A DNA stretch of 64,000 nucleotides from Azotobacter salinestris (lineage in GTDB: Bacteria > Pseudomonadota > Gammaproteobacteria > Pseudomonadales > Pseudomonadaceae): positions 757,001 to 821,000 of the forward strand of contig NZ_CP045302.1 in assembly GCF_009363155.1 (NCBI RefSeq), given 5' to 3'. How positions within the stretch are numbered: the stretch's first letter is position 1; every line of letters starts with the position of its first letter. The notes below the pieces were generated by a model that saw only the letters and a program-made list of their open reading frames with translations, had not been told where the DNA came from and searched no databases. Shown here in pieces: positions 1-64,000 of the stretch. Made by a program: the position numbers and the translations under genes.

Positions 1-73
1 TAATGCACATGGCCCCCGCCCGCCTCCAGCAGGCAAGAGCCGTCCATGAAAGCTCCGCCGGGCCGGGGAAACC

Positions 74-1090
74 TCAGCTCCCCTCGACGCCGTGGGCCTC
101 CTCGAAGAAGTAGTCCTTCCAGGAGGCCGCCTTGTTCTTCAGCACGCCCAGCTCGTGGAGCTTCTCGGCATAGATAAAGGTGCGCTGCGGGACGATGGTG
201 AAGTCGTTTTCCTGGTCCTCGACGATCTTCTCCACCAGCGCCGGCGCCAGCTTGGAGTTCTCCACGCGGATGTAGGTCTGCGCCGCGGCGCGCTTGTCGG
301 CCTTGACGATGCGCTCGGCCTCGGCCAGGGCATCGTAGAAGGCGCGGTAGGTCTTGGGATTGTCCTTGTGGAACTTCTCGGTGGTGTAGAGCACGTTGAA
401 GGTCGCCGGCCCGCCGAGGATGTCGTAGGAGCTGATCAGCTTGCGCACCTTCGGGTTCTCCAGGGCCTGGTAATAGAAAGGCGCGCTGGAGAAATGCGCG
501 CTGATCTCCGAGACGCCGGAGGTCAGGGCCGCGGTGGCGTCGGGATGCGGCAGGCTGACGCTGATGCCGTCGAAGCGCTGGAACTGCTCCTTGCCGAAAC
601 GCTTGGCCGCCTCGATCTGCAGGGTGCGCGACTGGAAGCCGACCCCGGCGGCGGGCACCGCGATGCGGTCCTTCTCGCCCAGGTCCTCCAGGGACTTCAC
701 CGCCGGGTTACTGGTCAGCAGGTAGTTGGGCTGCGAGCCGAGCGCGGCGATGGCCTTGACGTTCTGCCGGCCGCGGGTGCGGTCCCACATGGTCAGCATC
801 GGCGGCACGCCGGCCGACACCACGTCGAGAGCGCCGGCCAGGAGCGCTTCGTTCATCGCCGTGGCGCCGGAGATGCTGCGCCACTCCACCTGGATGTCGA
901 TGCCCTGCTCCTTGCCGTGCTTCTCGATGAGCTTCTGGTCGCGGACCACGTCGAGCAGCAGGTAGGCGATGCCGAACTGCTGGGCGATGCTGATGCTGCC
1001 CTCGGCCTGGGCGAGCAGCGGGCCGCTCAGCAGCCCGGCGAGCACGCCGGCAGCCAGTCGGGCGGGACGGAAAAACGGTTTTTTCTGCAT
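74..1090 (-). CDS. ABC transporter substrate-binding protein, sulfonate/taurine type
   Basis: Periplasmic binding protein (338 aa) of the SsuA/TauA/NMT1 type, probably for an organosulfur compound. Residues 1-25 form a signal peptide (basic start, hydrophobic core, end at AQAEG). The mature part starts ISIAQQFGIAYLLLDVVRDQ and is clearly paralogous to the binding protein at 3886-4917. I chose the ATG at 1090 because AGAGG lies just upstream and the signal peptide follows; the reading frame runs further 5' without supported start. It is the last gene of a minus-strand series that also has a dioxygenase, ATPase, permease and SDR. The exact substrate cannot be read from sequence. Confidence 0.85.
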   Translation of the reverse strand: MQKKPFFRPARLAAGVLAGLLSGPLLAQAEGSISIAQQFGIAYLLLDVVRDQKLIEKHGKEQGIDIQVEWRSISGATAMNEALLAGALDVVSAGVPPMLTMWDRTRGRQNVKAIAALGSQPNYLLTSNPAVKSLEDLGEKDRIAVPAAGVGFQSRTLQIEAAKRFGKEQFQRFDGISVSLPHPDATAALTSGVSEISAHFSSAPFYYQALENPKVRKLISSYDILGGPATFNVLYTTEKFHKDNPKTYRAFYDALAEAERIVKADKRAAAQTYIRVENSKLAPALVEKIVEDQENDFTIVPQRTFIYAEKLHELGVLKNKAASWKDYFFEEAHGVEGS

Positions 1091-1152
1091 GGGAAACCTC
1101 TGTCGAACCCGCGCGAGGCTCGCGCGGGCGAAAACGGAAACGGCGCGGCGGA

Positions 1153-2890
<1,738 letters not shown>

Positions 2891-2945
2891 GGTGTGTTTT
2901 CCGTAGAGTCTCGGGTGAAAACGGGAAGATGCGGGAGCCGACCGC

Positions 2946-2979
2946 GTAGGGTGGGAAACGGCCGCAGGCCTTTCCCACC
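2946..2979 (+). repeat. REP-like palindrome (GTAGGGTGG family)
   Basis: A 34-bp hairpin beginning GTAGGGTGGGAAAC and closing with its complement TTTCCCACC. The same head and tail with different stem bases recur at 10072, 16358 and in an alternating array at 49587-49761. It lies in the gap between the ATPase and permease genes. Confidence 0.75.
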
Positions 2980-3050
2980 GGCGGCAGGGCCGGTGGGCAA
3001 TCGCTGCGCGAGTCGCCCGCCCTACCCGGCTATCGCCAGCAAGCTGGCTC

Positions 3051-3881
3051 CTAGGCGGCATGCACGGCGGCGGGGCTCTCCCCCTCCTCGAACAGCAGCC
3101 GGTGGATGCGCCGAGCGGCGTGCTGGAAGTCGGCGCTACCGCTGCTGTGCAGATCGAAGGCGTGGCTGGCGACTTCGGCGCGGACCCGTCCCGGATGCGG
3201 CGAGAGCAGCAGGATGCGGTTGCCGACGACCAGCGCCTCCTCGATCGAATGGGTGACGAACAGCAGGGTGAACTTCACCTCCTGCCAGAGTTCGAGCAGT
3301 TCCTCCTGCATCCGCCGCCGGGTCAGCGCATCCAGCGCGGCGAAGGGCTCGTCCATCAGCAGGATCTTCGGCTGCATGGCCAGGGCACGGGCGATGGCCA
3401 CGCGCGCCTTCATGCCGCCGGAGAGGGTGTGCGGGTAGGCGTCGGCAAACCTGGCCAGGCCGACCTTGTCCAGGTAATGCAGGGCGCGCGCCTCGGCCTC
3501 GCGGCGACTCAGGGTGCGCGTGGCCAGCAACGGGAACATCACGTTCTGCCTGACCGTCTTCCACGGCGGCAGCTGGTCGAACTCCTGGAACACGGCGATG
3601 CGGTCGGGCCCCGGCTCGCGGACCTCGCGGCCGTCCAGGCGGATCGCGCCGTCGCGCGGGCGGATGAAGCCGGCCACCGCCTTGAGCAGGGTCGACTTGC
3701 CGCAGCCGGAAGGCCCGAGCAGGACGAAACGGTCGCCCGGATCGACCTCGAAGCTGACCTCGTGGGTGGCGCGCACCACCCGATCGGCAGTGCGGTATTC
3801 GAGGCTGACGCCCTCGACCTGCAGCAGCGGCTGGAAGGCCGTCGCCACGGCAGGGGCGGAATTCTGGAGAAAGGCGTTCAT
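3051..3881 (-). CDS. ABC transporter ATP-binding protein, taurine/sulfonate type
   Basis: Cytoplasmic ATPase (276 aa) of the TauB/SsuB family. Walker A GPSGCGKST, Q-loop VFQEFDQLPPWKT, signature LSGGMKARV, Walker B ILLMDEPFAALD and the H-loop VTHSIEEA are all intact. It starts 4 nt after the stop of the binding protein at 3886-4917, so the two are probably translated together, and its permease follows at 2024-2890. Confidence 0.92.
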   Translation of the reverse strand: MNAFLQNSAPAVATAFQPLLQVEGVSLEYRTADRVVRATHEVSFEVDPGDRFVLLGPSGCGKSTLLKAVAGFIRPRDGAIRLDGREVREPGPDRIAVFQEFDQLPPWKTVRQNVMFPLLATRTLSRREAEARALHYLDKVGLARFADAYPHTLSGGMKARVAIARALAMQPKILLMDEPFAALDALTRRRMQEELLELWQEVKFTLLFVTHSIEEALVVGNRILLLSPHPGRVRAEVASHAFDLHSSGSADFQHAARRIHRLLFEEGESPAAVHAA

Positions 3882-3885
3882 CGTC

Positions 3886-4917
3886 TCAGCTCCCCTGGGC
3901 CAGCCTGGGATCGGGGAAGAAGTAGTCCTGCCAGGACGCCGGCTTGTTCTTCAGCGCGCCGACCCGGTGGAGGAACTCGGCCAGCGGATAGGTGTTCTTC
4001 GGCGTCACGCTGAACTCGAACTTCTCGTTGTCGATGATCTTCAGCAGCGCGTCCTTGTCGATCTTCGCCTTGGTCACGCGGATATAGGTTTCCGCCGCGG
4101 CGGCCTTGTCCTTCTGGGCGAAATCGGCCGCCTCGGCCAGCGCGTCGACGAAGGCCCGGTAGGTCTTCGGGTTTTCCTGGCGGAATTTCTCGGTGGTGTA
4201 CAGCACGGTCGGCGAGTTCGGCCCGAGCAGCTCGTAGGTATCGAGCACCACGTGCACATTCGGGTTTTCCAGCGCCTGGTTCTGGAACGGCGGGTTGGAG
4301 AAGTGGCCAGTCAGCTCGGTGGCGCCGCTGGTCAGGGCCGCGGTGGCCTCCGGGTGCGGCAGCGCGACCGTGTACTTGTCCAGCCGGTCGTAGGCCTTGT
4401 CGCCCCACTGCCTGGCGGCGGCGTACTGCAGGAAGCGCGACTGGATGGAGACGCCCACCGCCGGCACGGCGATGCGGTCCTTCTCGGCGAAGTCGGCGAT
4501 GGTCTTGACCTTGGGGTTGTTGCTCAACAGGTAGTACGGGAAGTTGCCCAGCGAGGCCACGCCCTTGACGTTCTGCCTGCCGTGGGTGCGGTCCCAGACG
4601 GTCAGCAGCGGGCCGATGCCGGCGCCGGCGATGTCGATGGTGCCGGCCAGCAGCGCGTCGTTGACCGCCGAGCCGCCGGACAGCTGGCTCCAGTCGACCT
4701 TGATGTCGAGGCCCTGCTCCTTGCCGTGCTTCTCGATCAGTTGCTGGTCGCGCACCACGTTGAGCAGCAGATAGACGATGCCGAACTGCTCGGCGATGCG
4801 GATCCGGCCTTCGGCATGGGCCGCCGCCGGGGTCAGCAGGCTGCCGGCGAGGCCGAGGCCCAGGGCGATGCCGCCGGCAAGGCGGCGAATCGCGGGAAAG
4901 CGTATGCCTGGAAACAT
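3886..4917 (-). CDS. ABC transporter substrate-binding protein, taurine/sulfonate type
   Basis: Periplasmic binding protein (343 aa) with a signal peptide of about 35 residues ending near AHAEG. It shares the block YLLLNVVRDQQLIEKHGKEQ with the binding protein at 74-1090, so the cluster holds two paralogous receptors, perhaps for two related sulfonates. I chose ATG 4917 over the in-frame ATG 4929 because GGAG is correctly spaced only for 4917. It lies between the dioxygenase gene and the ATPase. Confidence 0.88.
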   Translation of the reverse strand: MFPGIRFPAIRRLAGGIALGLGLAGSLLTPAAAHAEGRIRIAEQFGIVYLLLNVVRDQQLIEKHGKEQGLDIKVDWSQLSGGSAVNDALLAGTIDIAGAGIGPLLTVWDRTHGRQNVKGVASLGNFPYYLLSNNPKVKTIADFAEKDRIAVPAVGVSIQSRFLQYAAARQWGDKAYDRLDKYTVALPHPEATAALTSGATELTGHFSNPPFQNQALENPNVHVVLDTYELLGPNSPTVLYTTEKFRQENPKTYRAFVDALAEAADFAQKDKAAAAETYIRVTKAKIDKDALLKIIDNEKFEFSVTPKNTYPLAEFLHRVGALKNKPASWQDYFFPDPRLAQGS

Positions 4918-4957
4918 GGGAGGCTCCATTGAGTGTTCGGTGAACAGGGATAGAGGG

Positions 4958-5101
4958 CAGAGTCGGTTCAGGAGCTAGCGAGCTAGAGCCAGGCAAGGCG
5001 AAATCGGATGAGGAAGCGGAGTTTACGAGCGGTAAATGAGCATTTCGAACCCGATTTCAACGCAGCCTGGCCGACGCGCAGCAGCTTCTGGACTGACTCT
5101 C
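4958..5101. repeat. interspersed structured palindromic element
   Basis: About 144 bp between the dioxygenase and binding-protein genes, overlapping the dioxygenase stop codon. The two outer 37-bp ends match as an imperfect inverted repeat (roughly two thirds identical by eye). Inside is a second hairpin in which GCGAAATCGG pairs with CCGATTTC around GAGGAAGCGGAGTTTACGAG. The layout is like the elements at 61871 and 62582. It interrupts an otherwise compact operon. Confidence 0.55.
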
Positions 5102-6005
5102 AGAACGGCGCGTCGCCCTGGATGGTGGTGCGATGCATCCGTCGCGGCAGGTGGTTCGGGCAGCCGGTGGCCAGGTGGATCAGCGCGCGGTTGTCCCAGA
5201 ACAGCAGGTCGTTTTCCTGCCAGCGGTGGCGGTAGGTGAATTCGGGCCGGATGCTGTGGGCGAACAGCTCGGCGAGCAGCTGGCGGCTCTCGTCTTCCGG
5301 CAGGTCGAGGATGCGTGTGGTGAAGTTCTCGTTGACGAACAGGCCCTTGCGCCTGGTTTCCGGGTGGGTGCGCACCACCGGATGGACGACTTCCTTCACC
5401 TCTTCCAGCTGGGCCTGGGTCAGCGTCGGCCGCCGGATGCCCTTGAACACCTCGTCGGCATAGTGCGCGGTATAGGAATGCACCGCACGGCGTCCCTCGA
5501 CGGCCTTGCGCAGTGCCTCCGGCAGGGTCTCGTAGGCGAGCTGCTGGTCGGCGAACAGGGTGTCGCCGCCCTCGGCCGGCAGTTGCTGGGCATGCAGCAT
5601 GGCACCGAGGCTGGGCAGCTCCTTGTAGGAGAGGTCGGAGTGCCAGAGCTTGCCGGCGTCGCCCAGGCCGATGGGCCTGCCGTTCTCGACGATGTTGGAG
5701 ATAATGAAGATCTCCGGATGCCCGGCCAGCAGGAACTGCTTGAGCACATGGATCTGCAGCTCGCCGAAGCGCCGGCTGAAGGCGATCTGCTGCTCGGGGG
5801 TGATGTGCTGCTCGGGGGTGATGTGCTGCTCGCGGAACACCAGCACCCGGTGGTCCAGGAAGGCCTGATGGATACGGGCGAAATCCGCCGGATTGACCGG
5901 ACGGGACAGATCCAGACCGAGGACTTCGGCGCCCAGCACGCCGTCGAAGGGACGGACGTCGAACGACTGGGCAGGAACGGACAACAAGGATTCAACCGCT
6001 GACAT
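5100..6005 (-). CDS. tauD: taurine dioxygenase-like Fe(II)/2-oxoglutarate oxygenase
   Basis: Cytosolic Fe(II)/2-oxoglutarate-dependent dioxygenase of the TauD/TfdA family (301 aa; E. coli TauD is 283). These enzymes hydroxylate taurine or related sulfonates, which then release sulfite. The iron triad is visible as H122-x-D124 in WHSDLSYKE and H277 in DNRALIH, with the 2-oxoglutarate-binding arginines in PRRMHRTTI. It heads the uptake operon below it. An exact in-frame 18-bp tandem duplication (5791-5808 and 5809-5826) repeats EQHITP at residues 59-64 and 65-70. The true substrate could be another sulfonate or a sulfate ester. Confidence 0.88.
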   Translation of the reverse strand: MSAVESLLSVPAQSFDVRPFDGVLGAEVLGLDLSRPVNPADFARIHQAFLDHRVLVFREQHITPEQHITPEQQIAFSRRFGELQIHVLKQFLLAGHPEIFIISNIVENGRPIGLGDAGKLWHSDLSYKELPSLGAMLHAQQLPAEGGDTLFADQQLAYETLPEALRKAVEGRRAVHSYTAHYADEVFKGIRRPTLTQAQLEEVKEVVHPVVRTHPETRRKGLFVNENFTTRILDLPEDESRQLLAELFAHSIRPEFTYRHRWQENDLLFWDNRALIHLATGCPNHLPRRMHRTTIQGDAPF

Positions 6006-6248
6006 GGGGATCTCCAAACGCATGATCGGGCATGGCCCGAAGAAACTGGCGTGGATGCGAATGGCGCATCCATTTCTCTTCATGCGGCTCGGCGGTTGAC
6101 CGGCAAGTACGCGATAGATGCAATCTAATGGAATATGGATTTTTGTTTAAATAACTTTTTTGCCTAAGTTAATGACCGCTCCTCGCGGCGAGAGGTGTGC
6201 CGTTCAGCTCGCGATCCAGACATCGGCCAGGCGGGGGACCGATGCCAG

Positions 6249-6277
6249 GCAGCTGCCTTCCGGCAGAAGGCAGCTGC
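6249..6277. terminator. hairpin downstream of the small secreted-protein gene
   Basis: Perfect 12-bp inverted repeat GCAGCTGCCTTC/GAAGGCAGCTGC with a 5-nt loop, 13 nt after the stop of the minus-strand gene at 6290. There is no clear T-run, so it may be Rho-assisted or only a stability hairpin. Confidence 0.5.
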
Positions 6278-6289
6278 ACTACAGGGACG

Positions 6290-6718
6290 TCAGTCCTTCT
6301 CGATCCGCTCGCCGGCGGGCTCCGGGACAAGCATCAGCTTGCCGCCCATGTCGCGGCAGATGCCAGACCGGGTCTTGCCATCCGGTGCGGTGAAGGAGCC
6401 GGTGTCGCCGGCCTTCTTGCCTTCGCAGGCCTTGGCCGAGCCTGCCGCCGACGGCGGCGGCGGACGGTGGCCCTTGCCATGCTCCGGCATCACGGCGAGC
6501 TTGCCGTGCATGTCGCGGCAGACGCCGGACACGGTCTTGCCGTCGGGACCGGTGAAGGACGCCGTGTCGCCGGCCTGCTTGCCTTCGCAGGCGGTGAAGG
6601 CAGCCGCCGGCGGTCCCATGCGCTCGCCGCCCGGATGACCGGCAACCCCCTCTTGGGCGGCCATCGCCAGGGGCGAGGCCAGGCAGGCCAGCAGCGCGAT
6701 GTGACGGATGTACAGCAT
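6290..6718 (-). CDS. small secreted protein with two tandem repeats
   Basis: A 142-aa protein with an N-terminal signal peptide (residues 1-21, cleavage near AMAAQ). The mature part has two copies of a ~35-residue unit, at about residues 43-77 and 97-131: ACEGK.AGD..SFT.PDGKT.SG.CRDM.GKL. They are joined by a His/Pro-rich linker (GKGHRPPPP). Each copy has two cysteines, so each may form one disulfide in the periplasm. I recognise no characterised function. It stands alone between tauD and the rhodanese gene. Confidence 0.75.
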   Translation of the reverse strand: MLYIRHIALLACLASPLAMAAQEGVAGHPGGERMGPPAAAFTACEGKQAGDTASFTGPDGKTVSGVCRDMHGKLAVMPEHGKGHRPPPPSAAGSAKACEGKKAGDTGSFTAPDGKTRSGICRDMGGKLMLVPEPAGERIEKD

Positions 6719-6834
6719 GTTTCACCTCTCTGGGGTAGTGCGGAGTGCTCATCAGAGCATAGCTACCCGTCGAGCGGTGATTCTTTACCCTTTCGATACA
6801 TTCCCCCATGCAGCGAGCGGCCGGGGCGGGCCGC

Positions 6835-8418
6835 TCAGATCACGAAGAAGCCGTGGGTGCCGTCGCGGCCCAGTTGCTCGACCAGGCCGAACTCCCAGTC
6901 CAGATAGGCCTGCATGGCCTCGCGGGGATTGTCGGTGCCCTCGTAGGGACGCCGGTAGCGGTCGCTGCGCGGTACCGCCAGGGCGGTCTCGCCCTCCTCC
7001 AGCGGCAGGCCGGCGGCGATCCAGGCCGCGGTGCCGCCGGCCAGGACGAACACCGGCTTGCCGGTCAGCGCGTGCAGCTCGTCCACCGCGTAGCGCGCCA
7101 GCAGGCTGCTGCCGCAGGTGACCACGTAGCGTCCGGCCGGCGGCAGCTTCTCCAGGGCCTGCGGCAGCTGTGCGCGCAGCGCCCACCAGGCGCCGGGAAT
7201 GTGCCGCTTGATGTAGTTGGCGCTGGTGGTGAAGTCCAATACCAAGGTATCGCCCTCGGCCAGCCAGGCCTGCAGGGTCTCGGGCGCGATGTCCTCGCTC
7301 TGCGGCGCCGGCGGCACCGGCGCCGACCAGCCGCCCCGCTCGGCGAAGTCCGCAGCGCTCAAGCCGTCCAGCACATGCACCTCCCAGCCCATCTGCGCCA
7401 GCCAGGAAGCGCTCATGTTGGCGCGCACGCCGTCGTCGTCGACCAGCACCAGGCGCGCGCCGCGCACGCTGGCGAAGTGGTCGGTTTCCTGGACCAGCTG
7501 GCCGCCCGGCGTGGAGCGCGCCCCCGGTAGGTGGCCGGCCTCGTACTCCTCCGGGGTGCGCACGTCGAACAGGTAGGTGGTGCGGCCGGCCTCCTCCCGC
7601 CAGCGCGCCAGATCGGCGAGGCCGGCTCGGCCGACGCCGGCCCTGTCCGCCACCGCGCGGGCGGACTGCGCGGCGATGGCACGGTCCTCGGCGGAGACCT
7701 CGACGAAGCGGCGGCTCTGCCCGTGCTCCAGTTGCTGGCCGGCCAGGGTCCAGCCGATGGTACCGTTGCGCAGCGCCGCCACCGCGTTGGGAATCCCGGC
7801 GTTGACCAGCGACTGGGTGCCGATGATGCTGCGGGTGCGCCCGGCGCAATTGACGATCACCCGGATCTGCGGGTTCGGCGCCAGCTCGCGCACCCGCAGC
7901 ACCAGCTCGGCGCCGGGCACGCTGATCCCGCCGGGAATGCTCATGGTCTGGTATTCGTCGAAGCGCCGGGCGTCCAGCACCACCACGTCGGCCTTCTCAT
8001 CCAGCAGTGCCTTGACCTCCTCGGCGGCCAGCGACGGCGTATGGCGCTCGGCCTCGACCAGCTCGCCGAAGGACTTGCTCGGCACGTTGACGTCGATGAA
8101 CAGCTCACCGCCGGCGGCGCGCCAGCCGGCGAGGCCGCCCTCCAGCAAGGCGACGTCGCGGTAGCCCAGCGCCAGCAGGCGCTCGGCGGCCCGCTCGGCC
8201 AGGCCCTCGCCGTCGTCATAGACGGTGACCGGCGTGCTGCGCCGCGGAACCCGCGCATAGACCTCGATCTCCAGGCGCGACAGCGGGAGGTTGGCGGCGA
8301 ACAGCGGGTGACCCTCGGCGAACGGCGCTTCCTCGCGCACGTCGAGCAGGGCCAGTTCCTCGCGTGCCAGCAGGGCGGCGCGGATATCGGTGAAGGAACG
8401 GGTGGCGATACGGCTCAT
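6835..8418 (-). CDS. four-domain rhodanese-like sulfurtransferase
   Basis: A 527-aa protein with four consecutive rhodanese modules. Modules 2 and 4 keep the active-site cysteine (C191 in VIVNCAGRTRS and C435 in YVVTCGSSLLA). In modules 1 and 3 the equivalent loops read VYDDGEG and VDDDGVR and have no cysteine, so they are probably structural or regulatory. It should carry persulfide sulfur in the cytosol. Its ATG overlaps the stop of the thiol dioxygenase gene (ATGA), so the two are translationally coupled, pointing to a joint role in thiol/sulfane-sulfur metabolism. Confidence 0.88.
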   Translation of the reverse strand: MSRIATRSFTDIRAALLAREELALLDVREEAPFAEGHPLFAANLPLSRLEIEVYARVPRRSTPVTVYDDGEGLAERAAERLLALGYRDVALLEGGLAGWRAAGGELFIDVNVPSKSFGELVEAERHTPSLAAEEVKALLDEKADVVVLDARRFDEYQTMSIPGGISVPGAELVLRVRELAPNPQIRVIVNCAGRTRSIIGTQSLVNAGIPNAVAALRNGTIGWTLAGQQLEHGQSRRFVEVSAEDRAIAAQSARAVADRAGVGRAGLADLARWREEAGRTTYLFDVRTPEEYEAGHLPGARSTPGGQLVQETDHFASVRGARLVLVDDDGVRANMSASWLAQMGWEVHVLDGLSAADFAERGGWSAPVPPAPQSEDIAPETLQAWLAEGDTLVLDFTTSANYIKRHIPGAWWALRAQLPQALEKLPPAGRYVVTCGSSLLARYAVDELHALTGKPVFVLAGGTAAWIAAGLPLEEGETALAVPRSDRYRRPYEGTDNPREAMQAYLDWEFGLVEQLGRDGTHGFFVI

Positions 8419-9029
8419 GCGGGAACATTCTCCTTGGCCTTGGACAGATCCCAGATATTGGGCAGGACTTGGTTGGAATAACCGGAGATGAACGGCTTCT
8501 CGCTGCCGTCCGGCAGATAGACGGCACGCCGCACGGCGCCGATGTTGGCGCCGTAGACGTGGATGCTGATCGACGGCTGGTCGGGGCTGGCGTTGAACAC
8601 CCGGTGGATGTCGCCGATCCGCGGCGACACCGCCTCGACCTGGCCGGGCGACAGGCGCTGCGGATCGCCGAGCGGGCGCAGGCCCTCGGCGGTCACTTCG
8701 AAGTGCTGGGCGTCCTCGGCGCCGCGCAGCATGCCGATCAGGCCCCAGACCCGGTGATCGTGCACCGGGGTGGTCTGCCCCGGTCCCCAGACGAAGCTGA
8801 CCACCGAGAAGCGCTGCCGGGAGTCGGCGTGCAGCAGGTACTGCTGGTAACGCTCCGGGTCGGGCCGGGCGAAGGCCTCCGGCAGCCAGTCGTCCTGAAG
8901 GACCAGTTCGCGCAGCAGCAGCCGGCCTTCGCGCAGTACGCTCTCCTCGTCGTCGTGCCGGTCGAGCAGCTCGCCCAGGGCACCGACGAAATTGCGCAGG
9001 CGGTCCAGGCGCAGGGGGGATTGACTCAT
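8415..9029 (-). CDS. thiol dioxygenase (cysteine / 3-mercaptopropionate dioxygenase family)
   Basis: Non-haem iron cupin enzyme (204 aa) that adds O2 to a thiol to give a sulfinate. The iron ligands are H90, H92 (VHDHRVWG) and H142 (GDIHRVF). The substrate loop reads YQQYLLH, with glutamine where classical cysteine dioxygenases have the carboxylate-binding arginine. This is the Gln-type arrangement known from 3-mercaptopropionate dioxygenases, so that substrate is at least as likely as cysteine. It is first in a two-gene operon with the rhodanese protein and divergent from the LysR gene at 9128. Confidence 0.87.
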   Translation of the reverse strand: MSQSPLRLDRLRNFVGALGELLDRHDDEESVLREGRLLLRELVLQDDWLPEAFARPDPERYQQYLLHADSRQRFSVVSFVWGPGQTTPVHDHRVWGLIGMLRGAEDAQHFEVTAEGLRPLGDPQRLSPGQVEAVSPRIGDIHRVFNASPDQPSISIHVYGANIGAVRRAVYLPDGSEKPFISGYSNQVLPNIWDLSKAKENVPA

Positions 9030-9103
9030 CGTCGCTCATCCATTCTGTGACAAGATGGCGCCACGTTACCAAGCGCCATATCATTATCAAAATGCACTTT
9101 ATT

Positions 9104-9118
9104 CATAAGCTAATATGC
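9104..9118. promoter_or_regulatory. candidate LysR-type operator between divergent genes
   Basis: The 98-bp gap between the thiol dioxygenase and the LysR gene has an AT-rich dyad CATA-N6-TATG with a TTAG core (read on the minus strand). A very similar perfect palindrome occurs at 55379-55394 upstream of a sulfonate monooxygenase operon. It is the obvious place for the adjacent LysR protein to bind, but this is inferred from position and symmetry. Confidence 0.45.
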
Positions 9119-9127
9119 TAATAACGC

Positions 9128-10036
9128 ATGAAAACAGATGACATCGAAGCCTTCGTCGCCGTCGTCCGCTGCCAGTCGCTGAGCCTGGCCGCCGACAGCC
9201 TGCAACTGACCCAGTCGGCGATCACCCGCCGCGTGCAGAATTTCGAGGATGACCTCGGCACCCTGCTGCTCGACCGCAACACCAAGCCCCTCAAGCCGAC
9301 GGCCATGGGCCTGCGGGTCTACGAGCAGTGCCGCGAGGTGCTGCGCAGCATGGACGTGCTGCGCGAGATCGTCGCCCGCGACGCCCCGCCCAGCGGCACC
9401 CTGCGCCTGGGCGTGCCGCAGACCATCGGCGACGTGGTGCTGCTCGACACCCTGGAGCAGCTGAAGAACACCTATCCCGACCTGCAGACCCAGGTCTCCA
9501 GCGGCTGGGGCAGCACCCTGCTGGAGCGCCTGGAAAACCTCGAACTGGATGCCGTGGCGGCGCTGTTTCCCGCCAGCAAGAGCTTTCCCGAGGGCATCGC
9601 CGCCACCTCCCTCGGGCGCCTGCGGCTTCTGGTGGTGGCCGCCCGCGGCAGCTCGGAAAGGCGCGGCGGCAAACTCGCCGACTGCTGCGACCGCGGCTGG
9701 GTGCTGAACCCGGAAGGCTGCGGCTTTCGCGCCGGCCTGCAGCACGCCCTGGCCGAGCAGGGCCTGAAACTGCGGATCAACCTGGAAACCTTCGGCAGCG
9801 AACTGCAACTCGGCCTGGTGGCGAAGAACCTCGGCCTCGGCCTGGTTCCCGAGCCGCTGCTTTTGGCCAGCCGCTACCGCGAGCAGCTGGAAGTCGTCGC
9901 CCTCGCCGACTTCAAGCCGACGGTCGACCTCTGGCTGCTGCAGCCGCGCTTCGTCGGCAACCTGCACGGCGCCATCGAACTGTTCGGCAGCCTGGTAGCC
10001 CGCCACCTGGCCTCGCCGCCGGCGGGTGGCGTCTGA
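9128..10036 (+). CDS. LysR-family transcriptional regulator
   Basis: DNA-binding regulator of 302 aa. The N-terminal winged helix-turn-helix is clear (IEAFVAVVRCQSLSLAADSLQLTQSAITRRVQNFEDDLG, given here as landmarks around residues 5-45), followed by a LysR effector-binding domain. It is transcribed away from the thiol dioxygenase/rhodanese operon, the usual layout for a LysR gene and its target, so it probably responds to a thiol or organosulfur compound. Confidence 0.9.
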   Translation: MKTDDIEAFVAVVRCQSLSLAADSLQLTQSAITRRVQNFEDDLGTLLLDRNTKPLKPTAMGLRVYEQCREVLRSMDVLREIVARDAPPSGTLRLGVPQTIGDVVLLDTLEQLKNTYPDLQTQVSSGWGSTLLERLENLELDAVAALFPASKSFPEGIAATSLGRLRLLVVAARGSSERRGGKLADCCDRGWVLNPEGCGFRAGLQHALAEQGLKLRINLETFGSELQLGLVAKNLGLGLVPEPLLLASRYREQLEVVALADFKPTVDLWLLQPRFVGNLHGAIELFGSLVARHLASPPAGGV

Positions 10037-10071
10037 ACGGGGATAGCCTCATTCGTGGCGGATGATGCCCT

Positions 10072-10167
10072 GTAGGGTGGAAAACGACCGCGGGTCTTTT
10101 CCACCGGGCATGGCGGGAGGGGTGCGGATTGGTAGAAAATGTGGTGTGGTTTTCTACCAATCCGCAC
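10072..10167. repeat. REP-like palindrome plus a second perfect hairpin
   Basis: Two structures fill the gap after the LysR gene. A REP-like unit at 10072-10105 has the GTAGGGTGG head and a TTTTCCACC tail. At 10122-10167 an 18-bp perfect stem GTGCGGATTGGTAGAAAA pairs with its complement around a 10-nt loop. The second could terminate transcription from either side. I see nothing else between 10037 and 10248. Confidence 0.65.
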
Positions 10168-10248
10168 TGGCGGCAATCGTGCCGAAGCGGAAGTTGTTCG
10201 AATTCAATAGCGAACACTCAATGCTCTCGGCCCCTTCTTGTAACACCT

Positions 10249-12904
10249 TCAATCCTTCGCCACCACCGTGTCGTAAAGCCCGTAGTGACTCAAGCCCTCG
10301 TGACTCTCGATACCGGTGTAGCGTAGCGACGCATCTTCATAGCGACGGAAGGCAAAGACGGCCTGGTTCATCTGCTCGGTGTTGAAGACTTTGAGGCGGA
10401 CGAGCAGGTGGAAGTCCTGCACCGTCAGGCCGGTGACGGCAAGAAACAAGTCCGGTTCGAGCTTGGTAATCACATCCTGCAGCGTGTTCTCACGGAAGTC
10501 GGTGAGGTACATGAATGCCGGGATGCGGGTGGCGAACTTGATCAGCTTTTCCTGAACCAGCTTGCGCTTGGATTTGTATTCCTTCTCCTCGTCGGAGAGT
10601 TCCTTCTTTTCCTTTGCCGACAAGTCGTTGTTCTTCGCCTTGTTCTTGAGTTCCTTGACCTTCTCGCTCTTATTAATGATCGTCTCAATGATGTTGTCAC
10701 CCAGAGCGCGCCAGCCCTCGATCCGCTCCACGGCAGCCATCGCCTTGGGGTCGTCCATTATGCGCCGCAACGTGTCGTTATCCACGTTCACCAGCAGCGC
10801 GCTCTCCCACTTGCGAGCCAGCAGCGTGGCTGAAGTGCCTGCCATCGCAATATCGAGAATGCCGCCGGCGTCAATCTGCGTCATGTTCGCGCCGTCGTAG
10901 GCCAGCACGGGCAGGAAGGACACGAGCTCCTTGACCGCGTTCTCCGGGTTTGACTCGTTGGGCGACAGGCCGATCCCGTACTCCGAGAGTTGCCGCAGGG
11001 CGCGGGTGGGCGCGAAGTCGAACACGAAGCAGACGGGCTTGAGAATCTCCTCCTCGTTCGGGTTATCGCCGTTGGGGTTCTTGATAGACCACGGCGACTG
11101 AACCCGGAATGCGGCCTGGAAGTAGCTCTCTGGTGACTTGAGATTGCGCAGCATCAGGATGGACGACCACTGAGGCACGGTATTAATCCGGCAATACAAT
11201 AGGGCACTTTCTGTATTTTGGTTTCTCCTTGAAAATCAAGGATATATGCCGATACTGGTATGAGCCTTATTTGTGCTTTCGTATTGCCGGATTAATAACG
11301 CCGGTGGTGAGCTTGCCGCACGACAGCGTGAGGGTCTTGGTCTCGAATCCGCTGCCGATAGCCTTGCGTACGGGCGGCAAGGCATCCAGCCCGATGCCCG
11401 CCGATGCACCGGCGGCGACGACCACTGCGTAGTCGTGCCAGAAGGTGTTGTGCCTCTCCGCCAGCAGGTTGGCCATCGCGTGGCAGGCTGCCACGCTAGG
11501 CAGGAACCAGAACGAGTGCTGGAGATACGGCAACAGACGCACGTCAGAATACGGAAACGGCGGCCGCGTTCCCGTCTTCAGATGCTCCACCGATTTGGGC
11601 GCGTAGCCCCCGCGAATGATGTCCAGCCACTTCTGCACATCGTTCTTGTGCTTGAACTGTGCCGCATTGCCTGTACCCGATGCCTCGAAGAAGGCGTTGA
11701 GATCGAACTCGTCAAATTCCCCGGCGCTGGCGATCGCCACCAACTCATCCGGCATCTGGTAGGTCAACAAGCGCATTTGCGGCAATGCCCCGTAGGGATT
11801 CCGTTTGCCCGGGTTTTCGACGGCGAAGTCTTCCTTGGCGCGCTGCTCGTCGGTGTAGGTCCAGTTGAATATCTGTTCCTCGATGAACTCGCCGGTCGCC
11901 AGCGCCTTGAACGGCGTACCGGAGAGGTAGAGATACGCCTTGGTGGTGATGGGCAGGAACTCGGTTTCCTTCTCCGATAGCACTGTGAGGTCTTCGTTCA
12001 TATCCTCCAGCCCGCCAGCGTATTCGAGCTTGGCCTCCTTCTTCGCGACGGCCTCCTCTTCGCCCTCGAACAGTTCCTTCGCTGTCTCACGCCAGGCCCC
12101 GAAGTGGTATTCGTCGAACACCACAAGATCCCAATTCACGGTGTGAATCCACTCATTCCTGGGCTTGATGTTCCCTGCCGCGTCACGGCCGAGCAGATCC
12201 TGGAAGGAGCCGAAATAGACGACCGGTTTGTTACAGTCGATCTGCGTCGGGTCCCGGCCGGACGAGCGCGAGAGGTATTGCCAGCCGTCGAAGTCCACGT
12301 GACTCTCAAGGTCTGACTGCCAAGCATCCTCGACGGCCGGTTTGAAGGTGACCACCAGCACGCGTCTAGCACCTAGCCTCTTGGCCAACTGATAGGTGGT
12401 GAAGGTCTTGCCGAAACGCATCTTCGCGTTCCACAGAAAACGCGGCGCAGCGTTCTTGTTTTCGGCCCAGATCGACTGGTAGTAGTCGAAGGTTTTGTCC
12501 ACGGCCTCGGCCTGCTCGCGGCGCATTGGAAAGGTTTCGTGATGCGTCCCTGTGAACTGCTGGCCGGTGCGCAGCTCGGTCAGCACGGTCCTCACGTTAT
12601 CGGCTGCACAGCGCACCCACTCCAGTTCGACGTTCTCGAACCCCTTCCTGACCAGCGCCGCGCGCACTTCATGGTCGCTGAAGAGGCCGCCGTCTTCGCG
12701 CTCGGCAGACTCGTCGAGTTCGATCCGAAAGTTCTTGATGGCGGCCGTCTTGAGCTGCTCGGCGACGCGCTGGCTCACGTCGCGAGTCGTCTGCCCCACC
12801 TTGAGAAGCCCCGTGTGCGCCGCGTCGGCGATCGAATAGGCGTAGATGCGCGGCCGGGCTTTCGGCTTGGGCGCTAGGATTTCTTCGATGGTGGGTTTAT
12901 TCAT
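10249..12904 (-). pseudogene. helicase-type restriction enzyme with GIY-YIG/T5orf172-like N-terminus, split by a MITE
   Basis: One long gene cut into two frames by the MITE at 11183-11295. The N-terminal half (from ATG 12904) has a GIY-YIG/T5orf172-like segment (YAYSIADAAHTGLLKVGQTT), then a helicase core: Walker A-like AKMRFGKT, DEYH box VVFDEYHFG, and motif LSGTPFKAL. The C-terminal half (10249-11180) has a charged coiled-coil region around LKNKAKNNDLSAKEKKEL. Removing the MITE and one TA joins the halves exactly in frame (CGKLTTGV-TVPQWSS), giving a protein of about 845 aa. Its start overlaps the stop of the upstream methylase. It was the restriction subunit of a four-gene R-M locus and is now presumably inactive. 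Confidence 0.85.
11183..11295 (+). mobile_element. 113-bp MITE, copy 1 (TA target, Tc1/mariner-IS630 type)
   Basis: Low-GC 113-bp element with perfect 15-bp terminal inverted repeats (TTAATCCGGCAATAC and its complement), flanked by a duplicated TA (11181-11182 and 11296-11297). It has no transposase gene. TA duplication is typical of IS630/Tc1-mariner elements. It interrupts the restriction gene. Copies at 13336 and 15725 are identical in sequence and orientation. Confidence 0.92.
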
Positions 12905-14616
12905 CTGCACTACTGCCGAGATCCATCGCCCTGACTTGGGACTCGATGTATGCCCGCTCCTGCTTGGTGATGCCGTATTTCTCGTAGAGGACGTCATCGG
13001 TCCAAATGCGGTCCCACGTCTGCATCGGAACCCAAGTGTAAGCAGAGTGTGTCGCGTCCTGCGTAATCTTCCGCAACGAGACTAAGAATCGACAGAATCG
13101 AGTCGTGTAATACGACTAGAGGCTCTTGGCTTCGTCCTCCGAGCCAACGTAGAAGAAGAGGAATGACTGAGTGCAGACCGAGGGCGACGGGGCCATGAGC
13201 GGTTTACCCAATATTTGATGAGGGATGCCGTCGCCGCCGTTGTACGCCTTAGGAACGAGAACCTTCCAGGTGTCAATGAGATGTGTACTCTTGGTAACCT
13301 CCATGCGCCCGATATAGCCCACACTGCGCTTCATATTAATCCGGCAATACAATAGGGCACTTTCTGTATTTTGGTTTCTCCTTGAAAATCAAGGATATAT
13401 GCCGATACTGGTATGAGCCTTATTTGTGCTTTCGTATTGCCGGATTAATAGTACGGATGTAGTAGAGCGGCAAATCCTCGGCACACCTCACTTCGTGGAA
13501 TCCGTCGAAATTTGACGTCCAGCCAAACTCCTTGTCGCGAGCGAGGATCGTATTGATGGACAGTTCTCCGCGCTTCTGAACTTTTCGCAGGATTGACATG
13601 GAACGCCCATCCCGCACAAACACATCGTACTCGCCAAGGTTGCGTGCCATCGGCCCTACAACCTCTCCAGTCCGGATGGTCGTTACGTTGCAATCGCCAT
13701 CGTGTGTAGCATCCCATAGGAAGTAGCAAACGCCCGCCTTGACCTCGACCCCCGGAAATACGTCGCTTGCCGCTGGATAGTCAACCAACTCGCGCATCCG
13801 TCGATCCCCAAGCATTGCCTGCCGGAATTCGCCAAGCCCAAGTCCGGAAGCCATCCACCGCGACGGAATGACCATGGTGAGGAAATGCGGCTCAAGCTTT
13901 TTCGCCTGCTCAACGAAATGCTGATAAATAGGCACGTCGCGAGTGCCGCCGTCCGAGCCGAGTTGATACGGCGGATTTCCAATTATCACGTCGAACCGCA
14001 TATCACCCCCAAATAACTCGGCCAGCCGAGTTGTAATGTCGTCAGTGTGAATGAACGCATAGGCGTGGGTTTCCAATCCTTCGCCTCGGTCATAAGTCGC
14101 TTGGCTGGCACCGCAGTACAGGCACTTGCCTTTTTCCCAGGTATGCTCGACGCGCTCGAACCAGATATTGCCTGCGTCACTCATGAAGGATTTGGCGATG
14201 GAGTGCAGGCCATTGGCGTGCTTCGAGCAATAAACGCTTCGTCGCGCCAGCAGACTGGTGAGATGCGTGATGCCGATGCCGAACACCTGCCTGGTCAGAA
14301 TGTGATTGACGCGCTCTTTGAGGTCTGGCATTTCGTCTGCCAGTCCCTTGGTAAGACGGCTGGTGATTTCCCGCAGGAATACGCCCGACTTGGTGCAAGG
14401 ATCGAGGAACTTAACTGTCTTGTCCGCCCATAGGTTCGCCCCGTCATGGCTGGCCGCCCAGGCCTCGGCTAGCGTGTCCAGCATCCGATTGGCGAACTCG
14501 GGCGGCGTGAAGACCTCATCGTTCGAGAGATTTGCGATGCAGGTCAGCACATCCGGATTGCGGCCCCGCAGGGAGAAACTGGCCTGTTCGATCAAGGCCT
14601 CCGCCTTCCCGCTCAT
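12897..14616 (-). pseudogene. Eco57I-type adenine methyltransferase, broken by a MITE and a nonsense codon
   Basis: N6-adenine DNA methyltransferase. The SAM-binding region is near FLDPCTKSGVFLREIT and the catalytic motif is NPPY (FDVIIGNPPYQLG). A zinc-ribbon-like CLYCG occurs between them. Two lesions are visible. The MITE at 13336-13448 splits the frame, and its removal restores PLYYIRT-MKRSVGYIGR. Further on, an in-frame TAG at 13113-13115 follows SEDEAKSL; beyond it the frame stays open (SYYTTRFCRFLVSLRK ... DLGSSADE) to a TAA at 12897, overlapping the helicase ATG by 8 nt. The intact enzyme would have been about 535 aa. ATG 14616 overlaps the previous gene's stop. Confidence 0.87.
13336..13448 (+). 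mobile_element. 113-bp MITE, copy 2
   Basis: Identical to copies 1 and 3, flanked by TA at 13334-13335 and 13449-13450. It interrupts the C-terminal part of the Eco57I-type methylase; excision with one TA would restore the reading frame. Confidence 0.92.
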
Positions 14617-14951
14617 GGCTGATTCCCTTCCAGTCGCCGTGCGCCCGCGTCCGCCAACAGCAGCTTCATCTGATGCATGGCGGTCTGGTTTAGCTGCTTC
14701 AGCCGTTCGGCTTGCACCAGCCCCTGATGGATGAAATGCGCATTCAGCGTTTCCAAGTTGGCCAGGCAGACCAATTGCGAGGCATTGACCTCGTCGCGGA
14801 TGTTGCCCTTGCTGTCGGGGTTCTCGTCGCGCCACTGTTTCGCGGTTTTGCCGAACAGAGCCATGTTCAGCAAGTCCGCGTCGCTGGCGTAATCGTCGGC
14901 GCCGCCGGAAATGACAGCGACGGGCGTGCCTTGTACGTCGATCTTGGCCAT
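14613..14951 (-). CDS. small protein of the R-M operon, KilA-N C-terminal-like
   Basis: A 112-aa protein between two methylase genes, overlapping the downstream methylase start (ATGA) and, through a possible TTG start at 14957, the upstream stop. The central stretch (KTAKQWRDENPDSKGNIRDE, then QLVCLANLETLN and QAERLKQLNQTAMHQM) resembles the C-terminal part of KilA-N/RhuM-type phage proteins but has no KilA-N DNA-binding domain. It could be a specificity or assembly factor of the R-M system. ATG 14951 is preceded by AGGGAG. Function not established. Confidence 0.65.
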   Translation of the reverse strand: MAKIDVQGTPVAVISGGADDYASDADLLNMALFGKTAKQWRDENPDSKGNIRDEVNASQLVCLANLETLNAHFIHQGLVQAERLKQLNQTAMHQMKLLLADAGARRLEGNQP

Positions 14952-14953
14952 GC

Positions 14954-15631
14954 TCAATCTCCCTTCAGAGCAGCCAGCTCGCTCACCGTCATCGGCGGAT
15001 AGGTCTTCGTCGGCATGAAGATTTCGTGCTTGCCGAGGTGGGCGAAGAGCGAACCCTCCGCACTGAAGGCCGACGAACCGGTGAGAACGTCAAAGCGGAA
15101 GTCACGGCGCTGGAACTTGCCCTTGCCGAGGTAGCCCCACTCCGAGAAGGTGATCGGCTGGCCATCGCTGCTGCGCATCGTCAAGGCATCACCGTGAACG
15201 AGATTCCGTGAAAGTACGCAAGAGGCGGCCCGGTACAGATCGTCCGCCCCCTCGATATTCAGGTAGTCGGCGAGGATTTCCTGCACGTTCGCCCGGCACT
15301 CGGCAATGTTATCCGCCAACAGCTCAATGCCGTAGATGCACATCAGCGCGAGCAGCGCATAGTGCCGTCGCTCGAAGTCCGACTTGCCGTACTTAAGTTC
15401 GACGGCGGCGAGCTTGCGTTGCAGGACCCGGACAAGGAAGTTCCCGCTCCCGCACGCCGGCTCCAAGAAGCGGGAATCGATGCGCTCAGTTTCATCCTTC
15501 ACGAGGTCGAGCATCGCCTCGACCATCCACGCCGGGGTGAATACCTCTCCGTGATCGGCAACGCGCTTTCGGGACTTGATCAGACTCATGGGCAAAAGGC
15601 TTCGGGCTGCGATATCCAAGGAATTTGGCAT
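14954..15631 (-). CDS. N6-adenine DNA methyltransferase, short form
   Basis: A 225-aa SAM-dependent methyltransferase of the class found in type I/Eco57I systems. The N-terminus HGEVFTPAWMVEAMLDLV and motif I FLEPACGSGNFLVRVLQRKL are canonical, as is the GIELLADNIAECR motif II. The usual NPPY catalytic motif is not seen and the protein is short, so it may be a partial or partner subunit. It is the first gene of the minus-strand R-M operon and the only enzyme gene there without an obvious lesion. Confidence 0.75.
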   Translation of the reverse strand: MPNSLDIAARSLLPMSLIKSRKRVADHGEVFTPAWMVEAMLDLVKDETERIDSRFLEPACGSGNFLVRVLQRKLAAVELKYGKSDFERRHYALLALMCIYGIELLADNIAECRANVQEILADYLNIEGADDLYRAASCVLSRNLVHGDALTMRSSDGQPITFSEWGYLGKGKFQRRDFRFDVLTGSSAFSAEGSLFAHLGKHEIFMPTKTYPPMTVSELAALKGD

Positions 15632-15724
15632 TATGCCTCATGCTTCCAAGTGTCCCTATGCCGTAAAAAGCTTGACAGCGACCTATTGTGAGATCGGGCA
15701 ATGGCGTCTATTGGGAGCCGATTA

Positions 15725-15837
15725 TTAATCCGGCAATACAATAGGGCACTTTCTGTATTTTGGTTTCTCCTTGAAAATCAAGGATATATGCCGATACTGG
15801 TATGAGCCTTATTTGTGCTTTCGTATTGCCGGATTAA
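15725..15837 (+). mobile_element. 113-bp MITE, copy 3
   Basis: Third identical copy, flanked by TA at 15723-15724 and 15838-15839. It lies between the start of the R-M operon and the end of the HTH gene, probably within the R-M promoter region, so it may also affect expression. Confidence 0.92.
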
Positions 15838-15848
15838 TATGATCCCCC

Positions 15849-16127
15849 TCACGTCCCCCTCCTCCTCCCCGCAACAATCCCCACCCGCATCCCGAACAAC
15901 CTGAACACGCTGTCCAGGGTCGCCACCGTCGGGTTGCCGGCGTCCTGTTCGAGCTGGCGCAGAGTGCGCAGGGAGAGTTTGCACATGCGGGCGAAGTCGG
16001 TCTGGTTCAGGCCGGTGACACGCAGGCGCAGCTGGCGGATCGCGCCGCCGAAGCTCAGGGTGCCGTCGGCCAGTTGCTGGCGGATTTCGTCGAGTACCGC
16101 GCCGCGGTCTTCTTCCGGCTTCTTCAT
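15849..16127 (-). CDS. XRE-family helix-turn-helix regulator
   Basis: A 92-aa DNA-binding protein with one Cro/C1-type HTH (LNQTDFARMCKLSLRTLRQL, then GNPTVATLDSVFRLFGMRVG). This is the HipB-like form often found as an antitoxin or R-M controller. No toxin gene is adjacent. Its position just upstream of the R-M operon, in the same direction, suits a controller role, but the MITE now lies between them. Confidence 0.8.
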   Translation of the reverse strand: MKKPEEDRGAVLDEIRQQLADGTLSFGGAIRQLRLRVTGLNQTDFARMCKLSLRTLRQLEQDAGNPTVATLDSVFRLFGMRVGIVAGRRRGT

Positions 16128-16628
16128 GGCATGTCTGGCAGCGACTGCCGCGTTCTCCGTGTGAGTCGGTCCAGATAGGCATCATAGTGCCTATTTCTGG
16201 CCCATCCAAACACTAAAAAGGTATTTAAATGCCTATTTTGACGTCTTGCTCGTGCGAAACAGGCAATTTATTGCCTTCCGTCATGCAGGCGCATTCACGC
16301 CGATTCAAGCGCTGCCCTAACAGCAGCAGGCCGATGGCGATGGCGAAGCCGAACGAAGGTGGATGGCTTCGGCCATCCACCCTACCCATCGAACCCGCGC
16401 GGCATGCATGAAAACCACGCACAAAATGCAAATAAAGCAAATTAATGGCAGCCAAATTTAAAACCCAGGAATATTAATTTATAAGAAAATCGAATTTCAG
16501 ATTGCTCTCTTATGCATGCAGTATTGGGCTACCACTTCCTGCAGGCCCATGAACCGGCGCTACAGATGGCTGGCCCACCGGACCACCGGACGACTCGGCA
16601 TCGTGACAGTCGCCCCAGGTGCATTCCG
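16128..16628. other. non-coding gap with a REP-like hairpin
   Basis: About 500 bp without a supportable gene. Most is AT-rich compared with its surroundings, with direct TTTAAAT/TTAATTTA tracts that could hold promoters for the genes on both sides. A REP-like hairpin at 16358-16385 (GGTGGATGGC/GCCATCCACC followed by CTAC) is the reverse orientation of the GTAGGGTGG family. I see no sigma-54 site. Confidence 0.6.
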
Positions 16629-17819
16629 ATGAGCATCACTCCACTTCGCAACCCTTCCCGGGCAGCCGCGGGCTCGCCCGTCCGCCCCGGCAGCCCGGCC
16701 TTTTCCGCGCTGCTGAACCGTCTCGGCGAGGAATTCGCCGGGCGCGCCGCCGACTACGACCGCAGCGGCGAGTTTCCCCAGGAAAATTTCCGCCGCCTGC
16801 ATCAGGAAGGCCTGCTGGCCCTGACCATTCCCCTGTCCCAGGGCGGTCTGGGCGGCGGTCTGGCCGAGGCCGTCGAGGCCATCGGCGCGGTGGCCAAGGG
16901 CGATCCGTCCACCGCGCTGATCCTGGCGATGCAGTACCTCCACCACAACCGCCTGCAGGACAACCCGCAGTGGCCGGAAGTGCTGCGCCAGCGGGTGGTC
17001 CGCGAGGCCGTCGAGGACGGCGCGCTGATCAACGCGCTGCGCGTCGAGCCGGCGCTCGGCTCGCCCTCGCGCGGCGGCCTGCCGGCCACCGTCGCCCGGC
17101 GCACGCCCGAGGGCTGGCGGATCAGCGGCAGCAAGCTCTACTCCACCGGCAGCCACGGGCTGACCTGGTGCAACGTGTTCGCCCGCAGCGACGACCCCGA
17201 CCCGCTGGTCGGCGTCTGGCTGGTCCGCAAGGACAGCCCCGGCATCCGCATCGTCGAGGACTGGGACCACCTGGGCATGCGCGCCACCTGCAGCCACCGC
17301 ATCGACTTCGACGACGTGCTGGTGCCGCTGGAGCACGCGGTCAACGTGGCGCCGGCCAGCCGCCGGAGCACCGATACCGAACTCGACCCCGAGGGCCTGT
17401 TGTGGATGGGCGCCCTGCTCGGCGCCCTCTACGACGGCATCGCCCGCGCCGCCCGCGACTGGCTGGTCGACTGGCTGAAGCAGCGCACGCCGAGCGCGCT
17501 CGGCGCGCCGCTCGCCAGCCTGCCGCGCCTGCAGCAGCTGGTCGGCGAGATCGACAGCCTGCTGCTGGTCAACCGCAGCCTGCTGGAGGCCGCCGCCGGC
17601 CGGCGCCTGCCGCTCGAGGCCAGCGGCCAGCTCAAGCACCTGGTCACCGACAACGCCATCCGCGTCGTGGAGCTGGCCCTGCAAGCCTCCGGCAACCACG
17701 GCCTGAGCCGGAACAACCCCCTGGAGCGGCACTACCGCGACGTACTGTGCGGACGCATCCACACGCCGCAGAGCGACGTCGTGCTGGTCAAGGCCGGCCA
17801 GACCGCGCTGGGCCTCTAG
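16629..17819 (+). CDS. acyl-CoA dehydrogenase-like flavin monooxygenase (SfnC/DszC type)
   Basis: Flavoprotein of the acyl-CoA dehydrogenase fold (396 aa). Landmarks are the N-terminal helical domain (LHQEGLLALTIPLSQGGLGG), the flavin-contact strand GSKLYSTGSHGLTWCNVFAR, the loop DHLGMRATCSHRIDFDDV and the C-terminal ASGNHGLSRNNPLERHYRDV. Members next to sulfonate transporters (SfnC, DszC-like) are FMNH2-dependent desulfurisation enzymes rather than fatty-acid dehydrogenases; that function is inferred from the neighbours. It is followed at once by a Tat-exported binding protein, a permease and an ATPase. Confidence 0.82.
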   Translation: MSITPLRNPSRAAAGSPVRPGSPAFSALLNRLGEEFAGRAADYDRSGEFPQENFRRLHQEGLLALTIPLSQGGLGGGLAEAVEAIGAVAKGDPSTALILAMQYLHHNRLQDNPQWPEVLRQRVVREAVEDGALINALRVEPALGSPSRGGLPATVARRTPEGWRISGSKLYSTGSHGLTWCNVFARSDDPDPLVGVWLVRKDSPGIRIVEDWDHLGMRATCSHRIDFDDVLVPLEHAVNVAPASRRSTDTELDPEGLLWMGALLGALYDGIARAARDWLVDWLKQRTPSALGAPLASLPRLQQLVGEIDSLLLVNRSLLEAAAGRRLPLEASGQLKHLVTDNAIRVVELALQASGNHGLSRNNPLERHYRDVLCGRIHTPQSDVVLVKAGQTALGL

Positions 17820-17942
17820 CACATCCGTCGACCCAGGAAGCGGCGCGCATGGATGCTCCCCTCCCCAGGGGGAGAGGGAGCCGAAAGCCGCTTTCTCCTC
17901 AAGCACCGAATCCAACACTCGACACTCACGGAAACGACGCGC

Positions 17943-19010
17943 ATGACCTTCAATCCCTCCCTCTCCCGCCGCCGCCTGCTCGGCCTGGCCGGCACCGCCG
18001 CCGCGGCCGCCACCGTCGGCCGCTTCGCCTGGGCCGCCGATCCACACGCCCATGCCGGCCACGCCGGCCATGCCGCACAGGCCTTCTCGCTCGATGCCAA
18101 GGGCTGGGCGCTGCCGGCGCCGCGCAAGCTCAAGCTGGCCACCAACCTCAACGCCATCTGCCTGGCCCCGGTCGCGGTGGCCGACAGCCAGGGCTTCTTC
18201 CGCAACCACAACCTGGAGGTCGAGTTCGTCAACTTCGGCCACTCCACCGAGGTGCTGCTCGAATCCCTGGCCACCGGCAAGGCCGACGCCGCCACCGGCA
18301 TGGCGCTGCGCTGGCTGAAGGCGCTGGAGCAGGGCTTCGACGTCAAGCTGACTGCCGGCACCCACGGCGGCTGCCTGCGCCTGATCGCCCAGGAGGACGG
18401 CCCGCGCACCCTCGAGGAGCTCAAGGGCAAGACCATCGGCGTCACCGACATGGCCAGCCCGGACAAGAACTTCTTCTCGCTGATGCTCAAGCGCCACGGC
18501 GTCGACCCGATCCGCGACGTGACTTGGCGGACCTACCCGGTCGACCTGCTCGGCACCGCCCTGGAGAAGGGCGAGATCCAGGCGGCCAGCGGCTCCGACC
18601 CGATGATGTACCGCCTGCGCAACCAGCCGGGCAAGCGCGAGCTGTCCAACAACCTGGTCGAGGAATACGCCAACCTCAGCTGCTGCGTGGTCGGCGTCGG
18701 CGGCAACCTGGTGCGCAAGGAGAAGCCGGTCGCCGCCGCCATCACCCACGCCATCCTGCAGGCCCACGCCTGGGCGGCGCAGCACCCCGAAACCGTGGCC
18801 CAGGACTTCCTCAAGTTCGCGGTCAACACCAGCTCCGAGGAGATCCACGCCATCCTCAACGAGCAAACCCACGCGCACTACTCGGTGGGCCAGGCCTTCG
18901 TCGACGAGATCGCCGTCTACGCCCGCGACCTGAAGGCCGTGGAAGTGCTGCGCGCCAGCACCGATCCCCGGAAATTCGCGGAGAGCATCCATGCCGACGT
19001 ATTCAGCTGA
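17943..19010 (+). CDS. Tat-exported ABC substrate-binding protein with His-rich N-terminus
   Basis: Periplasmic binding protein (355 aa) of the SsuA/THI5-like family. A twin-arginine signal is visible (SRRRLLGLAGTAAAAATVG, ending near AWAAD). Just after the cleavage site comes a histidine cluster, DPHAHAGHAGHAAQAF, unusual for sulfonate receptors and suggestive of metal binding. The core starts KLKLATNLNAICLAPVAVA. The last 20 nt overlap the permease start, so receptor and permease are coupled. Export by Tat suggests folding or cofactor loading in the cytosol. Confidence 0.85.
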   Translation: MTFNPSLSRRRLLGLAGTAAAAATVGRFAWAADPHAHAGHAGHAAQAFSLDAKGWALPAPRKLKLATNLNAICLAPVAVADSQGFFRNHNLEVEFVNFGHSTEVLLESLATGKADAATGMALRWLKALEQGFDVKLTAGTHGGCLRLIAQEDGPRTLEELKGKTIGVTDMASPDKNFFSLMLKRHGVDPIRDVTWRTYPVDLLGTALEKGEIQAASGSDPMMYRLRNQPGKRELSNNLVEEYANLSCCVVGVGGNLVRKEKPVAAAITHAILQAHAWAAQHPETVAQDFLKFAVNTSSEEIHAILNEQTHAHYSVGQAFVDEIAVYARDLKAVEVLRASTDPRKFAESIHADVFS

Positions 19011-19986
19011 ACTGCCGCGCCGCGCCGCCGCCCGTCCCTTCGCCGTGTGGAGGACCGGCCTGCTGGCGGCCGCCGGCTGGCTGGCCTTCGCCCTCTACAG
19101 CAGCGAGGCGCCCAACGCCATCCGCGACTGGCCCTATACCCGCGAACTGGTCAACCTCGCCCTGATCGTCGCCGCCCTCCTGGCGCTGATCGCCCTGCTC
19201 CCCGGCCCGACCGCCCGGCTCGCCGAGCGCCTGCGCCCGGCCGGCCCGTGGCTGATCGCCCTGCCGCTGCTGCTCGGCCTCTGGCAACTGGCGACCGCCA
19301 AGCTGGCGCTGCTGCCGGTGCCCTTCTTCGCCCCGCCGCAGGCGCTGCTGGAGGTCTACGCCGAGGACTGGCCGCGCCTGGCCGAGAGCCTGCTGCACTC
19401 GTTCTGGCTGCTCGCCAACGGCGTGCTGCTCGGCTCGGCGTGCGGCTTCCTCGCCGGGGTGTCGATCGGCTGGTCGCAGCGCATCGGCTACTGGCTGCAC
19501 CCGGTGCTGCGCATCCTCGGCCCGGTGCCGTCCACCGCGCTGCTGCCGGTCTGCTTCTTCATCTTCCCCAGCAGTTGGGGCGCCAGCGTGTTCCTGATCG
19601 CCCTGGCCACCTGGTTCCCGGTCACGGTGCTGACCTGGTCGGGGGTCGCCAGCGTCGACCGCGCCTACTACGACGTGGCGCGCACCCTGGGCGCCAGCGA
19701 GCGCTTCCTGATCTTCCGGGTGGCCATCCCAGCGGCCCTGCCGCACGTCTTCGTCGGTCTGTTCATGGGGCTGGGCGCATCCTTCTCGGTGCTGGTGGTG
19801 GCCGAGATGATGGGCGTCAAGGCCGGCCTCGGCTGGTACCTGCAGTGGGCCCAGGGCTGGGCGGCCTACGCCAACATGTACGCCGCGCTGCTGGTGATGG
19901 CGCTGCTCTGCTCGGGGCTGATCACGGCGCTGTTTTTGGTCCGCGACCGCGTCCTGTCCTGGCAGAAAGGAGCCGTGAAATGGTGA
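18991..19986 (+). CDS. ABC transporter permease (sulfonate/nitrate type)
   Basis: Inner-membrane permease, 331 aa, longer than the usual ~270. Two extra hydrophobic segments at the N-terminus (about residues 18-75) precede the standard six-helix SsuC-like unit. The ATPase-docking loop is near DVARTLGASERFLIFRVAIPAALPHVF. It overlaps the upstream receptor gene by 20 nt and the downstream ATPase gene by 7 nt. Confidence 0.88.
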   Translation: MPTYSAELPRRAAARPFAVWRTGLLAAAGWLAFALYSSEAPNAIRDWPYTRELVNLALIVAALLALIALLPGPTARLAERLRPAGPWLIALPLLLGLWQLATAKLALLPVPFFAPPQALLEVYAEDWPRLAESLLHSFWLLANGVLLGSACGFLAGVSIGWSQRIGYWLHPVLRILGPVPSTALLPVCFFIFPSSWGASVFLIALATWFPVTVLTWSGVASVDRAYYDVARTLGASERFLIFRVAIPAALPHVFVGLFMGLGASFSVLVVAEMMGVKAGLGWYLQWAQGWAAYANMYAALLVMALLCSGLITALFLVRDRVLSWQKGAVKW

Positions 19987-20771
19987 GCGCCAGCCTGAAG
20001 AGCGCAGCCCCGGCGCGGGGCCTGCACCTGGAAGTGAAGAACCTCAGCCACGCCTTCGACCTGGGCAAGACCAGCCTGCCGGTGCTCAACCAGGTCGACC
20101 TGAGCCTGCAGCCGGGCGAGAGCGTCGCCCTGCTCGGCCCCTCGGGCTGCGGCAAGTCGACCCTCCTGCGCCTGGTCGCCGGGCTGGAGGCGCCGCTGTC
20201 CGGGCAGATCCTGGTCGACGGCCAGCCGGTCGGCGCGCCCGATCCGTCGCGCATCCTGGTCTTCCAGGACCCGACCCTCTACCCCTGGCGCACCGTGTGG
20301 GACAACGTCGCCCTCGGCCTGCAGGCCCGCGGCCTGATCAACAGCCAGCGCGAGCGGGTCGACGCGGTGCTGGCCAAGGTCGGCCTCGGCGAGTTCCGCG
20401 ACGCCTATCCGCATCAGCTGTCCGGCGGCATGGCCCAGCGCGCCGCGCTGGCCCGCGCGCTGGTCAACGAACCGCGCCTGCTGCTGCTCGACGAGCCGCT
20501 GGGCAAGCTCGACTCGCTGACCCGCATCGCCATGCAGAGCGAGCTGATCCGCCTGTGGCAGCAGCAGCGCTACAGCTCGCTGCTGGTCACCCACGACGTG
20601 GAGGAAGCCCTGCTGCTCTGCGACCGGGTGCTGGTGTTCAGCAACCGGCCGGCGCGCATCCTCGCCGAGCTGAAGGTCGACCGCCCCTACCCGCGCCACC
20701 GCGACGACCCGCATCTGGTCGAGCTGCGCCAGCAGGCGCTGGAGCTGCTCGGGCTGGGCAGCAGCTGGTAA
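19980..20771 (+). CDS. ABC transporter ATP-binding protein (sulfonate/nitrate type)
   Basis: Cytoplasmic ATPase of 263 aa in the SsuB/NrtD family. Walker A GPSGCGKST, Q-loop VFQDPTLYPWRT, signature LSGGMAQRA, Walker B LLLLDEPLGKLD and VTHDVEEA are intact. It completes the transporter started at 17943. Confidence 0.92.
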   Translation: MVSASLKSAAPARGLHLEVKNLSHAFDLGKTSLPVLNQVDLSLQPGESVALLGPSGCGKSTLLRLVAGLEAPLSGQILVDGQPVGAPDPSRILVFQDPTLYPWRTVWDNVALGLQARGLINSQRERVDAVLAKVGLGEFRDAYPHQLSGGMAQRAALARALVNEPRLLLLDEPLGKLDSLTRIAMQSELIRLWQQQRYSSLLVTHDVEEALLLCDRVLVFSNRPARILAELKVDRPYPRHRDDPHLVELRQQALELLGLGSSW

Positions 20772-20789
20772 GAGCCCATCTCTGGTGTA

Positions 20790-20834
20790 GCGCCTGCAGG
20801 CCGGATAGGCGCCCCCACCCTCGCCTGCAGGCGC
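20790..20834 (+). terminator. hairpin after the ABC operon
   Basis: Perfect 12-bp arms GCGCCTGCAGGC/GCCTGCAGGCGC 19 nt after the ATPase stop. The arms are also self-palindromic around CTGCAG. There is no T-run, so it is either Rho-aided or a repeat. The rest of the gap to 21153 shows no gene. Confidence 0.5.
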
Positions 20835-21153
20835 CGGTTGCCAGGACCGACCCTCCGGCTCCCGACCTCCCATCCAGCCGGCCGCCATGCCCCGTCCCGC
20901 GCCGCCTCCCCGATCGGCAGCGGCCGATCGGAATCGAGTCGCCGGCACCCTCTCGATGGCTTCCGATCCGAATACGAGGTCGAACGGATGGCCGGCCAGC
21001 CGCACTTCCGCCCCGGCTTTCCGGTCGGACAAGCCTTGCCGTCGTGCCTGCCGGCCGGTCGCTCGCCGCTGCGCACCCGGTCCTGTGCCCGGCAGAATGA
21101 AGCCCGGCGCCTGCGCGCACTCCATACTCCAGGACAAGAAAAGAAGGTTGGCC

Positions 21154-22290
21154 ATGAAGATCGTCATCGCTCCCGATTCGTTCAAGGAAAGCCTGTCGGC
21201 CGCCGAGGTGGCCGCGGCCATCGCCGCCGGGCTCGGCGAGGTCTGGCCGCAGGCCGAGCTGCTCTGCCGGCCGATGGCCGACGGCGGCGAGGGCACGGTG
21301 GAGGCGGTGATCGCCGCGGTCGGCGGCGAGCGGCGCGAAACCCTGGTGCGCGGCCCGCTCGGCGAGCCGGTGACGGCGCACTGGGGCTGGATCGCCGAGA
21401 GCCGCAGCGCGGTGATCGAGATGGCCGCGGCCAGCGGCCTGCACCGGGTGCCGGCGGATCGGCGCGATGCCCTGCGCAGCTGCACCTACGGCACCGGCGA
21501 GCTGATCCTCGCGGCGCTGGAGGCCGGCGCCGAGCGGATCGTCCTCGGTTTCGGCGGCAGCGCCACCAACGACGCCGGCAGCGGCATGCTGCGCGCCCTC
21601 GGCGCGCGCTTCGAGGATGCCGAGGGCCGCCCGCTGCCGCCCGGCGGCGCGGCGCTGGCGCAGTTGCAGCGGATCGACCTGACGGGCCTCGATGCGCGCC
21701 TGGCGCAGGTGGACTTCGAGGTGGCCTGCGACGTCGACAACCCCCTGTGCGGGCCGCGCGGCGCTTCGCAGGTGTTCGGTCCGCAGAAAGGCGCGACGCC
21801 GGAGCAGGTGCGCCAGCTCGACGCCGCCCTCGCCCGCTTCGCCGACGTCTGCGCGGCGACCCTGGGCCGCGATGCGCGGGACAGCCCCGGCAGCGGCGCG
21901 GCCGGCGGCATCGGCTTCGCGGCGCGAACCTTTCTCGGCGCGGCCTTCCGCCCCGGCATCGAGCTGGTCGCCGAGGTCAGCGGCCTGGAGCAGGCCGTGA
22001 TCGGTGCCGACCTGGTGATCACCGGCGAGGGCCGGCTCGACGAGCAGACCCTGCACGGCAAGACGCCGATGGGCGTGGCGGGCATCGCCAAGCGTCACGG
22101 CGTGCCGGTCGTCGCCCTGGCCGGCATGCTCGGCGAGGGCTACGAGCGCCTCTACGGCCACGGCATCGATGCCGCCTTCAGCCTGGCGCCGGGGCCGATC
22201 AGCCTGGCCGCCGCCCTCGCCGACGCCCCCGTCCTGCTGCGCCAGCGCGCCGCCGACATCGCCCGGCTCTGGCAGCTGGCGCGGGGCTGA
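21154..22290 (+). CDS. glycerate kinase (GarK/GlxK family)
   Basis: Phosphorylates D-glycerate with ATP in the cytosol, feeding photorespiration-like and glyoxylate routes into glycolysis. At 378 aa it is full length. Diagnostic segments are the N-terminal IAPDSFKESLSA, MADGGEGTVEA, the phosphate loop LGFGGSATNDAGSGML, and the C-terminal TGEGRLDEQTLHGKTPMGVA. ATG 21154 follows AAGAAGG. It seems to be a stand-alone gene. Confidence 0.93.
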   Translation: MKIVIAPDSFKESLSAAEVAAAIAAGLGEVWPQAELLCRPMADGGEGTVEAVIAAVGGERRETLVRGPLGEPVTAHWGWIAESRSAVIEMAAASGLHRVPADRRDALRSCTYGTGELILAALEAGAERIVLGFGGSATNDAGSGMLRALGARFEDAEGRPLPPGGAALAQLQRIDLTGLDARLAQVDFEVACDVDNPLCGPRGASQVFGPQKGATPEQVRQLDAALARFADVCAATLGRDARDSPGSGAAGGIGFAARTFLGAAFRPGIELVAEVSGLEQAVIGADLVITGEGRLDEQTLHGKTPMGVAGIAKRHGVPVVALAGMLGEGYERLYGHGIDAAFSLAPGPISLAAALADAPVLLRQRAADIARLWQLARG

Positions 22291-22551
22291 GCGCCGCCGC
22301 GCCGGGGCGTCGCCGGGCTTGTCAGGGCCGGCAGGAGACGCCCTCGCCGGCATCGCGGCGGCTCCGCTGTCGGTCTCCCACACAGGAGGCACCCGTCCCG
22401 GAGGCGGGTCACGGGCCCCGAAATCGGCTACAGTCAGCCACGGCAGCCGGCCAGATAGCCTGGCTGGCCCCGGTGTGGCAGCGGCCCGGGCGGTCTTCGC
22501 TGCGCCGGCGAACCGGAAAGACGCTCAACCCTTGAAAGCGGGAGGAAGTAG

Positions 22552-22809
22552 ATGCCCTTACTGGCCGGGATTCTCAGCGCTCTCGCGCTGGCGCTGGCGT
22601 TGGCCACCATCGCCGGCGTGATCGCCCCGTCGCTGTTCCGCAACCGAAAGACCGGAGAGGTTCCCAGACGCCTGTCCCTGCTGGTCTGGGGATGCATCGC
22701 CGTGCTCGTGGCCATGATTCTCGCCGGCAGCCTGGTACCGCGACCGGCAGCGGCGCCGACGGCCGGGGCCGGGTCGAACGAGGCCGCCTCGGGAAGCGCA
22801 CCCCGCTGA
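22552..22809 (+). CDS. small two-helix membrane protein
   Basis: An 85-aa protein with two hydrophobic segments (about residues 4-28 and 42-63) separated by a short basic loop (FRNRKTGEVPRR), plus an Ala/Ser/Gly-rich tail. The ribosome site GGAGGA is well placed before ATG 22552. No family recognised. It faces the converging regulator gene at 22892. Confidence 0.6.
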   Translation: MPLLAGILSALALALALATIAGVIAPSLFRNRKTGEVPRRLSLLVWGCIAVLVAMILAGSLVPRPAAAPTAGAGSNEAASGSAPR

Positions 22810-22891
22810 GGGAACCCGGTTCGCCTGGCGTTCGGCCGGGCGAGGCCTGGTCGTTGGCATGGCCGGCCCGCCACAGCCCATGGACAGGCTC

Positions 22892-24454
<1,563 letters not shown>

Positions 24455-24651
24455 GGGCGCCTCCCGGCCCATGCGCACAGGCTCCGCCAGGACAACGGCA
24501 GCCCGTGGCGGAGCCGCAGAGGTTGCTTGAGTCGTTCCAACGCCGTCCGGGATTCGCCGGGCAGCAGTCCGTATCCGAGGGCTTTCATGGCTGGCTGAAA
24601 AGGGTCTCCGGGTAGGGTTTGCGCCGCCGGGGCGGCATCCGCGGGAGATAC

Positions 24652-24667
24652 AGCAAGCTTCGTTCCA
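24652..24667 (-). promoter_or_regulatory. candidate sigma-54 promoter of the vnfA paralogue
   Basis: Read on the minus strand, TGGAAC-GAAGC-TTGCT matches the -24/-12 consensus TGGCAC-N5-TTGCA with correct GG-GC spacing, about 200 nt upstream of the start at 24454. One core base deviates (TGGA for TGGC). Confidence 0.5.
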
Positions 24668-24708
24668 CACGCCAGGCCCCCGCAAATCCCGCCCCAGCCC
24701 GCACAAAC

Positions 24709-24764
24709 GTACGCATGCGAACGAAAGGTCGGCCGGTTGCGCACGCGCCGGTACATCCCGGCCC
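24709..24764. promoter_or_regulatory. candidate VnfA operator pair between divergent genes
   Basis: Two sites resemble the VnfA operator GTAC-N6-GTAC: GTAC-GCATGC-GAAC at 24709-24722 and GTAC-ATCCCG-GCCC at 24751-24764. Each keeps one perfect half. They sit between oppositely directed sigma-54 promoters at 24652 and 24867, so one enhancer could serve both the vnfA paralogue and the TPR-like gene. Confidence 0.5.
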
Positions 24765-24866
24765 CGGCAGCACAGGGCAACGGCGCTGCCGGGCAAGCCC
24801 GGCCAGCGCGGCGAACGCCCGCCGGGCGCCGCACAGCGCCAGGCGCCGACAAGGACAGGCCGGCAC

Positions 24867-24882
24867 TGGCGTCGATCTTGCG
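24867..24882 (+). promoter_or_regulatory. sigma-54 promoter of the TPR-like gene
   Basis: TGGCGT-CGATC-TTGCG keeps the invariant GG and GC 12 nt apart and lies 36 nt before the ATG at 24918. Confidence 0.65.
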
Positions 24883-24917
24883 AGGGGCGGTCCGTCACCC
24901 TCCCCAGGAGCCCCGCC

Positions 24918-25502
24918 ATGTCCGAATCCATCCCGTCGCAGCCCGCCAGCGCCCGCATCTACCGTTTCGAGCCCTATCACTTCAGCCACCACCTGCCGCC
25001 GGACACCCGCGCCAGGCTGAAGGAAATCTTCGCCCACTGGAACGAGACGGAAAAAGCCGAGGCGCTGGTCCGCGACATCATCGACCAGGCCCCGGACACC
25101 CTTGGCGTGCGCATCGTCGCCTACCGCTTCTACTTCTACCGGCGGCGTTCGCTGGAAGCCGCGCACTGGGCGCTGTCCTGCATCGAATGGCTGTCCCGGC
25201 GCCTCGGCCTGCCGGCCGACTGGCGCGCGGTTCGTGCGGAGATGGCCGACTTCGTCCACTGGCACGCCTTCACCCGCCTCTGGCTGCAGTCCCTCACCGC
25301 CTATGCCTACAACCTCGCCCGTCTGGGCCGCGAGGCCGAATCCCTGGAGGCGCTGGACAAGGTGGAAGAGCTGGATCCCAGCGGCAAGCTGGGCGCACCA
25401 CGCCTGCGCCAGGTCTTCGGCGGCCCGCGCAGCGACGCCGGCATGCTCTTTCCCAAGGCGTTCGAGAACTGGCGCTTTCCCCGGCGCCAGGACGAGTGCT
25501 GA
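24918..25502 (+). CDS. TPR-like helical protein in the vnf regulatory region
   Basis: A 194-aa cytosolic protein predicted to be almost wholly alpha-helical. The segments ETEKAEALVRDIIDQAPDTLG and LARLGREAESLEALDKVEEL look like TPR-type helix pairs, the second having the typical A.. LGR..EALE pattern. I recognise no named family. It has its own sigma-54 promoter, VnfA-like upstream sites and a good ribosome site (AGGAG), so it is probably expressed with the V-nitrogenase. TPR proteins usually bind other proteins, so a chaperone or maturation role is possible but unproven. Confidence 0.7.
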   Translation: MSESIPSQPASARIYRFEPYHFSHHLPPDTRARLKEIFAHWNETEKAEALVRDIIDQAPDTLGVRIVAYRFYFYRRRSLEAAHWALSCIEWLSRRLGLPADWRAVRAEMADFVHWHAFTRLWLQSLTAYAYNLARLGREAESLEALDKVEELDPSGKLGAPRLRQVFGGPRSDAGMLFPKAFENWRFPRRQDEC

Positions 25503-25946
25503 CCCTCCGGCCCCAACTGGCCTGTCGGCATTCGCCAGATGCACTTCAGGAACGGGAGTTTTCTATTCCCATGGTCCCACTTGATAGAAGCAAGCCACCG
25601 ACCGGGCCAAGGCCCTGCCTGCTGAAGGCCAGTACTCCGGCCTCGCCCATCGGCATGCGCCCAGCCACACACCGTTATATTTACCAATATATAAATAATA
25701 TCCTACACTGCCGTCCGGCCCCGTCAGCCAGGCACCCAGGCCCCGGGCGGGAGAAGGATCTGTCAGCCCCCTGTCCGGCCTGTCCGGGCAAGTCGTGCAT
25801 TCGCCTGAATGCCCCCAGCGGCATCCTCCGGATGGAGGATCGCCTATTCGACAATCCGCCCGCCGTCCGCAGCGCATCGCGCTCCGGCGCGGTCCCGCGC
25901 ACGACTGCCGGCCGGTCGCGGCGGGCACAGCCTGAGGAGGCAAGCC
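25503..25946. other. control region upstream of the Nfu-like gene and vnfA
   Basis: No gene is supportable here. An AT-rich patch at about 25675-25710 contains TTTACC-N18-TACACT, a plausible but weak sigma-70-type promoter. I find no sigma-54 element, consistent with vnfA being expressed by housekeeping polymerase. Confidence 0.4.
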
Positions 25947-26243
25947 ATGTCCAACCTGCCACTGGATAGCGAAGCCGGCGAAAGCGCCGAACTTCCCCGG
26001 ATCGACCCCATCCCCGCCGAATCCCTGCCGCTGGTGCGCGACACCATCGAGCGCCTGCGCCCGGGGGTGCAGCGCGACGGCGGCGACCTGGAGCTGGTCG
26101 CCGTGCAGGAGAACATCGTCCGCCTGCGCCTCAAGGGCGCCTGCGTCGGCTGCGCCATGTCCGCCCAGACCCTCGGTGGCGTGCGCCGCGCGCTGGTCGA
26201 GGCGCTCGGCAACCCCTCGGTGCGCGTGCTGCCGGCCCCCTGA
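25947..26243 (+). CDS. NifU C-terminal-domain (Nfu-type) Fe-S scaffold
   Basis: A 98-aa protein equal to the C-terminal domain of NifU/NfuA, which carries a [4Fe-4S] cluster across a dimer and hands it to apo-proteins. The domain shows VRDTIERLRPGVQRDGGDLE and the cluster motif C-x2-C in GACVGCAMS. The N-terminal IscU-like and ferredoxin domains of full NifU are absent. It has a strong ribosome site (GAGGAGG) and lies 49 nt before vnfA, probably co-transcribed. It may load the Fe-S cluster of VnfA or supply clusters for V-nitrogenase maturation; both are inferences. Confidence 0.88.
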   Translation: MSNLPLDSEAGESAELPRIDPIPAESLPLVRDTIERLRPGVQRDGGDLELVAVQENIVRLRLKGACVGCAMSAQTLGGVRRALVEALGNPSVRVLPAP

Positions 26244-26292
26244 GCAACGCCCCATGCGCCAGACAGAACGCCAGACAGGAGCGGCCATCCCC

Positions 26293-27861
<1,569 letters not shown>

Positions 27862-27892
27862 TCGCGGCGGCGTGCCGTCTGCCCGCGCGAAA

Positions 27893-27937
27893 GTACCGCC
27901 GCGTACAGGGATCGTTCGCCGCGGTACATACCCGCCC
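27893..27937. promoter_or_regulatory. VnfA operator upstream of vnfENX
   Basis: A perfect GTAC-CGCCGC-GTAC at 27893-27906 matches the VnfA consensus. A second half-matching site GTAC-ATACCC-GCCC follows at 27924-27937. They lie 45-90 nt upstream of the sigma-54 promoter at 27982. Confidence 0.8.
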
Positions 27938-27981
27938 CCGAAATTCTGCCGAAACCCCTCAAGGACGCGGCTTTGCGCGGT

Positions 27982-27997
27982 TGGCGCGGCCTTTGCT
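27982..27997 (+). promoter_or_regulatory. sigma-54 promoter of vnfENX
   Basis: TGGCGC-GGCCT-TTGCT with the correct 12-nt GG-GC spacing, 111 nt before the vnfE ATG and just downstream of the VnfA sites. Confidence 0.82.
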
Positions 27998-28108
27998 GCA
28001 GCACCCGCAGGCGTTCGCGGCAGAGTGCTCCTGCCAACGCGCTCCGTCTGCCGGACAGCACTTTTCCATCCACCGCACGCGACGGTAGCGACCGTCCGGA
28101 GAGGTACG

Positions 28109-29518
28109 ATGAACCAGACCGATATCCAGAACCTGCTCGACGAGCCGGCCTGCACCCACAACACGGCGGGCAAGAGCGGCTGCTCGCGCTCGCGCCCCGG
28201 CGCCACCCAGGGCGGCTGCGCCTTCGATGGCGCGCAGATCGCCATCCTGCCGATCGCCGATGCCGCGCACATCGTCCACGGCCCGATCGGCTGCGCCGGC
28301 AGCTCCTGGGACCTGCGCGGCAGCAGCTCCTCCGGCCCGCAGCTGTACCGCCTGGGCATGACTACCGAACTGTCCGACGTCGACGTGATCATGGGCCGCG
28401 GCGAGAAGAAGCTGTTCCACGCCATCCGCCGCGCGGTCGAGCGCTACAACCCGCAGGCGGTGTTCGTCTACGGCACCTGCGTGCCGGCGATGCAGGGCGA
28501 CGACATCGAGGCGGTGGCCCGCGACGCCAGCCAGCGCTGGGGCGTGCCGGTTATCCCGGTGGACGGCGCCGGCTTCTACGGCACCAAGAGCCTGGGCAAC
28601 CGCATTGCCGGCGAGACCCTCTACCGCCACGTCATCGGCAGCCGCGAGCCGGCGCCGCTGCCGGAAGACGCCGTCGACCGCGGCATCAGGGTGCACGACG
28701 TCAACCTGATCGGCGAGTACAACATCGCCGGCGAGTTCTGGCGCGTCGCGCCGCTGTTCGACGAACTCGGCCTGCGCATCCTCTGCACCCTCTCGGGCGA
28801 CGCGCGCTTTCGCGAGGTCCAGACCATGCACCGCGCCGAGGCCAACATGGTGGTCTGCTCCAAGGCCATGCTCAACGTCGCCCGCCACCTGCGCGAGGAC
28901 CATGGCACGCCGTTCTTCGAGGGCAGCTTCTACGGCATCGCCGACACCTCCCAGGCGCTGCGCGACTTCGCCAGGGCGATCGACGACCCGTCGCTGTCGG
29001 TGCGCACCGAGCTGTTGATCCTGCGCGAGGAGAACAGGGCCCGGGCGGCGCTCGAACCCTGGCGCGAGCGCCTCGCCGGCAAGCGCGCGCTGATCTTCTC
29101 CGGCGGGGTGAAGTCCTGGTCGGTGGTCTCGGCGCTGCAGGATCTGGGCGTCGAGGTGATCGCCACCGGCACCGAGAAATCCACCGAGGAGGACCGCGCG
29201 CGCATCCGCGAACTGATGGGCCCGAACGCCCGGATGATCGACGACAACGACCAGGGCGCGCTGATCGCCACCTGCATCGAGAGCGGCGCCGACATCCTGA
29301 TCGCCGGCGGCCGCTACCTGTACGCCGCGCTCAAGGCGCGCCTGGCGTTCCTCGACATCAACCACGAACGCGACTTCGGCTACGCCGGCTACGCAGGCTT
29401 CGTCGAACTGGCCCGCCAGCTCGCGCTGGCCGTGCACAGCCCGGTGTGGCAGCGCGTGCGCCAGGAGCCGGGCTGGGTGCGCGCGAGCGTCGATGCGGCC
29501 CTGCTGGAGGAAGCCTGA
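28109..29518 (+). CDS. vnfE: VnfE, FeV-cofactor scaffold subunit
   Basis: Alpha-type subunit of the VnfEN scaffold on which the FeV-cofactor precursor is assembled; homologue of NifE (469 aa). P-cluster-like cysteine regions are present ([35 protein letters not shown]). The middle part [19 protein letters not shown] and [16 protein letters not shown] fits NifE-type proteins rather than catalytic NifD/VnfD. A GGAGAGG ribosome site precedes ATG 28109. vnfN starts 1 nt after its stop. Confidence 0.94.
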
Positions 29519-29519
29519 C

Positions 29520-30902
29520 ATGGCCCGGATCGTCCAGACCAACAAGCCGCTGAGCGTCAACCCGCTGCGCGTCAGCCAGCCGATGGGCGCCGTGCTGGCC
29601 TTCCTCGGCCTGGCCCGCAGCCTGCCGCTGGAGCACGGCGCCCAGGGCTGCACGGCATTCAGCAAGGTGTTCTTCACCCGCCACTTCCGCGAGCCCATCC
29701 CGCTGCAGACCACCGCGCTCGACATGTTCAGCAGCGTACTCGGCGGCGACGAGCGGCTGCACGAGGGCCTTGCCACGGTGATCGACGAGCATCGCCCGGA
29801 AGTGGTCGGCCTGATCACCACCGGCCTGGTGGAAATGCAGGGCGCCGACATCCGCCGCGTGCTGCGCAGCTTCCACGCCGGCCGCTGCGAAACCGCCAGC
29901 GTCGTCGCGGTGAACACCCCGGACACCCTCGGCGGACTGGAGAGCGGCTACGCCCTGGCGGTGGAGGCGATCATCCAGGCGCTGGTGCCGGACGCCGTGG
30001 TGCCGGTTGCGCAGCGCGCCCGCCAGGTCAACCTGCTGGCCGGGTCGATGCTGACCCCGGCCGACGTCGAGGCGATCCGCGAATGGATCGAGAGCTTCGG
30101 CCTGCAGGCGGTGATCCTCCCCGACCTCGCCGACTCCCTCGACGGCCACCTGACGCCCCAGGGCTACACCACCCTGACCACCGGCGGCACCAGCCGCCAG
30201 GCGATCGCCGCCATGGGCCGCTCGGCGCTGACCCTGGTCATCGGCGACTCCCTCGGCCGCGCCGCCGACCTGCTCAAGGCGCGCACCGGAATTCCGGACC
30301 TGCGCCTGTCCGGCCTGACCGCGCTGGCCGACTGCGACGCCTTCGTCCAGGCGCTCGCCGACGTCTCCGGCCGCCCGGTGCCGGCGCGCATCCTCCGCCA
30401 GCGCGAGCAGTTGCTCGACGCCCTGGTCGACAGCTACGTCCCGGTCGGCGGCGCGCGCATCGCCATCGGCGCCGACGCCGACCAGCTGGTGGCCCTCGGG
30501 CGCTTTCTCGACGACATCGGCGCCCGCCTGGTCGCCGCGGTCAGCCCGTGCCGCAGTGCGGCGCTGGAGACGCTGAACGTCGAGGAAGTGCTGGTCGGCG
30601 ATTTCGAGGACCTGGAGGAGCGCGCCCGTACAGCCTCCGCGCAGCTGCTGATCGGCAACTCCCACGCCTTGCAGAGCGCCGAGCGCCTCGGCATCCCGCT
30701 GCTGCGCGCGGGCTTCCCGCAGTACGACCACTACGGCGCGGCGGCGCGCCTGTGGGTCGGCTACCGCGGCGCGCGCCAGCTGCTCTTCGAGCTGGCCAAC
30801 CTGTTCGCCCCCCGGGGCACCGGCATCGCCCCCTACCACTCGCCGCTGCGCCAGGACTTCGACGGCGCCGCCGCACCTTCCGCGAGGAGCATTTCCGCAT
30901 GA
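29520..30902 (+). CDS. vnfN: VnfN, FeV-cofactor scaffold subunit
   Basis: Beta-type partner of VnfE (460 aa), homologous to NifN. Typical segments are the N-terminal SQPMGAVLAFLGLARSLPLEHGAQGCT and TTGLVEMQGADIRRVLR. It forms the alpha2beta2 scaffold with VnfE. The stop codon overlaps the vnfX start (ATGA), so E, N and X are made as one set. Confidence 0.94.
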   Translation: MARIVQTNKPLSVNPLRVSQPMGAVLAFLGLARSLPLEHGAQGCTAFSKVFFTRHFREPIPLQTTALDMFSSVLGGDERLHEGLATVIDEHRPEVVGLITTGLVEMQGADIRRVLRSFHAGRCETASVVAVNTPDTLGGLESGYALAVEAIIQALVPDAVVPVAQRARQVNLLAGSMLTPADVEAIREWIESFGLQAVILPDLADSLDGHLTPQGYTTLTTGGTSRQAIAAMGRSALTLVIGDSLGRAADLLKARTGIPDLRLSGLTALADCDAFVQALADVSGRPVPARILRQREQLLDALVDSYVPVGGARIAIGADADQLVALGRFLDDIGARLVAAVSPCRSAALETLNVEEVLVGDFEDLEERARTASAQLLIGNSHALQSAERLGIPLLRAGFPQYDHYGAAARLWVGYRGARQLLFELANLFAPRGTGIAPYHSPLRQDFDGAAAPSARSISA

Positions 30903-31447
30903 TCAAAGTCGCTTTCGCGTCCAACGACCGCGTCAACGTCAACCTGCACTTCGGCGCCGCCGACACCCTGGTGGTCTACGACGTCTCGCCGGGCTACGCC
31001 GAACTGCTCGGCGTCGGCGAGTTCGTCAAGGTCAACATGAAGGGCGAGAACCGCTTCAAGGCGCTGTCCACCGACGAGCAAACGGCCAACGTCATCGACC
31101 TGCAGCTCAGCACCGAGGAGCTGGAGCGCCTGGCTGCCAAGCCGCCGGAGGACAAGGTGATCGCCAAGCTGGACTTCCTCGACGGCTGCTCGGCGATCTA
31201 CGCCGCCTCGATCGGCACCTCGTCGATCAAGCGGCTGATCGCCGCCGGCATCCAGCCGATCATCGTCGGCACCGGCCAGACCATCGAGGATTTGCTCAAC
31301 GAGGTCAGCCTGGCCCTGCACTGCGGCGGCCTGAGCTGGGTCGAGCGCGCCAAGGCCAAGGCCGAACGCGCGGCCCCGGCTCCCGCCGTGCCCCGCGAAT
31401 CCGCCGGCGGGCTGCGCCTGATCACCTCCATCGAAGAGCTGGAATAA
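30899..31447 (+). CDS. vnfX: VnfX, FeV-cofactor precursor carrier
   Basis: Member of the NifX/NafY/VnfX family (182 aa) that binds and shuttles NifB-co or VK-type precursors during cofactor assembly. The conserved core is IKVAFASNDRVNVNLHFGAADTL at the N-terminus, then DFLDGCSAIYAASIGTSSIKRLIAAGIQPI. A ~30-residue Ala/Pro-rich tail follows (AKAERAAPAPAVPRES). Its ATG overlaps the vnfN stop. A GC hairpin follows at 31463. Confidence 0.92.
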   Translation: MIKVAFASNDRVNVNLHFGAADTLVVYDVSPGYAELLGVGEFVKVNMKGENRFKALSTDEQTANVIDLQLSTEELERLAAKPPEDKVIAKLDFLDGCSAIYAASIGTSSIKRLIAAGIQPIIVGTGQTIEDLLNEVSLALHCGGLSWVERAKAKAERAAPAPAVPRESAGGLRLITSIEELE

Positions 31448-31462
31448 CCCGGCTCCGCCCTG

Positions 31463-31492
31463 CCCGCCGTTCCCGCCACCGGGAACGGCGGG
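31463..31492 (+). terminator. hairpin after vnfENX
   Basis: Perfect 12-bp stem CCCGCCGTTCCC/GGGAACGGCGGG with a 6-nt loop, 15 nt after the vnfX stop. It lacks a T-run. From here to 31873 I see no gene. Confidence 0.6.
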
Positions 31493-31873
31493 CGGGGAAT
31501 CCCAATAGCGAGAAACCAATCTCGCCCTTTCCCCACGACCGTTCTCCCGGCCGCCTCCCGCTTCGGGCGACTTTGCGCGCCCAAGCGCCCGAATTCGTCA
31601 ATCGATCGGTGATAGCATGAAGCCATCTACGGCATGGGCTTCGGCCGGAAGCATTCGGAGCGATGCCGAAAACCTCTGCCCGGCAGCCTCGGTGCGGACC
31701 GAGTGGCGACGATACGGGCTTGCCCGCACGCGAAAACCACAGTCAGACCGGGGGAGCGAGAATGGCAGGGAATGTTATGCAATAAGTGGGGGGTATTTAC
31801 TTACATCATTTGGTGTCGAATGGTAGTTAGGCCCTGACCGAATCTATTCACACCCGTAAGGAAATTTCCCACA

Positions 31874-32620
31874 GTGGACATCCCACGGATATTCAACATC
31901 ACTGAAAGTGCTCACCGCATCCATAACCCGATCACACCTGAAAAGCTTGCCACTCTCGGCGCGGCGCTGCGTCTGGAATCGGGGGCCCGAGTGCTCGACC
32001 TCGGCAGCGGTTCGGGGGAGATGCTGTGCACCTGGGCACGCGATCACGGCGTCATCGGCACCGGCATCGACATGAGCCAGTTGTTCACCGAGCAAGCGAA
32101 ACTCCGTGCTGTAGAACTCGACGTCGCCCATCAAGTCAAGTTCATCCATGGCGATGCTGCCGGCTATGTCTCTGACGAGAAGGTCAGTGTGGCAGCCTGC
32201 GTCGGTGCCACTTGGATCGCCGGTGGAGTCGCCGGCACTATCGAGCTTCTGGCGCGGAGCCTGCGCACCGGAGGGATCATCCTCATCGGCGAGCCCTACT
32301 GGCGGCAGTTACCGCCAACGGAAGATGTTGCCAAGGGGTGTCTTGCCAACTCAATCTCCGACTTTCTCATGCTTCCAGAACTTCTCGCGTCTTTCGGCCA
32401 CCTTGGCTACGACGTCGTTGAAATGGTTCTGGCTGACCAAGACGGCTGGGATAGATACGAGGCGGCCAAATGGCTCACCATGCGCCGATGGCTTGAAGCC
32501 AATCCCGACGACGAGTTCGCGAAAGATGTTCGAGCCCAACTGACCTCGGAACCCGAGCGCTACGCCGCTTACACGCGTGAATACCTGGGCTGGGGTGTGT
32601 TCGCGCTGATGCCGCGGTGA
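31874..32620 (+). CDS. SAM-dependent methyltransferase
   Basis: Class I methyltransferase, 248 aa, with motif I VLDLGSGSGEMLCTWA, the acidic loop GTGIDMSQLF and motif III FIHGDAAGYV. Substrate unknown. It starts with GTG (AAGGAAA nine nt upstream) and codes with noticeably lower GC than the vnf genes, which suggests separate acquisition. Neighbours give no clue to its target. Confidence 0.82.
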   Translation: MDIPRIFNITESAHRIHNPITPEKLATLGAALRLESGARVLDLGSGSGEMLCTWARDHGVIGTGIDMSQLFTEQAKLRAVELDVAHQVKFIHGDAAGYVSDEKVSVAACVGATWIAGGVAGTIELLARSLRTGGIILIGEPYWRQLPPTEDVAKGCLANSISDFLMLPELLASFGHLGYDVVEMVLADQDGWDRYEAAKWLTMRRWLEANPDDEFAKDVRAQLTSEPERYAAYTREYLGWGVFALMPR

Positions 32621-33048
32621 TGCGTTGGCGCATCCAGCGGATCGTCAACGGCTGTGCCGCGCAACAGCTGGTGGCTCGTCAAGATGTGATTGCGCCTGAA
32701 TTCATTTCTTATGGTCTAGTTATCCGTGCAATCAACAGAAAGGTCTGTCTCGGGCAGGTCTAACAATTCATATATGGACTCTCCCCCACAAGTGGTGAGC
32801 AATGCTGCTCCAACCCTGCCGTCAGCACGGTTGCATTCCTATATCCGGCCTGTTCACGGGTATGCCGCCCAGGCCACTCTGTATTCGCGCAGCGGGGGCC
32901 AAGCGCTTCATCGATCACCAGGATCAGCATTGTTATCGGCCTTGCTCCGCTGCAGGACTCGCCTGTTCCGACAGTGTCGCTGTTCATCGCAACCATGGGG
33001 AAAACCTGGTTCCGATCAGGTCTGCCATCAGGCGGGTCGGCTGCTCCG
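32621..33048. other. non-coding gap
   Basis: No credible coding region. Short overlapping frames on both strands lack ribosome sites and recognisable domains. The composition is less GC-rich than the flanking operons, so this may be decayed sequence. Confidence 0.5.
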
Positions 33049-33213
33049 CTAGTGGCCTGTGCGGTTAGTTTGTTAACTCAAGTTCGGATGACCATGGTTC
33101 CGAAACAAGGCGCCGCGACGAGTCATAGCAGGGCTATGGCGAGGAGTGGCAACGCAGTATCGGGGCCATGGGCGCCGAAATTGACTAACTGAACTAACCA
33201 AACAGGCCACTAG
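33049..33213. mobile_element. 165-bp non-autonomous element with 22-bp inverted ends
   Basis: Terminal inverted repeats CTAGTGGCCTGTGCGGTTAG... and its complement match at 20 of 22 positions. Inside, GGCGCC arms enclose a structured centre with the GAGGAG...CAACGC pattern also seen in the element at 4958. No transposase is encoded. The CTAG at both tips could be part of the repeat or a target duplication. Confidence 0.65.
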
Positions 33214-33266
33214 CCCCCGCTGTTCCAACCCACTTTCTTTTAGCGCCCCCAGCTCTGGAGATCACC

Positions 33267-33671
33267 ATGCCCACCTGGCTCCGATGGCTGCTCACCGTCC
33301 CCTCCGCCTACCTTGCCTGGGTCGCCACGGCGTTCACGGGCATGGCGCTGCATGCCCATGCCGAGCGCGCCTGGTGTCCGGCGGAGGACTTCATTTCCGG
33401 CTATTGCATGAACAAGGCGGTCCAGGACCGCCTTGACCTGCTGATCACGGTCTTCGCCGGGCTGTCCGCCGTCGCGGTCATCGGCGCCGCGGTGGCCATG
33501 GCGCCGGCCCGAAAGCAGGCCGTTGCCTGGTGCGCCCTCGCGGTCGGCGGTGCGTTCGCGGCGCTGCTGGGGTTTGGCTCTTCGGAGTTCCATGCGGCGG
33601 TTTCGCTGGGTGCGCTGGCCTGCATCGGACTGTCACTGCGCGGGCGCCGCCGGGCCGTCAGTCGAACCTGA
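33267..33671 (+). CDS. small integral membrane protein
   Basis: A 134-aa protein with four hydrophobic helices (about residues 8-28, 58-80, 86-102, 106-122) and an exposed Cys/His loop after the first (HAHAERAWCPAEDFISGYC). No family recognised. It has a ribosome site CTGGAG before ATG 33267. Its 3' end overlaps the converging oxidoreductase gene by 14 nt. Confidence 0.7.
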   Translation: MPTWLRWLLTVPSAYLAWVATAFTGMALHAHAERAWCPAEDFISGYCMNKAVQDRLDLLITVFAGLSAVAVIGAAVAMAPARKQAVAWCALAVGGAFAALLGFGSSEFHAAVSLGALACIGLSLRGRRRAVSRT

Positions 33672-34260
33672 CCAGATTGAGCGCCGGCAGCGGGCCGCCG
33701 GGGAACTGCACCAGGCGGGCGCCGATGGCGAGCGGGCCGAGATCGATGGCGAAGAAGCCCAGTTGCTCGATCAGCGCGCCCACCGCCGCCCTGGCGCGGG
33801 CGTCGTCGCCGGAGAGGAACAACACCCGCCGACCGCCCTCCGCCCCCGGCGCGCCGGAGACCAGCTGCGGTTGAAGGTGGTTGAAGGCCTTGACCACCCG
33901 GGCGCCCGGCACGAGTTCGACAAAAACCTCGCTGGAGACGCGGCCGTGCAGCTCGACCGGCTTGAACAGCGCTGCCTCGATCGGGTTGTTGGCGTCGATC
34001 ACGATGCGTCCGCCGAAGTCCGGCAGGCCGGCGAGCGCCGCCGGCAGCTTGGACCAGTTGACCGCGACCAGGACGATGTCCTGCGCCGCCGCCTCTTCGC
34101 GGGTTCCGGCCCTGATCGAGGGGCCGAGTTCGCGGACCAGATCCTGCAGCGACTCCGGGCCGCGGCTGTTGGCGATGACGGCGGGGATGCCCTGCCGGGC
34201 GAGCGCCCGGGCGAATGCCGAACCGATGGCGCCGGCGCCGAGGATACCGATGGTGTTCAT
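33658..34260 (-). CDS. NADP-binding oxidoreductase (F420-dependent reductase-like fold)
   Basis: A 200-aa single-domain Rossmann protein with the dinucleotide motif GILGAGAIGSAFA at residues 4-16 and the family segments ANSRGPESL and VVKAFNHLQPQ. It belongs to the NADP oxidoreductase, coenzyme F420-dependent-like family, whose bacterial members usually use NADPH without F420. It is transcribed together with the SDR gene upstream of it (31-nt gap). Confidence 0.82.
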   Translation of the reverse strand: MNTIGILGAGAIGSAFARALARQGIPAVIANSRGPESLQDLVRELGPSIRAGTREEAAAQDIVLVAVNWSKLPAALAGLPDFGGRIVIDANNPIEAALFKPVELHGRVSSEVFVELVPGARVVKAFNHLQPQLVSGAPGAEGGRRVLFLSGDDARARAAVGALIEQLGFFAIDLGPLAIGARLVQFPGGPLPALNLVRFD

Positions 34261-34291
34261 GCTGCTGCTCCTGCAGTCGGGATGGGCTGGA

Positions 34292-35053
34292 TCAGGCGGT
34301 GAAGCCGCCGTCGGCGACGATCTCGGCGCCGGTGACGAAGGCCGCTTGCGGGCCGGCGAGGAAGGCGACGACGCTGGCGATCTCATGCGGCTGGCCGTAG
34401 CGGCTGAGGGCGATGCCGGGGCCGACGATCCGGCTGACCGGGCCGCCGTCGGGGTTCATGTCGGTGTCGGTCGGGCCGGGATGGACGGTGTTGACTGTGA
34501 TGCCGCGCGGCCCCAGGTCGCGCACCAGGCTGCGGTTGAAGCCGGCGACTGCGCCCTTGGTCAGGGTGTACAGCGAGGCGGTCGGAAAGGCCGCGTAGCG
34601 CGTCATCGACGAGCCGATATGAACGATGCGCCCGCCGGCCCTCATGTGGCGCACGGCCTCCTGGGTGGCGACGAACACGCCGGTGACGTTGACCGCGATC
34701 ATCCGCTCGTAGGTCTCGAAGGCGATCTCCTCGATCGCCCCGCCGAGGCCCAGGCCGGCGTTGTTGACCAGGATGTCAAGGCCGCCGAAGGCTTCGACGG
34801 TCGCCGCGACAGCGGCGCGCACGGCAGCCGGATCGCCCGCGTCGGCGGCAATGGCGAGCGCCCGGCCGCCGGAGGCCTCTATGGCCCGGACGACCTCGGC
34901 GGCCTTTTCCGGCGAGGCGCTGTAGGTGATGGCGACTGCCGCGCCGTCGGCGGCCAGACGCCTGGCGATGGCCGCGCCGATCGAGCGCGAGCCGCCGGTG
35001 ACGAGGGCCGCCTTGCCGTTCAGGAGGGTGGTGCCGATGAGGGAGGTGGACAT
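34292..35053 (-). CDS. short-chain dehydrogenase/reductase (FabG-like)
   Basis: Classical SDR of 253 aa with TGGSRSIGAAIA, NNAG, catalytic S..(12)..YTLTKGA and the C-terminal HPGPTDTDMNP loop. ATG 35053 is supported by CGGAG at suitable spacing. It is divergent from a LysR gene 111 nt away, which probably regulates it and the following oxidoreductase. Confidence 0.9.
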   Translation of the reverse strand: MSTSLIGTTLLNGKAALVTGGSRSIGAAIARRLAADGAAVAITYSASPEKAAEVVRAIEASGGRALAIAADAGDPAAVRAAVAATVEAFGGLDILVNNAGLGLGGAIEEIAFETYERMIAVNVTGVFVATQEAVRHMRAGGRIVHIGSSMTRYAAFPTASLYTLTKGAVAGFNRSLVRDLGPRGITVNTVHPGPTDTDMNPDGGPVSRIVGPGIALSRYGQPHEIASVVAFLAGPQAAFVTGAEIVADGGFTA

Positions 35054-35164
35054 GGTTTTCACTCCGGGGTCGTTGTAGGTGGAGTGAATGGTGGCCCAGT
35101 CATTACCTCTTGATTAGCCGGTAATGGCTTGAATCATTTTCAATCATCCGTATAAAGTTCGCCC

Positions 35165-36094
35165 ATGGAAACCCTCGCCAACCTCGAATCCTTCGTCCGC
35201 AGCGCCGAGACCGGCAGCTTCTCCGCCGCCGCGCGCCGCCTCGCCCTGACCCCGGCGGCGGTCAGCCGCAACATCGGCATGCTGGAGCGGAACCTCGGCG
35301 TGCGGCTGTTCCAGCGCTCGACGCGCAAGCTCACCCTGACCGAGGCCGGCGAGCGCTTTCTGGAAGCCATCGGCGGCAATCTCGACGCGCTGCAGGCGGC
35401 GATCGCCACGCTGGCGATGGAGCGGGACGAGCCGGCCGGCGTGCTCAAGGTCAGCATGCCGCCGACCTTCGGCATCACCCATGTCCTGCCGCTGCTGCCG
35501 GACTTTCTCGCCCGCCATCCGCTGATCCGCCCGGACTGGCATTTCGAGAACCGTCCGGTGGATCTGATCGCCGAAGGCTACGACGCGGCGATCGGCGGCG
35601 GTTTCGAACTCGCCCCGGGCGTGGTGTCGCGCACGCTCGCCCCCGCCCATATCGTCGCGGTCGCCTCGAAGGCCTACATGGTCGAACGCACACCGCCGGC
35701 GGATCCCGCCGGCCTGGCCGGATTCGCCGGCATCGTCATGCGCTCCAGCCGTACCGGCCGGGTGCGCCAGTGGATGATGCGCGACGCCGCCGGGGCCGAG
35801 ATGCCGGCAAGGCTCGCCGAGACGATCACCCTCAACGACCCCGCCGCCATGCGCGAGGCGGCGCTGCTCGGTCTCGGCGTCACGCTGCTCGCCGTGCCGG
35901 ACGTACTGCCGTGGATCGAGCGGGGCGAACTGGTGAGGCTGCTGCCCCGCTGGTACGCCGACGCCGGCGCGATCTCGCTCTACTACGCGAACCGCACCCT
36001 CATGCCGGCCAAGACCCGCGCCTTCATCGACTTCGTCGTCGAGGCGTTCCAGCACGGGCGCCTCGCCGAGCGGTTCGCCGGCAGCCTGGGCTGA
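35165..36094 (+). CDS. LysR-family transcriptional regulator
   Basis: A 309-aa regulator of the CrgA/DsdC-like LysR group. The HTH is in the first 60 residues (FVRSAETGSFSAAARRLALT, then PAAVSRNIGMLERNLG), followed by the effector domain. It is divergent from the SDR gene, the usual regulator-target layout. Confidence 0.9.
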   Translation: METLANLESFVRSAETGSFSAAARRLALTPAAVSRNIGMLERNLGVRLFQRSTRKLTLTEAGERFLEAIGGNLDALQAAIATLAMERDEPAGVLKVSMPPTFGITHVLPLLPDFLARHPLIRPDWHFENRPVDLIAEGYDAAIGGGFELAPGVVSRTLAPAHIVAVASKAYMVERTPPADPAGLAGFAGIVMRSSRTGRVRQWMMRDAAGAEMPARLAETITLNDPAAMREAALLGLGVTLLAVPDVLPWIERGELVRLLPRWYADAGAISLYYANRTLMPAKTRAFIDFVVEAFQHGRLAERFAGSLG

Positions 36095-36540
36095 GCCCGT
36101 CCCGGCGCCACGCAGTCGCTACCAGAAACCCGTCCAGAAACAGCATCCACGTTGAACAGCACCGTCCGAAAGGGGCAGCGCTCGTCCTGTTCATCGCGAG
36201 CCAAAGGATGCATCACGGCGTCCCGAGACCGAACCTCCAGGCATTCCGCCGTCAGGCACGCGTACGCTGCCCAGCCAAGGCATCTTGGTCCTGGCCAATA
36301 TTCATCCCCTCTGGCCGCTTGTTGGGCTGCTGCGAAGAGGCGGCGGGAACAACCTCGGAAACACGGGGTCGTTACGCCGTTCGCCTCTGTCGAACCCGTG
36401 GATGGCGAGCAGACAACCAGGTGCCTTCACAAAACGTGGAAACCAGTGCAAAACCCTGGTTTCCGAACACGAACAGATCCCCCAAGGCGGCCCATTTGCC
36501 ATGGCCGTTCGGGGTCAGCACGACAAGGACCCTTTTGCCT
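36095..36540. other. non-coding gap before the acyltransferase gene
   Basis: Nothing supportable between the LysR gene and the acyltransferase. Overlapping short frames lack ribosome sites. No sigma-54 or VnfA-like site is seen. Confidence 0.5.
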
Positions 36541-37632
36541 ATGCTGGTATCGATCCAGGCACTGCGAGCCTTTGCCGCGTGGCTCGTGGTCTTCCACCAC
36601 TTCATGCAGGTGTTTTTCGACTTCAAGGCCGACACCCTTGCCGGACACCTGCTTTCCACCCGCGGCCAGGTCGGCGTCGACATCTTCTTCGTCATCAGCG
36701 GCTTCGTCATCTACCTCGCCAGCGCCGGCAAGCCGATCGCCTCGAAACGCTTCATACTCGATCGCCTGATCCGCATCGTGCCTGCCTACTGGGTATTCAC
36801 CCTGCTCACCGCCTCGATCATCTATTTCGACGCGCGCGTCATGCCGGTCTACGCGGTCGATCCGATCACGCTGCTCAAGTCGCTATTGTTCATTCCGGCC
36901 CAGAATCCCGGCGGCTTCGGCTTCTACCCGGTCCTGCCGGTGGGCTGGACACTGAACTTCGAGATGATGTTCTACATCCTGTTCGCGCTGGCGCTGTGCG
37001 CCGGTCGACGTCATCGGGCCTGGGTCACCGCCCTGCTGGTGCTCGCACTGAGCGGCTGGCTGGCCCATCAATCGTGGGTGTCGAGCTTCTACACCAATCC
37101 GGTGATCTACGAGTTCCTCCTCGGCATCGGCCTGGCGGTGATTTACCGCCGCGGCCGGCTACCGGCGCTGTCGGGCCGGATGCTGCTGGCACCCGCGCTG
37201 ATCGCAGCGAGCGCGACCGCCATGATTCTCTGGTTCGACGACCAGCATCCCTATCGCTGGCTCACCTGGGGTGTCCCCGGCGCGGCGCTGGTCGCCGCCA
37301 TGATCAGCATGGAACGACTGTTCAACGGCAGTCAGGTGCTCAGGAAGCTCGGCGACTGGTCCTATTCGGTCTACCTGGTGCACATCATCGTGCTGTGGTG
37401 CGGCGCCTACCTGCTCGGCCAGCACCTCGACCCCTACCTGATCCTGACGCTCTGCGTGCCGGTGATCACGCTCGGCGCCTGGCTCAGCTTCACCTACATC
37501 GAGATGGGCCTTTCCCGCCGCCTCAAACACCGCTTCGGCCTTTCCCGGCCAGTGGCGGCGAACACCGAAGCCATCCCCCCGCGTCTCCCCAACAATGCGG
37601 ACGAGGACAGCGGAAGCAGCCGGGCCCGGTGA
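36541..37632 (+). CDS. acyltransferase family 3 membrane protein
   Basis: Integral membrane O-acyltransferase (363 aa), the type that acetylates surface polysaccharides or Nod-like sugars. It starts SIQALRAFAAWLVVFHHFMQ, which carries the conserved R...H of the family, followed by about ten transmembrane helices and the motif FFVISGFVIYLAS. It uses ATG 36541 in a frame that is open further upstream. Unrelated to nitrogen fixation as far as I can see. Confidence 0.87.
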   Translation: MLVSIQALRAFAAWLVVFHHFMQVFFDFKADTLAGHLLSTRGQVGVDIFFVISGFVIYLASAGKPIASKRFILDRLIRIVPAYWVFTLLTASIIYFDARVMPVYAVDPITLLKSLLFIPAQNPGGFGFYPVLPVGWTLNFEMMFYILFALALCAGRRHRAWVTALLVLALSGWLAHQSWVSSFYTNPVIYEFLLGIGLAVIYRRGRLPALSGRMLLAPALIAASATAMILWFDDQHPYRWLTWGVPGAALVAAMISMERLFNGSQVLRKLGDWSYSVYLVHIIVLWCGAYLLGQHLDPYLILTLCVPVITLGAWLSFTYIEMGLSRRLKHRFGLSRPVAANTEAIPPRLPNNADEDSGSSRAR

Positions 37633-37702
37633 CATGCCTGCCATGGAGCGTGCTGGCTCACTCGCCGCACGCCACTTCCCGCGCCAGCCGGCATGAACTC
37701 CG

Positions 37703-37746
37703 GTACCGCACGGAACGGATCGCCGGCCGGCTGTACCTGCAGGTAC
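37703..37746. promoter_or_regulatory. VnfA operator pair upstream of vnfH
   Basis: GTAC-CTGCAG-GTAC at 37733-37746 is a perfect VnfA consensus and also self-complementary. GTAC-CGCACG-GAAC at 37703-37716 is a one-arm variant. They lie 140-180 nt upstream of the sigma-54 promoter at 37886. Confidence 0.82.
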
Positions 37747-37885
37747 GCCGCCGGCCGGGGCGACGCAAAATCGCTGCCGGCCGACTTCCAATACACCCCT
37801 ATTATTCGGCACAGAATCTCGCAAATAACGTTAATACTGGTTTTTTACACTAAAAAACTGGCCATACATGACTTTTAAATCGTGA

Positions 37886-37901
37886 TGGCATCGCCCTTGC
37901 T
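37886..37901 (+). promoter_or_regulatory. sigma-54 promoter of vnfH-vnfFd
   Basis: TGGCAT-CGCCC-TTGCT, correct 12-nt GG-GC spacing, 50 nt before the vnfH ATG. Confidence 0.88.
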
Positions 37902-37903
37902 AA

Positions 37904-38824
<921 letters not shown>

Positions 38825-38953
38825 TCCAGCCGGCGCAGTGTTTGCGGAGGAGCGTGCGTCGCGGGCTGTCCGGAATGGCTTCTCGCGGCCGGCGGCGCAC
38901 GCCGCCCTCCCTTTTGAATCGCCCCGAATTCTCCAACCTCAGGAGCTGACCCT

Positions 38954-39151
38954 ATGGCCATGGCCATCGACGGCTACGAATGCACCGTCTGCGGCGACTG
39001 CAAGCCGGTCTGCCCGACCGGCTCGATCGCGCTCCAGAACGGTAGCTACGTGATCGACGCCGACAGCTGCAACGAGTGCGCCGATGCAGGCGAGCCGCGC
39101 TGCCTCGGTGTCTGTCCCGTGGATTTCTGCATCCGGCCGCTCGATGACTGA
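38954..39151 (+). CDS. vnfF: VnfFd, 2[4Fe-4S] ferredoxin
   Basis: A 65-aa bacterial-type ferredoxin, likely electron donor to VnfH. The first cluster motif is C-x2-C-x2-C-x3-C (CTVCGDCKPVC), the second C-x2-C-x7-C-x3-C with the longer loop typical of FdxN-like ferredoxins (CNECADAGEPRCLGVC). AGGAG precedes ATG 38954. It lies 129 nt after vnfH and ends at the terminator at 39221. Confidence 0.93.
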   Translation: MAMAIDGYECTVCGDCKPVCPTGSIALQNGSYVIDADSCNECADAGEPRCLGVCPVDFCIRPLDD

Positions 39152-39220
39152 AGACTGAACGAGCCCGCACCCGCTTGCCGGCGACAGAGCATCCCGCGCC
39201 GCTCTGCCACCGGGTCCCAA

Positions 39221-39258
39221 ACGGCGATCGCTTTCCTCAGGGGCGATCGCCGTTTTTT
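39221..39258 (+). terminator. Rho-independent terminator of vnfH-vnfFd
   Basis: Perfect 11-bp stem ACGGCGATCGC/GCGATCGCCGT followed by six T residues. This separates the vnfH unit from the downstream AAA gene and vnfDGK. Confidence 0.92.
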
Positions 39259-39325
39259 CTCTTCGATGACGCACCCTTTCGGGCGGCTACAATCGCAGCA
39301 CACCCCACCACGGTACTGCCTGCCC

Positions 39326-40876
39326 ATGTCCCGCAAGAAGCTGCCCATCGGCATCCAGACCTTCGCCAAGATCCGCGAAGACGACGACTACTACTACGTC
39401 GACAAGACCGGCTTCGCCCTGCAACTGATCGAGCAGGGCACGCACTACTTCCTCTCCCGGCCGCGGCGCTTCGGCAAGAGCCTGTTCCTCGACACCCTGG
39501 CCGAGCTGTTCGCCGGCAACGAGCCGCTGTTCCGCGGGCTGCAGGTGCATGACCGCTGGGACTGGAGCCGGCGCCATCCGGTGCTGCGGATCAGCTTCGG
39601 CGGCGGGGTGATTCGCGATGCGCAGGACCTGGAGGGCAAGATCGCCGAGCTGCTGACGATCAACGAGCAGGCCCTGGGCATCGCCTGTACGCAGCGCGAG
39701 AACCGTGCCCGCTTCGGCGAGCTGATCCGTCAGGCGCATGCCGCCGGCGGCGAGCGGGTGGTGGTGCTGGTCGACGAGTACGACAAGCCGATCCTCGACA
39801 ACCTCACCCGCCCGGAGATCGCCCGCGAGATCCGCGACGGGCTGCGCAACCTGTACTCGGTGATCAAGGATTCCGACGCGCACATCCACTTCGCCATGCT
39901 CACCGGGGTGTCGAAGTTCAGCAAGGTCAGCCTGTTCTCCGGGCTGAACAACCTCGACGACATCAGCGTCGACGGCCGCTATTCGGCGCTCTGCGGCTAC
40001 ACCGAGACGGACGTGGATACGGTGTTCGCCCCCGAGCTGCCGGGCCTCGACCGCGACGAGATCCGTGCCTGGTACAACGGCTACAACTGGACCGGCGAGG
40101 CGGTCTACAACCCTTTCGACCTGCTGCTGCTATTCCAGAAGCGCGAGTTCCGCCCCTACTGGTTCGAGACGGGCACGCCGACCTTCCTGGTTGACCTGCT
40201 CATCGAGCGGCGGGCCTTCGCCCCGGCCCTCGAACAGGTCATGGCCACCGACGCGCTGCTCTCGGCCTTCGAGGTCGGCGATATTTCCACCGAGGCACTG
40301 ATGTTCCAAGCCGGCTACCTGACCATCGGCCAGGTGCAGCGCATCGGCGCGCAACCGCGCTACCGGCTGCGCTATCCGAACCTCGAAGTGAAGGCCAGCC
40401 TCAACGAGGCGCTGCTGCTGCGCTACCTGCCGGAGCCCGCCAGCGTGATGCGCCAGACCGGGCAGCTCTACGACCTGCTGCTGGCCAACGACTTTCCCAG
40501 CCTGCAGGCACTGTTCACCGCCTTCTTCGCCAGCATTCCCCACGACTGGTACCGCAACAATCCCATCGCCCGGTACGAAGGCTATTACGCCAGCGTGTTC
40601 TACAGCCACTTCGCCGCGCTGGGCCTGGATGTCCGCCTGGAAGACGCGACCAGCCATGGCCGCATCGACATGGCGGTGCTGTTCAACGGTCATGTCTACC
40701 TGTTCGAATTCAAGGTGGTCGAGCTGGCGCCCGCCGGACAGGCACTGCAACAGCTCAAGGACCGGGGCTACGCCGACAAGTACCGCGCCCGCGGCGAGCC
40801 CATCCATCTGCTCGGCGTGGAGTTCAGCCGCGACAGCCGCAGCGTGGTGGGGTTCGTGGTGGAGAGCCTGGACTGA
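39326..40876 (+). CDS. AAA-ATPase with C-terminal PD-(D/E)XK nuclease-like domain
   Basis: A 516-aa protein of the AAA_9/DUF1703 family. Walker A RPRRFGKSLFLDTL lies near residues 47-60 and Walker B VVVLVDEYDKPILDN near 148-162. The C-terminus has the nuclease-like core GRIDMAVLFNGHVYLFEFKVVE (D...E-x-K). These genes occur in many genomes in variable copy number; biological role unclear. It sits between vnfFd and vnfD but behind a strong terminator, has no sigma-54 promoter of its own, and ends with a hairpin. It looks like an insertion into the vnf locus rather than a nitrogenase gene. Confidence 0.88.
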   Translation: MSRKKLPIGIQTFAKIREDDDYYYVDKTGFALQLIEQGTHYFLSRPRRFGKSLFLDTLAELFAGNEPLFRGLQVHDRWDWSRRHPVLRISFGGGVIRDAQDLEGKIAELLTINEQALGIACTQRENRARFGELIRQAHAAGGERVVVLVDEYDKPILDNLTRPEIAREIRDGLRNLYSVIKDSDAHIHFAMLTGVSKFSKVSLFSGLNNLDDISVDGRYSALCGYTETDVDTVFAPELPGLDRDEIRAWYNGYNWTGEAVYNPFDLLLLFQKREFRPYWFETGTPTFLVDLLIERRAFAPALEQVMATDALLSAFEVGDISTEALMFQAGYLTIGQVQRIGAQPRYRLRYPNLEVKASLNEALLLRYLPEPASVMRQTGQLYDLLLANDFPSLQALFTAFFASIPHDWYRNNPIARYEGYYASVFYSHFAALGLDVRLEDATSHGRIDMAVLFNGHVYLFEFKVVELAPAGQALQQLKDRGYADKYRARGEPIHLLGVEFSRDSRSVVGFVVESLD

Positions 40877-40904
40877 TTTGCCGGGTGAGATGATCGCTCT
40901 CAAA

Positions 40905-40946
40905 CTCCTGCGTGGGAGCGTCCCTCCCCGAGCTCCCACGCGGGAG
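40905..40946 (+). terminator. hairpin after the AAA gene
   Basis: Inverted repeat GCGTGGGAGC ... GCTCCCACGC closing about 30 nt after the stop. A related perfect stem is at 55313. Likely transcript end or a repeated palindrome; no T-run. Confidence 0.6.
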
Positions 40947-40990
40947 CCCGAGAACCATCCCTCGCTTTCCAACCCCCCACGCACCTCGAC

Positions 40991-41024
40991 GTACAGACCC
41001 CGAACGCTCCGTACTTGGCCGAAC
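40991..41024. promoter_or_regulatory. VnfA operator pair upstream of vnfDGK
   Basis: GTAC-TTGGCC-GAAC at 41011-41024 and GTAC-N7-GAAC at 40991-41005. Both are one-arm variants of GTAC-N6-GTAC, and the second has an extra spacer base. They lie 190-220 nt upstream of the sigma-54 promoter. Confidence 0.65.
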
Positions 41025-41212
41025 GAAAAACCTTTCGCGCATTCCGCCTGCCGTCCGCGCAAGTGCTGCAAACGCGGAAAAAATGCCCGAAAAGCCCCCG
41101 CGCAGCACCTTTCGGCCGTGCCGAAATAAATCCACAAGTCATTGATTAAAAAGAACTAATCAGGGCGCTCGGCGGGCGAACGGAAAATTCCCGCAAGCAC
41201 AGCAAGGGCATC

Positions 41213-41228
41213 TGGCACGCATCCTGCC
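41213..41228 (+). promoter_or_regulatory. sigma-54 promoter of vnfDGK
   Basis: TGGCAC-GCATC-CTGCC with a perfect -24 hexamer and correct spacing, 90 nt before the vnfD start. The AT-rich TTGATTAAAA stretch around 41140 between enhancer and promoter could be an IHF-type bend. Confidence 0.88.
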
Positions 41229-41299
41229 ATTACCTCCTCGCCAACCGGTTTTTCCGGTCCCGATCGGGCACCGCTCAGGGTGCTCGATCCCTGCATTGA

Positions 41300-44566
<3,267 letters not shown>

Positions 44567-44655
44567 GTTGCCAGCCCCGCGGCGGCCCCCTGCTTCGGCA
44601 GGGGCCTCCGCCCCGTATTCCACTCCGGCCGCCATGCCGCCTTCGGGAGAGAGCC

Positions 44656-45561
44656 ATGAAACAGCGACAGGAAATGGTCGCCCACTACCGCGCGTGCTTC
44701 GGCGAGCTGTGCGCCCGACCGGAACACCGCCCCATCGAACCCTACACCCGCCCGCGGCGCCTGAACTTCGCCGAGCCGGAAAGCGAAACCGCCCGCCGCG
44801 TGCCGGCCCGCCTGATCCTGGCCCTGACCAGCGCCTACGCCCTGCTCGCCGACTGGCAGGAATCCCGCGACCCGTCGCTCGCCGGCCTCGGCAGCTGGCA
44901 ACGCTACCTCGCCCTGCCCCGCCGCACCCCGGCGGAGAAGCTGATGGCCGAGGTCTTCCGCATCCTGCGCGTGTTCCGCGCCGCGGCGATCCAGCAGAAC
45001 GGCGCCATCGAGATCCGCGACGACGGCCTGATCCGCGCCAGCTGCACCTACAACCGCTGCGCGCTGAGCCTTTTGATCAGCCAGACCGGCCTCGAACTGC
45101 TCGCCGCCTGCGTCGCCTGCTACCTCGAATCCTTCGACCAGCCCTACAGCGACGCCTACGAGGAACTGCTGCTCGGCCAGTACTACGCCGACATCGTCGC
45201 CGAGATCCGCGCCTTCGCCGACGACGACCGGGTGCTGTTCCAGTTCCGCCACACATGCTGGTTCAACCGCCATGTCCGCCTGGACTGCGACAACCCGCGC
45301 CTGCAGCTCGAAGAGGACCGCCACTACCGCATCGACCTGGGCAAGTACGGCGAGAACGCCGCCCGCCACCCGATCGACTTCTACATCACCCTCGACGACC
45401 GCCTGTACATCGTGCCGGTCGAGGCCCTGAAAGCCGGCTGCATCGCCGTCGCCGAGCTGCCCCGCTGGCTGGCGCGCACCGACGGCGGGACGAAGCTGCC
45501 GGACGCCTTTCGCCTGCGCTTCGCCCACGAAAAGAACGTCGTCGGCCTGCCGATGACCTGA
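44656..45561 (+). CDS. unrecognised 301-aa protein in the vnfDGK operon
   Basis: A soluble protein of 301 aa between vnfK and the vnfY-like gene, with ribosome site GGGAGAGAG before ATG 44656. I do not recognise a family. Its N-terminal third is helical (ARLILALTSAYALLADWQES), the centre has a Cys-rich helix (ASCTYNRCALSLLIS, LLAACVACYLESF), and the C-terminal part has strands around FQFRHTCWFNRHVRLDC. The five or more cysteines in the centre could bind metal. With no promoter or terminator between it and vnfK, it is most simply a V-nitrogenase accessory protein. No function is assigned. Confidence 0.75.
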   Translation: MKQRQEMVAHYRACFGELCARPEHRPIEPYTRPRRLNFAEPESETARRVPARLILALTSAYALLADWQESRDPSLAGLGSWQRYLALPRRTPAEKLMAEVFRILRVFRAAAIQQNGAIEIRDDGLIRASCTYNRCALSLLISQTGLELLAACVACYLESFDQPYSDAYEELLLGQYYADIVAEIRAFADDDRVLFQFRHTCWFNRHVRLDCDNPRLQLEEDRHYRIDLGKYGENAARHPIDFYITLDDRLYIVPVEALKAGCIAVAELPRWLARTDGGTKLPDAFRLRFAHEKNVVGLPMT

Positions 45562-45617
45562 ACCCCGCGCGCCGGGCCGCGCCCGGCGCCCGCCCGAGCC
45601 ACCCGGAGGACACGGAC

Positions 45618-46100
45618 ATGAACGAGATCGGCCATCTGAAGATCGCCATCACCAGCAACGACCTGCTGCAGGTCGACGCCAACTTCGCCACCGCCAGGCA
45701 GATCGTCATCTACGACGTCACCTACGACGAGGCCAACTTCCTCGACGTCGTGCAGTTCAAGGGCGGTGGCAAGGGCGGCGACGGCAAGCGCGGCCCCGGC
45801 GGCGGCGGCGGTTGCTCCATGGGCGACCCGACCGGCGGCGCCTCGGTCGACCAGATCCAGCTGCGCGTCGACGCCATGCAAGGCTGCGCCGTGCTCTTCA
45901 CCCTCGCCCTCAGCGACTTCGCCGCGGTCAAGGTGAAGAACGCCGGGGTCTTCCCGGTGAAGATGCAGCACCCCCGCGAGATCGACGAGGTGGTCGCGCA
46001 CCTGCAGCGGATGATGCAGAACAATCCGCCGCTGTGGCTGCGCAAGGCGCTGGGCTACGGGGTGCGCAATCCCGACTACCTGATCGAGCGCGAAGCATGA
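45618..46100 (+). CDS. vnfY: VnfY-like NifX-family protein with a Gly-rich insert
   Basis: A 160-aa member of the NifX/VnfX family in the position of vnfY, which in A. vinelandii is needed for full V-nitrogenase activity. The family core is LKIAITSNDLLQVDANFATARQI at the N-terminus, then DAMQGCAVLFTLALSDFAAVKVKNAGVFP. Between them is an unusual run of about 25 residues dominated by glycine (FKGGGKGGDGKRGPGGGGG) with a following CSMGD, probably flexible. The stop overlaps the ABC ATPase start (ATGA), so cofactor carrier and transporter are translated together. The symbol rests on family and position. Confidence 0.75.
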   Translation: MNEIGHLKIAITSNDLLQVDANFATARQIVIYDVTYDEANFLDVVQFKGGGKGGDGKRGPGGGGGCSMGDPTGGASVDQIQLRVDAMQGCAVLFTLALSDFAAVKVKNAGVFPVKMQHPREIDEVVAHLQRMMQNNPPLWLRKALGYGVRNPDYLIEREA

Positions 46101-46948
46101 GCGGCATCTACCAGTTGCCTCTCGAGCGCGCCCTGGCCCCGGCCTCCGACGCCGGGCGCAGCACGCCGGCGGCGTCCACAGATGGCTCGCCGGTGCTGCT
46201 GCGGCTCGACCGGGTGTCGATCGAGCGCAGCGGCAAGCGCATCCTCGAAGGCCTCGATCTCGACATCCGCCGCGGCAGCATCACCGCCATCGTCGGCCCC
46301 TCGGGGATCGGCAAGAGCACCCTGCTGGCCACCCTCAACGGCCTGCTGCCGCCCGCTTCCGGCACCCTCAGCGTGGACGGCATCGGCCGCCTGCAGACCC
46401 CGGCCAGCCTGCTCGCCCACCGGCGCAGCAGCGCCACGGTGTTCCAGGAACATGCGCTGATCGCCCGCCTGTCGGCGCTCGACAACGTGCTGCTCGGCCT
46501 CGCCGACCGCCGCCATCCGTTGTCGCCGCTGCCCTGGCCGCGGGCGATGCGCGAGCAGGCCCTCGCCGCCCTCGCCGAGGTCGGCCTGCTCGGCAAGGCC
46601 CTCGACCCGGTCGCCCGGCTCAGCGGCGGCGAGCGCCAGCGCGTCGGCATCGCCCGCGCCCTGGTGCGCAAGCCGCGCCTGCTGCTCGCCGACGAGCCGT
46701 TCGCCTCGGTCGATCCGGCCCTCGCCGAACGCCTGGCCGGCGAATTCCGCCGGCTGGTGCGCGACCACGCGCTGACCCTGGTGATCGTCCTGCACCAGCT
46801 CGACCTGGCCCGCCGGCTGGCCGAGCGCATCGTTGGCCTGGCCGACGGCCGCATCGCCTTCGACGGCCCGCCGTCGCGCTTCGACGCCGCCGCCCAGGCG
46901 CGCCTGTTCCCCCTGCATCCGGCCCCGGAGCCCACCCGCCCCCAGTAG
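46097..46948 (+). CDS. PhnC-like ABC transporter ATPase, candidate vanadate importer
   Basis: ATPase (283 aa) of the phosphonate/phosphite importer family. Walker A is GPSGIGKST, Q-loop VFQEHALIARLSALDNVLLG (the spacing typical of PhnC), signature LSGGERQRV, Walker B LLLADEPFASVD and H-loop VLHQLD. Residues 1-30 form an unusual low-complexity N-terminus. Its ATG lies in the stop of the vnfY-like gene. Vanadate is a close chemical mimic of phosphate-type oxyanions, so a PhnCDE-type system inside a vnf operon is best read as vanadate uptake; not demonstrated by sequence. Confidence 0.85.
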   Translation: MSGIYQLPLERALAPASDAGRSTPAASTDGSPVLLRLDRVSIERSGKRILEGLDLDIRRGSITAIVGPSGIGKSTLLATLNGLLPPASGTLSVDGIGRLQTPASLLAHRRSSATVFQEHALIARLSALDNVLLGLADRRHPLSPLPWPRAMREQALAALAEVGLLGKALDPVARLSGGERQRVGIARALVRKPRLLLADEPFASVDPALAERLAGEFRRLVRDHALTLVIVLHQLDLARRLAERIVGLADGRIAFDGPPSRFDAAAQARLFPLHPAPEPTRPQ

Positions 46949-46961
46949 AAGGAAACGCCCC

Positions 46962-47849
46962 ATGACCCGACTGCTCGAACGCCTGCGCCCGCTGTTCGCC
47001 GCGCTGCTCCTGCCGGCCGCCCTCGCCGCCCACGCCGACGATGCGGCCCTGCCGAAGAAGCTGACCATCGGCCTGCTGCCCGGCGAGTCCGCGCCCACCG
47101 TGATGCGCCTCAACGAACCGCTGCGCGCGCACCTGGAAAAGACCCTCGGCATGCCCGTCGACCTGACCGTCGGCGCCAACTACGCGGCGACCGGCGAGGC
47201 GCTGCGCTTCGGGCGCATCGACATCGCCTACCTCGGCCCGGTGACCTACATCCTGCAGAACCAGCGCGCCAGGCTCGAACCCTTCGCCCGCCCGAGCCAC
47301 GCCCAGGTCGGCCCGACCTTCCAGGCGGTGCTGATCGTTCCGGCCGACAGCCCGGCGCGCAGCGTCCAGGACCTGCGCGGCCAGGACGTCGCCTTCGGCG
47401 ATCCGGCCTCCACCTCGGGCACCTGGGTGCCGCGCTGGATGCTGGCCGACGCCGGCCTGGTCTCCGGACGCGATTACAGCCTGCGCGTGCTCGGCGCCCA
47501 CGATGCGGTCGCGCTGGCCGTCGCCGGCAAGAAGGTCGCCGCCGGCGGCCTGTCCAAACCGATCTACGAACGCCTGATCAGGGAAGGCAAGCTCGACGCC
47601 GCCAAGGTGCGCGTGCTGGCCGACTCGCCGGCGATCCCCGAATACATGTGGATCTTCCGCGAGGGCCTGGCCCCGGAGTTGAAGGAGAAGATCCGCCGCG
47701 CTTTCTTCACCCTCGACGATCCGGCCGCATTGGGCGTGTTCCGCGCCGAGGCCTTCATTCCGGCTGCCAACGCCGATGTCGACCCGGTGCGCGAGTGGAT
47801 CTCGGTGGTCGAGCGCGAGCATCCCGAAGCCGTGACGGTGAAGCCATGA
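46962..47849 (+). CDS. PhnD-like periplasmic binding protein, candidate vanadate receptor
   Basis: Receptor (295 aa) with signal peptide 1-26 (LFAALLLPAALAAHA). The mature protein has the PhnD/PtxB family landmarks IGLLPGESAPTVMRLNEPL, YAATGEALRFGRIDIAYLGP and DVAFGDPASTSGTWVPRWML. The loop SGT in that last block forms part of the oxyanion pocket in phosphonate and phosphite receptors. Its stop overlaps the permease start. Phosphite or a phosphonate remains the alternative ligand. Confidence 0.88.
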   Translation: MTRLLERLRPLFAALLLPAALAAHADDAALPKKLTIGLLPGESAPTVMRLNEPLRAHLEKTLGMPVDLTVGANYAATGEALRFGRIDIAYLGPVTYILQNQRARLEPFARPSHAQVGPTFQAVLIVPADSPARSVQDLRGQDVAFGDPASTSGTWVPRWMLADAGLVSGRDYSLRVLGAHDAVALAVAGKKVAAGGLSKPIYERLIREGKLDAAKVRVLADSPAIPEYMWIFREGLAPELKEKIRRAFFTLDDPAALGVFRAEAFIPAANADVDPVREWISVVEREHPEAVTVKP

Positions 47850-48664
47850 ATGCCGCGTTCGCAGAGCGCCAGGCCCTGCTGAAGGCGACGGCGCAGCGCG
47901 CCTGGCTGTCGCGCCTGCTGCTCATCCTCGGCCTGGGCGTGGTGCTGCTGGCCACCCGCTACACCGGCGCGCTCGATGCCGAGCGCTACCGCGAGCTGCT
48001 GCCGACCCTCTGGACGCTGGCCGGCGACGCCTGGCCGCCGGCGTTCGAGCGCTGGGAGCACTGGAGCAAGCCGCTGCTCGACACCCTGACCATGAGCGTC
48101 GCCGGCACCGTCGGCGGCATCCTCGCCGCCCTGCCGCTCGGCGCCCTGGCGGCCGGCGGCCAGGCGCCCGCGCCGCTGCGCCAGCTGGTCCTGCTGCTGC
48201 TCAACGCCATCCGCTCGATCCCCAGCCTGGTGTGGGGCATCCTGTTCGTCGCCGCGGTGGGCTTCGGCCCGCTGCCCGGCGTGCTGGCGCTGGCCACCCA
48301 CTCCACCGGCATGCTCGGCAAGTTCTTCGCCGAGACCTTCGAGCACGTCGACCGCGCCCCGGTGGACGCGCTGCGCAGTCAGGGCGTCCCGGTGCTCGGC
48401 GTGCTGCGCTTCGGCGTGCTGCCGCAGGTGCTGCCGCGGCTGGTCGATGTCGCCCTCTACCGCTGGGAACACAACATCCGCGCCGCCACCACCCTGGGCG
48501 CGATCGGCGCCGGCGGCCTGGGGCTGGAGATCGTCACCGCCTTCCACCTCTTCGAATACCGCGAGGCCCTGGCCCTGATCGCCGTCCTGCTGGCACTGGT
48601 CAGCCTCGTCAACCTGCTCGGCGCGCAGATCCGCCGCCGTTTCCTCGACTCCACCACCGCTTAA
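47846..48664 (+). CDS. PhnE-like ABC permease, candidate vanadate importer
   Basis: Inner-membrane permease (272 aa) with about six helices. The ATPase-docking loop is EHVDRAPVDALRSQGVPVLGVLRFGVLPQVLP and the C-terminal family signature NIRAATTLGAIGAGGLG is present. It completes a three-gene importer (ATPase, receptor, permease) with overlapping or near-overlapping starts, continuous with the vnfDGK operon. Confidence 0.9.
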   Translation: MNAAFAERQALLKATAQRAWLSRLLLILGLGVVLLATRYTGALDAERYRELLPTLWTLAGDAWPPAFERWEHWSKPLLDTLTMSVAGTVGGILAALPLGALAAGGQAPAPLRQLVLLLLNAIRSIPSLVWGILFVAAVGFGPLPGVLALATHSTGMLGKFFAETFEHVDRAPVDALRSQGVPVLGVLRFGVLPQVLPRLVDVALYRWEHNIRAATTLGAIGAGGLGLEIVTAFHLFEYREALALIAVLLALVSLVNLLGAQIRRRFLDSTTA

Positions 48665-48677
48665 GGAGGCATTTCCG

Positions 48678-48875
48678 ATGAGTGTCGAATCCGCCAAGGC
48701 CTACATCAACCGCATGCGCAGCGACGAAGCGTTCAAGAACCTGGTCAACGAAGGCGCGGAAGACGAACAGGCGAGCTGGGCGCTGCTCAAGGAGCACGGC
48801 TTCGCGTTCAGCATGAACGAGTTCCGCCAGGCCCAGGACGAGATCTACGCCGAGCACGGCATCACTCCCCTCTGA
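48678..48875 (+). CDS. Nif11-family small protein
   Basis: A 65-aa protein matching the Nif11 domain (SVESAKAYINRMRSDEAFKN, then EHGFAFSMNEFRQAQDEIYA). Such domains occur as stand-alone proteins in diazotrophs and as leader peptides of modified peptides; this one has no Gly-Gly cleavage site or core peptide, so the stand-alone kind fits. It has a strong AAGGAGG ribosome site 13 nt after the permease stop and a terminator just behind, so it is the last gene of the vnfDGK-transporter operon. Molecular role unknown. Confidence 0.85.
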   Translation: MSVESAKAYINRMRSDEAFKNLVNEGAEDEQASWALLKEHGFAFSMNEFRQAQDEIYAEHGITPL

Positions 48876-48901
48876 GTTACCAACCCTGCGACTGCAACTT
48901 T

Positions 48902-48940
48902 GCGTCGACCGGGCTCCCTGCCGGTCGGCGCCTTTTTCCA
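48902..48940 (+). terminator. Rho-independent terminator of the vnfDGK-transporter operon
   Basis: GC-rich stem (CGACCGG/CCGGTCG, extended by flanking GCG/CGC) followed by CTTTTT, 26 nt after the Nif11 stop. Confidence 0.85.
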
Positions 48941-49045
48941 TTCAGCGGTACATCCCTCGAGCTCGACGCCCTGCGCAAGGCGCCGCCGGTCGATCCGATC
49001 CGGCAGCGGCAAGGCCCTCCGGGCGCGCTTTCAGACGCTCCCGCC

Positions 49046-49282
49046 TCAAGCGCGGATGCCCCCCTCCAGCAGCACGCGCTCCAGATCCCCGGCCGCCTCG
49101 ACGATGGTCCGGAAGTTCTGCTGCGCCTCCTCGTCCCGGGGGTTGGCCCGCTCGATCCAGGCGCGCGCCTGGGTCAGGGCGTGGCGGGCCTCCTCCTCGG
49201 CCTTGCCCAGCAGGGTCGCGCTGCCCAGCTTGCGCGCGCCGACCAGGCGGCGGGTGGCGTTGACGATGCCGCGTGACTTCAT
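49046..49282 (-). CDS. small helical protein
   Basis: A 78-aa, highly charged, helical protein (KAEEEARHALTQARAWIERA, then EEAQQNFRTIVEAAGDLERV). GAGGA precedes its ATG at 49282. No family recognised. It is the only minus-strand gene between the vnf operon and the five-gene cassette and may simply be expressed on its own. Confidence 0.6.
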   Translation of the reverse strand: MKSRGIVNATRRLVGARKLGSATLLGKAEEEARHALTQARAWIERANPRDEEAQQNFRTIVEAAGDLERVLLEGGIRA

Positions 49283-49586
49283 GGTGTATTCCTCATGGCG
49301 GATGGATGCGCCGGGGACGATGCCAGCGCCGTGCCAGAAGCCCTTGGCCGCCGCCGGCCGGGCCGCGGCTGCCGGCGGCGCCTGCCCAAGGGTTCGCGCC
49401 GGTACGTCTGCCACGGCGAAATGTTCGGCGGCGAACACTTCCCATGCCACCCCTTCCCGACCCGAACGCCCGCAGCCCCGATACGGCGCGGCCTCGGCCA
49501 CGCCCGTGCCGGCTGGCCCGAATCTCGCTAAAGCCAGTCCGTGGGATGGAAAACCCGTACAGCGACTCTCCGCCGGTCAGCGCCAC

Positions 49587-49761
49587 TGGTGGGAAAGACC
49601 TGCGGTCGTTTCCCACCCGGACCAAGCCCGCCGTAGGGTGGGAAACTCGCGCAGCGATTTTCCACCGACCGGAGCACCACCGGTGGGAAAGGCCTGCGGC
49701 CGTTTCCCACCCTACGGATCGCCCAGCCGTAGGGTGAAAACGCGCAAAGCGATTTTCCACC
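49587..49761. repeat. alternating array of four REP-like palindromes
   Basis: Four GTAGGGTGG-family units at 49587-49617 (-), 49632-49665 (+), 49682-49717 (-) and 49728-49761 (+), with a degenerate fifth at about 49543-49574. Heads and tails are conserved (GTAGGGTG..., ...TTTTCCACC) while stem bases change in pairs. Orientation alternates strictly. The array lies directly before the five-gene cassette and fills most of the 49283-49810 gap. Confidence 0.8.
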
Positions 49762-49810
49762 GACCGGGGCACCCACGGACCAGACGACCCGCCGGAGCAA
49801 GGAGATCAGC

Positions 49811-50830
49811 GTGACGACACCGCAGCACATCACCGCCAATGCCGGCCAGTTGGACCTGCTCGGGCGCATGCCGATTCCGCTGCGTCGGGCCTTCAAGGCC
49901 GGTATCGACCGAACCCTGGCGGCGCAGCGCGCAGCCGGAGGCCCGGCCCTGAACTGCTGCTGCCTGGGCGGCGGCGAGTGGTACAGCCCGTTCGACACCC
50001 TGGCCAGCGAGCGCGATCCGGCGCGCCTGCCGGGCCTGCTGGTCTCGACCATCTACCAGGACATCCTCGCTCCGGGCCTGCTCGCCCGCTACGCCCCCGG
50101 CCCCGACGCCCGGCCCCTGCCCGCACTGCATCCGGCCTGCGCGGCGGCCGGCCTCGCCGACCCGCAGGAAGCCTTCCGGGTGTTCTCGGTGATTCCCTTC
50201 GTCTGGCTGATCGACCAGCGCCGGCTCAAGGGCCGCCGGCCGCCGCGTGTCTGGAGCGATCTGCTCGATCCGCAATGGGCCGGGGAGATCGTCTTCGGCG
50301 GCTGGCGGCCGAATCCGCAGGTGCCCTATCAGGACTACAACGCCTACCTGTTGCTGGCGCTGTATCTGGAGTTCGGCCAGAGCGGCCTCGCCGCCTTCGC
50401 CGGCAACGTGCGCCGCCTGCAGCACAACGTGCGCACCGCGACCCAGGCCGGCTCGAACAGTCCGGACGTCGGCGCCATCGCCGTGCTGCCCTGGCTGCAG
50501 GCCGAGCTCTGCCCGCGCCGCGAGCGCACCGCGGTGCTCTGGCCGGAGGACGGCGCGCTGGCCATGCCGATCGGCTACCTGCTCAAGCCCGGCTGCGAGG
50601 AACGCCTCGCCCCGCTCATCGACTACCTGCACGGCGCGGAGCTCGGCGCCGTGCTCGCCCACAACTGCTATCCACCGACCGGCACGGCGCCGGCCAATGC
50701 CTTTCCGCCGGGCGCGCGGCTGAAGTGGCCGGGCTGGGAGTTCTTCCGCAACCACGACTTCGCCGCCGAACAGCGCCGCGCCGCCGAGCTGTTCTTCGCC
50801 GCCCAAGGAGGCCTGCGCCCATGCAACTGA
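49811..50830 (+). CDS. cytosolic ABC-binding-protein-like protein (no signal peptide)
   Basis: A 339-aa protein with the fold signature of iron/molybdate-type extracellular binding proteins (IPFVWLIDQRRLKGRRPPRV, DLLDPQWAGEIVFGGWRPNP, PEDGALAMPIGYLL). It has no signal peptide: the N-terminus MTTPQHITANAGQLDLLGRM is hydrophilic. A triple cysteine (ALNCCCLGGGEW) near residue 52 is a possible metal site. It starts with GTG behind GGAG and is first of five tightly packed genes; the next starts inside its 3' end. It may bind a ligand in the cytosol rather than deliver it to a permease, and no permease gene is present. Confidence 0.8.
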   Translation: MTTPQHITANAGQLDLLGRMPIPLRRAFKAGIDRTLAAQRAAGGPALNCCCLGGGEWYSPFDTLASERDPARLPGLLVSTIYQDILAPGLLARYAPGPDARPLPALHPACAAAGLADPQEAFRVFSVIPFVWLIDQRRLKGRRPPRVWSDLLDPQWAGEIVFGGWRPNPQVPYQDYNAYLLLALYLEFGQSGLAAFAGNVRRLQHNVRTATQAGSNSPDVGAIAVLPWLQAELCPRRERTAVLWPEDGALAMPIGYLLKPGCEERLAPLIDYLHGAELGAVLAHNCYPPTGTAPANAFPPGARLKWPGWEFFRNHDFAAEQRRAAELFFAAQGGLRPCN

Positions 50831-51525
50831 TCACCGTGGCCGGCTCGCCGTCGGTCGGCAAGACCTCGGTCATCCTCCAGGTCGCCAGACTGCTCAGGGA
50901 GGACGGCCTCGCCGTCGGGGTGGCCAAGTTCGACGCCCTGTCCAGCGACGACGGGCGCCTCTACGCCAGGCACGGCATCCCGGTGGCGGTCGGCCTGGCC
51001 GGCGCCCTCTGCCCGGACCACTACTTCGTCTCCAACATCGCCGACTGCCAGGCCTGGGGCCGGCGCCAGGGCCTCGACGTGCTGATCGGCGAGAGCGCCG
51101 GGCTGTGCAACCGCTGCTCGCCGCACATCGACGGCGTGCTGGCGATCTGCGTGGTCGACGCCCTGGCCGGGGTGCACACGCCGAAGAAGATCGGCCCGAT
51201 GCTGCGCCTGGCCGACCTGGTGGCGATCACCAAGGGCGACATCGTCTCCCAGGTCGAGCGCGAGGTGTTCGCCTTCCACGTGCGCCTGGCCAACCCCGGT
51301 GCGCCGGCGCTGTTCTGCAACGGCCTCACCGGCCAGGGCGCCGCCGACCTGGCCCGGCACATCCGCGCCGCCGCGCCGACGCCGGACCTGAACGGCAGCC
51401 GCCTGCGCTTCTCGATGCCGGCGGCGGTCTGCCCCTACTGCGTCGGCGAGACCGCCATCGGCGAGACCCACCAGCGCGGCAACGTGAAGAAGATGCGCTT
51501 CGCCGACCGGGAGGAGCCCCGATGA
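50821..51525 (+). CDS. HypB/UreG/CobW-type GTPase
   Basis: A 234-aa P-loop GTPase of the metallochaperone group. P-loop GSPSVGKTS is at residues 8-16, the switch-like region IGESAGLCNRCSPHID carries a C-x2-C at about the position of metal-binding motifs in HypB/UreG, TKGD gives nucleotide specificity, and a second C-x2-C (CPYC) lies near the C-terminus. These enzymes insert Ni or Co into metalloenzymes; the substrate here is unknown. Its start overlaps the previous gene by 10 nt and its stop overlaps the ABC ATPase start (ATGA). Confidence 0.82.
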   Translation: MQLITVAGSPSVGKTSVILQVARLLREDGLAVGVAKFDALSSDDGRLYARHGIPVAVGLAGALCPDHYFVSNIADCQAWGRRQGLDVLIGESAGLCNRCSPHIDGVLAICVVDALAGVHTPKKIGPMLRLADLVAITKGDIVSQVEREVFAFHVRLANPGAPALFCNGLTGQGAADLARHIRAAAPTPDLNGSRLRFSMPAAVCPYCVGETAIGETHQRGNVKKMRFADREEPR

Positions 51526-52529
51526 GCCTCGCCGAGCTGCCCTTCGCCCTGCTGTTGGAGCGCCATCCGGCGCTGGCCGAATTCGTCGCCGCCCTCGCCC
51601 TGCCGCCCGCCACGCCCGGCGCCAGCCTTGCCCAGTGGCTAACCGGACTGCCCGACGAGGCGCTGTTCGACGCCGGCATGCAGCGCGCCCAGTTGCTCGA
51701 TCACCTGGAGCGGCTGGTCGCCGAGGTGCGCGCCCTGGCCGAGGCGCCGGACGCGCGGGTCGACAGCCTCACGCTGCTCGGCGGGCGCGACAAGCACGGC
51801 CGCGCCGAGAACCGCGAGCTGGTCTTTCGCGCCGGCGAGATCGTCTGCATCGTCGGCCCGACCGGCTCGGGCAAGAGCCGCCTGCTTGCCGACATCGAGT
51901 GCCTGGCCCAGGGCGATACGCCGACCGGCCGCCGGGTGCTGGTCAACGGTGCCGCACCGCCGGCCGAGCGGCGCTACGCGCCGGACCGCAAGCTGGTCGC
52001 GCAGTTGTCGCAGAACATGAATTTCGTCGTCGACCTCAGCGTGCGCGAGCTGATCGAGATGCACGCGCGCTGCCGGATGATCGCCGACCCGGAAGGCATG
52101 GCGCGCACGGTGATCGCCTGCGCCAATGCCCTGACCGGCGAGAAGTTCGCCGCCGACAGCGCCGTCACCCAGCTCTCCGGCGGCCAGACGCGCGCCCTGA
52201 TGATCGCCGACGCGGCGCTGCTGTCGGCCTCGCCGGTGGTGCTGATCGACGAGATCGAGAACGCCGGGGTCGACCGCAAGCGCGCCCTCGACCTCTTGGT
52301 CGGCGGCGCCAAGATCGTGCTGATCTCCACCCACGACCCGCTGCTCGCCCTGCGCGGCGCGCGTCGGCTGGTGATCCGCAACGGCGGCATCGCCGAGGTG
52401 CTCGACACCAGCCCGGCCGAGCGCCGCACCCTGGAATGCATCGAGCGCCTCGACGCCGCCCTGATGGGCATCCGCGAACGGCTGCGCGCCGGCCTGCGCA
52501 TCGAGGAGGAACTGCCATGGGCGGAATGA
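51522..52529 (+). CDS. soluble ABC-type ATPase with N-terminal helical domain
   Basis: A 335-aa protein. Residues 1-65 form a small helical domain resembling DUF1858/ScdA-N (LLERHPALAEFVAALALPP, then SLAQWLTGLPDEALFD). Then comes an ABC ATPase with Walker A GPTGSGKSR, signature LSGGQTRAL, Walker B VVLIDEIENAG and H-loop STHDP. Its Walker B differs from typical importers (DEI instead of DEP), as in some non-transport ABC proteins. No permease is encoded nearby. It probably drives a conformational or assembly step together with the GTPase. Confidence 0.8.
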   Translation: MSLAELPFALLLERHPALAEFVAALALPPATPGASLAQWLTGLPDEALFDAGMQRAQLLDHLERLVAEVRALAEAPDARVDSLTLLGGRDKHGRAENRELVFRAGEIVCIVGPTGSGKSRLLADIECLAQGDTPTGRRVLVNGAAPPAERRYAPDRKLVAQLSQNMNFVVDLSVRELIEMHARCRMIADPEGMARTVIACANALTGEKFAADSAVTQLSGGQTRALMIADAALLSASPVVLIDEIENAGVDRKRALDLLVGGAKIVLISTHDPLLALRGARRLVIRNGGIAEVLDTSPAERRTLECIERLDAALMGIRERLRAGLRIEEELPWAE

Positions 52530-53101
52530 CCCCGATTCCCGCCCCGGACTCCGCCCTGGGCCTGCTGCTCAACCGCCGCTCCTGCCACCGCGTGCGCGCG
52601 CCCGGGCCGAGCGACGCGGAGCTCGCGCTGATCCTGCGCGCCGCGCTGCGCGTGCCAGACTTTCAACACCTGCGCCCCTACCGCTTTCTCGCCGCCCGCG
52701 ACGCGGGCCTGGATCGCCTGGGCCGGGCCATGCAGCGCGCCGCCGTGGCCGCCGGGCGCAGCGAGGCGGAGATCGCCCGCACCCCGCGCATGCCGCACCG
52801 CGCGCCGCTGGTGATCACCGTGGTGGCCAGCCCGCGGCCGAGCGAGGTGGTGCCGCTGTTCGACCAGCAGCTGTGCGCCGCCTGCAGCGTGCTGACCCTG
52901 CAACTGGCTGCCCGCGCCCTGGGCTACGGCGGCCTGTGGCGCTCGGGCTGGCTGATGTACGACCGCGGCTTCCACCGCGAGCTGGGACTGGGCGAAGACG
53001 AACAGATCGTCGGCTTCCTCTATCTGGGAACGCCGCAACACGCCGAGGAGACAACCCATGAGGCTGTGCCAGACCCCTACGACGTCCTCCGCTGGATCTA
53101 G
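52517..53101 (+). CDS. nitroreductase-family flavoprotein
   Basis: A 194-aa FMN-dependent oxidoreductase. The FMN-binding start LLLNRRSCHRVRAPGPSD, the middle HRAPLVITVVAS and the helix ACSVLTLQLAARALGYGGLWRSG are typical of the nitroreductase/YdjA branch. It overlaps the ABC gene by 13 nt; ATG 52526 is an alternative start that would form an ATGA overlap. Within the cassette it may reduce a metal ion, a bound cofactor or a thiol-linked intermediate. Confidence 0.85.
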   Translation: MGGMTPIPAPDSALGLLLNRRSCHRVRAPGPSDAELALILRAALRVPDFQHLRPYRFLAARDAGLDRLGRAMQRAAVAAGRSEAEIARTPRMPHRAPLVITVVASPRPSEVVPLFDQQLCAACSVLTLQLAARALGYGGLWRSGWLMYDRGFHRELGLGEDEQIVGFLYLGTPQHAEETTHEAVPDPYDVLRWI

Positions 53102-54236
53102 GTCGATGCCGGCCGTGGACTACGGCATCGAATTCGAATACCTGCTGATCGATATCCGCGGCCCGCAGGCCGGACGCCTGCGCGACATCCACGCCCTGGA
53201 CGTCGCCCGGCTCGCCGAGCTGCTGGCCGACAAGCCCGGCCTCGGCGATCCGGCGCTGGCCGAGGGCGACCAGGGCATCCGCAGCGGCTATTGGTACCTG
53301 GAAGGCGACGAGCGCTTCGACCCGGAGGGGCGCTTCTGCGGCTTCGTCGCCAAGGGCGTGGAGATCCGCACCCCGCCCTTGCCCGGCGTCGCGCCCGCCA
53401 TCGACAGCCTGCTCGACATCGAGCGCCAGCTCGCCGCGCGCCTCGAGCGCGGCGGCCTGGGCCTGGCCATCGCCGGCTTCGACCCGCTGCGCACCCAGTA
53501 CGGCTACAACCCGCCGCTCAACGCCTTCGAGCAGCGCCTGCGCGCCGGGGACCGCGAGTACCAGGGCATGGAGCTGTCGATGCTGACCTACGGCCCGGAC
53601 ATCAACCTGTCGCTGCCCGCCTGGAACACCCGGCGCAACCTCGACGCCGCGCGCAAGCTCAACCACTACGCGCCCTACATCGTGCCCTTCAGCTTCAGCT
53701 CGCCGTACTGCGCCGGGCGGCCCTGGCACGGCTGGTCGCGGCGCACCTGGCTGCGCTGCGACCGGCGCCCGGCGGTCAAGCTGTTCCTGGGGCTCGAGGA
53801 GTACGCCGAGCAGGCCGAGCGCTCGCCGCTGCTGCGTCCGGCGCGGCTGGCGCGGGAAGCCGGGCGCATCGAGTTCAAGGCCTTCGATGCGATGCCCTCG
53901 GTGGAGCTGCTCGCCGCCTGCTGCCACCTGCTGACCGGCATCTGCCTGGCGAGCAACCTGCGCGGGCGCAGCGAAACCCCGGACGTGGCGCTGTACCGTC
54001 GCGCCGCGCTGCATGCCTTCGACGACGCAAAGATCCGCAACGGCGCCCGCGCCGCCCTGTACGCCGCCGCCGAGGCCCTCGACCGCGCTGGCAACGCCAC
54101 CGCCGTCGCCGGCCTCGCGCCCCTGGCCCGGCTGCTGTCGAGCCGCAGCACCCCGGCTCACGGTCTGCGCGCCAGCGGCCGGCTGTTCCATCCGGGCGGG
54201 CTGGTCGACAGCCTGGCGCCGGCGGCGGCCTGCTGA
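53058..54236 (+). CDS. glutamate-cysteine ligase-like ATP-dependent carboxylate-amine ligase
   Basis: A 392-aa enzyme of the GCS2-like family, which joins an amino acid or amine to a carboxylate using ATP. The N-terminal GIEFEYLLID carries the E-x-E metal ligands, followed by FVAKGVEIRTPPLPGV and the substrate region MELSMLTYGPDINLSLPAWN. ATG 53058 has GAGGAG upstream and overlaps the nitroreductase gene by 44 nt; ATG 53106 is an alternative with a weaker site. It could make a thiol or gamma-glutamyl-type ligand for the other proteins of the cassette. Confidence 0.72.
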   Translation: MRLCQTPTTSSAGSRSMPAVDYGIEFEYLLIDIRGPQAGRLRDIHALDVARLAELLADKPGLGDPALAEGDQGIRSGYWYLEGDERFDPEGRFCGFVAKGVEIRTPPLPGVAPAIDSLLDIERQLAARLERGGLGLAIAGFDPLRTQYGYNPPLNAFEQRLRAGDREYQGMELSMLTYGPDINLSLPAWNTRRNLDAARKLNHYAPYIVPFSFSSPYCAGRPWHGWSRRTWLRCDRRPAVKLFLGLEEYAEQAERSPLLRPARLAREAGRIEFKAFDAMPSVELLAACCHLLTGICLASNLRGRSETPDVALYRRAALHAFDDAKIRNGARAALYAAAEALDRAGNATAVAGLAPLARLLSSRSTPAHGLRASGRLFHPGGLVDSLAPAAAC

Positions 54237-54329
54237 GCGGTCCGCGGGGCATCCGTTCACTGGCGGGGGCTACGGCCGGTGCAAAAAGCGCGGTTGTCGA
54301 CCTATCCACCCCGCCCGATATTTTGCATC

Positions 54330-54427
54330 GCAAAAAAATCTGAGCACACCTTTAGGATTCCCGTCTATCCTGATCAAGTGTGTCTCGCATGAGTACCATT
54401 TGCCCTCCTCCCGGAGGGCTTTTTTTG
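54330..54427 (+). ncRNA. possible short structured RNA or 3' UTR with terminator
   Basis: About 100 nt after the cassette forms a long imperfect hairpin (GAGCACACCTTTAGGAT paired with ATCCTGATCAAGTGTG) and ends in a clear Rho-independent terminator at 54402-54427 (GCCCTC/GAGGGC plus seven T). It may only be the operon's 3' end, but the upstream AT-rich TTTTGCATCGCAAAAAAAT could be a promoter of its own. Confidence 0.4.
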
Positions 54428-54440
54428 CTTCGCACAAACA

Positions 54441-54458
54441 CGTAAGCCTTCGCCTACA
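54441..54458 (+). promoter_or_regulatory. GacA-type upstream activating sequence
   Basis: CGTAAG-CCTTCG-CCTACA matches the GacA box TGTAAG-N6-CTTACA at 10 of 12 defined positions. It lies about 75 nt upstream of the predicted start of the Rsm-type sRNA. Confidence 0.65.
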
Positions 54459-54514
54459 AAAGATTGAGCGCTTTCCCGATTTGCTCGAGGCGGCGGCCTC
54501 GGTAGATTGAATTC

Positions 54515-54661
54515 CACAGCGACGTCGAAGGATCGATACAGCTGCCAAGGATGGAAGCAACAGGGAACAGTCGCAGGATGCGACCTCCATCAGGAAGATG
54601 GGCAGACGGAAGAGAAGAGTCGGGAAGCGGCGAGGCCAACCCCTCGCCGCTTTCTTTTGCG
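54515..54661 (+). ncRNA. Rsm-family (RsmY/RsmZ-like) regulatory sRNA
   Basis: No protein is credible here, but the sequence is a string of GGA motifs in hairpin loops: TCGAAGGATCGA, CCAAGGATGG, ACAGGGAACAG, TCGCAGGATGCGA and CATCAGGAAGATG. That is the signature of sRNAs that titrate RsmA/CsrA. It ends in a strong terminator (GCGGCGAGG/CCTCGCCGC at 54627-54650, then TTTCTTTT), and a -10-like TAGATT at 54503-54508 and a GacA box at 54441 precede it. Pseudomonads and Azotobacter carry several RsmZ/Y copies under Gac control. The 5' end is estimated. Confidence 0.8.
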
Positions 54662-54689
54662 CGAAGAAAAAGCGGCTCGGCAATTTCCA

Positions 54690-55311
54690 TCATCAGGGGG
54701 CTGCCGGCTTCGTCGACGACGCCAAGGGCACCCTGACCCTGCGCAACTTCTTCATCAACCGCGACTTCAAGGGCGACAACGCCACCCGCGGCAAGGCCGA
54801 GGAGTGGACCCAGAACTTCATCCTCGATTTCAGGTCCGGCTACACCGAGGGCCCGCTCGGCTTCGGCGTCGACGTGCTCGGTCTCTATTCGCAGAAGCTC
54901 GACGGCGGCAAGGGCACCGGCGGCACCCAGCTGCTGCCGCTCGGCCGCGACGGTAAGCCGGCCGACCACTCCGGCAAGATGAAGCTCTCCGAAACCGAGC
55001 TGCGCGTCGGCGAGTGGTACCTGGTACTGCCGATCCTGCGCGCCGACAATGGCCGCTCGCTGCCGCAGACCTTCCAGGGCTCGATGCTCACCTCGCAGGA
55101 CATCAGGAACCTGACTCTCTACGCCGGCCATATCACCGGCAACAGCCCGCGTGACGACCGCAGCATGGAGGACATGACGCTGTTCGGCACCAGCCCCTAC
55201 ACCAGCGATCGCAAGTCCGACGACTACAACTTCGCCGCCATCGGCGTGTCGGGGCTGACCTTCATGACCCGCTACATCAGCGGCCACAACATCCACGTCG
55301 GCGCCGTTTGA
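54690..55311 (+). pseudogene. OprD-family porin remnant
   Basis: Outer-membrane OprD/OccD-type porin fragment of about 205 codons. The mature N-terminal strands are intact (GFVDDAKGTLTLRNFFINRD, then WTQNFILDFRSGYTEGPLGF and LPQTFQGSMLTSQDI). The signal peptide is missing; the frame upstream runs back through the sRNA terminator. After DRKSDDYNFAAIG the frame jumps to the C-terminal part (GLTFMTRYISGHNI), so roughly half of the ~400-residue barrel is deleted in frame, and the last strands are lost at a stop. It cannot form a barrel. Confidence 0.85.
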
Positions 55312-55312
55312 T

Positions 55313-55338
55313 GGCTCCCACGCTCCAGCGTGGGAGCC
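55313..55338. terminator. perfect hairpin after the porin remnant
   Basis: 12-bp perfect arms GGCTCCCACGCT/AGCGTGGGAGCC with a 2-nt loop, directly behind the stop codon. The arm resembles the palindrome at 40905. Confidence 0.65.
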
Positions 55339-55378
55339 TAGGGCCAGGCGCTCCGGCGCCGCCTCACATTCACTTTTA

Positions 55379-55394
55379 GCATATTAGAATATGC
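55379..55394. promoter_or_regulatory. palindromic operator candidate of the sulfonate operon
   Basis: Perfect 16-bp palindrome GCATATTAGAATATGC about 130 nt upstream of the monooxygenase start, in an AT-rich control region. It shares the CATA-N6-TATG layout and TTAG core with the site at 9104-9118. Confidence 0.5.
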
Positions 55395-55525
55395 AAAAAA
55401 TGAATTTCCATCATCTAAATCAGCTCTGTAGCCTTCTAAGTAACCAGCCGGACAAGATCCTTTTCTTATAAGAGACGAACAGGCTCTTGTCCTATCCAAC
55501 CCTCGCACAGGCAGGAGCCCGGCAC

Positions 55526-56617
55526 ATGAGCGTTCAGATTCTCGGCATGATCGGCCATCGACTTTCCTCGGAAACCATCGCCCCGGTGGGTCCGGTGTTC
55601 GACAAGAACTACATCCGCAACTTCGCCCAGGCCCACGAGAACGCCGGCTTCGACCGCATCCTGGTCGGCTACTGGTCCGATCAGCCCGACGGCTTCCTGG
55701 TCACCGCCCTAGCCGGCCTGTCCACCAGCCGCATCGGCCTGCTGCTGGCGCACCGCCCGGGCTTCGTCGCGCCGACCCTGGCCGCGCGCAAGCTGGCGAC
55801 CCTCGACCAGCTGCTCGACGGCCGCCTGGCGCTGAACGTGATCAGCGGCGGCAGCGACACCGAGCAGCGCAAGGACGGCGACTTTCTCGACCACGACCGG
55901 CGCTATGCACGCACCGACGAGTTCCTCGAGGTGGTGCGCAAGACCTGGACCGCCGGGCAGCCGTTCGACCACCAGGGCGAGTTCTATCAGGTCGAGCAGG
56001 CGTTCTCGGCGGTCAAGAGCGAGCAGAAGCCGCACCTGCCGGTGTATTTCAGCGGCGCCTCGGAGGCGGCGATCCGCGTCGCCGGCAAGCACGCCGACGT
56101 CTACATGCTGTGGGGCGAATCCCTGCAGCAGACCCGCGAACTGGTCGAGAGGGTGCGCGCCGAAGCCGCCAAACACGGCCGCCACATCGAGTTCAGTGTG
56201 TCCTTCCGGCCGATCGTCGCCGCCACCGAGGACGCCGCCTGGGCCAAGGCCGAGGTCATCCTGAGCCGCGCCCGCGCGCGCCATGAAGTGGCCCGCCCGG
56301 AACTCTCCCTCAAGCCGGAAAGCATCGGCGCCCAGCGCCTGCGCGCCACCGTGGCCCAGGGCGAGCGGGTCGACAAGCGCCTGTGGACCGGCATCGCCGG
56401 ACTGGTCGGCGGCGGGCACAACTCCACCGCGCTGGTCGGCACCCCCGAACAGGTCGCCGACGCCCTGATCGACTACTACGACCTGGGCATCCGCAACATC
56501 CTGATCCGCGGCTTCGACCCGCTCAACGACGCCGTCGACTACGGCCGCGAGCTGATCCCGCTGATCCGCGCCAAGGCGGCCGAACGCGACCTGCAAAACA
56601 GCGCCCGCCGCGCCTGA
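55526..56617 (+). CDS. FMNH2-dependent alkanesulfonate monooxygenase-like (SsuD family)
   Basis: Luciferase-like monooxygenase of 363 aa, close to SsuD in plan: GFDRILVGYWSDQPDGFLV near the N-terminus, LDGRLALNVISGGSDTEQRKDGDFLDHDRRYARTDEF (landmark around residues 95-130), and GTPEQVADALIDYYDLGI at the C-terminus. It releases sulfite from sulfonates using reduced flavin from a separate reductase. I use ATG 55526 with CAGGAG upstream; a TTG further 5' is less likely. First gene of a five-gene organosulfur operon. Confidence 0.88.
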   Translation: MSVQILGMIGHRLSSETIAPVGPVFDKNYIRNFAQAHENAGFDRILVGYWSDQPDGFLVTALAGLSTSRIGLLLAHRPGFVAPTLAARKLATLDQLLDGRLALNVISGGSDTEQRKDGDFLDHDRRYARTDEFLEVVRKTWTAGQPFDHQGEFYQVEQAFSAVKSEQKPHLPVYFSGASEAAIRVAGKHADVYMLWGESLQQTRELVERVRAEAAKHGRHIEFSVSFRPIVAATEDAAWAKAEVILSRARARHEVARPELSLKPESIGAQRLRATVAQGERVDKRLWTGIAGLVGGGHNSTALVGTPEQVADALIDYYDLGIRNILIRGFDPLNDAVDYGRELIPLIRAKAAERDLQNSARRA

Positions 56618-56753
56618 CCCTCTCCCACGCCGCACCATCCGGCGCGACCGCACCAGCGGAGCGCTCCACACCCTTTTGTGGAGACCGCTTGATGACCGAT
56701 CCGCTGCTCGCCCCGGCGAGCCTCCTTCCCCTGCCCGACCGCGAGACCGACCG

Positions 56754-58079
56754 ATGAGCCGCCAGATCCACCTGGCCGGCTTCCTGCTCGCCGGCCCCGT
56801 CGTCCACAGCCATGCCGTCTGGCGCCACCCGGACACCCTCGGCGACTACCTCGATCCCGAGTACTACGCGCGCAGCGCCCGGGTGCTGGAGGAAGGCCTG
56901 TTCGACCTGCTGTTCTTCGCCGACCGCTTCGCCATCGGCGACCAGCTGGGCGGCTCCCGCGAACTCGCGCTGCGCTACGGCGCCCAGGACGCCACCCGCC
57001 TCGACCCGCTGCCGATCCTCTCCTACCTGGTCGGCCAGACGCGCCGGCTCGGCCTCGGCGTCACCCGCTCCACCACCTACTACGAGCCGGCCCACGTGGC
57101 CCGCTCGCTGGCCACCCTCGACCACCTGTCGCGCGGACGCGCCGCCTGGAACATCGTCACCTCGATGAACGACAACGAGGGCCGGCTGTTCGGCAAGGAC
57201 CGCCACCTGGAGCACGACCTGCGCTACGACCGCGCCGACGAGTTCGTCGAGGTCGCCCTGAAGCTGTGGAGCAGCTGGGCGCCGGGCGCGCTCAAGCTCG
57301 ACCGCGAACGGGGCATCCTCGCCGATCCGGCCGGGGTCCGCGACGTCGCCCACCGGGGCGAGTGGTTCAAGGTCGAAGGTCCGCTGAACATCCCGCGCAG
57401 CCCGCAGGGCCGCCCGCTGCTGATCCAGGCCGGCTCCAGCGGCCGCGGCCGGCGTTTCGGCGCGCGCTGGGCCGAGGCGATCTTCAGCATCCATGGCAAC
57501 CTGCCCGCCATGCGCGCCTTCCGCGACGACGTGCGCCGGCAGGTGGTCGCCCAGGGCCGGGCGGCGGACCAGTGCAAGGTGCTCACCGCGGTGATGCCCT
57601 TCATCGGCGGCAGCGAGGCCGAGGCGCGCGCCAGGCGCGACCGTCACAACGCCCTGGCGCGTCCGGAGATCGGTCTGGCGACCCTGGCCGCCCAGCTCAA
57701 CTTCGACTTTTCCGCCTACCACCTCGATACCCGCCTGGAAGCGATCGCCGCACAGCCCGGAACGCCGCCGGCGGTGGCCGAGAAGCTGCGCTCGCTGGGT
57801 GCCTCGCTGAGCCTCGGCGAACTCGCGCAAAGCTTCGCCAGCAGCGTGCGCGTGCCGCAGCTGGTGGGTACCGGCGTGCAGATCGCCGAACAGCTGGCGG
57901 AGATCTTCAACGCCGGCGGCTGCGACGGCTTCGTGATCTCCCCCGGCTACCTGCCGGGCTCCTTCGCCGAATTCGCCGAGAGCGTGGTGCCGCACCTGCA
58001 GCGCCTGGGTCTCTACCGCCGCGCCTACGAGGGCGCGACCCTGCGCGAACACCTGGGCCTCGGCCCCCTGGAGGCCTGA
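56754..58079 (+). CDS. NtaA/DszA/SnaA-family flavin-dependent monooxygenase
   Basis: A 441-aa class C flavin monooxygenase. The start IHLAGFLLAGPVVHSHAVWR and the segments GRAAWNIVTSMNDNEGRLFG and GCDGFVISPGYLPGSFAEF are characteristic of the nitrilotriacetate/dibenzothiophene-sulfone monooxygenase group. It may cleave C-S or C-N bonds of a larger organosulfur substrate. Its stop is immediately followed by the next ATG (TGA-ATG). Confidence 0.88.
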   Translation: MSRQIHLAGFLLAGPVVHSHAVWRHPDTLGDYLDPEYYARSARVLEEGLFDLLFFADRFAIGDQLGGSRELALRYGAQDATRLDPLPILSYLVGQTRRLGLGVTRSTTYYEPAHVARSLATLDHLSRGRAAWNIVTSMNDNEGRLFGKDRHLEHDLRYDRADEFVEVALKLWSSWAPGALKLDRERGILADPAGVRDVAHRGEWFKVEGPLNIPRSPQGRPLLIQAGSSGRGRRFGARWAEAIFSIHGNLPAMRAFRDDVRRQVVAQGRAADQCKVLTAVMPFIGGSEAEARARRDRHNALARPEIGLATLAAQLNFDFSAYHLDTRLEAIAAQPGTPPAVAEKLRSLGASLSLGELAQSFASSVRVPQLVGTGVQIAEQLAEIFNAGGCDGFVISPGYLPGSFAEFAESVVPHLQRLGLYRRAYEGATLREHLGLGPLEA

Positions 58080-59258
58080 ATGGGCACCCCCAAAACTTCC
58101 GAGGACTGGCTGGCGCTGGCCCGCGAGATCGGCGAGGAATTCACCCGCGACATCGCCCGCCGCACCCGCACCCGCGAACGCCCCGACACCCAGCTGCGGC
58201 GCCTCAAGGACAGCGGCCTGACCAACCTGGCGATCCCCCGCGAGCTGGGCGGCGCCGGCCAGCGCTGGTCGCTGATCGTCCGCACCATCCGCGAACTGGC
58301 CGCCGGCGACGGCTCGGTCGGCATGCTCTACGGCTACCACCAGCTCAACGTGGTCAACCTGCGCCGCGAGCCGCAGCCGCGCCGCGACCGCCTGCTGGCG
58401 GAAATCGCCGAACGCCGGCTGTGGCTGGCCGGGGTGGTCAACCCGCGCGACGACGACATCCTCGCCACGCCGGACGGCGAGGGTTTCCGCCTCGACGGCC
58501 GCAAGGGCTTCTGCAGCGGCGCGGCCTTCGCCGACCTGCTCAGCGTCAGCGCGCGGCATGCCCGCGACGGCCAGCGGCTGATGGCGCTGATCCCCGCCGA
58601 TCGTCCCGGCCTGCACTACGCCGACGACTGGGACCACTTCGGCGTGGAGCGCAGCGACAGCGGCAGTTTCGTCCTCAGCGAGGTGCGCGCCGAGCCCGGC
58701 GAAGTCATCGCCAACGACCTGGAGGACGGCGACGACTTCTCCGCGGTGATCCGCACCCCGGTCAACCAGTCCGCCTTCACCCAGTTCTACCTCGGCAACG
58801 CCCTCGGCGCGCTGCGCGCGGCGCGCGCCTACGTGCACAGCGAGGGCCGCGCCTGGCTGCACGCCAGGGTCGACAAGGCCCATCAGGACCCACTGCTGGT
58901 CAGCCAGTTCGGCGAGCTGTGGATCGCCCTGCAGGGCGCCATCGCCCTGGCCGACCGCGCTGCGCTCAAGGTCGACGAACTGCTCGCCGCGGACGAGGCC
59001 TTCAGCGCCGAGCTGCGCGGCGAGGCCGCCGTCGAGGTGGCCAGCGCCAAGGTGCTCGCCGCCCGCACCGCGCTCGACGTCACCAGCCGGGTGTTCGAGG
59101 TGATGGGCGCGCGCGCCACCCACAACCGCTACGCCTTCGACCGCTTCTGGCGCGACACGCGCACCCACAGCCTGCACGATCCGCTCGCCCACAAGCTGCT
59201 GGAAGTCGGCGAATACGCCCTGAACGGCCAGTACCCGCCGGTGCGGGCCTACACCTGA
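58080..59258 (+). CDS. acyl-CoA dehydrogenase-like flavoprotein (DszC/SfnC type)
   Basis: A 392-aa acyl-CoA-dehydrogenase-fold protein with a flavin loop GRKGFCSGAAFADLLSVSAR, the DDWDHFGVERSDSGSFVLSEV segment and the C-terminal GARATHNRYAFDRFWRDTRTH. It is distantly related to the protein at 16629. Paired with the NtaA/DszA-like enzyme it forms a DszA-DszC-like couple, so an oxygenating role on a thioether, sulfone or sulfonate is more likely than fatty-acid oxidation. Confidence 0.86.
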   Translation: MGTPKTSEDWLALAREIGEEFTRDIARRTRTRERPDTQLRRLKDSGLTNLAIPRELGGAGQRWSLIVRTIRELAAGDGSVGMLYGYHQLNVVNLRREPQPRRDRLLAEIAERRLWLAGVVNPRDDDILATPDGEGFRLDGRKGFCSGAAFADLLSVSARHARDGQRLMALIPADRPGLHYADDWDHFGVERSDSGSFVLSEVRAEPGEVIANDLEDGDDFSAVIRTPVNQSAFTQFYLGNALGALRAARAYVHSEGRAWLHARVDKAHQDPLLVSQFGELWIALQGAIALADRAALKVDELLAADEAFSAELRGEAAVEVASAKVLAARTALDVTSRVFEVMGARATHNRYAFDRFWRDTRTHSLHDPLAHKLLEVGEYALNGQYPPVRAYT

Positions 59259-59276
59259 AGACAAGGAGAGAACTTC

Positions 59277-60050
59277 ATGAACGCCATCACCCGGATCGCC
59301 TCCGTCAAGGAGCGCGTCGGCGCCGCCGAATGGGAGGCCCGCGTCAAGCTGGCCGCCACCTACCGCCTGGCCGCTCGGTTGCGCTGGACCGACCACATCT
59401 ACACCCACTTCTCGGTGCGGGTGCCGGGGCCGGACCGGCATTTCCTGATCAACCCCTACGGCCTGGCCTTCGACGAGATCACCGCCTCCAGCCTGGTCAA
59501 GGTGGACATCGACGGCACCCTGCTCGACGACCCCACGGGCCTCGGCATCAACCGCGCCGGCTATGTGATCCACAGCGCCATCCACGGCGCCCGCGAGCAC
59601 ACCCACGCGGTGCTGCACACCCACACCACGGCCGGCATCGGCGTATCGGCACAGCAGGACGGCCTGCTGATGATTTCCCAGCACGCCATGCGCTTCCACA
59701 AGCGCCTGGCCTACCACGAGTACGAAGGCATCGCCCTGGACCTGGACGAGCAGCAGCGGCTGATCGCCGACCTCGGCGAGCACGACGCTCTGATCCTGCG
59801 CAACCATGGCCTGCTCACCAGCGGCCGGACCATCGAGGAAGCCTTCTACAACCTCTATTTTCTGGAGCGCGCCTGCGCCGCCCAACTGGCCGCGCAATCC
59901 GGCGGCGCGGCACTGCGCTTCCCCTCCGAGGCGGTGGCGGAAAAGGCCGCGCGGGGGTTCGAGCTCGCCATCGCCCAGGGCCGCCCGCAATCCCACTGGG
60001 ACGCCTACCTGCGCCAGCTCGAGCGCGACGATCCGGGTTTCGCTCTCTGA
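59277..60050 (+). CDS. class II aldolase/adducin-family protein
   Basis: A 257-aa member of the class II aldolase/adducin fold. The metal ligands are visible as H-x-H in VLHTHTTAGIG and a later His in LILRNHGLLTSG. The N-terminal half (LRWTDHIYTHFSVRVPG) is typical of the adducin-like branch. Family members cleave or epimerise sugar phosphates; here it may process a carbon skeleton left after desulfonation. AAGGAGAG ribosome site. Confidence 0.87.
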   Translation: MNAITRIASVKERVGAAEWEARVKLAATYRLAARLRWTDHIYTHFSVRVPGPDRHFLINPYGLAFDEITASSLVKVDIDGTLLDDPTGLGINRAGYVIHSAIHGAREHTHAVLHTHTTAGIGVSAQQDGLLMISQHAMRFHKRLAYHEYEGIALDLDEQQRLIADLGEHDALILRNHGLLTSGRTIEEAFYNLYFLERACAAQLAAQSGGAALRFPSEAVAEKAARGFELAIAQGRPQSHWDAYLRQLERDDPGFAL

Positions 60051-60066
60051 TGCAAGGAGGCTTGCG

Positions 60067-61038
60067 ATGAAAAGCACCGCCCTGGCCACGCTGGCCGCCG
60101 CCCTCTTCCTGCATGCCTTTCAGGCACAGGCCGCCGAACCGCTGACCCTGCGCATCGCCGACCAGAAAGGCAACATGCGCGCCCAGCTGGAGGCGGCCGA
60201 TGCGCTGAAGGATCTGCCCTACGTCATCCAGTGGTCGGAATTCCCCGCCGCCGCGCCGCTGGCCGAAGCCCTCAACGCCGGCGCGGTGGACGCCGGGATC
60301 ATCGGCGATGCGCCGCTGCTGTTCAGCCTGGCCGCCGGCGCCCAGGTCAAGGCCATCGCGGTGAACAAGTCCAACCCCTACGGCACCGCGCTGCTGGTGC
60401 CCAAAGACAGTCCGCTGAAAACCGCCGCCGACCTCAAGGGCAAGCGCATCGCCACCGGGCGCGGCTCGATCGGCCACTTCGTCGCCCTCAAGGCGCTGGA
60501 AAAGGCCGGGCTCGCCGAGCGGGACGTGGAGTTCCGCTTCCTCGGCCCGGTGGACGCGAAGATCGCCCTGGCCAACGGCTCGGTGGACGCCTGGGCGACC
60601 TGGGAACCCTACACCGCCCTGACCGAAAGCAGCGGCCAGGGCCGGGTGCTGGTCGACGGCCGCGGCCTGCGGGCCGGCAACAGCTACCTCGCCGCCACCG
60701 ACCAGACACTGGCCGATCCAGCCCGTCGCGAGGCCCTGCAGGACTATCTGCAGCGCCTGGACGGCGCCCAGCACTGGGCCTATGCGCACCTCGACGACTA
60801 CGCCAGGACCCTGGCGCGGATCATCGGTTTTCCCGAGGACGCGGCCCGGCTGTCCTTCGCCCGCCGCGACCTGCGCTGGCAGGCGGTGGACGCGGCGACC
60901 GTCGCCCAGCAACAGGCGACCGCCGACTTCTACCAGGCCCATGCCCTGCTGCCCAAGCGCCTGGACGTGGCGCCGACCTTCGACCACGGCTTCCGGATCG
61001 GCCCGCCCGCGCAGGTCCCGCAGCCGGCCAGGCCCTGA
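60067..61038 (+). CDS. ABC substrate-binding protein, aliphatic sulfonate type
   Basis: Periplasmic SsuA-like receptor (323 aa) with signal peptide 1-23 (LATLAAALFLHAFQAQAAE). Landmarks: LRIADQKGNMRAQLEAADAL, DAGIIGDAPLLFSLAAGAQ and ATGRGSIGHFVALKALEKAG. Last gene of the monooxygenase operon; before the transposon insertions behind it, a second receptor gene followed only about 130 nt downstream. Confidence 0.88.
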   Translation: MKSTALATLAAALFLHAFQAQAAEPLTLRIADQKGNMRAQLEAADALKDLPYVIQWSEFPAAAPLAEALNAGAVDAGIIGDAPLLFSLAAGAQVKAIAVNKSNPYGTALLVPKDSPLKTAADLKGKRIATGRGSIGHFVALKALEKAGLAERDVEFRFLGPVDAKIALANGSVDAWATWEPYTALTESSGQGRVLVDGRGLRAGNSYLAATDQTLADPARREALQDYLQRLDGAQHWAYAHLDDYARTLARIIGFPEDAARLSFARRDLRWQAVDAATVAQQQATADFYQAHALLPKRLDVAPTFDHGFRIGPPAQVPQPARP

Positions 61039-61051
61039 ACCGGGGACACTA

Positions 61052-61868
61052 GGTTCTGTTGACGTATCAGCGCAGCCATAGCAAAACAGCCGCAAAAGCC
61101 AGCATTCCCTTGAAATGGCTGGCCCTCTTCTCATAGCGAGTGGTGATCCGCCGGTAGTGCTTCAGCTTGCCGAACAGGCACTCGATCACGTGCCGCTCCT
61201 TGTAGAGATGCCAGTCGCAGGAGCGTTGCTCGATGCGGTTCCGTCTGGCGGGAATGACGGCCTGGATCTGGCGCTCCTTCAGCCAGGCCAGAAGCTGGTT
61301 GGCGTCATAGCCCTTGTCGGCCAGCAGTGCCGACGTGGCGATCCCCGCCATGAGTGGGATCGCCTGGCTGATATCGGCCGCTTGGCCTTCCGTCAGGATG
61401 AAGCGAATCGGTAACCCCAGCGCATCGGTCAACACATGGATCTTGCTGCTGAAGCCTCCTCGCGAATGCCCCAGTGCCTCCTGGGCCGCAGTACTGCTGG
61501 CCGCCCCGGCTGCACAGGCATGGGCACGCACGACGGAGCTGTCGATGCAGACGTGCTGAAGGTCAGCGTCCCGAGCCAGTACCGAGTGAAGCCGGTCCCA
61601 GACGCCGAGCCGGCACCAGCGGGTGAAGCGTTTGAAAACGCTGTTCCATGAGCCGAGGCAACGAGGCAGCATCCGCCATTGAGCGCCGCTGCGTAGTATC
61701 CAGAGCACCGCCTCGACAAAGCGGCGACAGCCGAGAGTACGGGTCAGCCGGATCCCCTTCGTGGCGCTCAGCAGACTTTGGATACGGGACCAGTCGGTAT
61801 CGCTCAGACGGCTTCTGTCAGTCATGGCAAAAGCCCAGTTTTAGCACTGGGCTTGCGTCAACAGAACC
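61052..61868 (-). mobile_element. IS5-family insertion sequence
   Basis: An 817-bp element with 13-bp perfect terminal repeats GGTTCTGTTGACG, flanked by TA on both sides within a CTAG context. This suits the IS427 group of IS5. It encodes one transposase (61067-61825). It is inserted between two receptor genes of the sulfonate operon and is followed without a gap by a related non-autonomous element. Confidence 0.9.
61067..61825 (-). CDS. IS5-family transposase
   Basis: A 252-aa DDE transposase in one frame. The N-terminal DUF4096-type segment is SDTDWSRIQSLLSATKGIRL, and the catalytic region runs CIDSSVVRAHACAAGA (D), LLADKGYDANQL (D) to CLFGKLKHYRRITTRYEK (E site region). It seems intact, with ATG 61825 close to the left end in its own orientation. 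Confidence 0.92.
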   Translation of the reverse strand: MTDRSRLSDTDWSRIQSLLSATKGIRLTRTLGCRRFVEAVLWILRSGAQWRMLPRCLGSWNSVFKRFTRWCRLGVWDRLHSVLARDADLQHVCIDSSVVRAHACAAGAASSTAAQEALGHSRGGFSSKIHVLTDALGLPIRFILTEGQAADISQAIPLMAGIATSALLADKGYDANQLLAWLKERQIQAVIPARRNRIEQRSCDWHLYKERHVIECLFGKLKHYRRITTRYEKRASHFKGMLAFAAVLLWLR

Positions 61869-61870
61869 TA

Positions 61871-62164
61871 GGGTCTGTTGACGTTTTGGCGTAGGCCGCG
61901 ACGGAGGCCCGTTTGGCGCAGAACAAGGAACGAGGAGAGAGGTTTGGTCATTCCAAATGAACGACGAGCGACGCCGTGCTGCGCCAAACGGGCCCCGTCC
62001 CTTCGGGTGGGGCCGCCGAGGCTGCGCGGCAAATGCCGCCATGCGGCGTTGCGGGGCTTGGCAAGGGAATGACCATTGCCGGCGCCCCGCGCCTTGCCGA
62101 ACGCGGCCCGGCCTGGCGGCATTTGACGCGGCAACGCGGCTCACGCCAAAACATCAACAGACCC
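61871..62164. mobile_element. 294-bp structured non-autonomous element (IS5-related ends)
   Basis: Terminal repeats GGGTCTGTTGACGTTTTGGC and complement (20 of 22 or better), flanked by TA at 61869-61870 and 62165-62166. The ends differ from the adjoining IS5 by only a base or two, so its transposase could move this one. The interior has two GC-rich hairpins: GCCCGTTTGGCGCAG with its complement around a GTCATTCCAAATGAACGACG core, and AAATGCCGCC with GGCGGCATTT. No coding capacity. Confidence 0.8.
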
Positions 62165-62176
62165 TAAGGAGTACCC

Positions 62177-63387
62177 ATGAAGCTTTCGCGTTTTCTGCGT
62201 AACGGCCTCGCCACCCTGCTGCTGGCCGCACCCCTGAGCCAGGCTGCCGACACCGTGCTGCGCATCGGAGATCAAAACTACTACAACGTGCGCGCCTCGC
62301 TGGAGGCCTCCGGCGCGCTGGAGGGCGCGCCCTATCGGGTCGAGTGGAAACACTTCCAGTCCGCCGCGCCGCTGGCCGAAGGCCTGGATGCCGGGGCGCT
62401 GGACCTCGGTTTTCTCGGCGATTCGGGATTCATCTTCCTCGCCGCCAAGGGTGCGCCGGTCAAACTGATCGGCGTCTCCCGGCAGAACCCGGACACCATC
62501 GCCCTGCTGGTGCCCAAGGACTCGCCGGCCAAAAGCATCGAGGACCTCAAGGGCAAGAAGGTCGCCTACTGGCCGGGACCGGGGCCTGCCATCAATTATT
62601 TCCGCGTTGCGACGGAGCCCGATTTGGCGCAGGGCAAGGCGTGAGGAGAGAGGTTTGGTCATTCCAAATGAACGACGAGCAACGCAGCACTGCGCCAAAT
62701 CGGGCCCGTCCCCTCGGGTTGCGCCTGAAATCGGCCCATGCGGCGTTGCAGCCCTTGGCAAGGGAGTGACCATTGCCTGCAGGCTGCGCCTTGCCTGGGC
62801 CGATTTCAGGCGGCAACGCAATCGTGGAAATAATTGATGGCAGGCCCCAGAGCCAGCAGCTGACCCTGCGCGCCCTGCAGAAGGCCGGCCTGCCCGGCGA
62901 CTACGTCGAGTTCGTCAAGCTGATGCCGATCGACGCCGCCGCCGCGCTGCCACGGGGCAGCATCGATGCCTTCCCGGTGTGGGAGCCGTACATTTCCCAG
63001 CAGATCCTCTTCTCCGGCGCGCGGCCGCTGCTCACCGCCAGGGGCCTGATGCCGGGACTTTCCAGCATCGCCGCCAACGCCTCCTCCATCGAGCCCAAGC
63101 GCGCCGCCATCGCCGACTTCCTCGGCCGCCTCAAGCGGGCGCGCGCCTGGGTCGAGGCGCACAAGAGCGAGTACGCCGAGCTCTGGGCGCAGAAGGCCAA
63201 TCTCGACCCGACGGTGTCCCGCCACTGGATCGGCCAGGCCGGCATGACCGTCGCCCCGGTCGACGCGCAGGCCGCCCGCGACTACCAGGAGACCGCCGAC
63301 TTCCTCAAGGAAACCGGCGCCCTGCCCAAGGCCTTCAAGGTCGACGAGGTGATCGACGGCTCCTTCGCCGAGGCGCTGCAACCCTGA
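62177..63387 (+). pseudogene. ABC substrate-binding protein (sulfonate type), split by a structured element
   Basis: SsuA-like periplasmic receptor with signal peptide 1-24 (LATLLLAAPLSQAAD). The 5' part (135 codons to YWPGP) and the 3' part (from QSQQLTLRALQKAGL, 179 codons) are separated by the element at 62582-62847. Joining 62581 to 62848 restores a continuous 314-aa frame that aligns with the receptor at 60067. The AAGGAG ribosome site is intact. As it stands only a truncated receptor would be made. The organism may depend on the neighbouring paralogue. Confidence 0.85.
62582..62847. mobile_element. 266-bp structured non-autonomous element inside a receptor gene
   Basis: Outer ends are perfect 22-bp inverted repeats beginning GGGCCTGCCATCAATTATTT. 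The interior is homologous to the element at 61871 (same GAGGAGAGAGGTTTGGTC and AATGAACGACGAGC blocks), but both hairpins carry different, still complementary arms: GCCCGATTTGGCGCAG with its complement, and GAAATCGGCCCA with TGGGCCGATTTC. No transposase, no obvious target duplication. Confidence 0.78.
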
Positions 63388-63528
63388 GTCGCCGCCTGCC
63401 CCTCGGCGGGCCCTCTCCGGTGCGGAAAGCCATGCGGGAGCGCCCCTCGCCGGGACGCTCCCGCAACCTTCATGACCTCTGCGAGCCCGCCCGTCGGGCG
63501 AGCAAGTGCGCACTCCCAGAGGCCGATC

Positions 63529-64000
63529 TCAGTGGTGGTAGCGCTCCAGCCAGTGGGCATAGGGCGCCGGCAGCGTCCAGGACGAGCGCTCGATGCCCAG
63601 CTCGCGGGCCGCGGCATACGGCCAGTGCGGGTCGGCCAGGTGGGCGCGGCCGATCATGGCGAGATCCAGCTGGCCTTCCCTGACGGCCCGCTCGGCAACC
63701 TGCGGGGTGCCGAAGCCCCAGGCCGACGCCACCGGGATGCCCACCTCGCGGCGTACCCGCTCGGCGATCGGCCCCATGAAGCCGGGTGCCCAGGGAATAT
63801 CGGTGTCCGCGATGGTGAAGCCGATGCTGACGCTCAGCAGGTCCAGGCCGGTCTGCTTGAAGCGCCGGGCCAGCTCGATGGATTCGGCGAAGGTCTGCTC
63901 GTCCCGGCCGTCGAACTCGATCACCCCGAAGCGGGCGGTCAGCGGCAGATGCTCCGGCCATACCTCGCGGACCGCCGCCAGGGTTTCCAGCAGGAAGCGG
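63529..64000 (-). CDS. NADH:flavin oxidoreductase, old yellow enzyme family (partial)
   Basis: C-terminal ~157 codons of an OYE/YqjM-like flavoprotein; the gene continues past the window end. Visible are the beta-barrel segments GLDLLSVSIGFTIADTDIPW, VASAWGFGTPQVAERAVREG and the FMN-phosphate region LAMIGRAHLADPHWPYAAARELG, ending WTLPAPYAHWLERYHH. Such enzymes reduce activated alkenes or similar electrophiles with NAD(P)H. It converges on the sulfonate operon. Confidence 0.9.
   Translation of the reverse strand, partial: RFLLETLAAVREVWPEHLPLTARFGVIEFDGRDEQTFAESIELARRFKQTGLDLLSVSIGFTIADTDIPWAPGFMGPIAERVRREVGIPVASAWGFGTPQVAERAVREGQLDLAMIGRAHLADPHWPYAAARELGIERSSWTLPAPYAHWLERYHH

Follow-up and report, generated by a model that had tools for sequence, protein, structure and literature searches.

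A five-gene operon of the predicted V-nitrogenase regulon of Azotobacter salinestris as a candidate vanadium donor

The window analysed here, a stretch of 64,000 nucleotides of Azotobacter salinestris (contig NZ_CP045302.1, positions 757,001 to 821,000), contains five co-directional genes (A to E, positions 49811-54236, + strand) behind the vnf/vod cluster, and the question is what they do there. An earlier reading made from the sequence alone had placed them about 0.9 kb behind the V-nitrogenase operon; about 0.9 kb separate gene A from the last small ORF behind the vnf/vod cluster. The features of the locus are:

49392..49405, + strand: VnfA1-type binding site GTTC-N6-GTAC, a match to the motif reported in PMC9542535
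49514..49529, + strand: sigma-54-like -24/-12 promoter of the operon, a strict pattern match
49811..50830, + strand: gene A, predicted cytosolic solute-binding protein with a FutA/FbpA-like fold (SBP_bac_6, 1e-51); orthologue of Avin_02430
50821..51525, + strand: gene B, UreG/HypB-like GTPase (cobW, 3e-7) with CPDH, two C-x2-C pairs and Cys110; orthologue of Avin_02420
51522..52529, + strand: gene C, permease-less ABC ATPase (ABC_tran, 7e-15); orthologue of Avin_02410
52517..53101, + strand: gene D, YdjA-like flavin nitroreductase (Nitroreductase, 3e-17); orthologue of Avin_02400
53106..54236, + strand: gene E, GCS2-type carboxylate-amine ligase (GCS2, 2e-10); orthologue of Avin_02390

The sequence-only reading had assigned the five products to families, and Pfam matches for A to E agree with it except for a helical domain placed on C. 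It had also described the genes as overlapping, which is correct for A/B (10 bases), B/C (4 bases) and C/D (13 bases), but E starts 4 bases after D without overlap. Gene D has an alternative start, the ATG at 52526. No permease gene was found in the operon (ORFs and Pfam scan), as that reading had noted.

The system had also been called undescribed. This is wrong for the operon, because transcription that depends on VnfA1, a ChIP peak of VnfA1 and sigma-54 promoters have been published for Avin_02430-02390 of Azotobacter vinelandii, which is also stated to be conserved in Proteobacteria having V-nitrogenase (PMC9542535). The term does apply to the function, which is not given in the accessible parts of that paper, the only one found for these locus tags. 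A literature search for biochemistry or a deletion phenotype of the cassette found none. In an A. vinelandii-like genome (G403, locus L151), the same five genes are found in the same order, and the proteins are 86-95 % identical to those of the window (86 % for A and 95 % for B).

VnfA1 and sigma-54 sites of this type are also present upstream of A in the window; neither had been mentioned in the earlier reading. Matches to the VnfA1 motif number 10 in the window compared to 0.56 expected, with palindromes counted on both strands. The strict form of the sigma-54 -24/-12 pattern matches only once in the window, which is weak by itself because 42 of 100 shuffles also hold a match. The two sites are 122 bases apart, a distance that is constant in three Azotobacter genomes (the window, L151 and L001), and L151 and L001 share the exact sequence of the sigma-54-like site, from which L003 and L004 differ by a single base. 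The window differs little from the A. vinelandii arrangement, in that its promoter lies 152 bases further upstream, at a 94-base tandem repeat. Membership of the V-nitrogenase regulon is in print for A. vinelandii, and the retained promoter and gene order predict the same for the window.

The distribution of the genes points the same way. Among 37 relatives, B and VnfG were found in the same 5 genomes, including that of the window, and among 337 Alphaproteobacteria they were found in the same 2, one of which was the centre of the draw. B was present in 0 of 7 Rhodopseudomonas that have only AnfG, and all 23 tested genomes with a V-type B (G001-G021, G023 and G027) have VnfG. Across the searched genome samples, the presence of the operon follows that of VnfG; in the Proteobacteria sampled, the cassette goes with V-nitrogenase but not with Fe-only nitrogenase. 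The link to vanadium, previously drawn from position, is supported by these counts and by the VnfA1 dependence of the orthologous operon (PMC9542535).

However, strict V-specificity of the whole B family was rejected, because only 27 of 49 B genomes encode a VnfG-set protein, namely the 23 with a V-type B and G026, G035, G039 and G045. G026 is above the NCBIfam VnfG cut-off, while the other three match VnfG best yet fall below it. Occurrence mostly in genomes without V-nitrogenase had been named as evidence against the vanadium link; this applies to the A-B-C core, found commonly in diazotrophs that lack vnf, and not to the cassette that includes D. Among the 104 B loci, D was found at proteobacterial and myxobacterial V loci only, and the B loci of the four Firmicutes genomes that encode a VnfG-set protein (L031, L045, L057 and L067) do not have it. 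The placement of L057 (R. hungatei) is unsure, as it falls inside the V clade on a long branch in one tree and outside the V set in a quick tree. In a search limited to plasmid records, a VnfG-like protein turned up on three Nostoc plasmids and the sole record with B, which carries no annotation at the match, was from Fusobacterium, so V-nitrogenase may manage without B in these Nostoc. The cassette was not found in the 30 kb examined of one cyanobacterial vnf plasmid region.

The six best PDB matches of B are UreG and HypB, it scores 30.6 bits with Pfam cobW (cut-off 20.7), and it aligns with UreG and HypB at the P-loop, ESxG, KxD and a Cys-Pro-(Asp)-His metal motif. This CPDH is invariant in 35 aligned B proteins and corresponds, with one extra residue, to the CPH of UreG, which binds Ni. 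The description of B as a HypB/UreG-like GTPase with two C-x2-C motifs was borne out; both pairs (C96/C99 and C204/C207) are invariant in the same 35 proteins, the window copy included. However, B is far below the cut-offs of both the HypB and UreG equivalog models (25.8 bits against 121.2 and 24.1 against 204.2). It also differs from UreG and HypB, metal-insertion GTPases that have UreE and HypA as partners, in having extra invariant cysteines (the two C-x2-C pairs and C110), and it is usually accompanied by a binding protein and an ABC ATPase, A being nearby at 87 and C at 103 of the 104 loci. At one locus (L166), B is fused to the ABC ATPase. The fold and metal motif make B metal-GTPase-like, with GTP hydrolysis and metal binding predicted.

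The A protein has no signal-like segment in its first 45 residues (best 12-residue hydrophobicity mean 0.62), in agreement with the earlier description of a binding-protein-like protein without a signal peptide. Its top fold matches are the ferric-binding proteins FutA and FbpA, and the metal-citrate protein MctA is also similar. Unlike FutA and FbpA, A lacks both the signal peptide and the Tyr-Tyr pair, and its operon lacks a permease. In FbpA-type proteins the YY pair binds iron; where SfuA has its YY stretch, A has V-L in the alignment, and ferric binding through such a pair was rejected. The CCC motif that had been singled out in A was also rejected as a metal site, with C49 and C50 each present in 21 of 30 V-type A proteins and C51 in only 5 of 30. 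Residues W165, R236, R237, N285 and Y287 are invariant in V-type A and mostly different in other A proteins, which is compatible with a changed ligand.

The C protein has about 80 extra N-terminal residues and conserved Walker A, LSGGQ, Walker B and H-loop motifs. The DUF1858-like domain that had been attributed to it was not supported, as PF08984 was not detected on C or A of the window (Pfam scan, E up to 1). Among the homologues scanned, the only C match was that of L053, at 17.2 bits and below the cut-off of 32.2, and two A homologues carry the domain clearly (47.8 and 59.9 bits). The D protein stays below the cut-off of the YdjA model NF008088 (162.3 bits against 183), although YdjA itself is one of its closest relatives of solved structure. 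E belongs to the GCS2 family PF04107 (40.8 bits, cut-off 21), is far below the cut-offs of EgtA and YbdK-type models, and has no solved relative at E 0.01. At alphaproteobacterial loci, E is mostly replaced by an ATP-grasp ligase; the two ligases are unrelated, adjoin the same genes and were never found together in the loci seen.

The A-B-C core reaches beyond vanadium. Nitrogenase-type B was found in 28 of 225 Clostridiales, and nifH in 28/28 of these compared to 39/197 others (Fisher 1.4e-17, kinship not corrected). However, 37 of the 67 Clostridiales bearing nifH have no B at E 1e-60, which makes A-B-C accessory. A strict link of every B to diazotrophy was rejected, as 15 of the 45 Clostridiales genomes with B have no nifH over the cut-off, 13 of them in one clade (c22/Hcp) and 2 with divergent copies. 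B is also found in Mo-type nif clusters; three Desulfuromonadales loci (L040, L052 and L062) combine A-B-C with nifB and nifD/K-type genes, and A-B-C precedes nifH in L067, L166 and L167. In the sister clade of B, genomes are mostly without nif, and in three loci B is near genes for hybrid cluster protein, the clusters of which hold only Fe with S and O. The A-B-C genes are not recognised in the accessible parts of the HcpR literature (PMC12915319 and PMC1274295).

NifQ is the Mo donor for FeMo-co (PMC11605450), and heterometal delivery to a scaffold is the role proposed for both it and A-B-C, but the proteins are unrelated. NifQ was found in 22 of 23 tested V-type B genomes, so A-B-C is not simply a NifQ substitute, and replacement was rejected as a general rule. 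Among 23 tested nitrogenase-type B genomes outside the proteobacterial V set, 12 have neither AnfG nor VnfG, and 21 have no NifQ match; the two with NifQ, G032 and G034, lack AnfG and VnfG. VnfA1 dependence and conservation with V-nitrogenase were known already; the genome co-occurrence counts, the distribution of D, the ligase exchange and the wider A-B-C core are new.

Handling of a metal or cofactor by the cassette, as proposed in the sequence-only reading, is a fair inference from the UreG/HypB fold and metal motif of B, though no experiment demonstrating it was found. The operon probably hands vanadium to the metal cofactor of V-nitrogenase. More specifically, and at somewhat less than even probability, A-B-C may be an energy-driven cytosolic donor of heterometal for nitrogenase cofactor assembly, of which this copy would be the vanadium branch. 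We infer five steps, listed by weakening support. Action would be in the cytosol, after vanadate import, given the missing signal peptide of A and the lack of a permease gene. The ferric-binding-type, bilobal A would hold vanadium as an oxyanion or chelate. C (with ATP) and B (with GTP and its UreG/HypB metal motif) would open A, and B would then relay the metal through its cysteines to a scaffold, for instance VnfEN or VnfX. By reducing V(V), or else its ligand, the flavoenzyme D may produce a form that can be inserted. Finally, E, or the ATP-grasp ligase in most Alphaproteobacteria seen, may synthesise a small amide that binds the metal. In anaerobes, Mo would be handled in the same way by related A-B-C sets.

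Other roles were weighed. The exchange of two unrelated amide-forming ligases beside the same genes would fit a cassette that makes or strips a small vanadium chelator, with the ligase building an amide ligand, D reducing ligand or metal, and A-B-C loading or unloading the chelate after TonB/FecCD import. The resemblance of A to MctA and the presence near many of the 104 loci of TonB receptors (11), FecCD permeases (25) and Peripla_BP_2-type (BtuF-type) binding proteins (34) are in keeping with this. However, two loci with D, L023 and L025, show neither ligase in the fetched stretch; at L024, which is cut on the right, the 10 kb before B contain no ATP-grasp gene; and neither ligase was found near A-B-C sets outside V loci. 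We consider this role unlikely. We give as little weight to a service common to all nitrogenases, in which A-B-C would act on iron, sulfur, homocitrate or NifB-co, or in insertion or repair, with vanadium incidental. The core does occur in genomes without an alternative nitrogenase, it lies beside NifB-, NifX- and NifV-type genes in L062 (the NifB and NifV labels being interpretation), and the sister clade is found near genes for an iron-only cluster protein, but within the sampled Proteobacteria its presence goes with VnfG rather than AnfG, although NifB-co is common to all nitrogenases, and D and the ligases were seen at V loci only.

It is improbable that A is a cytosolic vanadium sensor, with B and C relaying the signal to transcription or enzyme activity. 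Such a role has been proposed for VnfZ, a VodA paralogue without a signal peptide that interacts with VnfA3 in A. vinelandii, but VodA and VnfZ are phosphonate-type binding proteins (PMC9542535) whereas A is SBP_bac_6, and a flavoenzyme, a ligase and two proteins driven by nucleotides would be a large set of parts for a sensor. Least probable is an ordinary ABC importer, with C serving a permease encoded elsewhere. A and C are of importer-type families, but A is not an exported binding protein, the unit lacks a permease, and none is fixed beside A-B-C across the 104 loci (VodA is near only 13, FecCD as above); the earlier view that this is not an ordinary importer stands. The neighbouring vodABC, the predicted vanadate importer, shares the regulon and a bilobal binding protein with the operon, but that protein is of another family than A, and vodABC is complete with its own ATPase and permease (PMC9542535).

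We know of no vanadium donor for the nitrogenase cofactor. None is named in the accessible parts of the literature on VnfEN and cofactor sorting. The operon is a good candidate for that donor, because it belongs to the vnf regulon, accompanies V-nitrogenase but not the Fe-only enzyme in the sampled Proteobacteria, and encodes a metal-GTPase-like protein. More broadly, though this is doubtful, A-B-C may be an unrecognised class of nucleotide-driven metallocluster machine that combines a cytosolic protein of the ferric-binding type, a UreG/HypB-type GTPase whose transfer site is Cys-rich and a permease-less ABC ATPase. One lineage would provide nitrogenase cofactors with their heterometal: Mo in anaerobes, and V in Proteobacteria, where a reductase and either of two exchangeable amide ligases join the set. 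The sister lineage, which comes with a HypA-like zinc-ribbon protein, would serve a different metallocluster enzyme, for instance hybrid cluster protein. The wider family may matter for diazotrophs without NifQ, and it could be a useful part for the transfer of V- or Mo-nitrogenase to new hosts.

Behind the vnf operon, the window carries a cassette of five genes, designated A to E, which all run in the same direction and span positions 49811 to 54236:

A, solute-binding protein (SBP_bac_6)
B, GTPase of the cobW/HypB/UreG type
C, ABC ATPase
D, nitroreductase
E, ligase (GCS2)

The sequence-only reading described five overlapping genes. This holds for A to D, which overlap by 10 (A/B), 4 (B/C) and 13 (C/D) bases, but E begins 4 bases past D. 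In an alignment, the VnfD of the window differs at 2 of 474 positions from the A. vinelandii protein in PDB 5n6y, which places the window in A. vinelandii or a near relation. Behind vnfK lies a gene of unknown family (44545-45561) that was found in five sets of loci, the window among them, and its relative in L002 had no Pfam match. The small ORF that closes the vod genes (48678-48875) may be Nif11-like, judging from its appearance.

The A. vinelandii operon is already in print. It consists of Avin_02430 (substrate-binding protein), Avin_02420 ('nickel binding GTPase'), Avin_02410 (ABC ATPase), Avin_02400 (nitroreductase) and Avin_02390 (glutamate-cysteine ligase), and was reported as VnfA1-dependent by ChIP-seq and qRT-PCR (PMC9542535). 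The same paper, which cites Addo and Dos Santos 2020, states that Avin_02430 to Avin_02400, the last gene, Avin_02390, excepted, are conserved in Proteobacteria with V-nitrogenase. The available portion of it gives no function for Avin_02430 to Avin_02390, and it was the only open-licence PMC paper found for these five locus tags. Hence, the earlier description of the cassette as undescribed stands for its function but not for the operon. A small divergent ORF in the window (49046-49282, reverse strand) lies at the position of Avin_02450 and would, from that position, be its counterpart; the Avin_02450 promoter was also called VnfA1-dependent (PMC9542535).

Between the window and G403, an A. 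vinelandii-like genome, the operon proteins share 86-95 % identity. G403 has a second A-B-C set at 45-49 kb (L150, 7091-10816), behind a Peripla_BP_2-type gene, whose position makes it a plausible match for the Avin_00450 operon, called 'iron ABC transporter' and VnfA1-dependent (PMC9542535). The second set is absent from the genome of the window, where the next match to B is at 7e-9.

The published VnfA1 motif has 10 matches in the window against 0.56 expected, one of them at 49392, upstream of A, and a sigma-54-like element, weak evidence on its own, is found at 49514. The distance from the VnfA1 site to this element is exactly 122 bases in the window, in G403 (L151) and in A. chroococcum (L001). 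The element is identical in all three and has one base changed in two Azomonas loci, in one of which (L004) the VnfA1 motif had no match within the 700 bases examined. Between the element and A, the window includes a 94-base tandem repeat (2.1 copies, 49579-49773), of which visual comparison shows roughly one copy in A. chroococcum and none in G403. The window promoter is 152 bases farther from A than the G403 promoter.

At least 553 stretches encode a relative of B at E 1e-3. The best 80 loci were fetched, and 50 of these, from 49 genomes, were put to whole-genome searches. AnfG/VnfG was present in 34 of the 49 genomes and nifH was over the cut-off in 43. The tree of delta subunits, in which a few branches are long, contained two sets, of 22 rows and of 29 rows (the latter with the window VnfG). 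The window and nine of the fetched rows were checked against NCBIfam; all five rows checked from the 22-row set passed the AnfG cut-off, and in the 29-row set the window and G026 were over the VnfG cut-off, with VnfG the best-scoring model, but below its cut-off, for G035, G039 and G045.

V-type B, the B clade of V-nitrogenase loci, occurs in 23 of the proteobacterial and myxobacterial genomes tested (G001-G021, G023 and G027; the V loci L007, L013, L015, L016 and L024 stand outside this test), and each of the 23 has a protein of the VnfG set. This clade comprised 27 rows with support of 100/97 in a tree that omits the near-duplicates L001, L007, L018, L025 and L151, namely 26 V loci and Ruminiclostridium hungatei (G039), a genome with VnfG as well. 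In the quick tree, the 31 V rows formed one group that excludes R. hungatei, with support of just 0.50. A Tolumonas MAG (G034), the one other proteobacterial genome in the test, lacks AnfG/VnfG; its B falls outside the V clade and has no D nearby.

A less biased, reverse test used 337 Alphaproteobacteria drawn round Rhodopila. AnfG/VnfG was found in two, each with a protein of the VnfG set, and these are also the two with B; one of them is the centre of the draw, without which the count is 1 of 1 (Fisher 0.003). In a sample of 37 relatives of the window, the same five genomes carry B and AnfG/VnfG (Fisher 2.3e-6), and the delta subunits of the four B-bearing relatives besides the window are 84-96 % identical to the window VnfG. 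Eight of 16 Rhodopseudomonas have a delta subunit, and B is absent from the seven with AnfG only and present in the one with both. These counts, including the AnfG-only Rhodopseudomonas, indicate that B accompanies V-nitrogenase rather than Fe-only nitrogenase in the Proteobacteria sampled. The link to vanadium first proposed from gene position is therefore upheld, and had support in print (PMC9542535). A limit to this pattern comes from plasmid records, where a VnfG-like protein was found on three Nostoc plasmids but the sole B-bearing record is from Fusobacterium; a 30 kb vnf region of one cyanobacterial plasmid showed no cassette.

D lies close to 27 of 104 loci (window, L151 and L152 included), every one a V locus; of the 28 V loci compared, 24 have it. 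In the remaining four (L006, L015, L016 and L024) the sequence stops 490-1541 bases past B, and L015 also has no C in its 1541 bases after B. The R. hungatei locus (L057) has no D. Of the 28 V loci, 11 carry E; they come from Gamma- and Betaproteobacteria and from two MAGs, one labelled 'Proteobacteria' and the other Myxococcales. An ATP-grasp protein weakly similar to D-Ala-D-Ala ligases adjoins A, on either strand, in nine alphaproteobacterial loci, and in L152 it stands close to B. E and the ATP-grasp protein do not occur together in any locus. Neither is inside the fetched stretch for L023 and L025, the 10 kb upstream of B in L024 contains no ATP-grasp gene, and in this survey the stretches of L006, L007, L011, L015 and L016 are cut at an end. 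As two unrelated ligases occur, one or the other, beside the same genes, this suggests that amide-bond formation belongs to the task of the cassette. The available portion of PMC9542535 does not mention alternative ligases.

The A-B-C core extends beyond vanadium. Of 225 Clostridiales, 45 have B, 67 have nifH over the cut-off and 30 have both (Fisher 8e-9). When the loci of all 45 were placed in the quick tree, 14 genomes fell in a sister lineage, the c22 clade (21 rows, support 0.95; 13 rows, support 100/98, in the other B tree), and nifH is absent in 13 of these and present in G633. Three further Clostridiales have a divergent B (~1e-77), one of them with nifH. nifH is present in every one of the 28 with the remaining, nitrogenase-type B, compared with 39 of the other 197 (Fisher 1.4e-17, which ignores kinship and, as the split was made after seeing the data, is strong but not to be read as a probability). 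Six of the 49 genomes searched lack nifH over the cut-off. Matches were strong but truncated in G002 and G042, just 1e-31 in G010 (with VnfG), and at best 5e-11 in G030, G037 and G048, all of the c22 clade.

In Desulfuromonadales (L040, L052 and L062), A-B-C is beside nifB and nifD/K-type genes, and whole-genome searches of G032 (L040) and G042 (L062) found no AnfG/VnfG. In L067, L166 and L167, B is ~505 residues long and ~6 kb upstream of nifH; in L166 (8984-10507) it is fused to an ABC ATPase, and those of L067 and L167 have the same length. In L166 and L167, mod genes are found on the other side of B and an HTH-type gene adjoins A. There is no A near B in 17 of the 104 loci, including those of Sporomusa, Paenibacillus and methanogen relatives, and 11 of the 17 have a DUF364-type gene ('putative heavy-metal chelation'). 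Peripla_BP_2-type proteins are near 34 of the 104 loci and FecCD permeases near 25. Downstream of A-B-C in L168 (11770-18501) is a run of four distant nitrogenase-like genes, preceded by what read as NifX-like and cysteine-synthase-like genes.

The protein c22 is small, often follows A-B-C, and has weak similarity, below the cut-off, to the HypA zinc ribbon. Three A-B-C loci of this clade (L157, L158 and L190) are near hybrid cluster protein genes, and L160-L162, also of the sister lineage, have a Crp-type regulator and a gene of the F420_ligase family nearby. Divergent C-B sets in L163 (7523-8437), L164 and L165, possibly a third lineage, are next to a short SBP_bac_6-like protein (5.5e-6 in L163) and also adjoin what read as ABC importer genes and a Crp-like regulator. 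Searches of open-licence PMC papers yielded no description of the wider A-B-C family, of its two main lineages or of the alternative ligases, which are the additions made here.

The model of B (pLDDT 84.7, but mostly uncertain over residues 200-219, which surround the last C-x2-C) best matched the solved structures of UreG and HypB. The Cys-Pro-His motif of UreG aligns with Cys64-Pro-Asp-His67 of B, and C64, H67, C96, C99, C110, C204 and C207 are invariant in 35 aligned B proteins. The best fold matches of A (pLDDT 94.0) are FutA/FbpA ferric-binding proteins, but their Tyr-Tyr pair is replaced and no signal peptide was found in A. Five residues of V-type A (W165, R236, R237, N285 and Y287) are mostly missing from other lineages, as expected if the cargo differs between them. 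The motifs of an ABC ATPase are intact in C, and conservation of the protein is strong across the three groups compared. Taken together, the fold and metal motif of B, the fold of A without a signal peptide and the conservation of C point to A-B-C as a putative cytosolic donor. A would hold the metal, C and B would drive and time its release from A, and B would hand it to the cofactor scaffold, while D may reduce the metal or a ligand and E may make a ligand.
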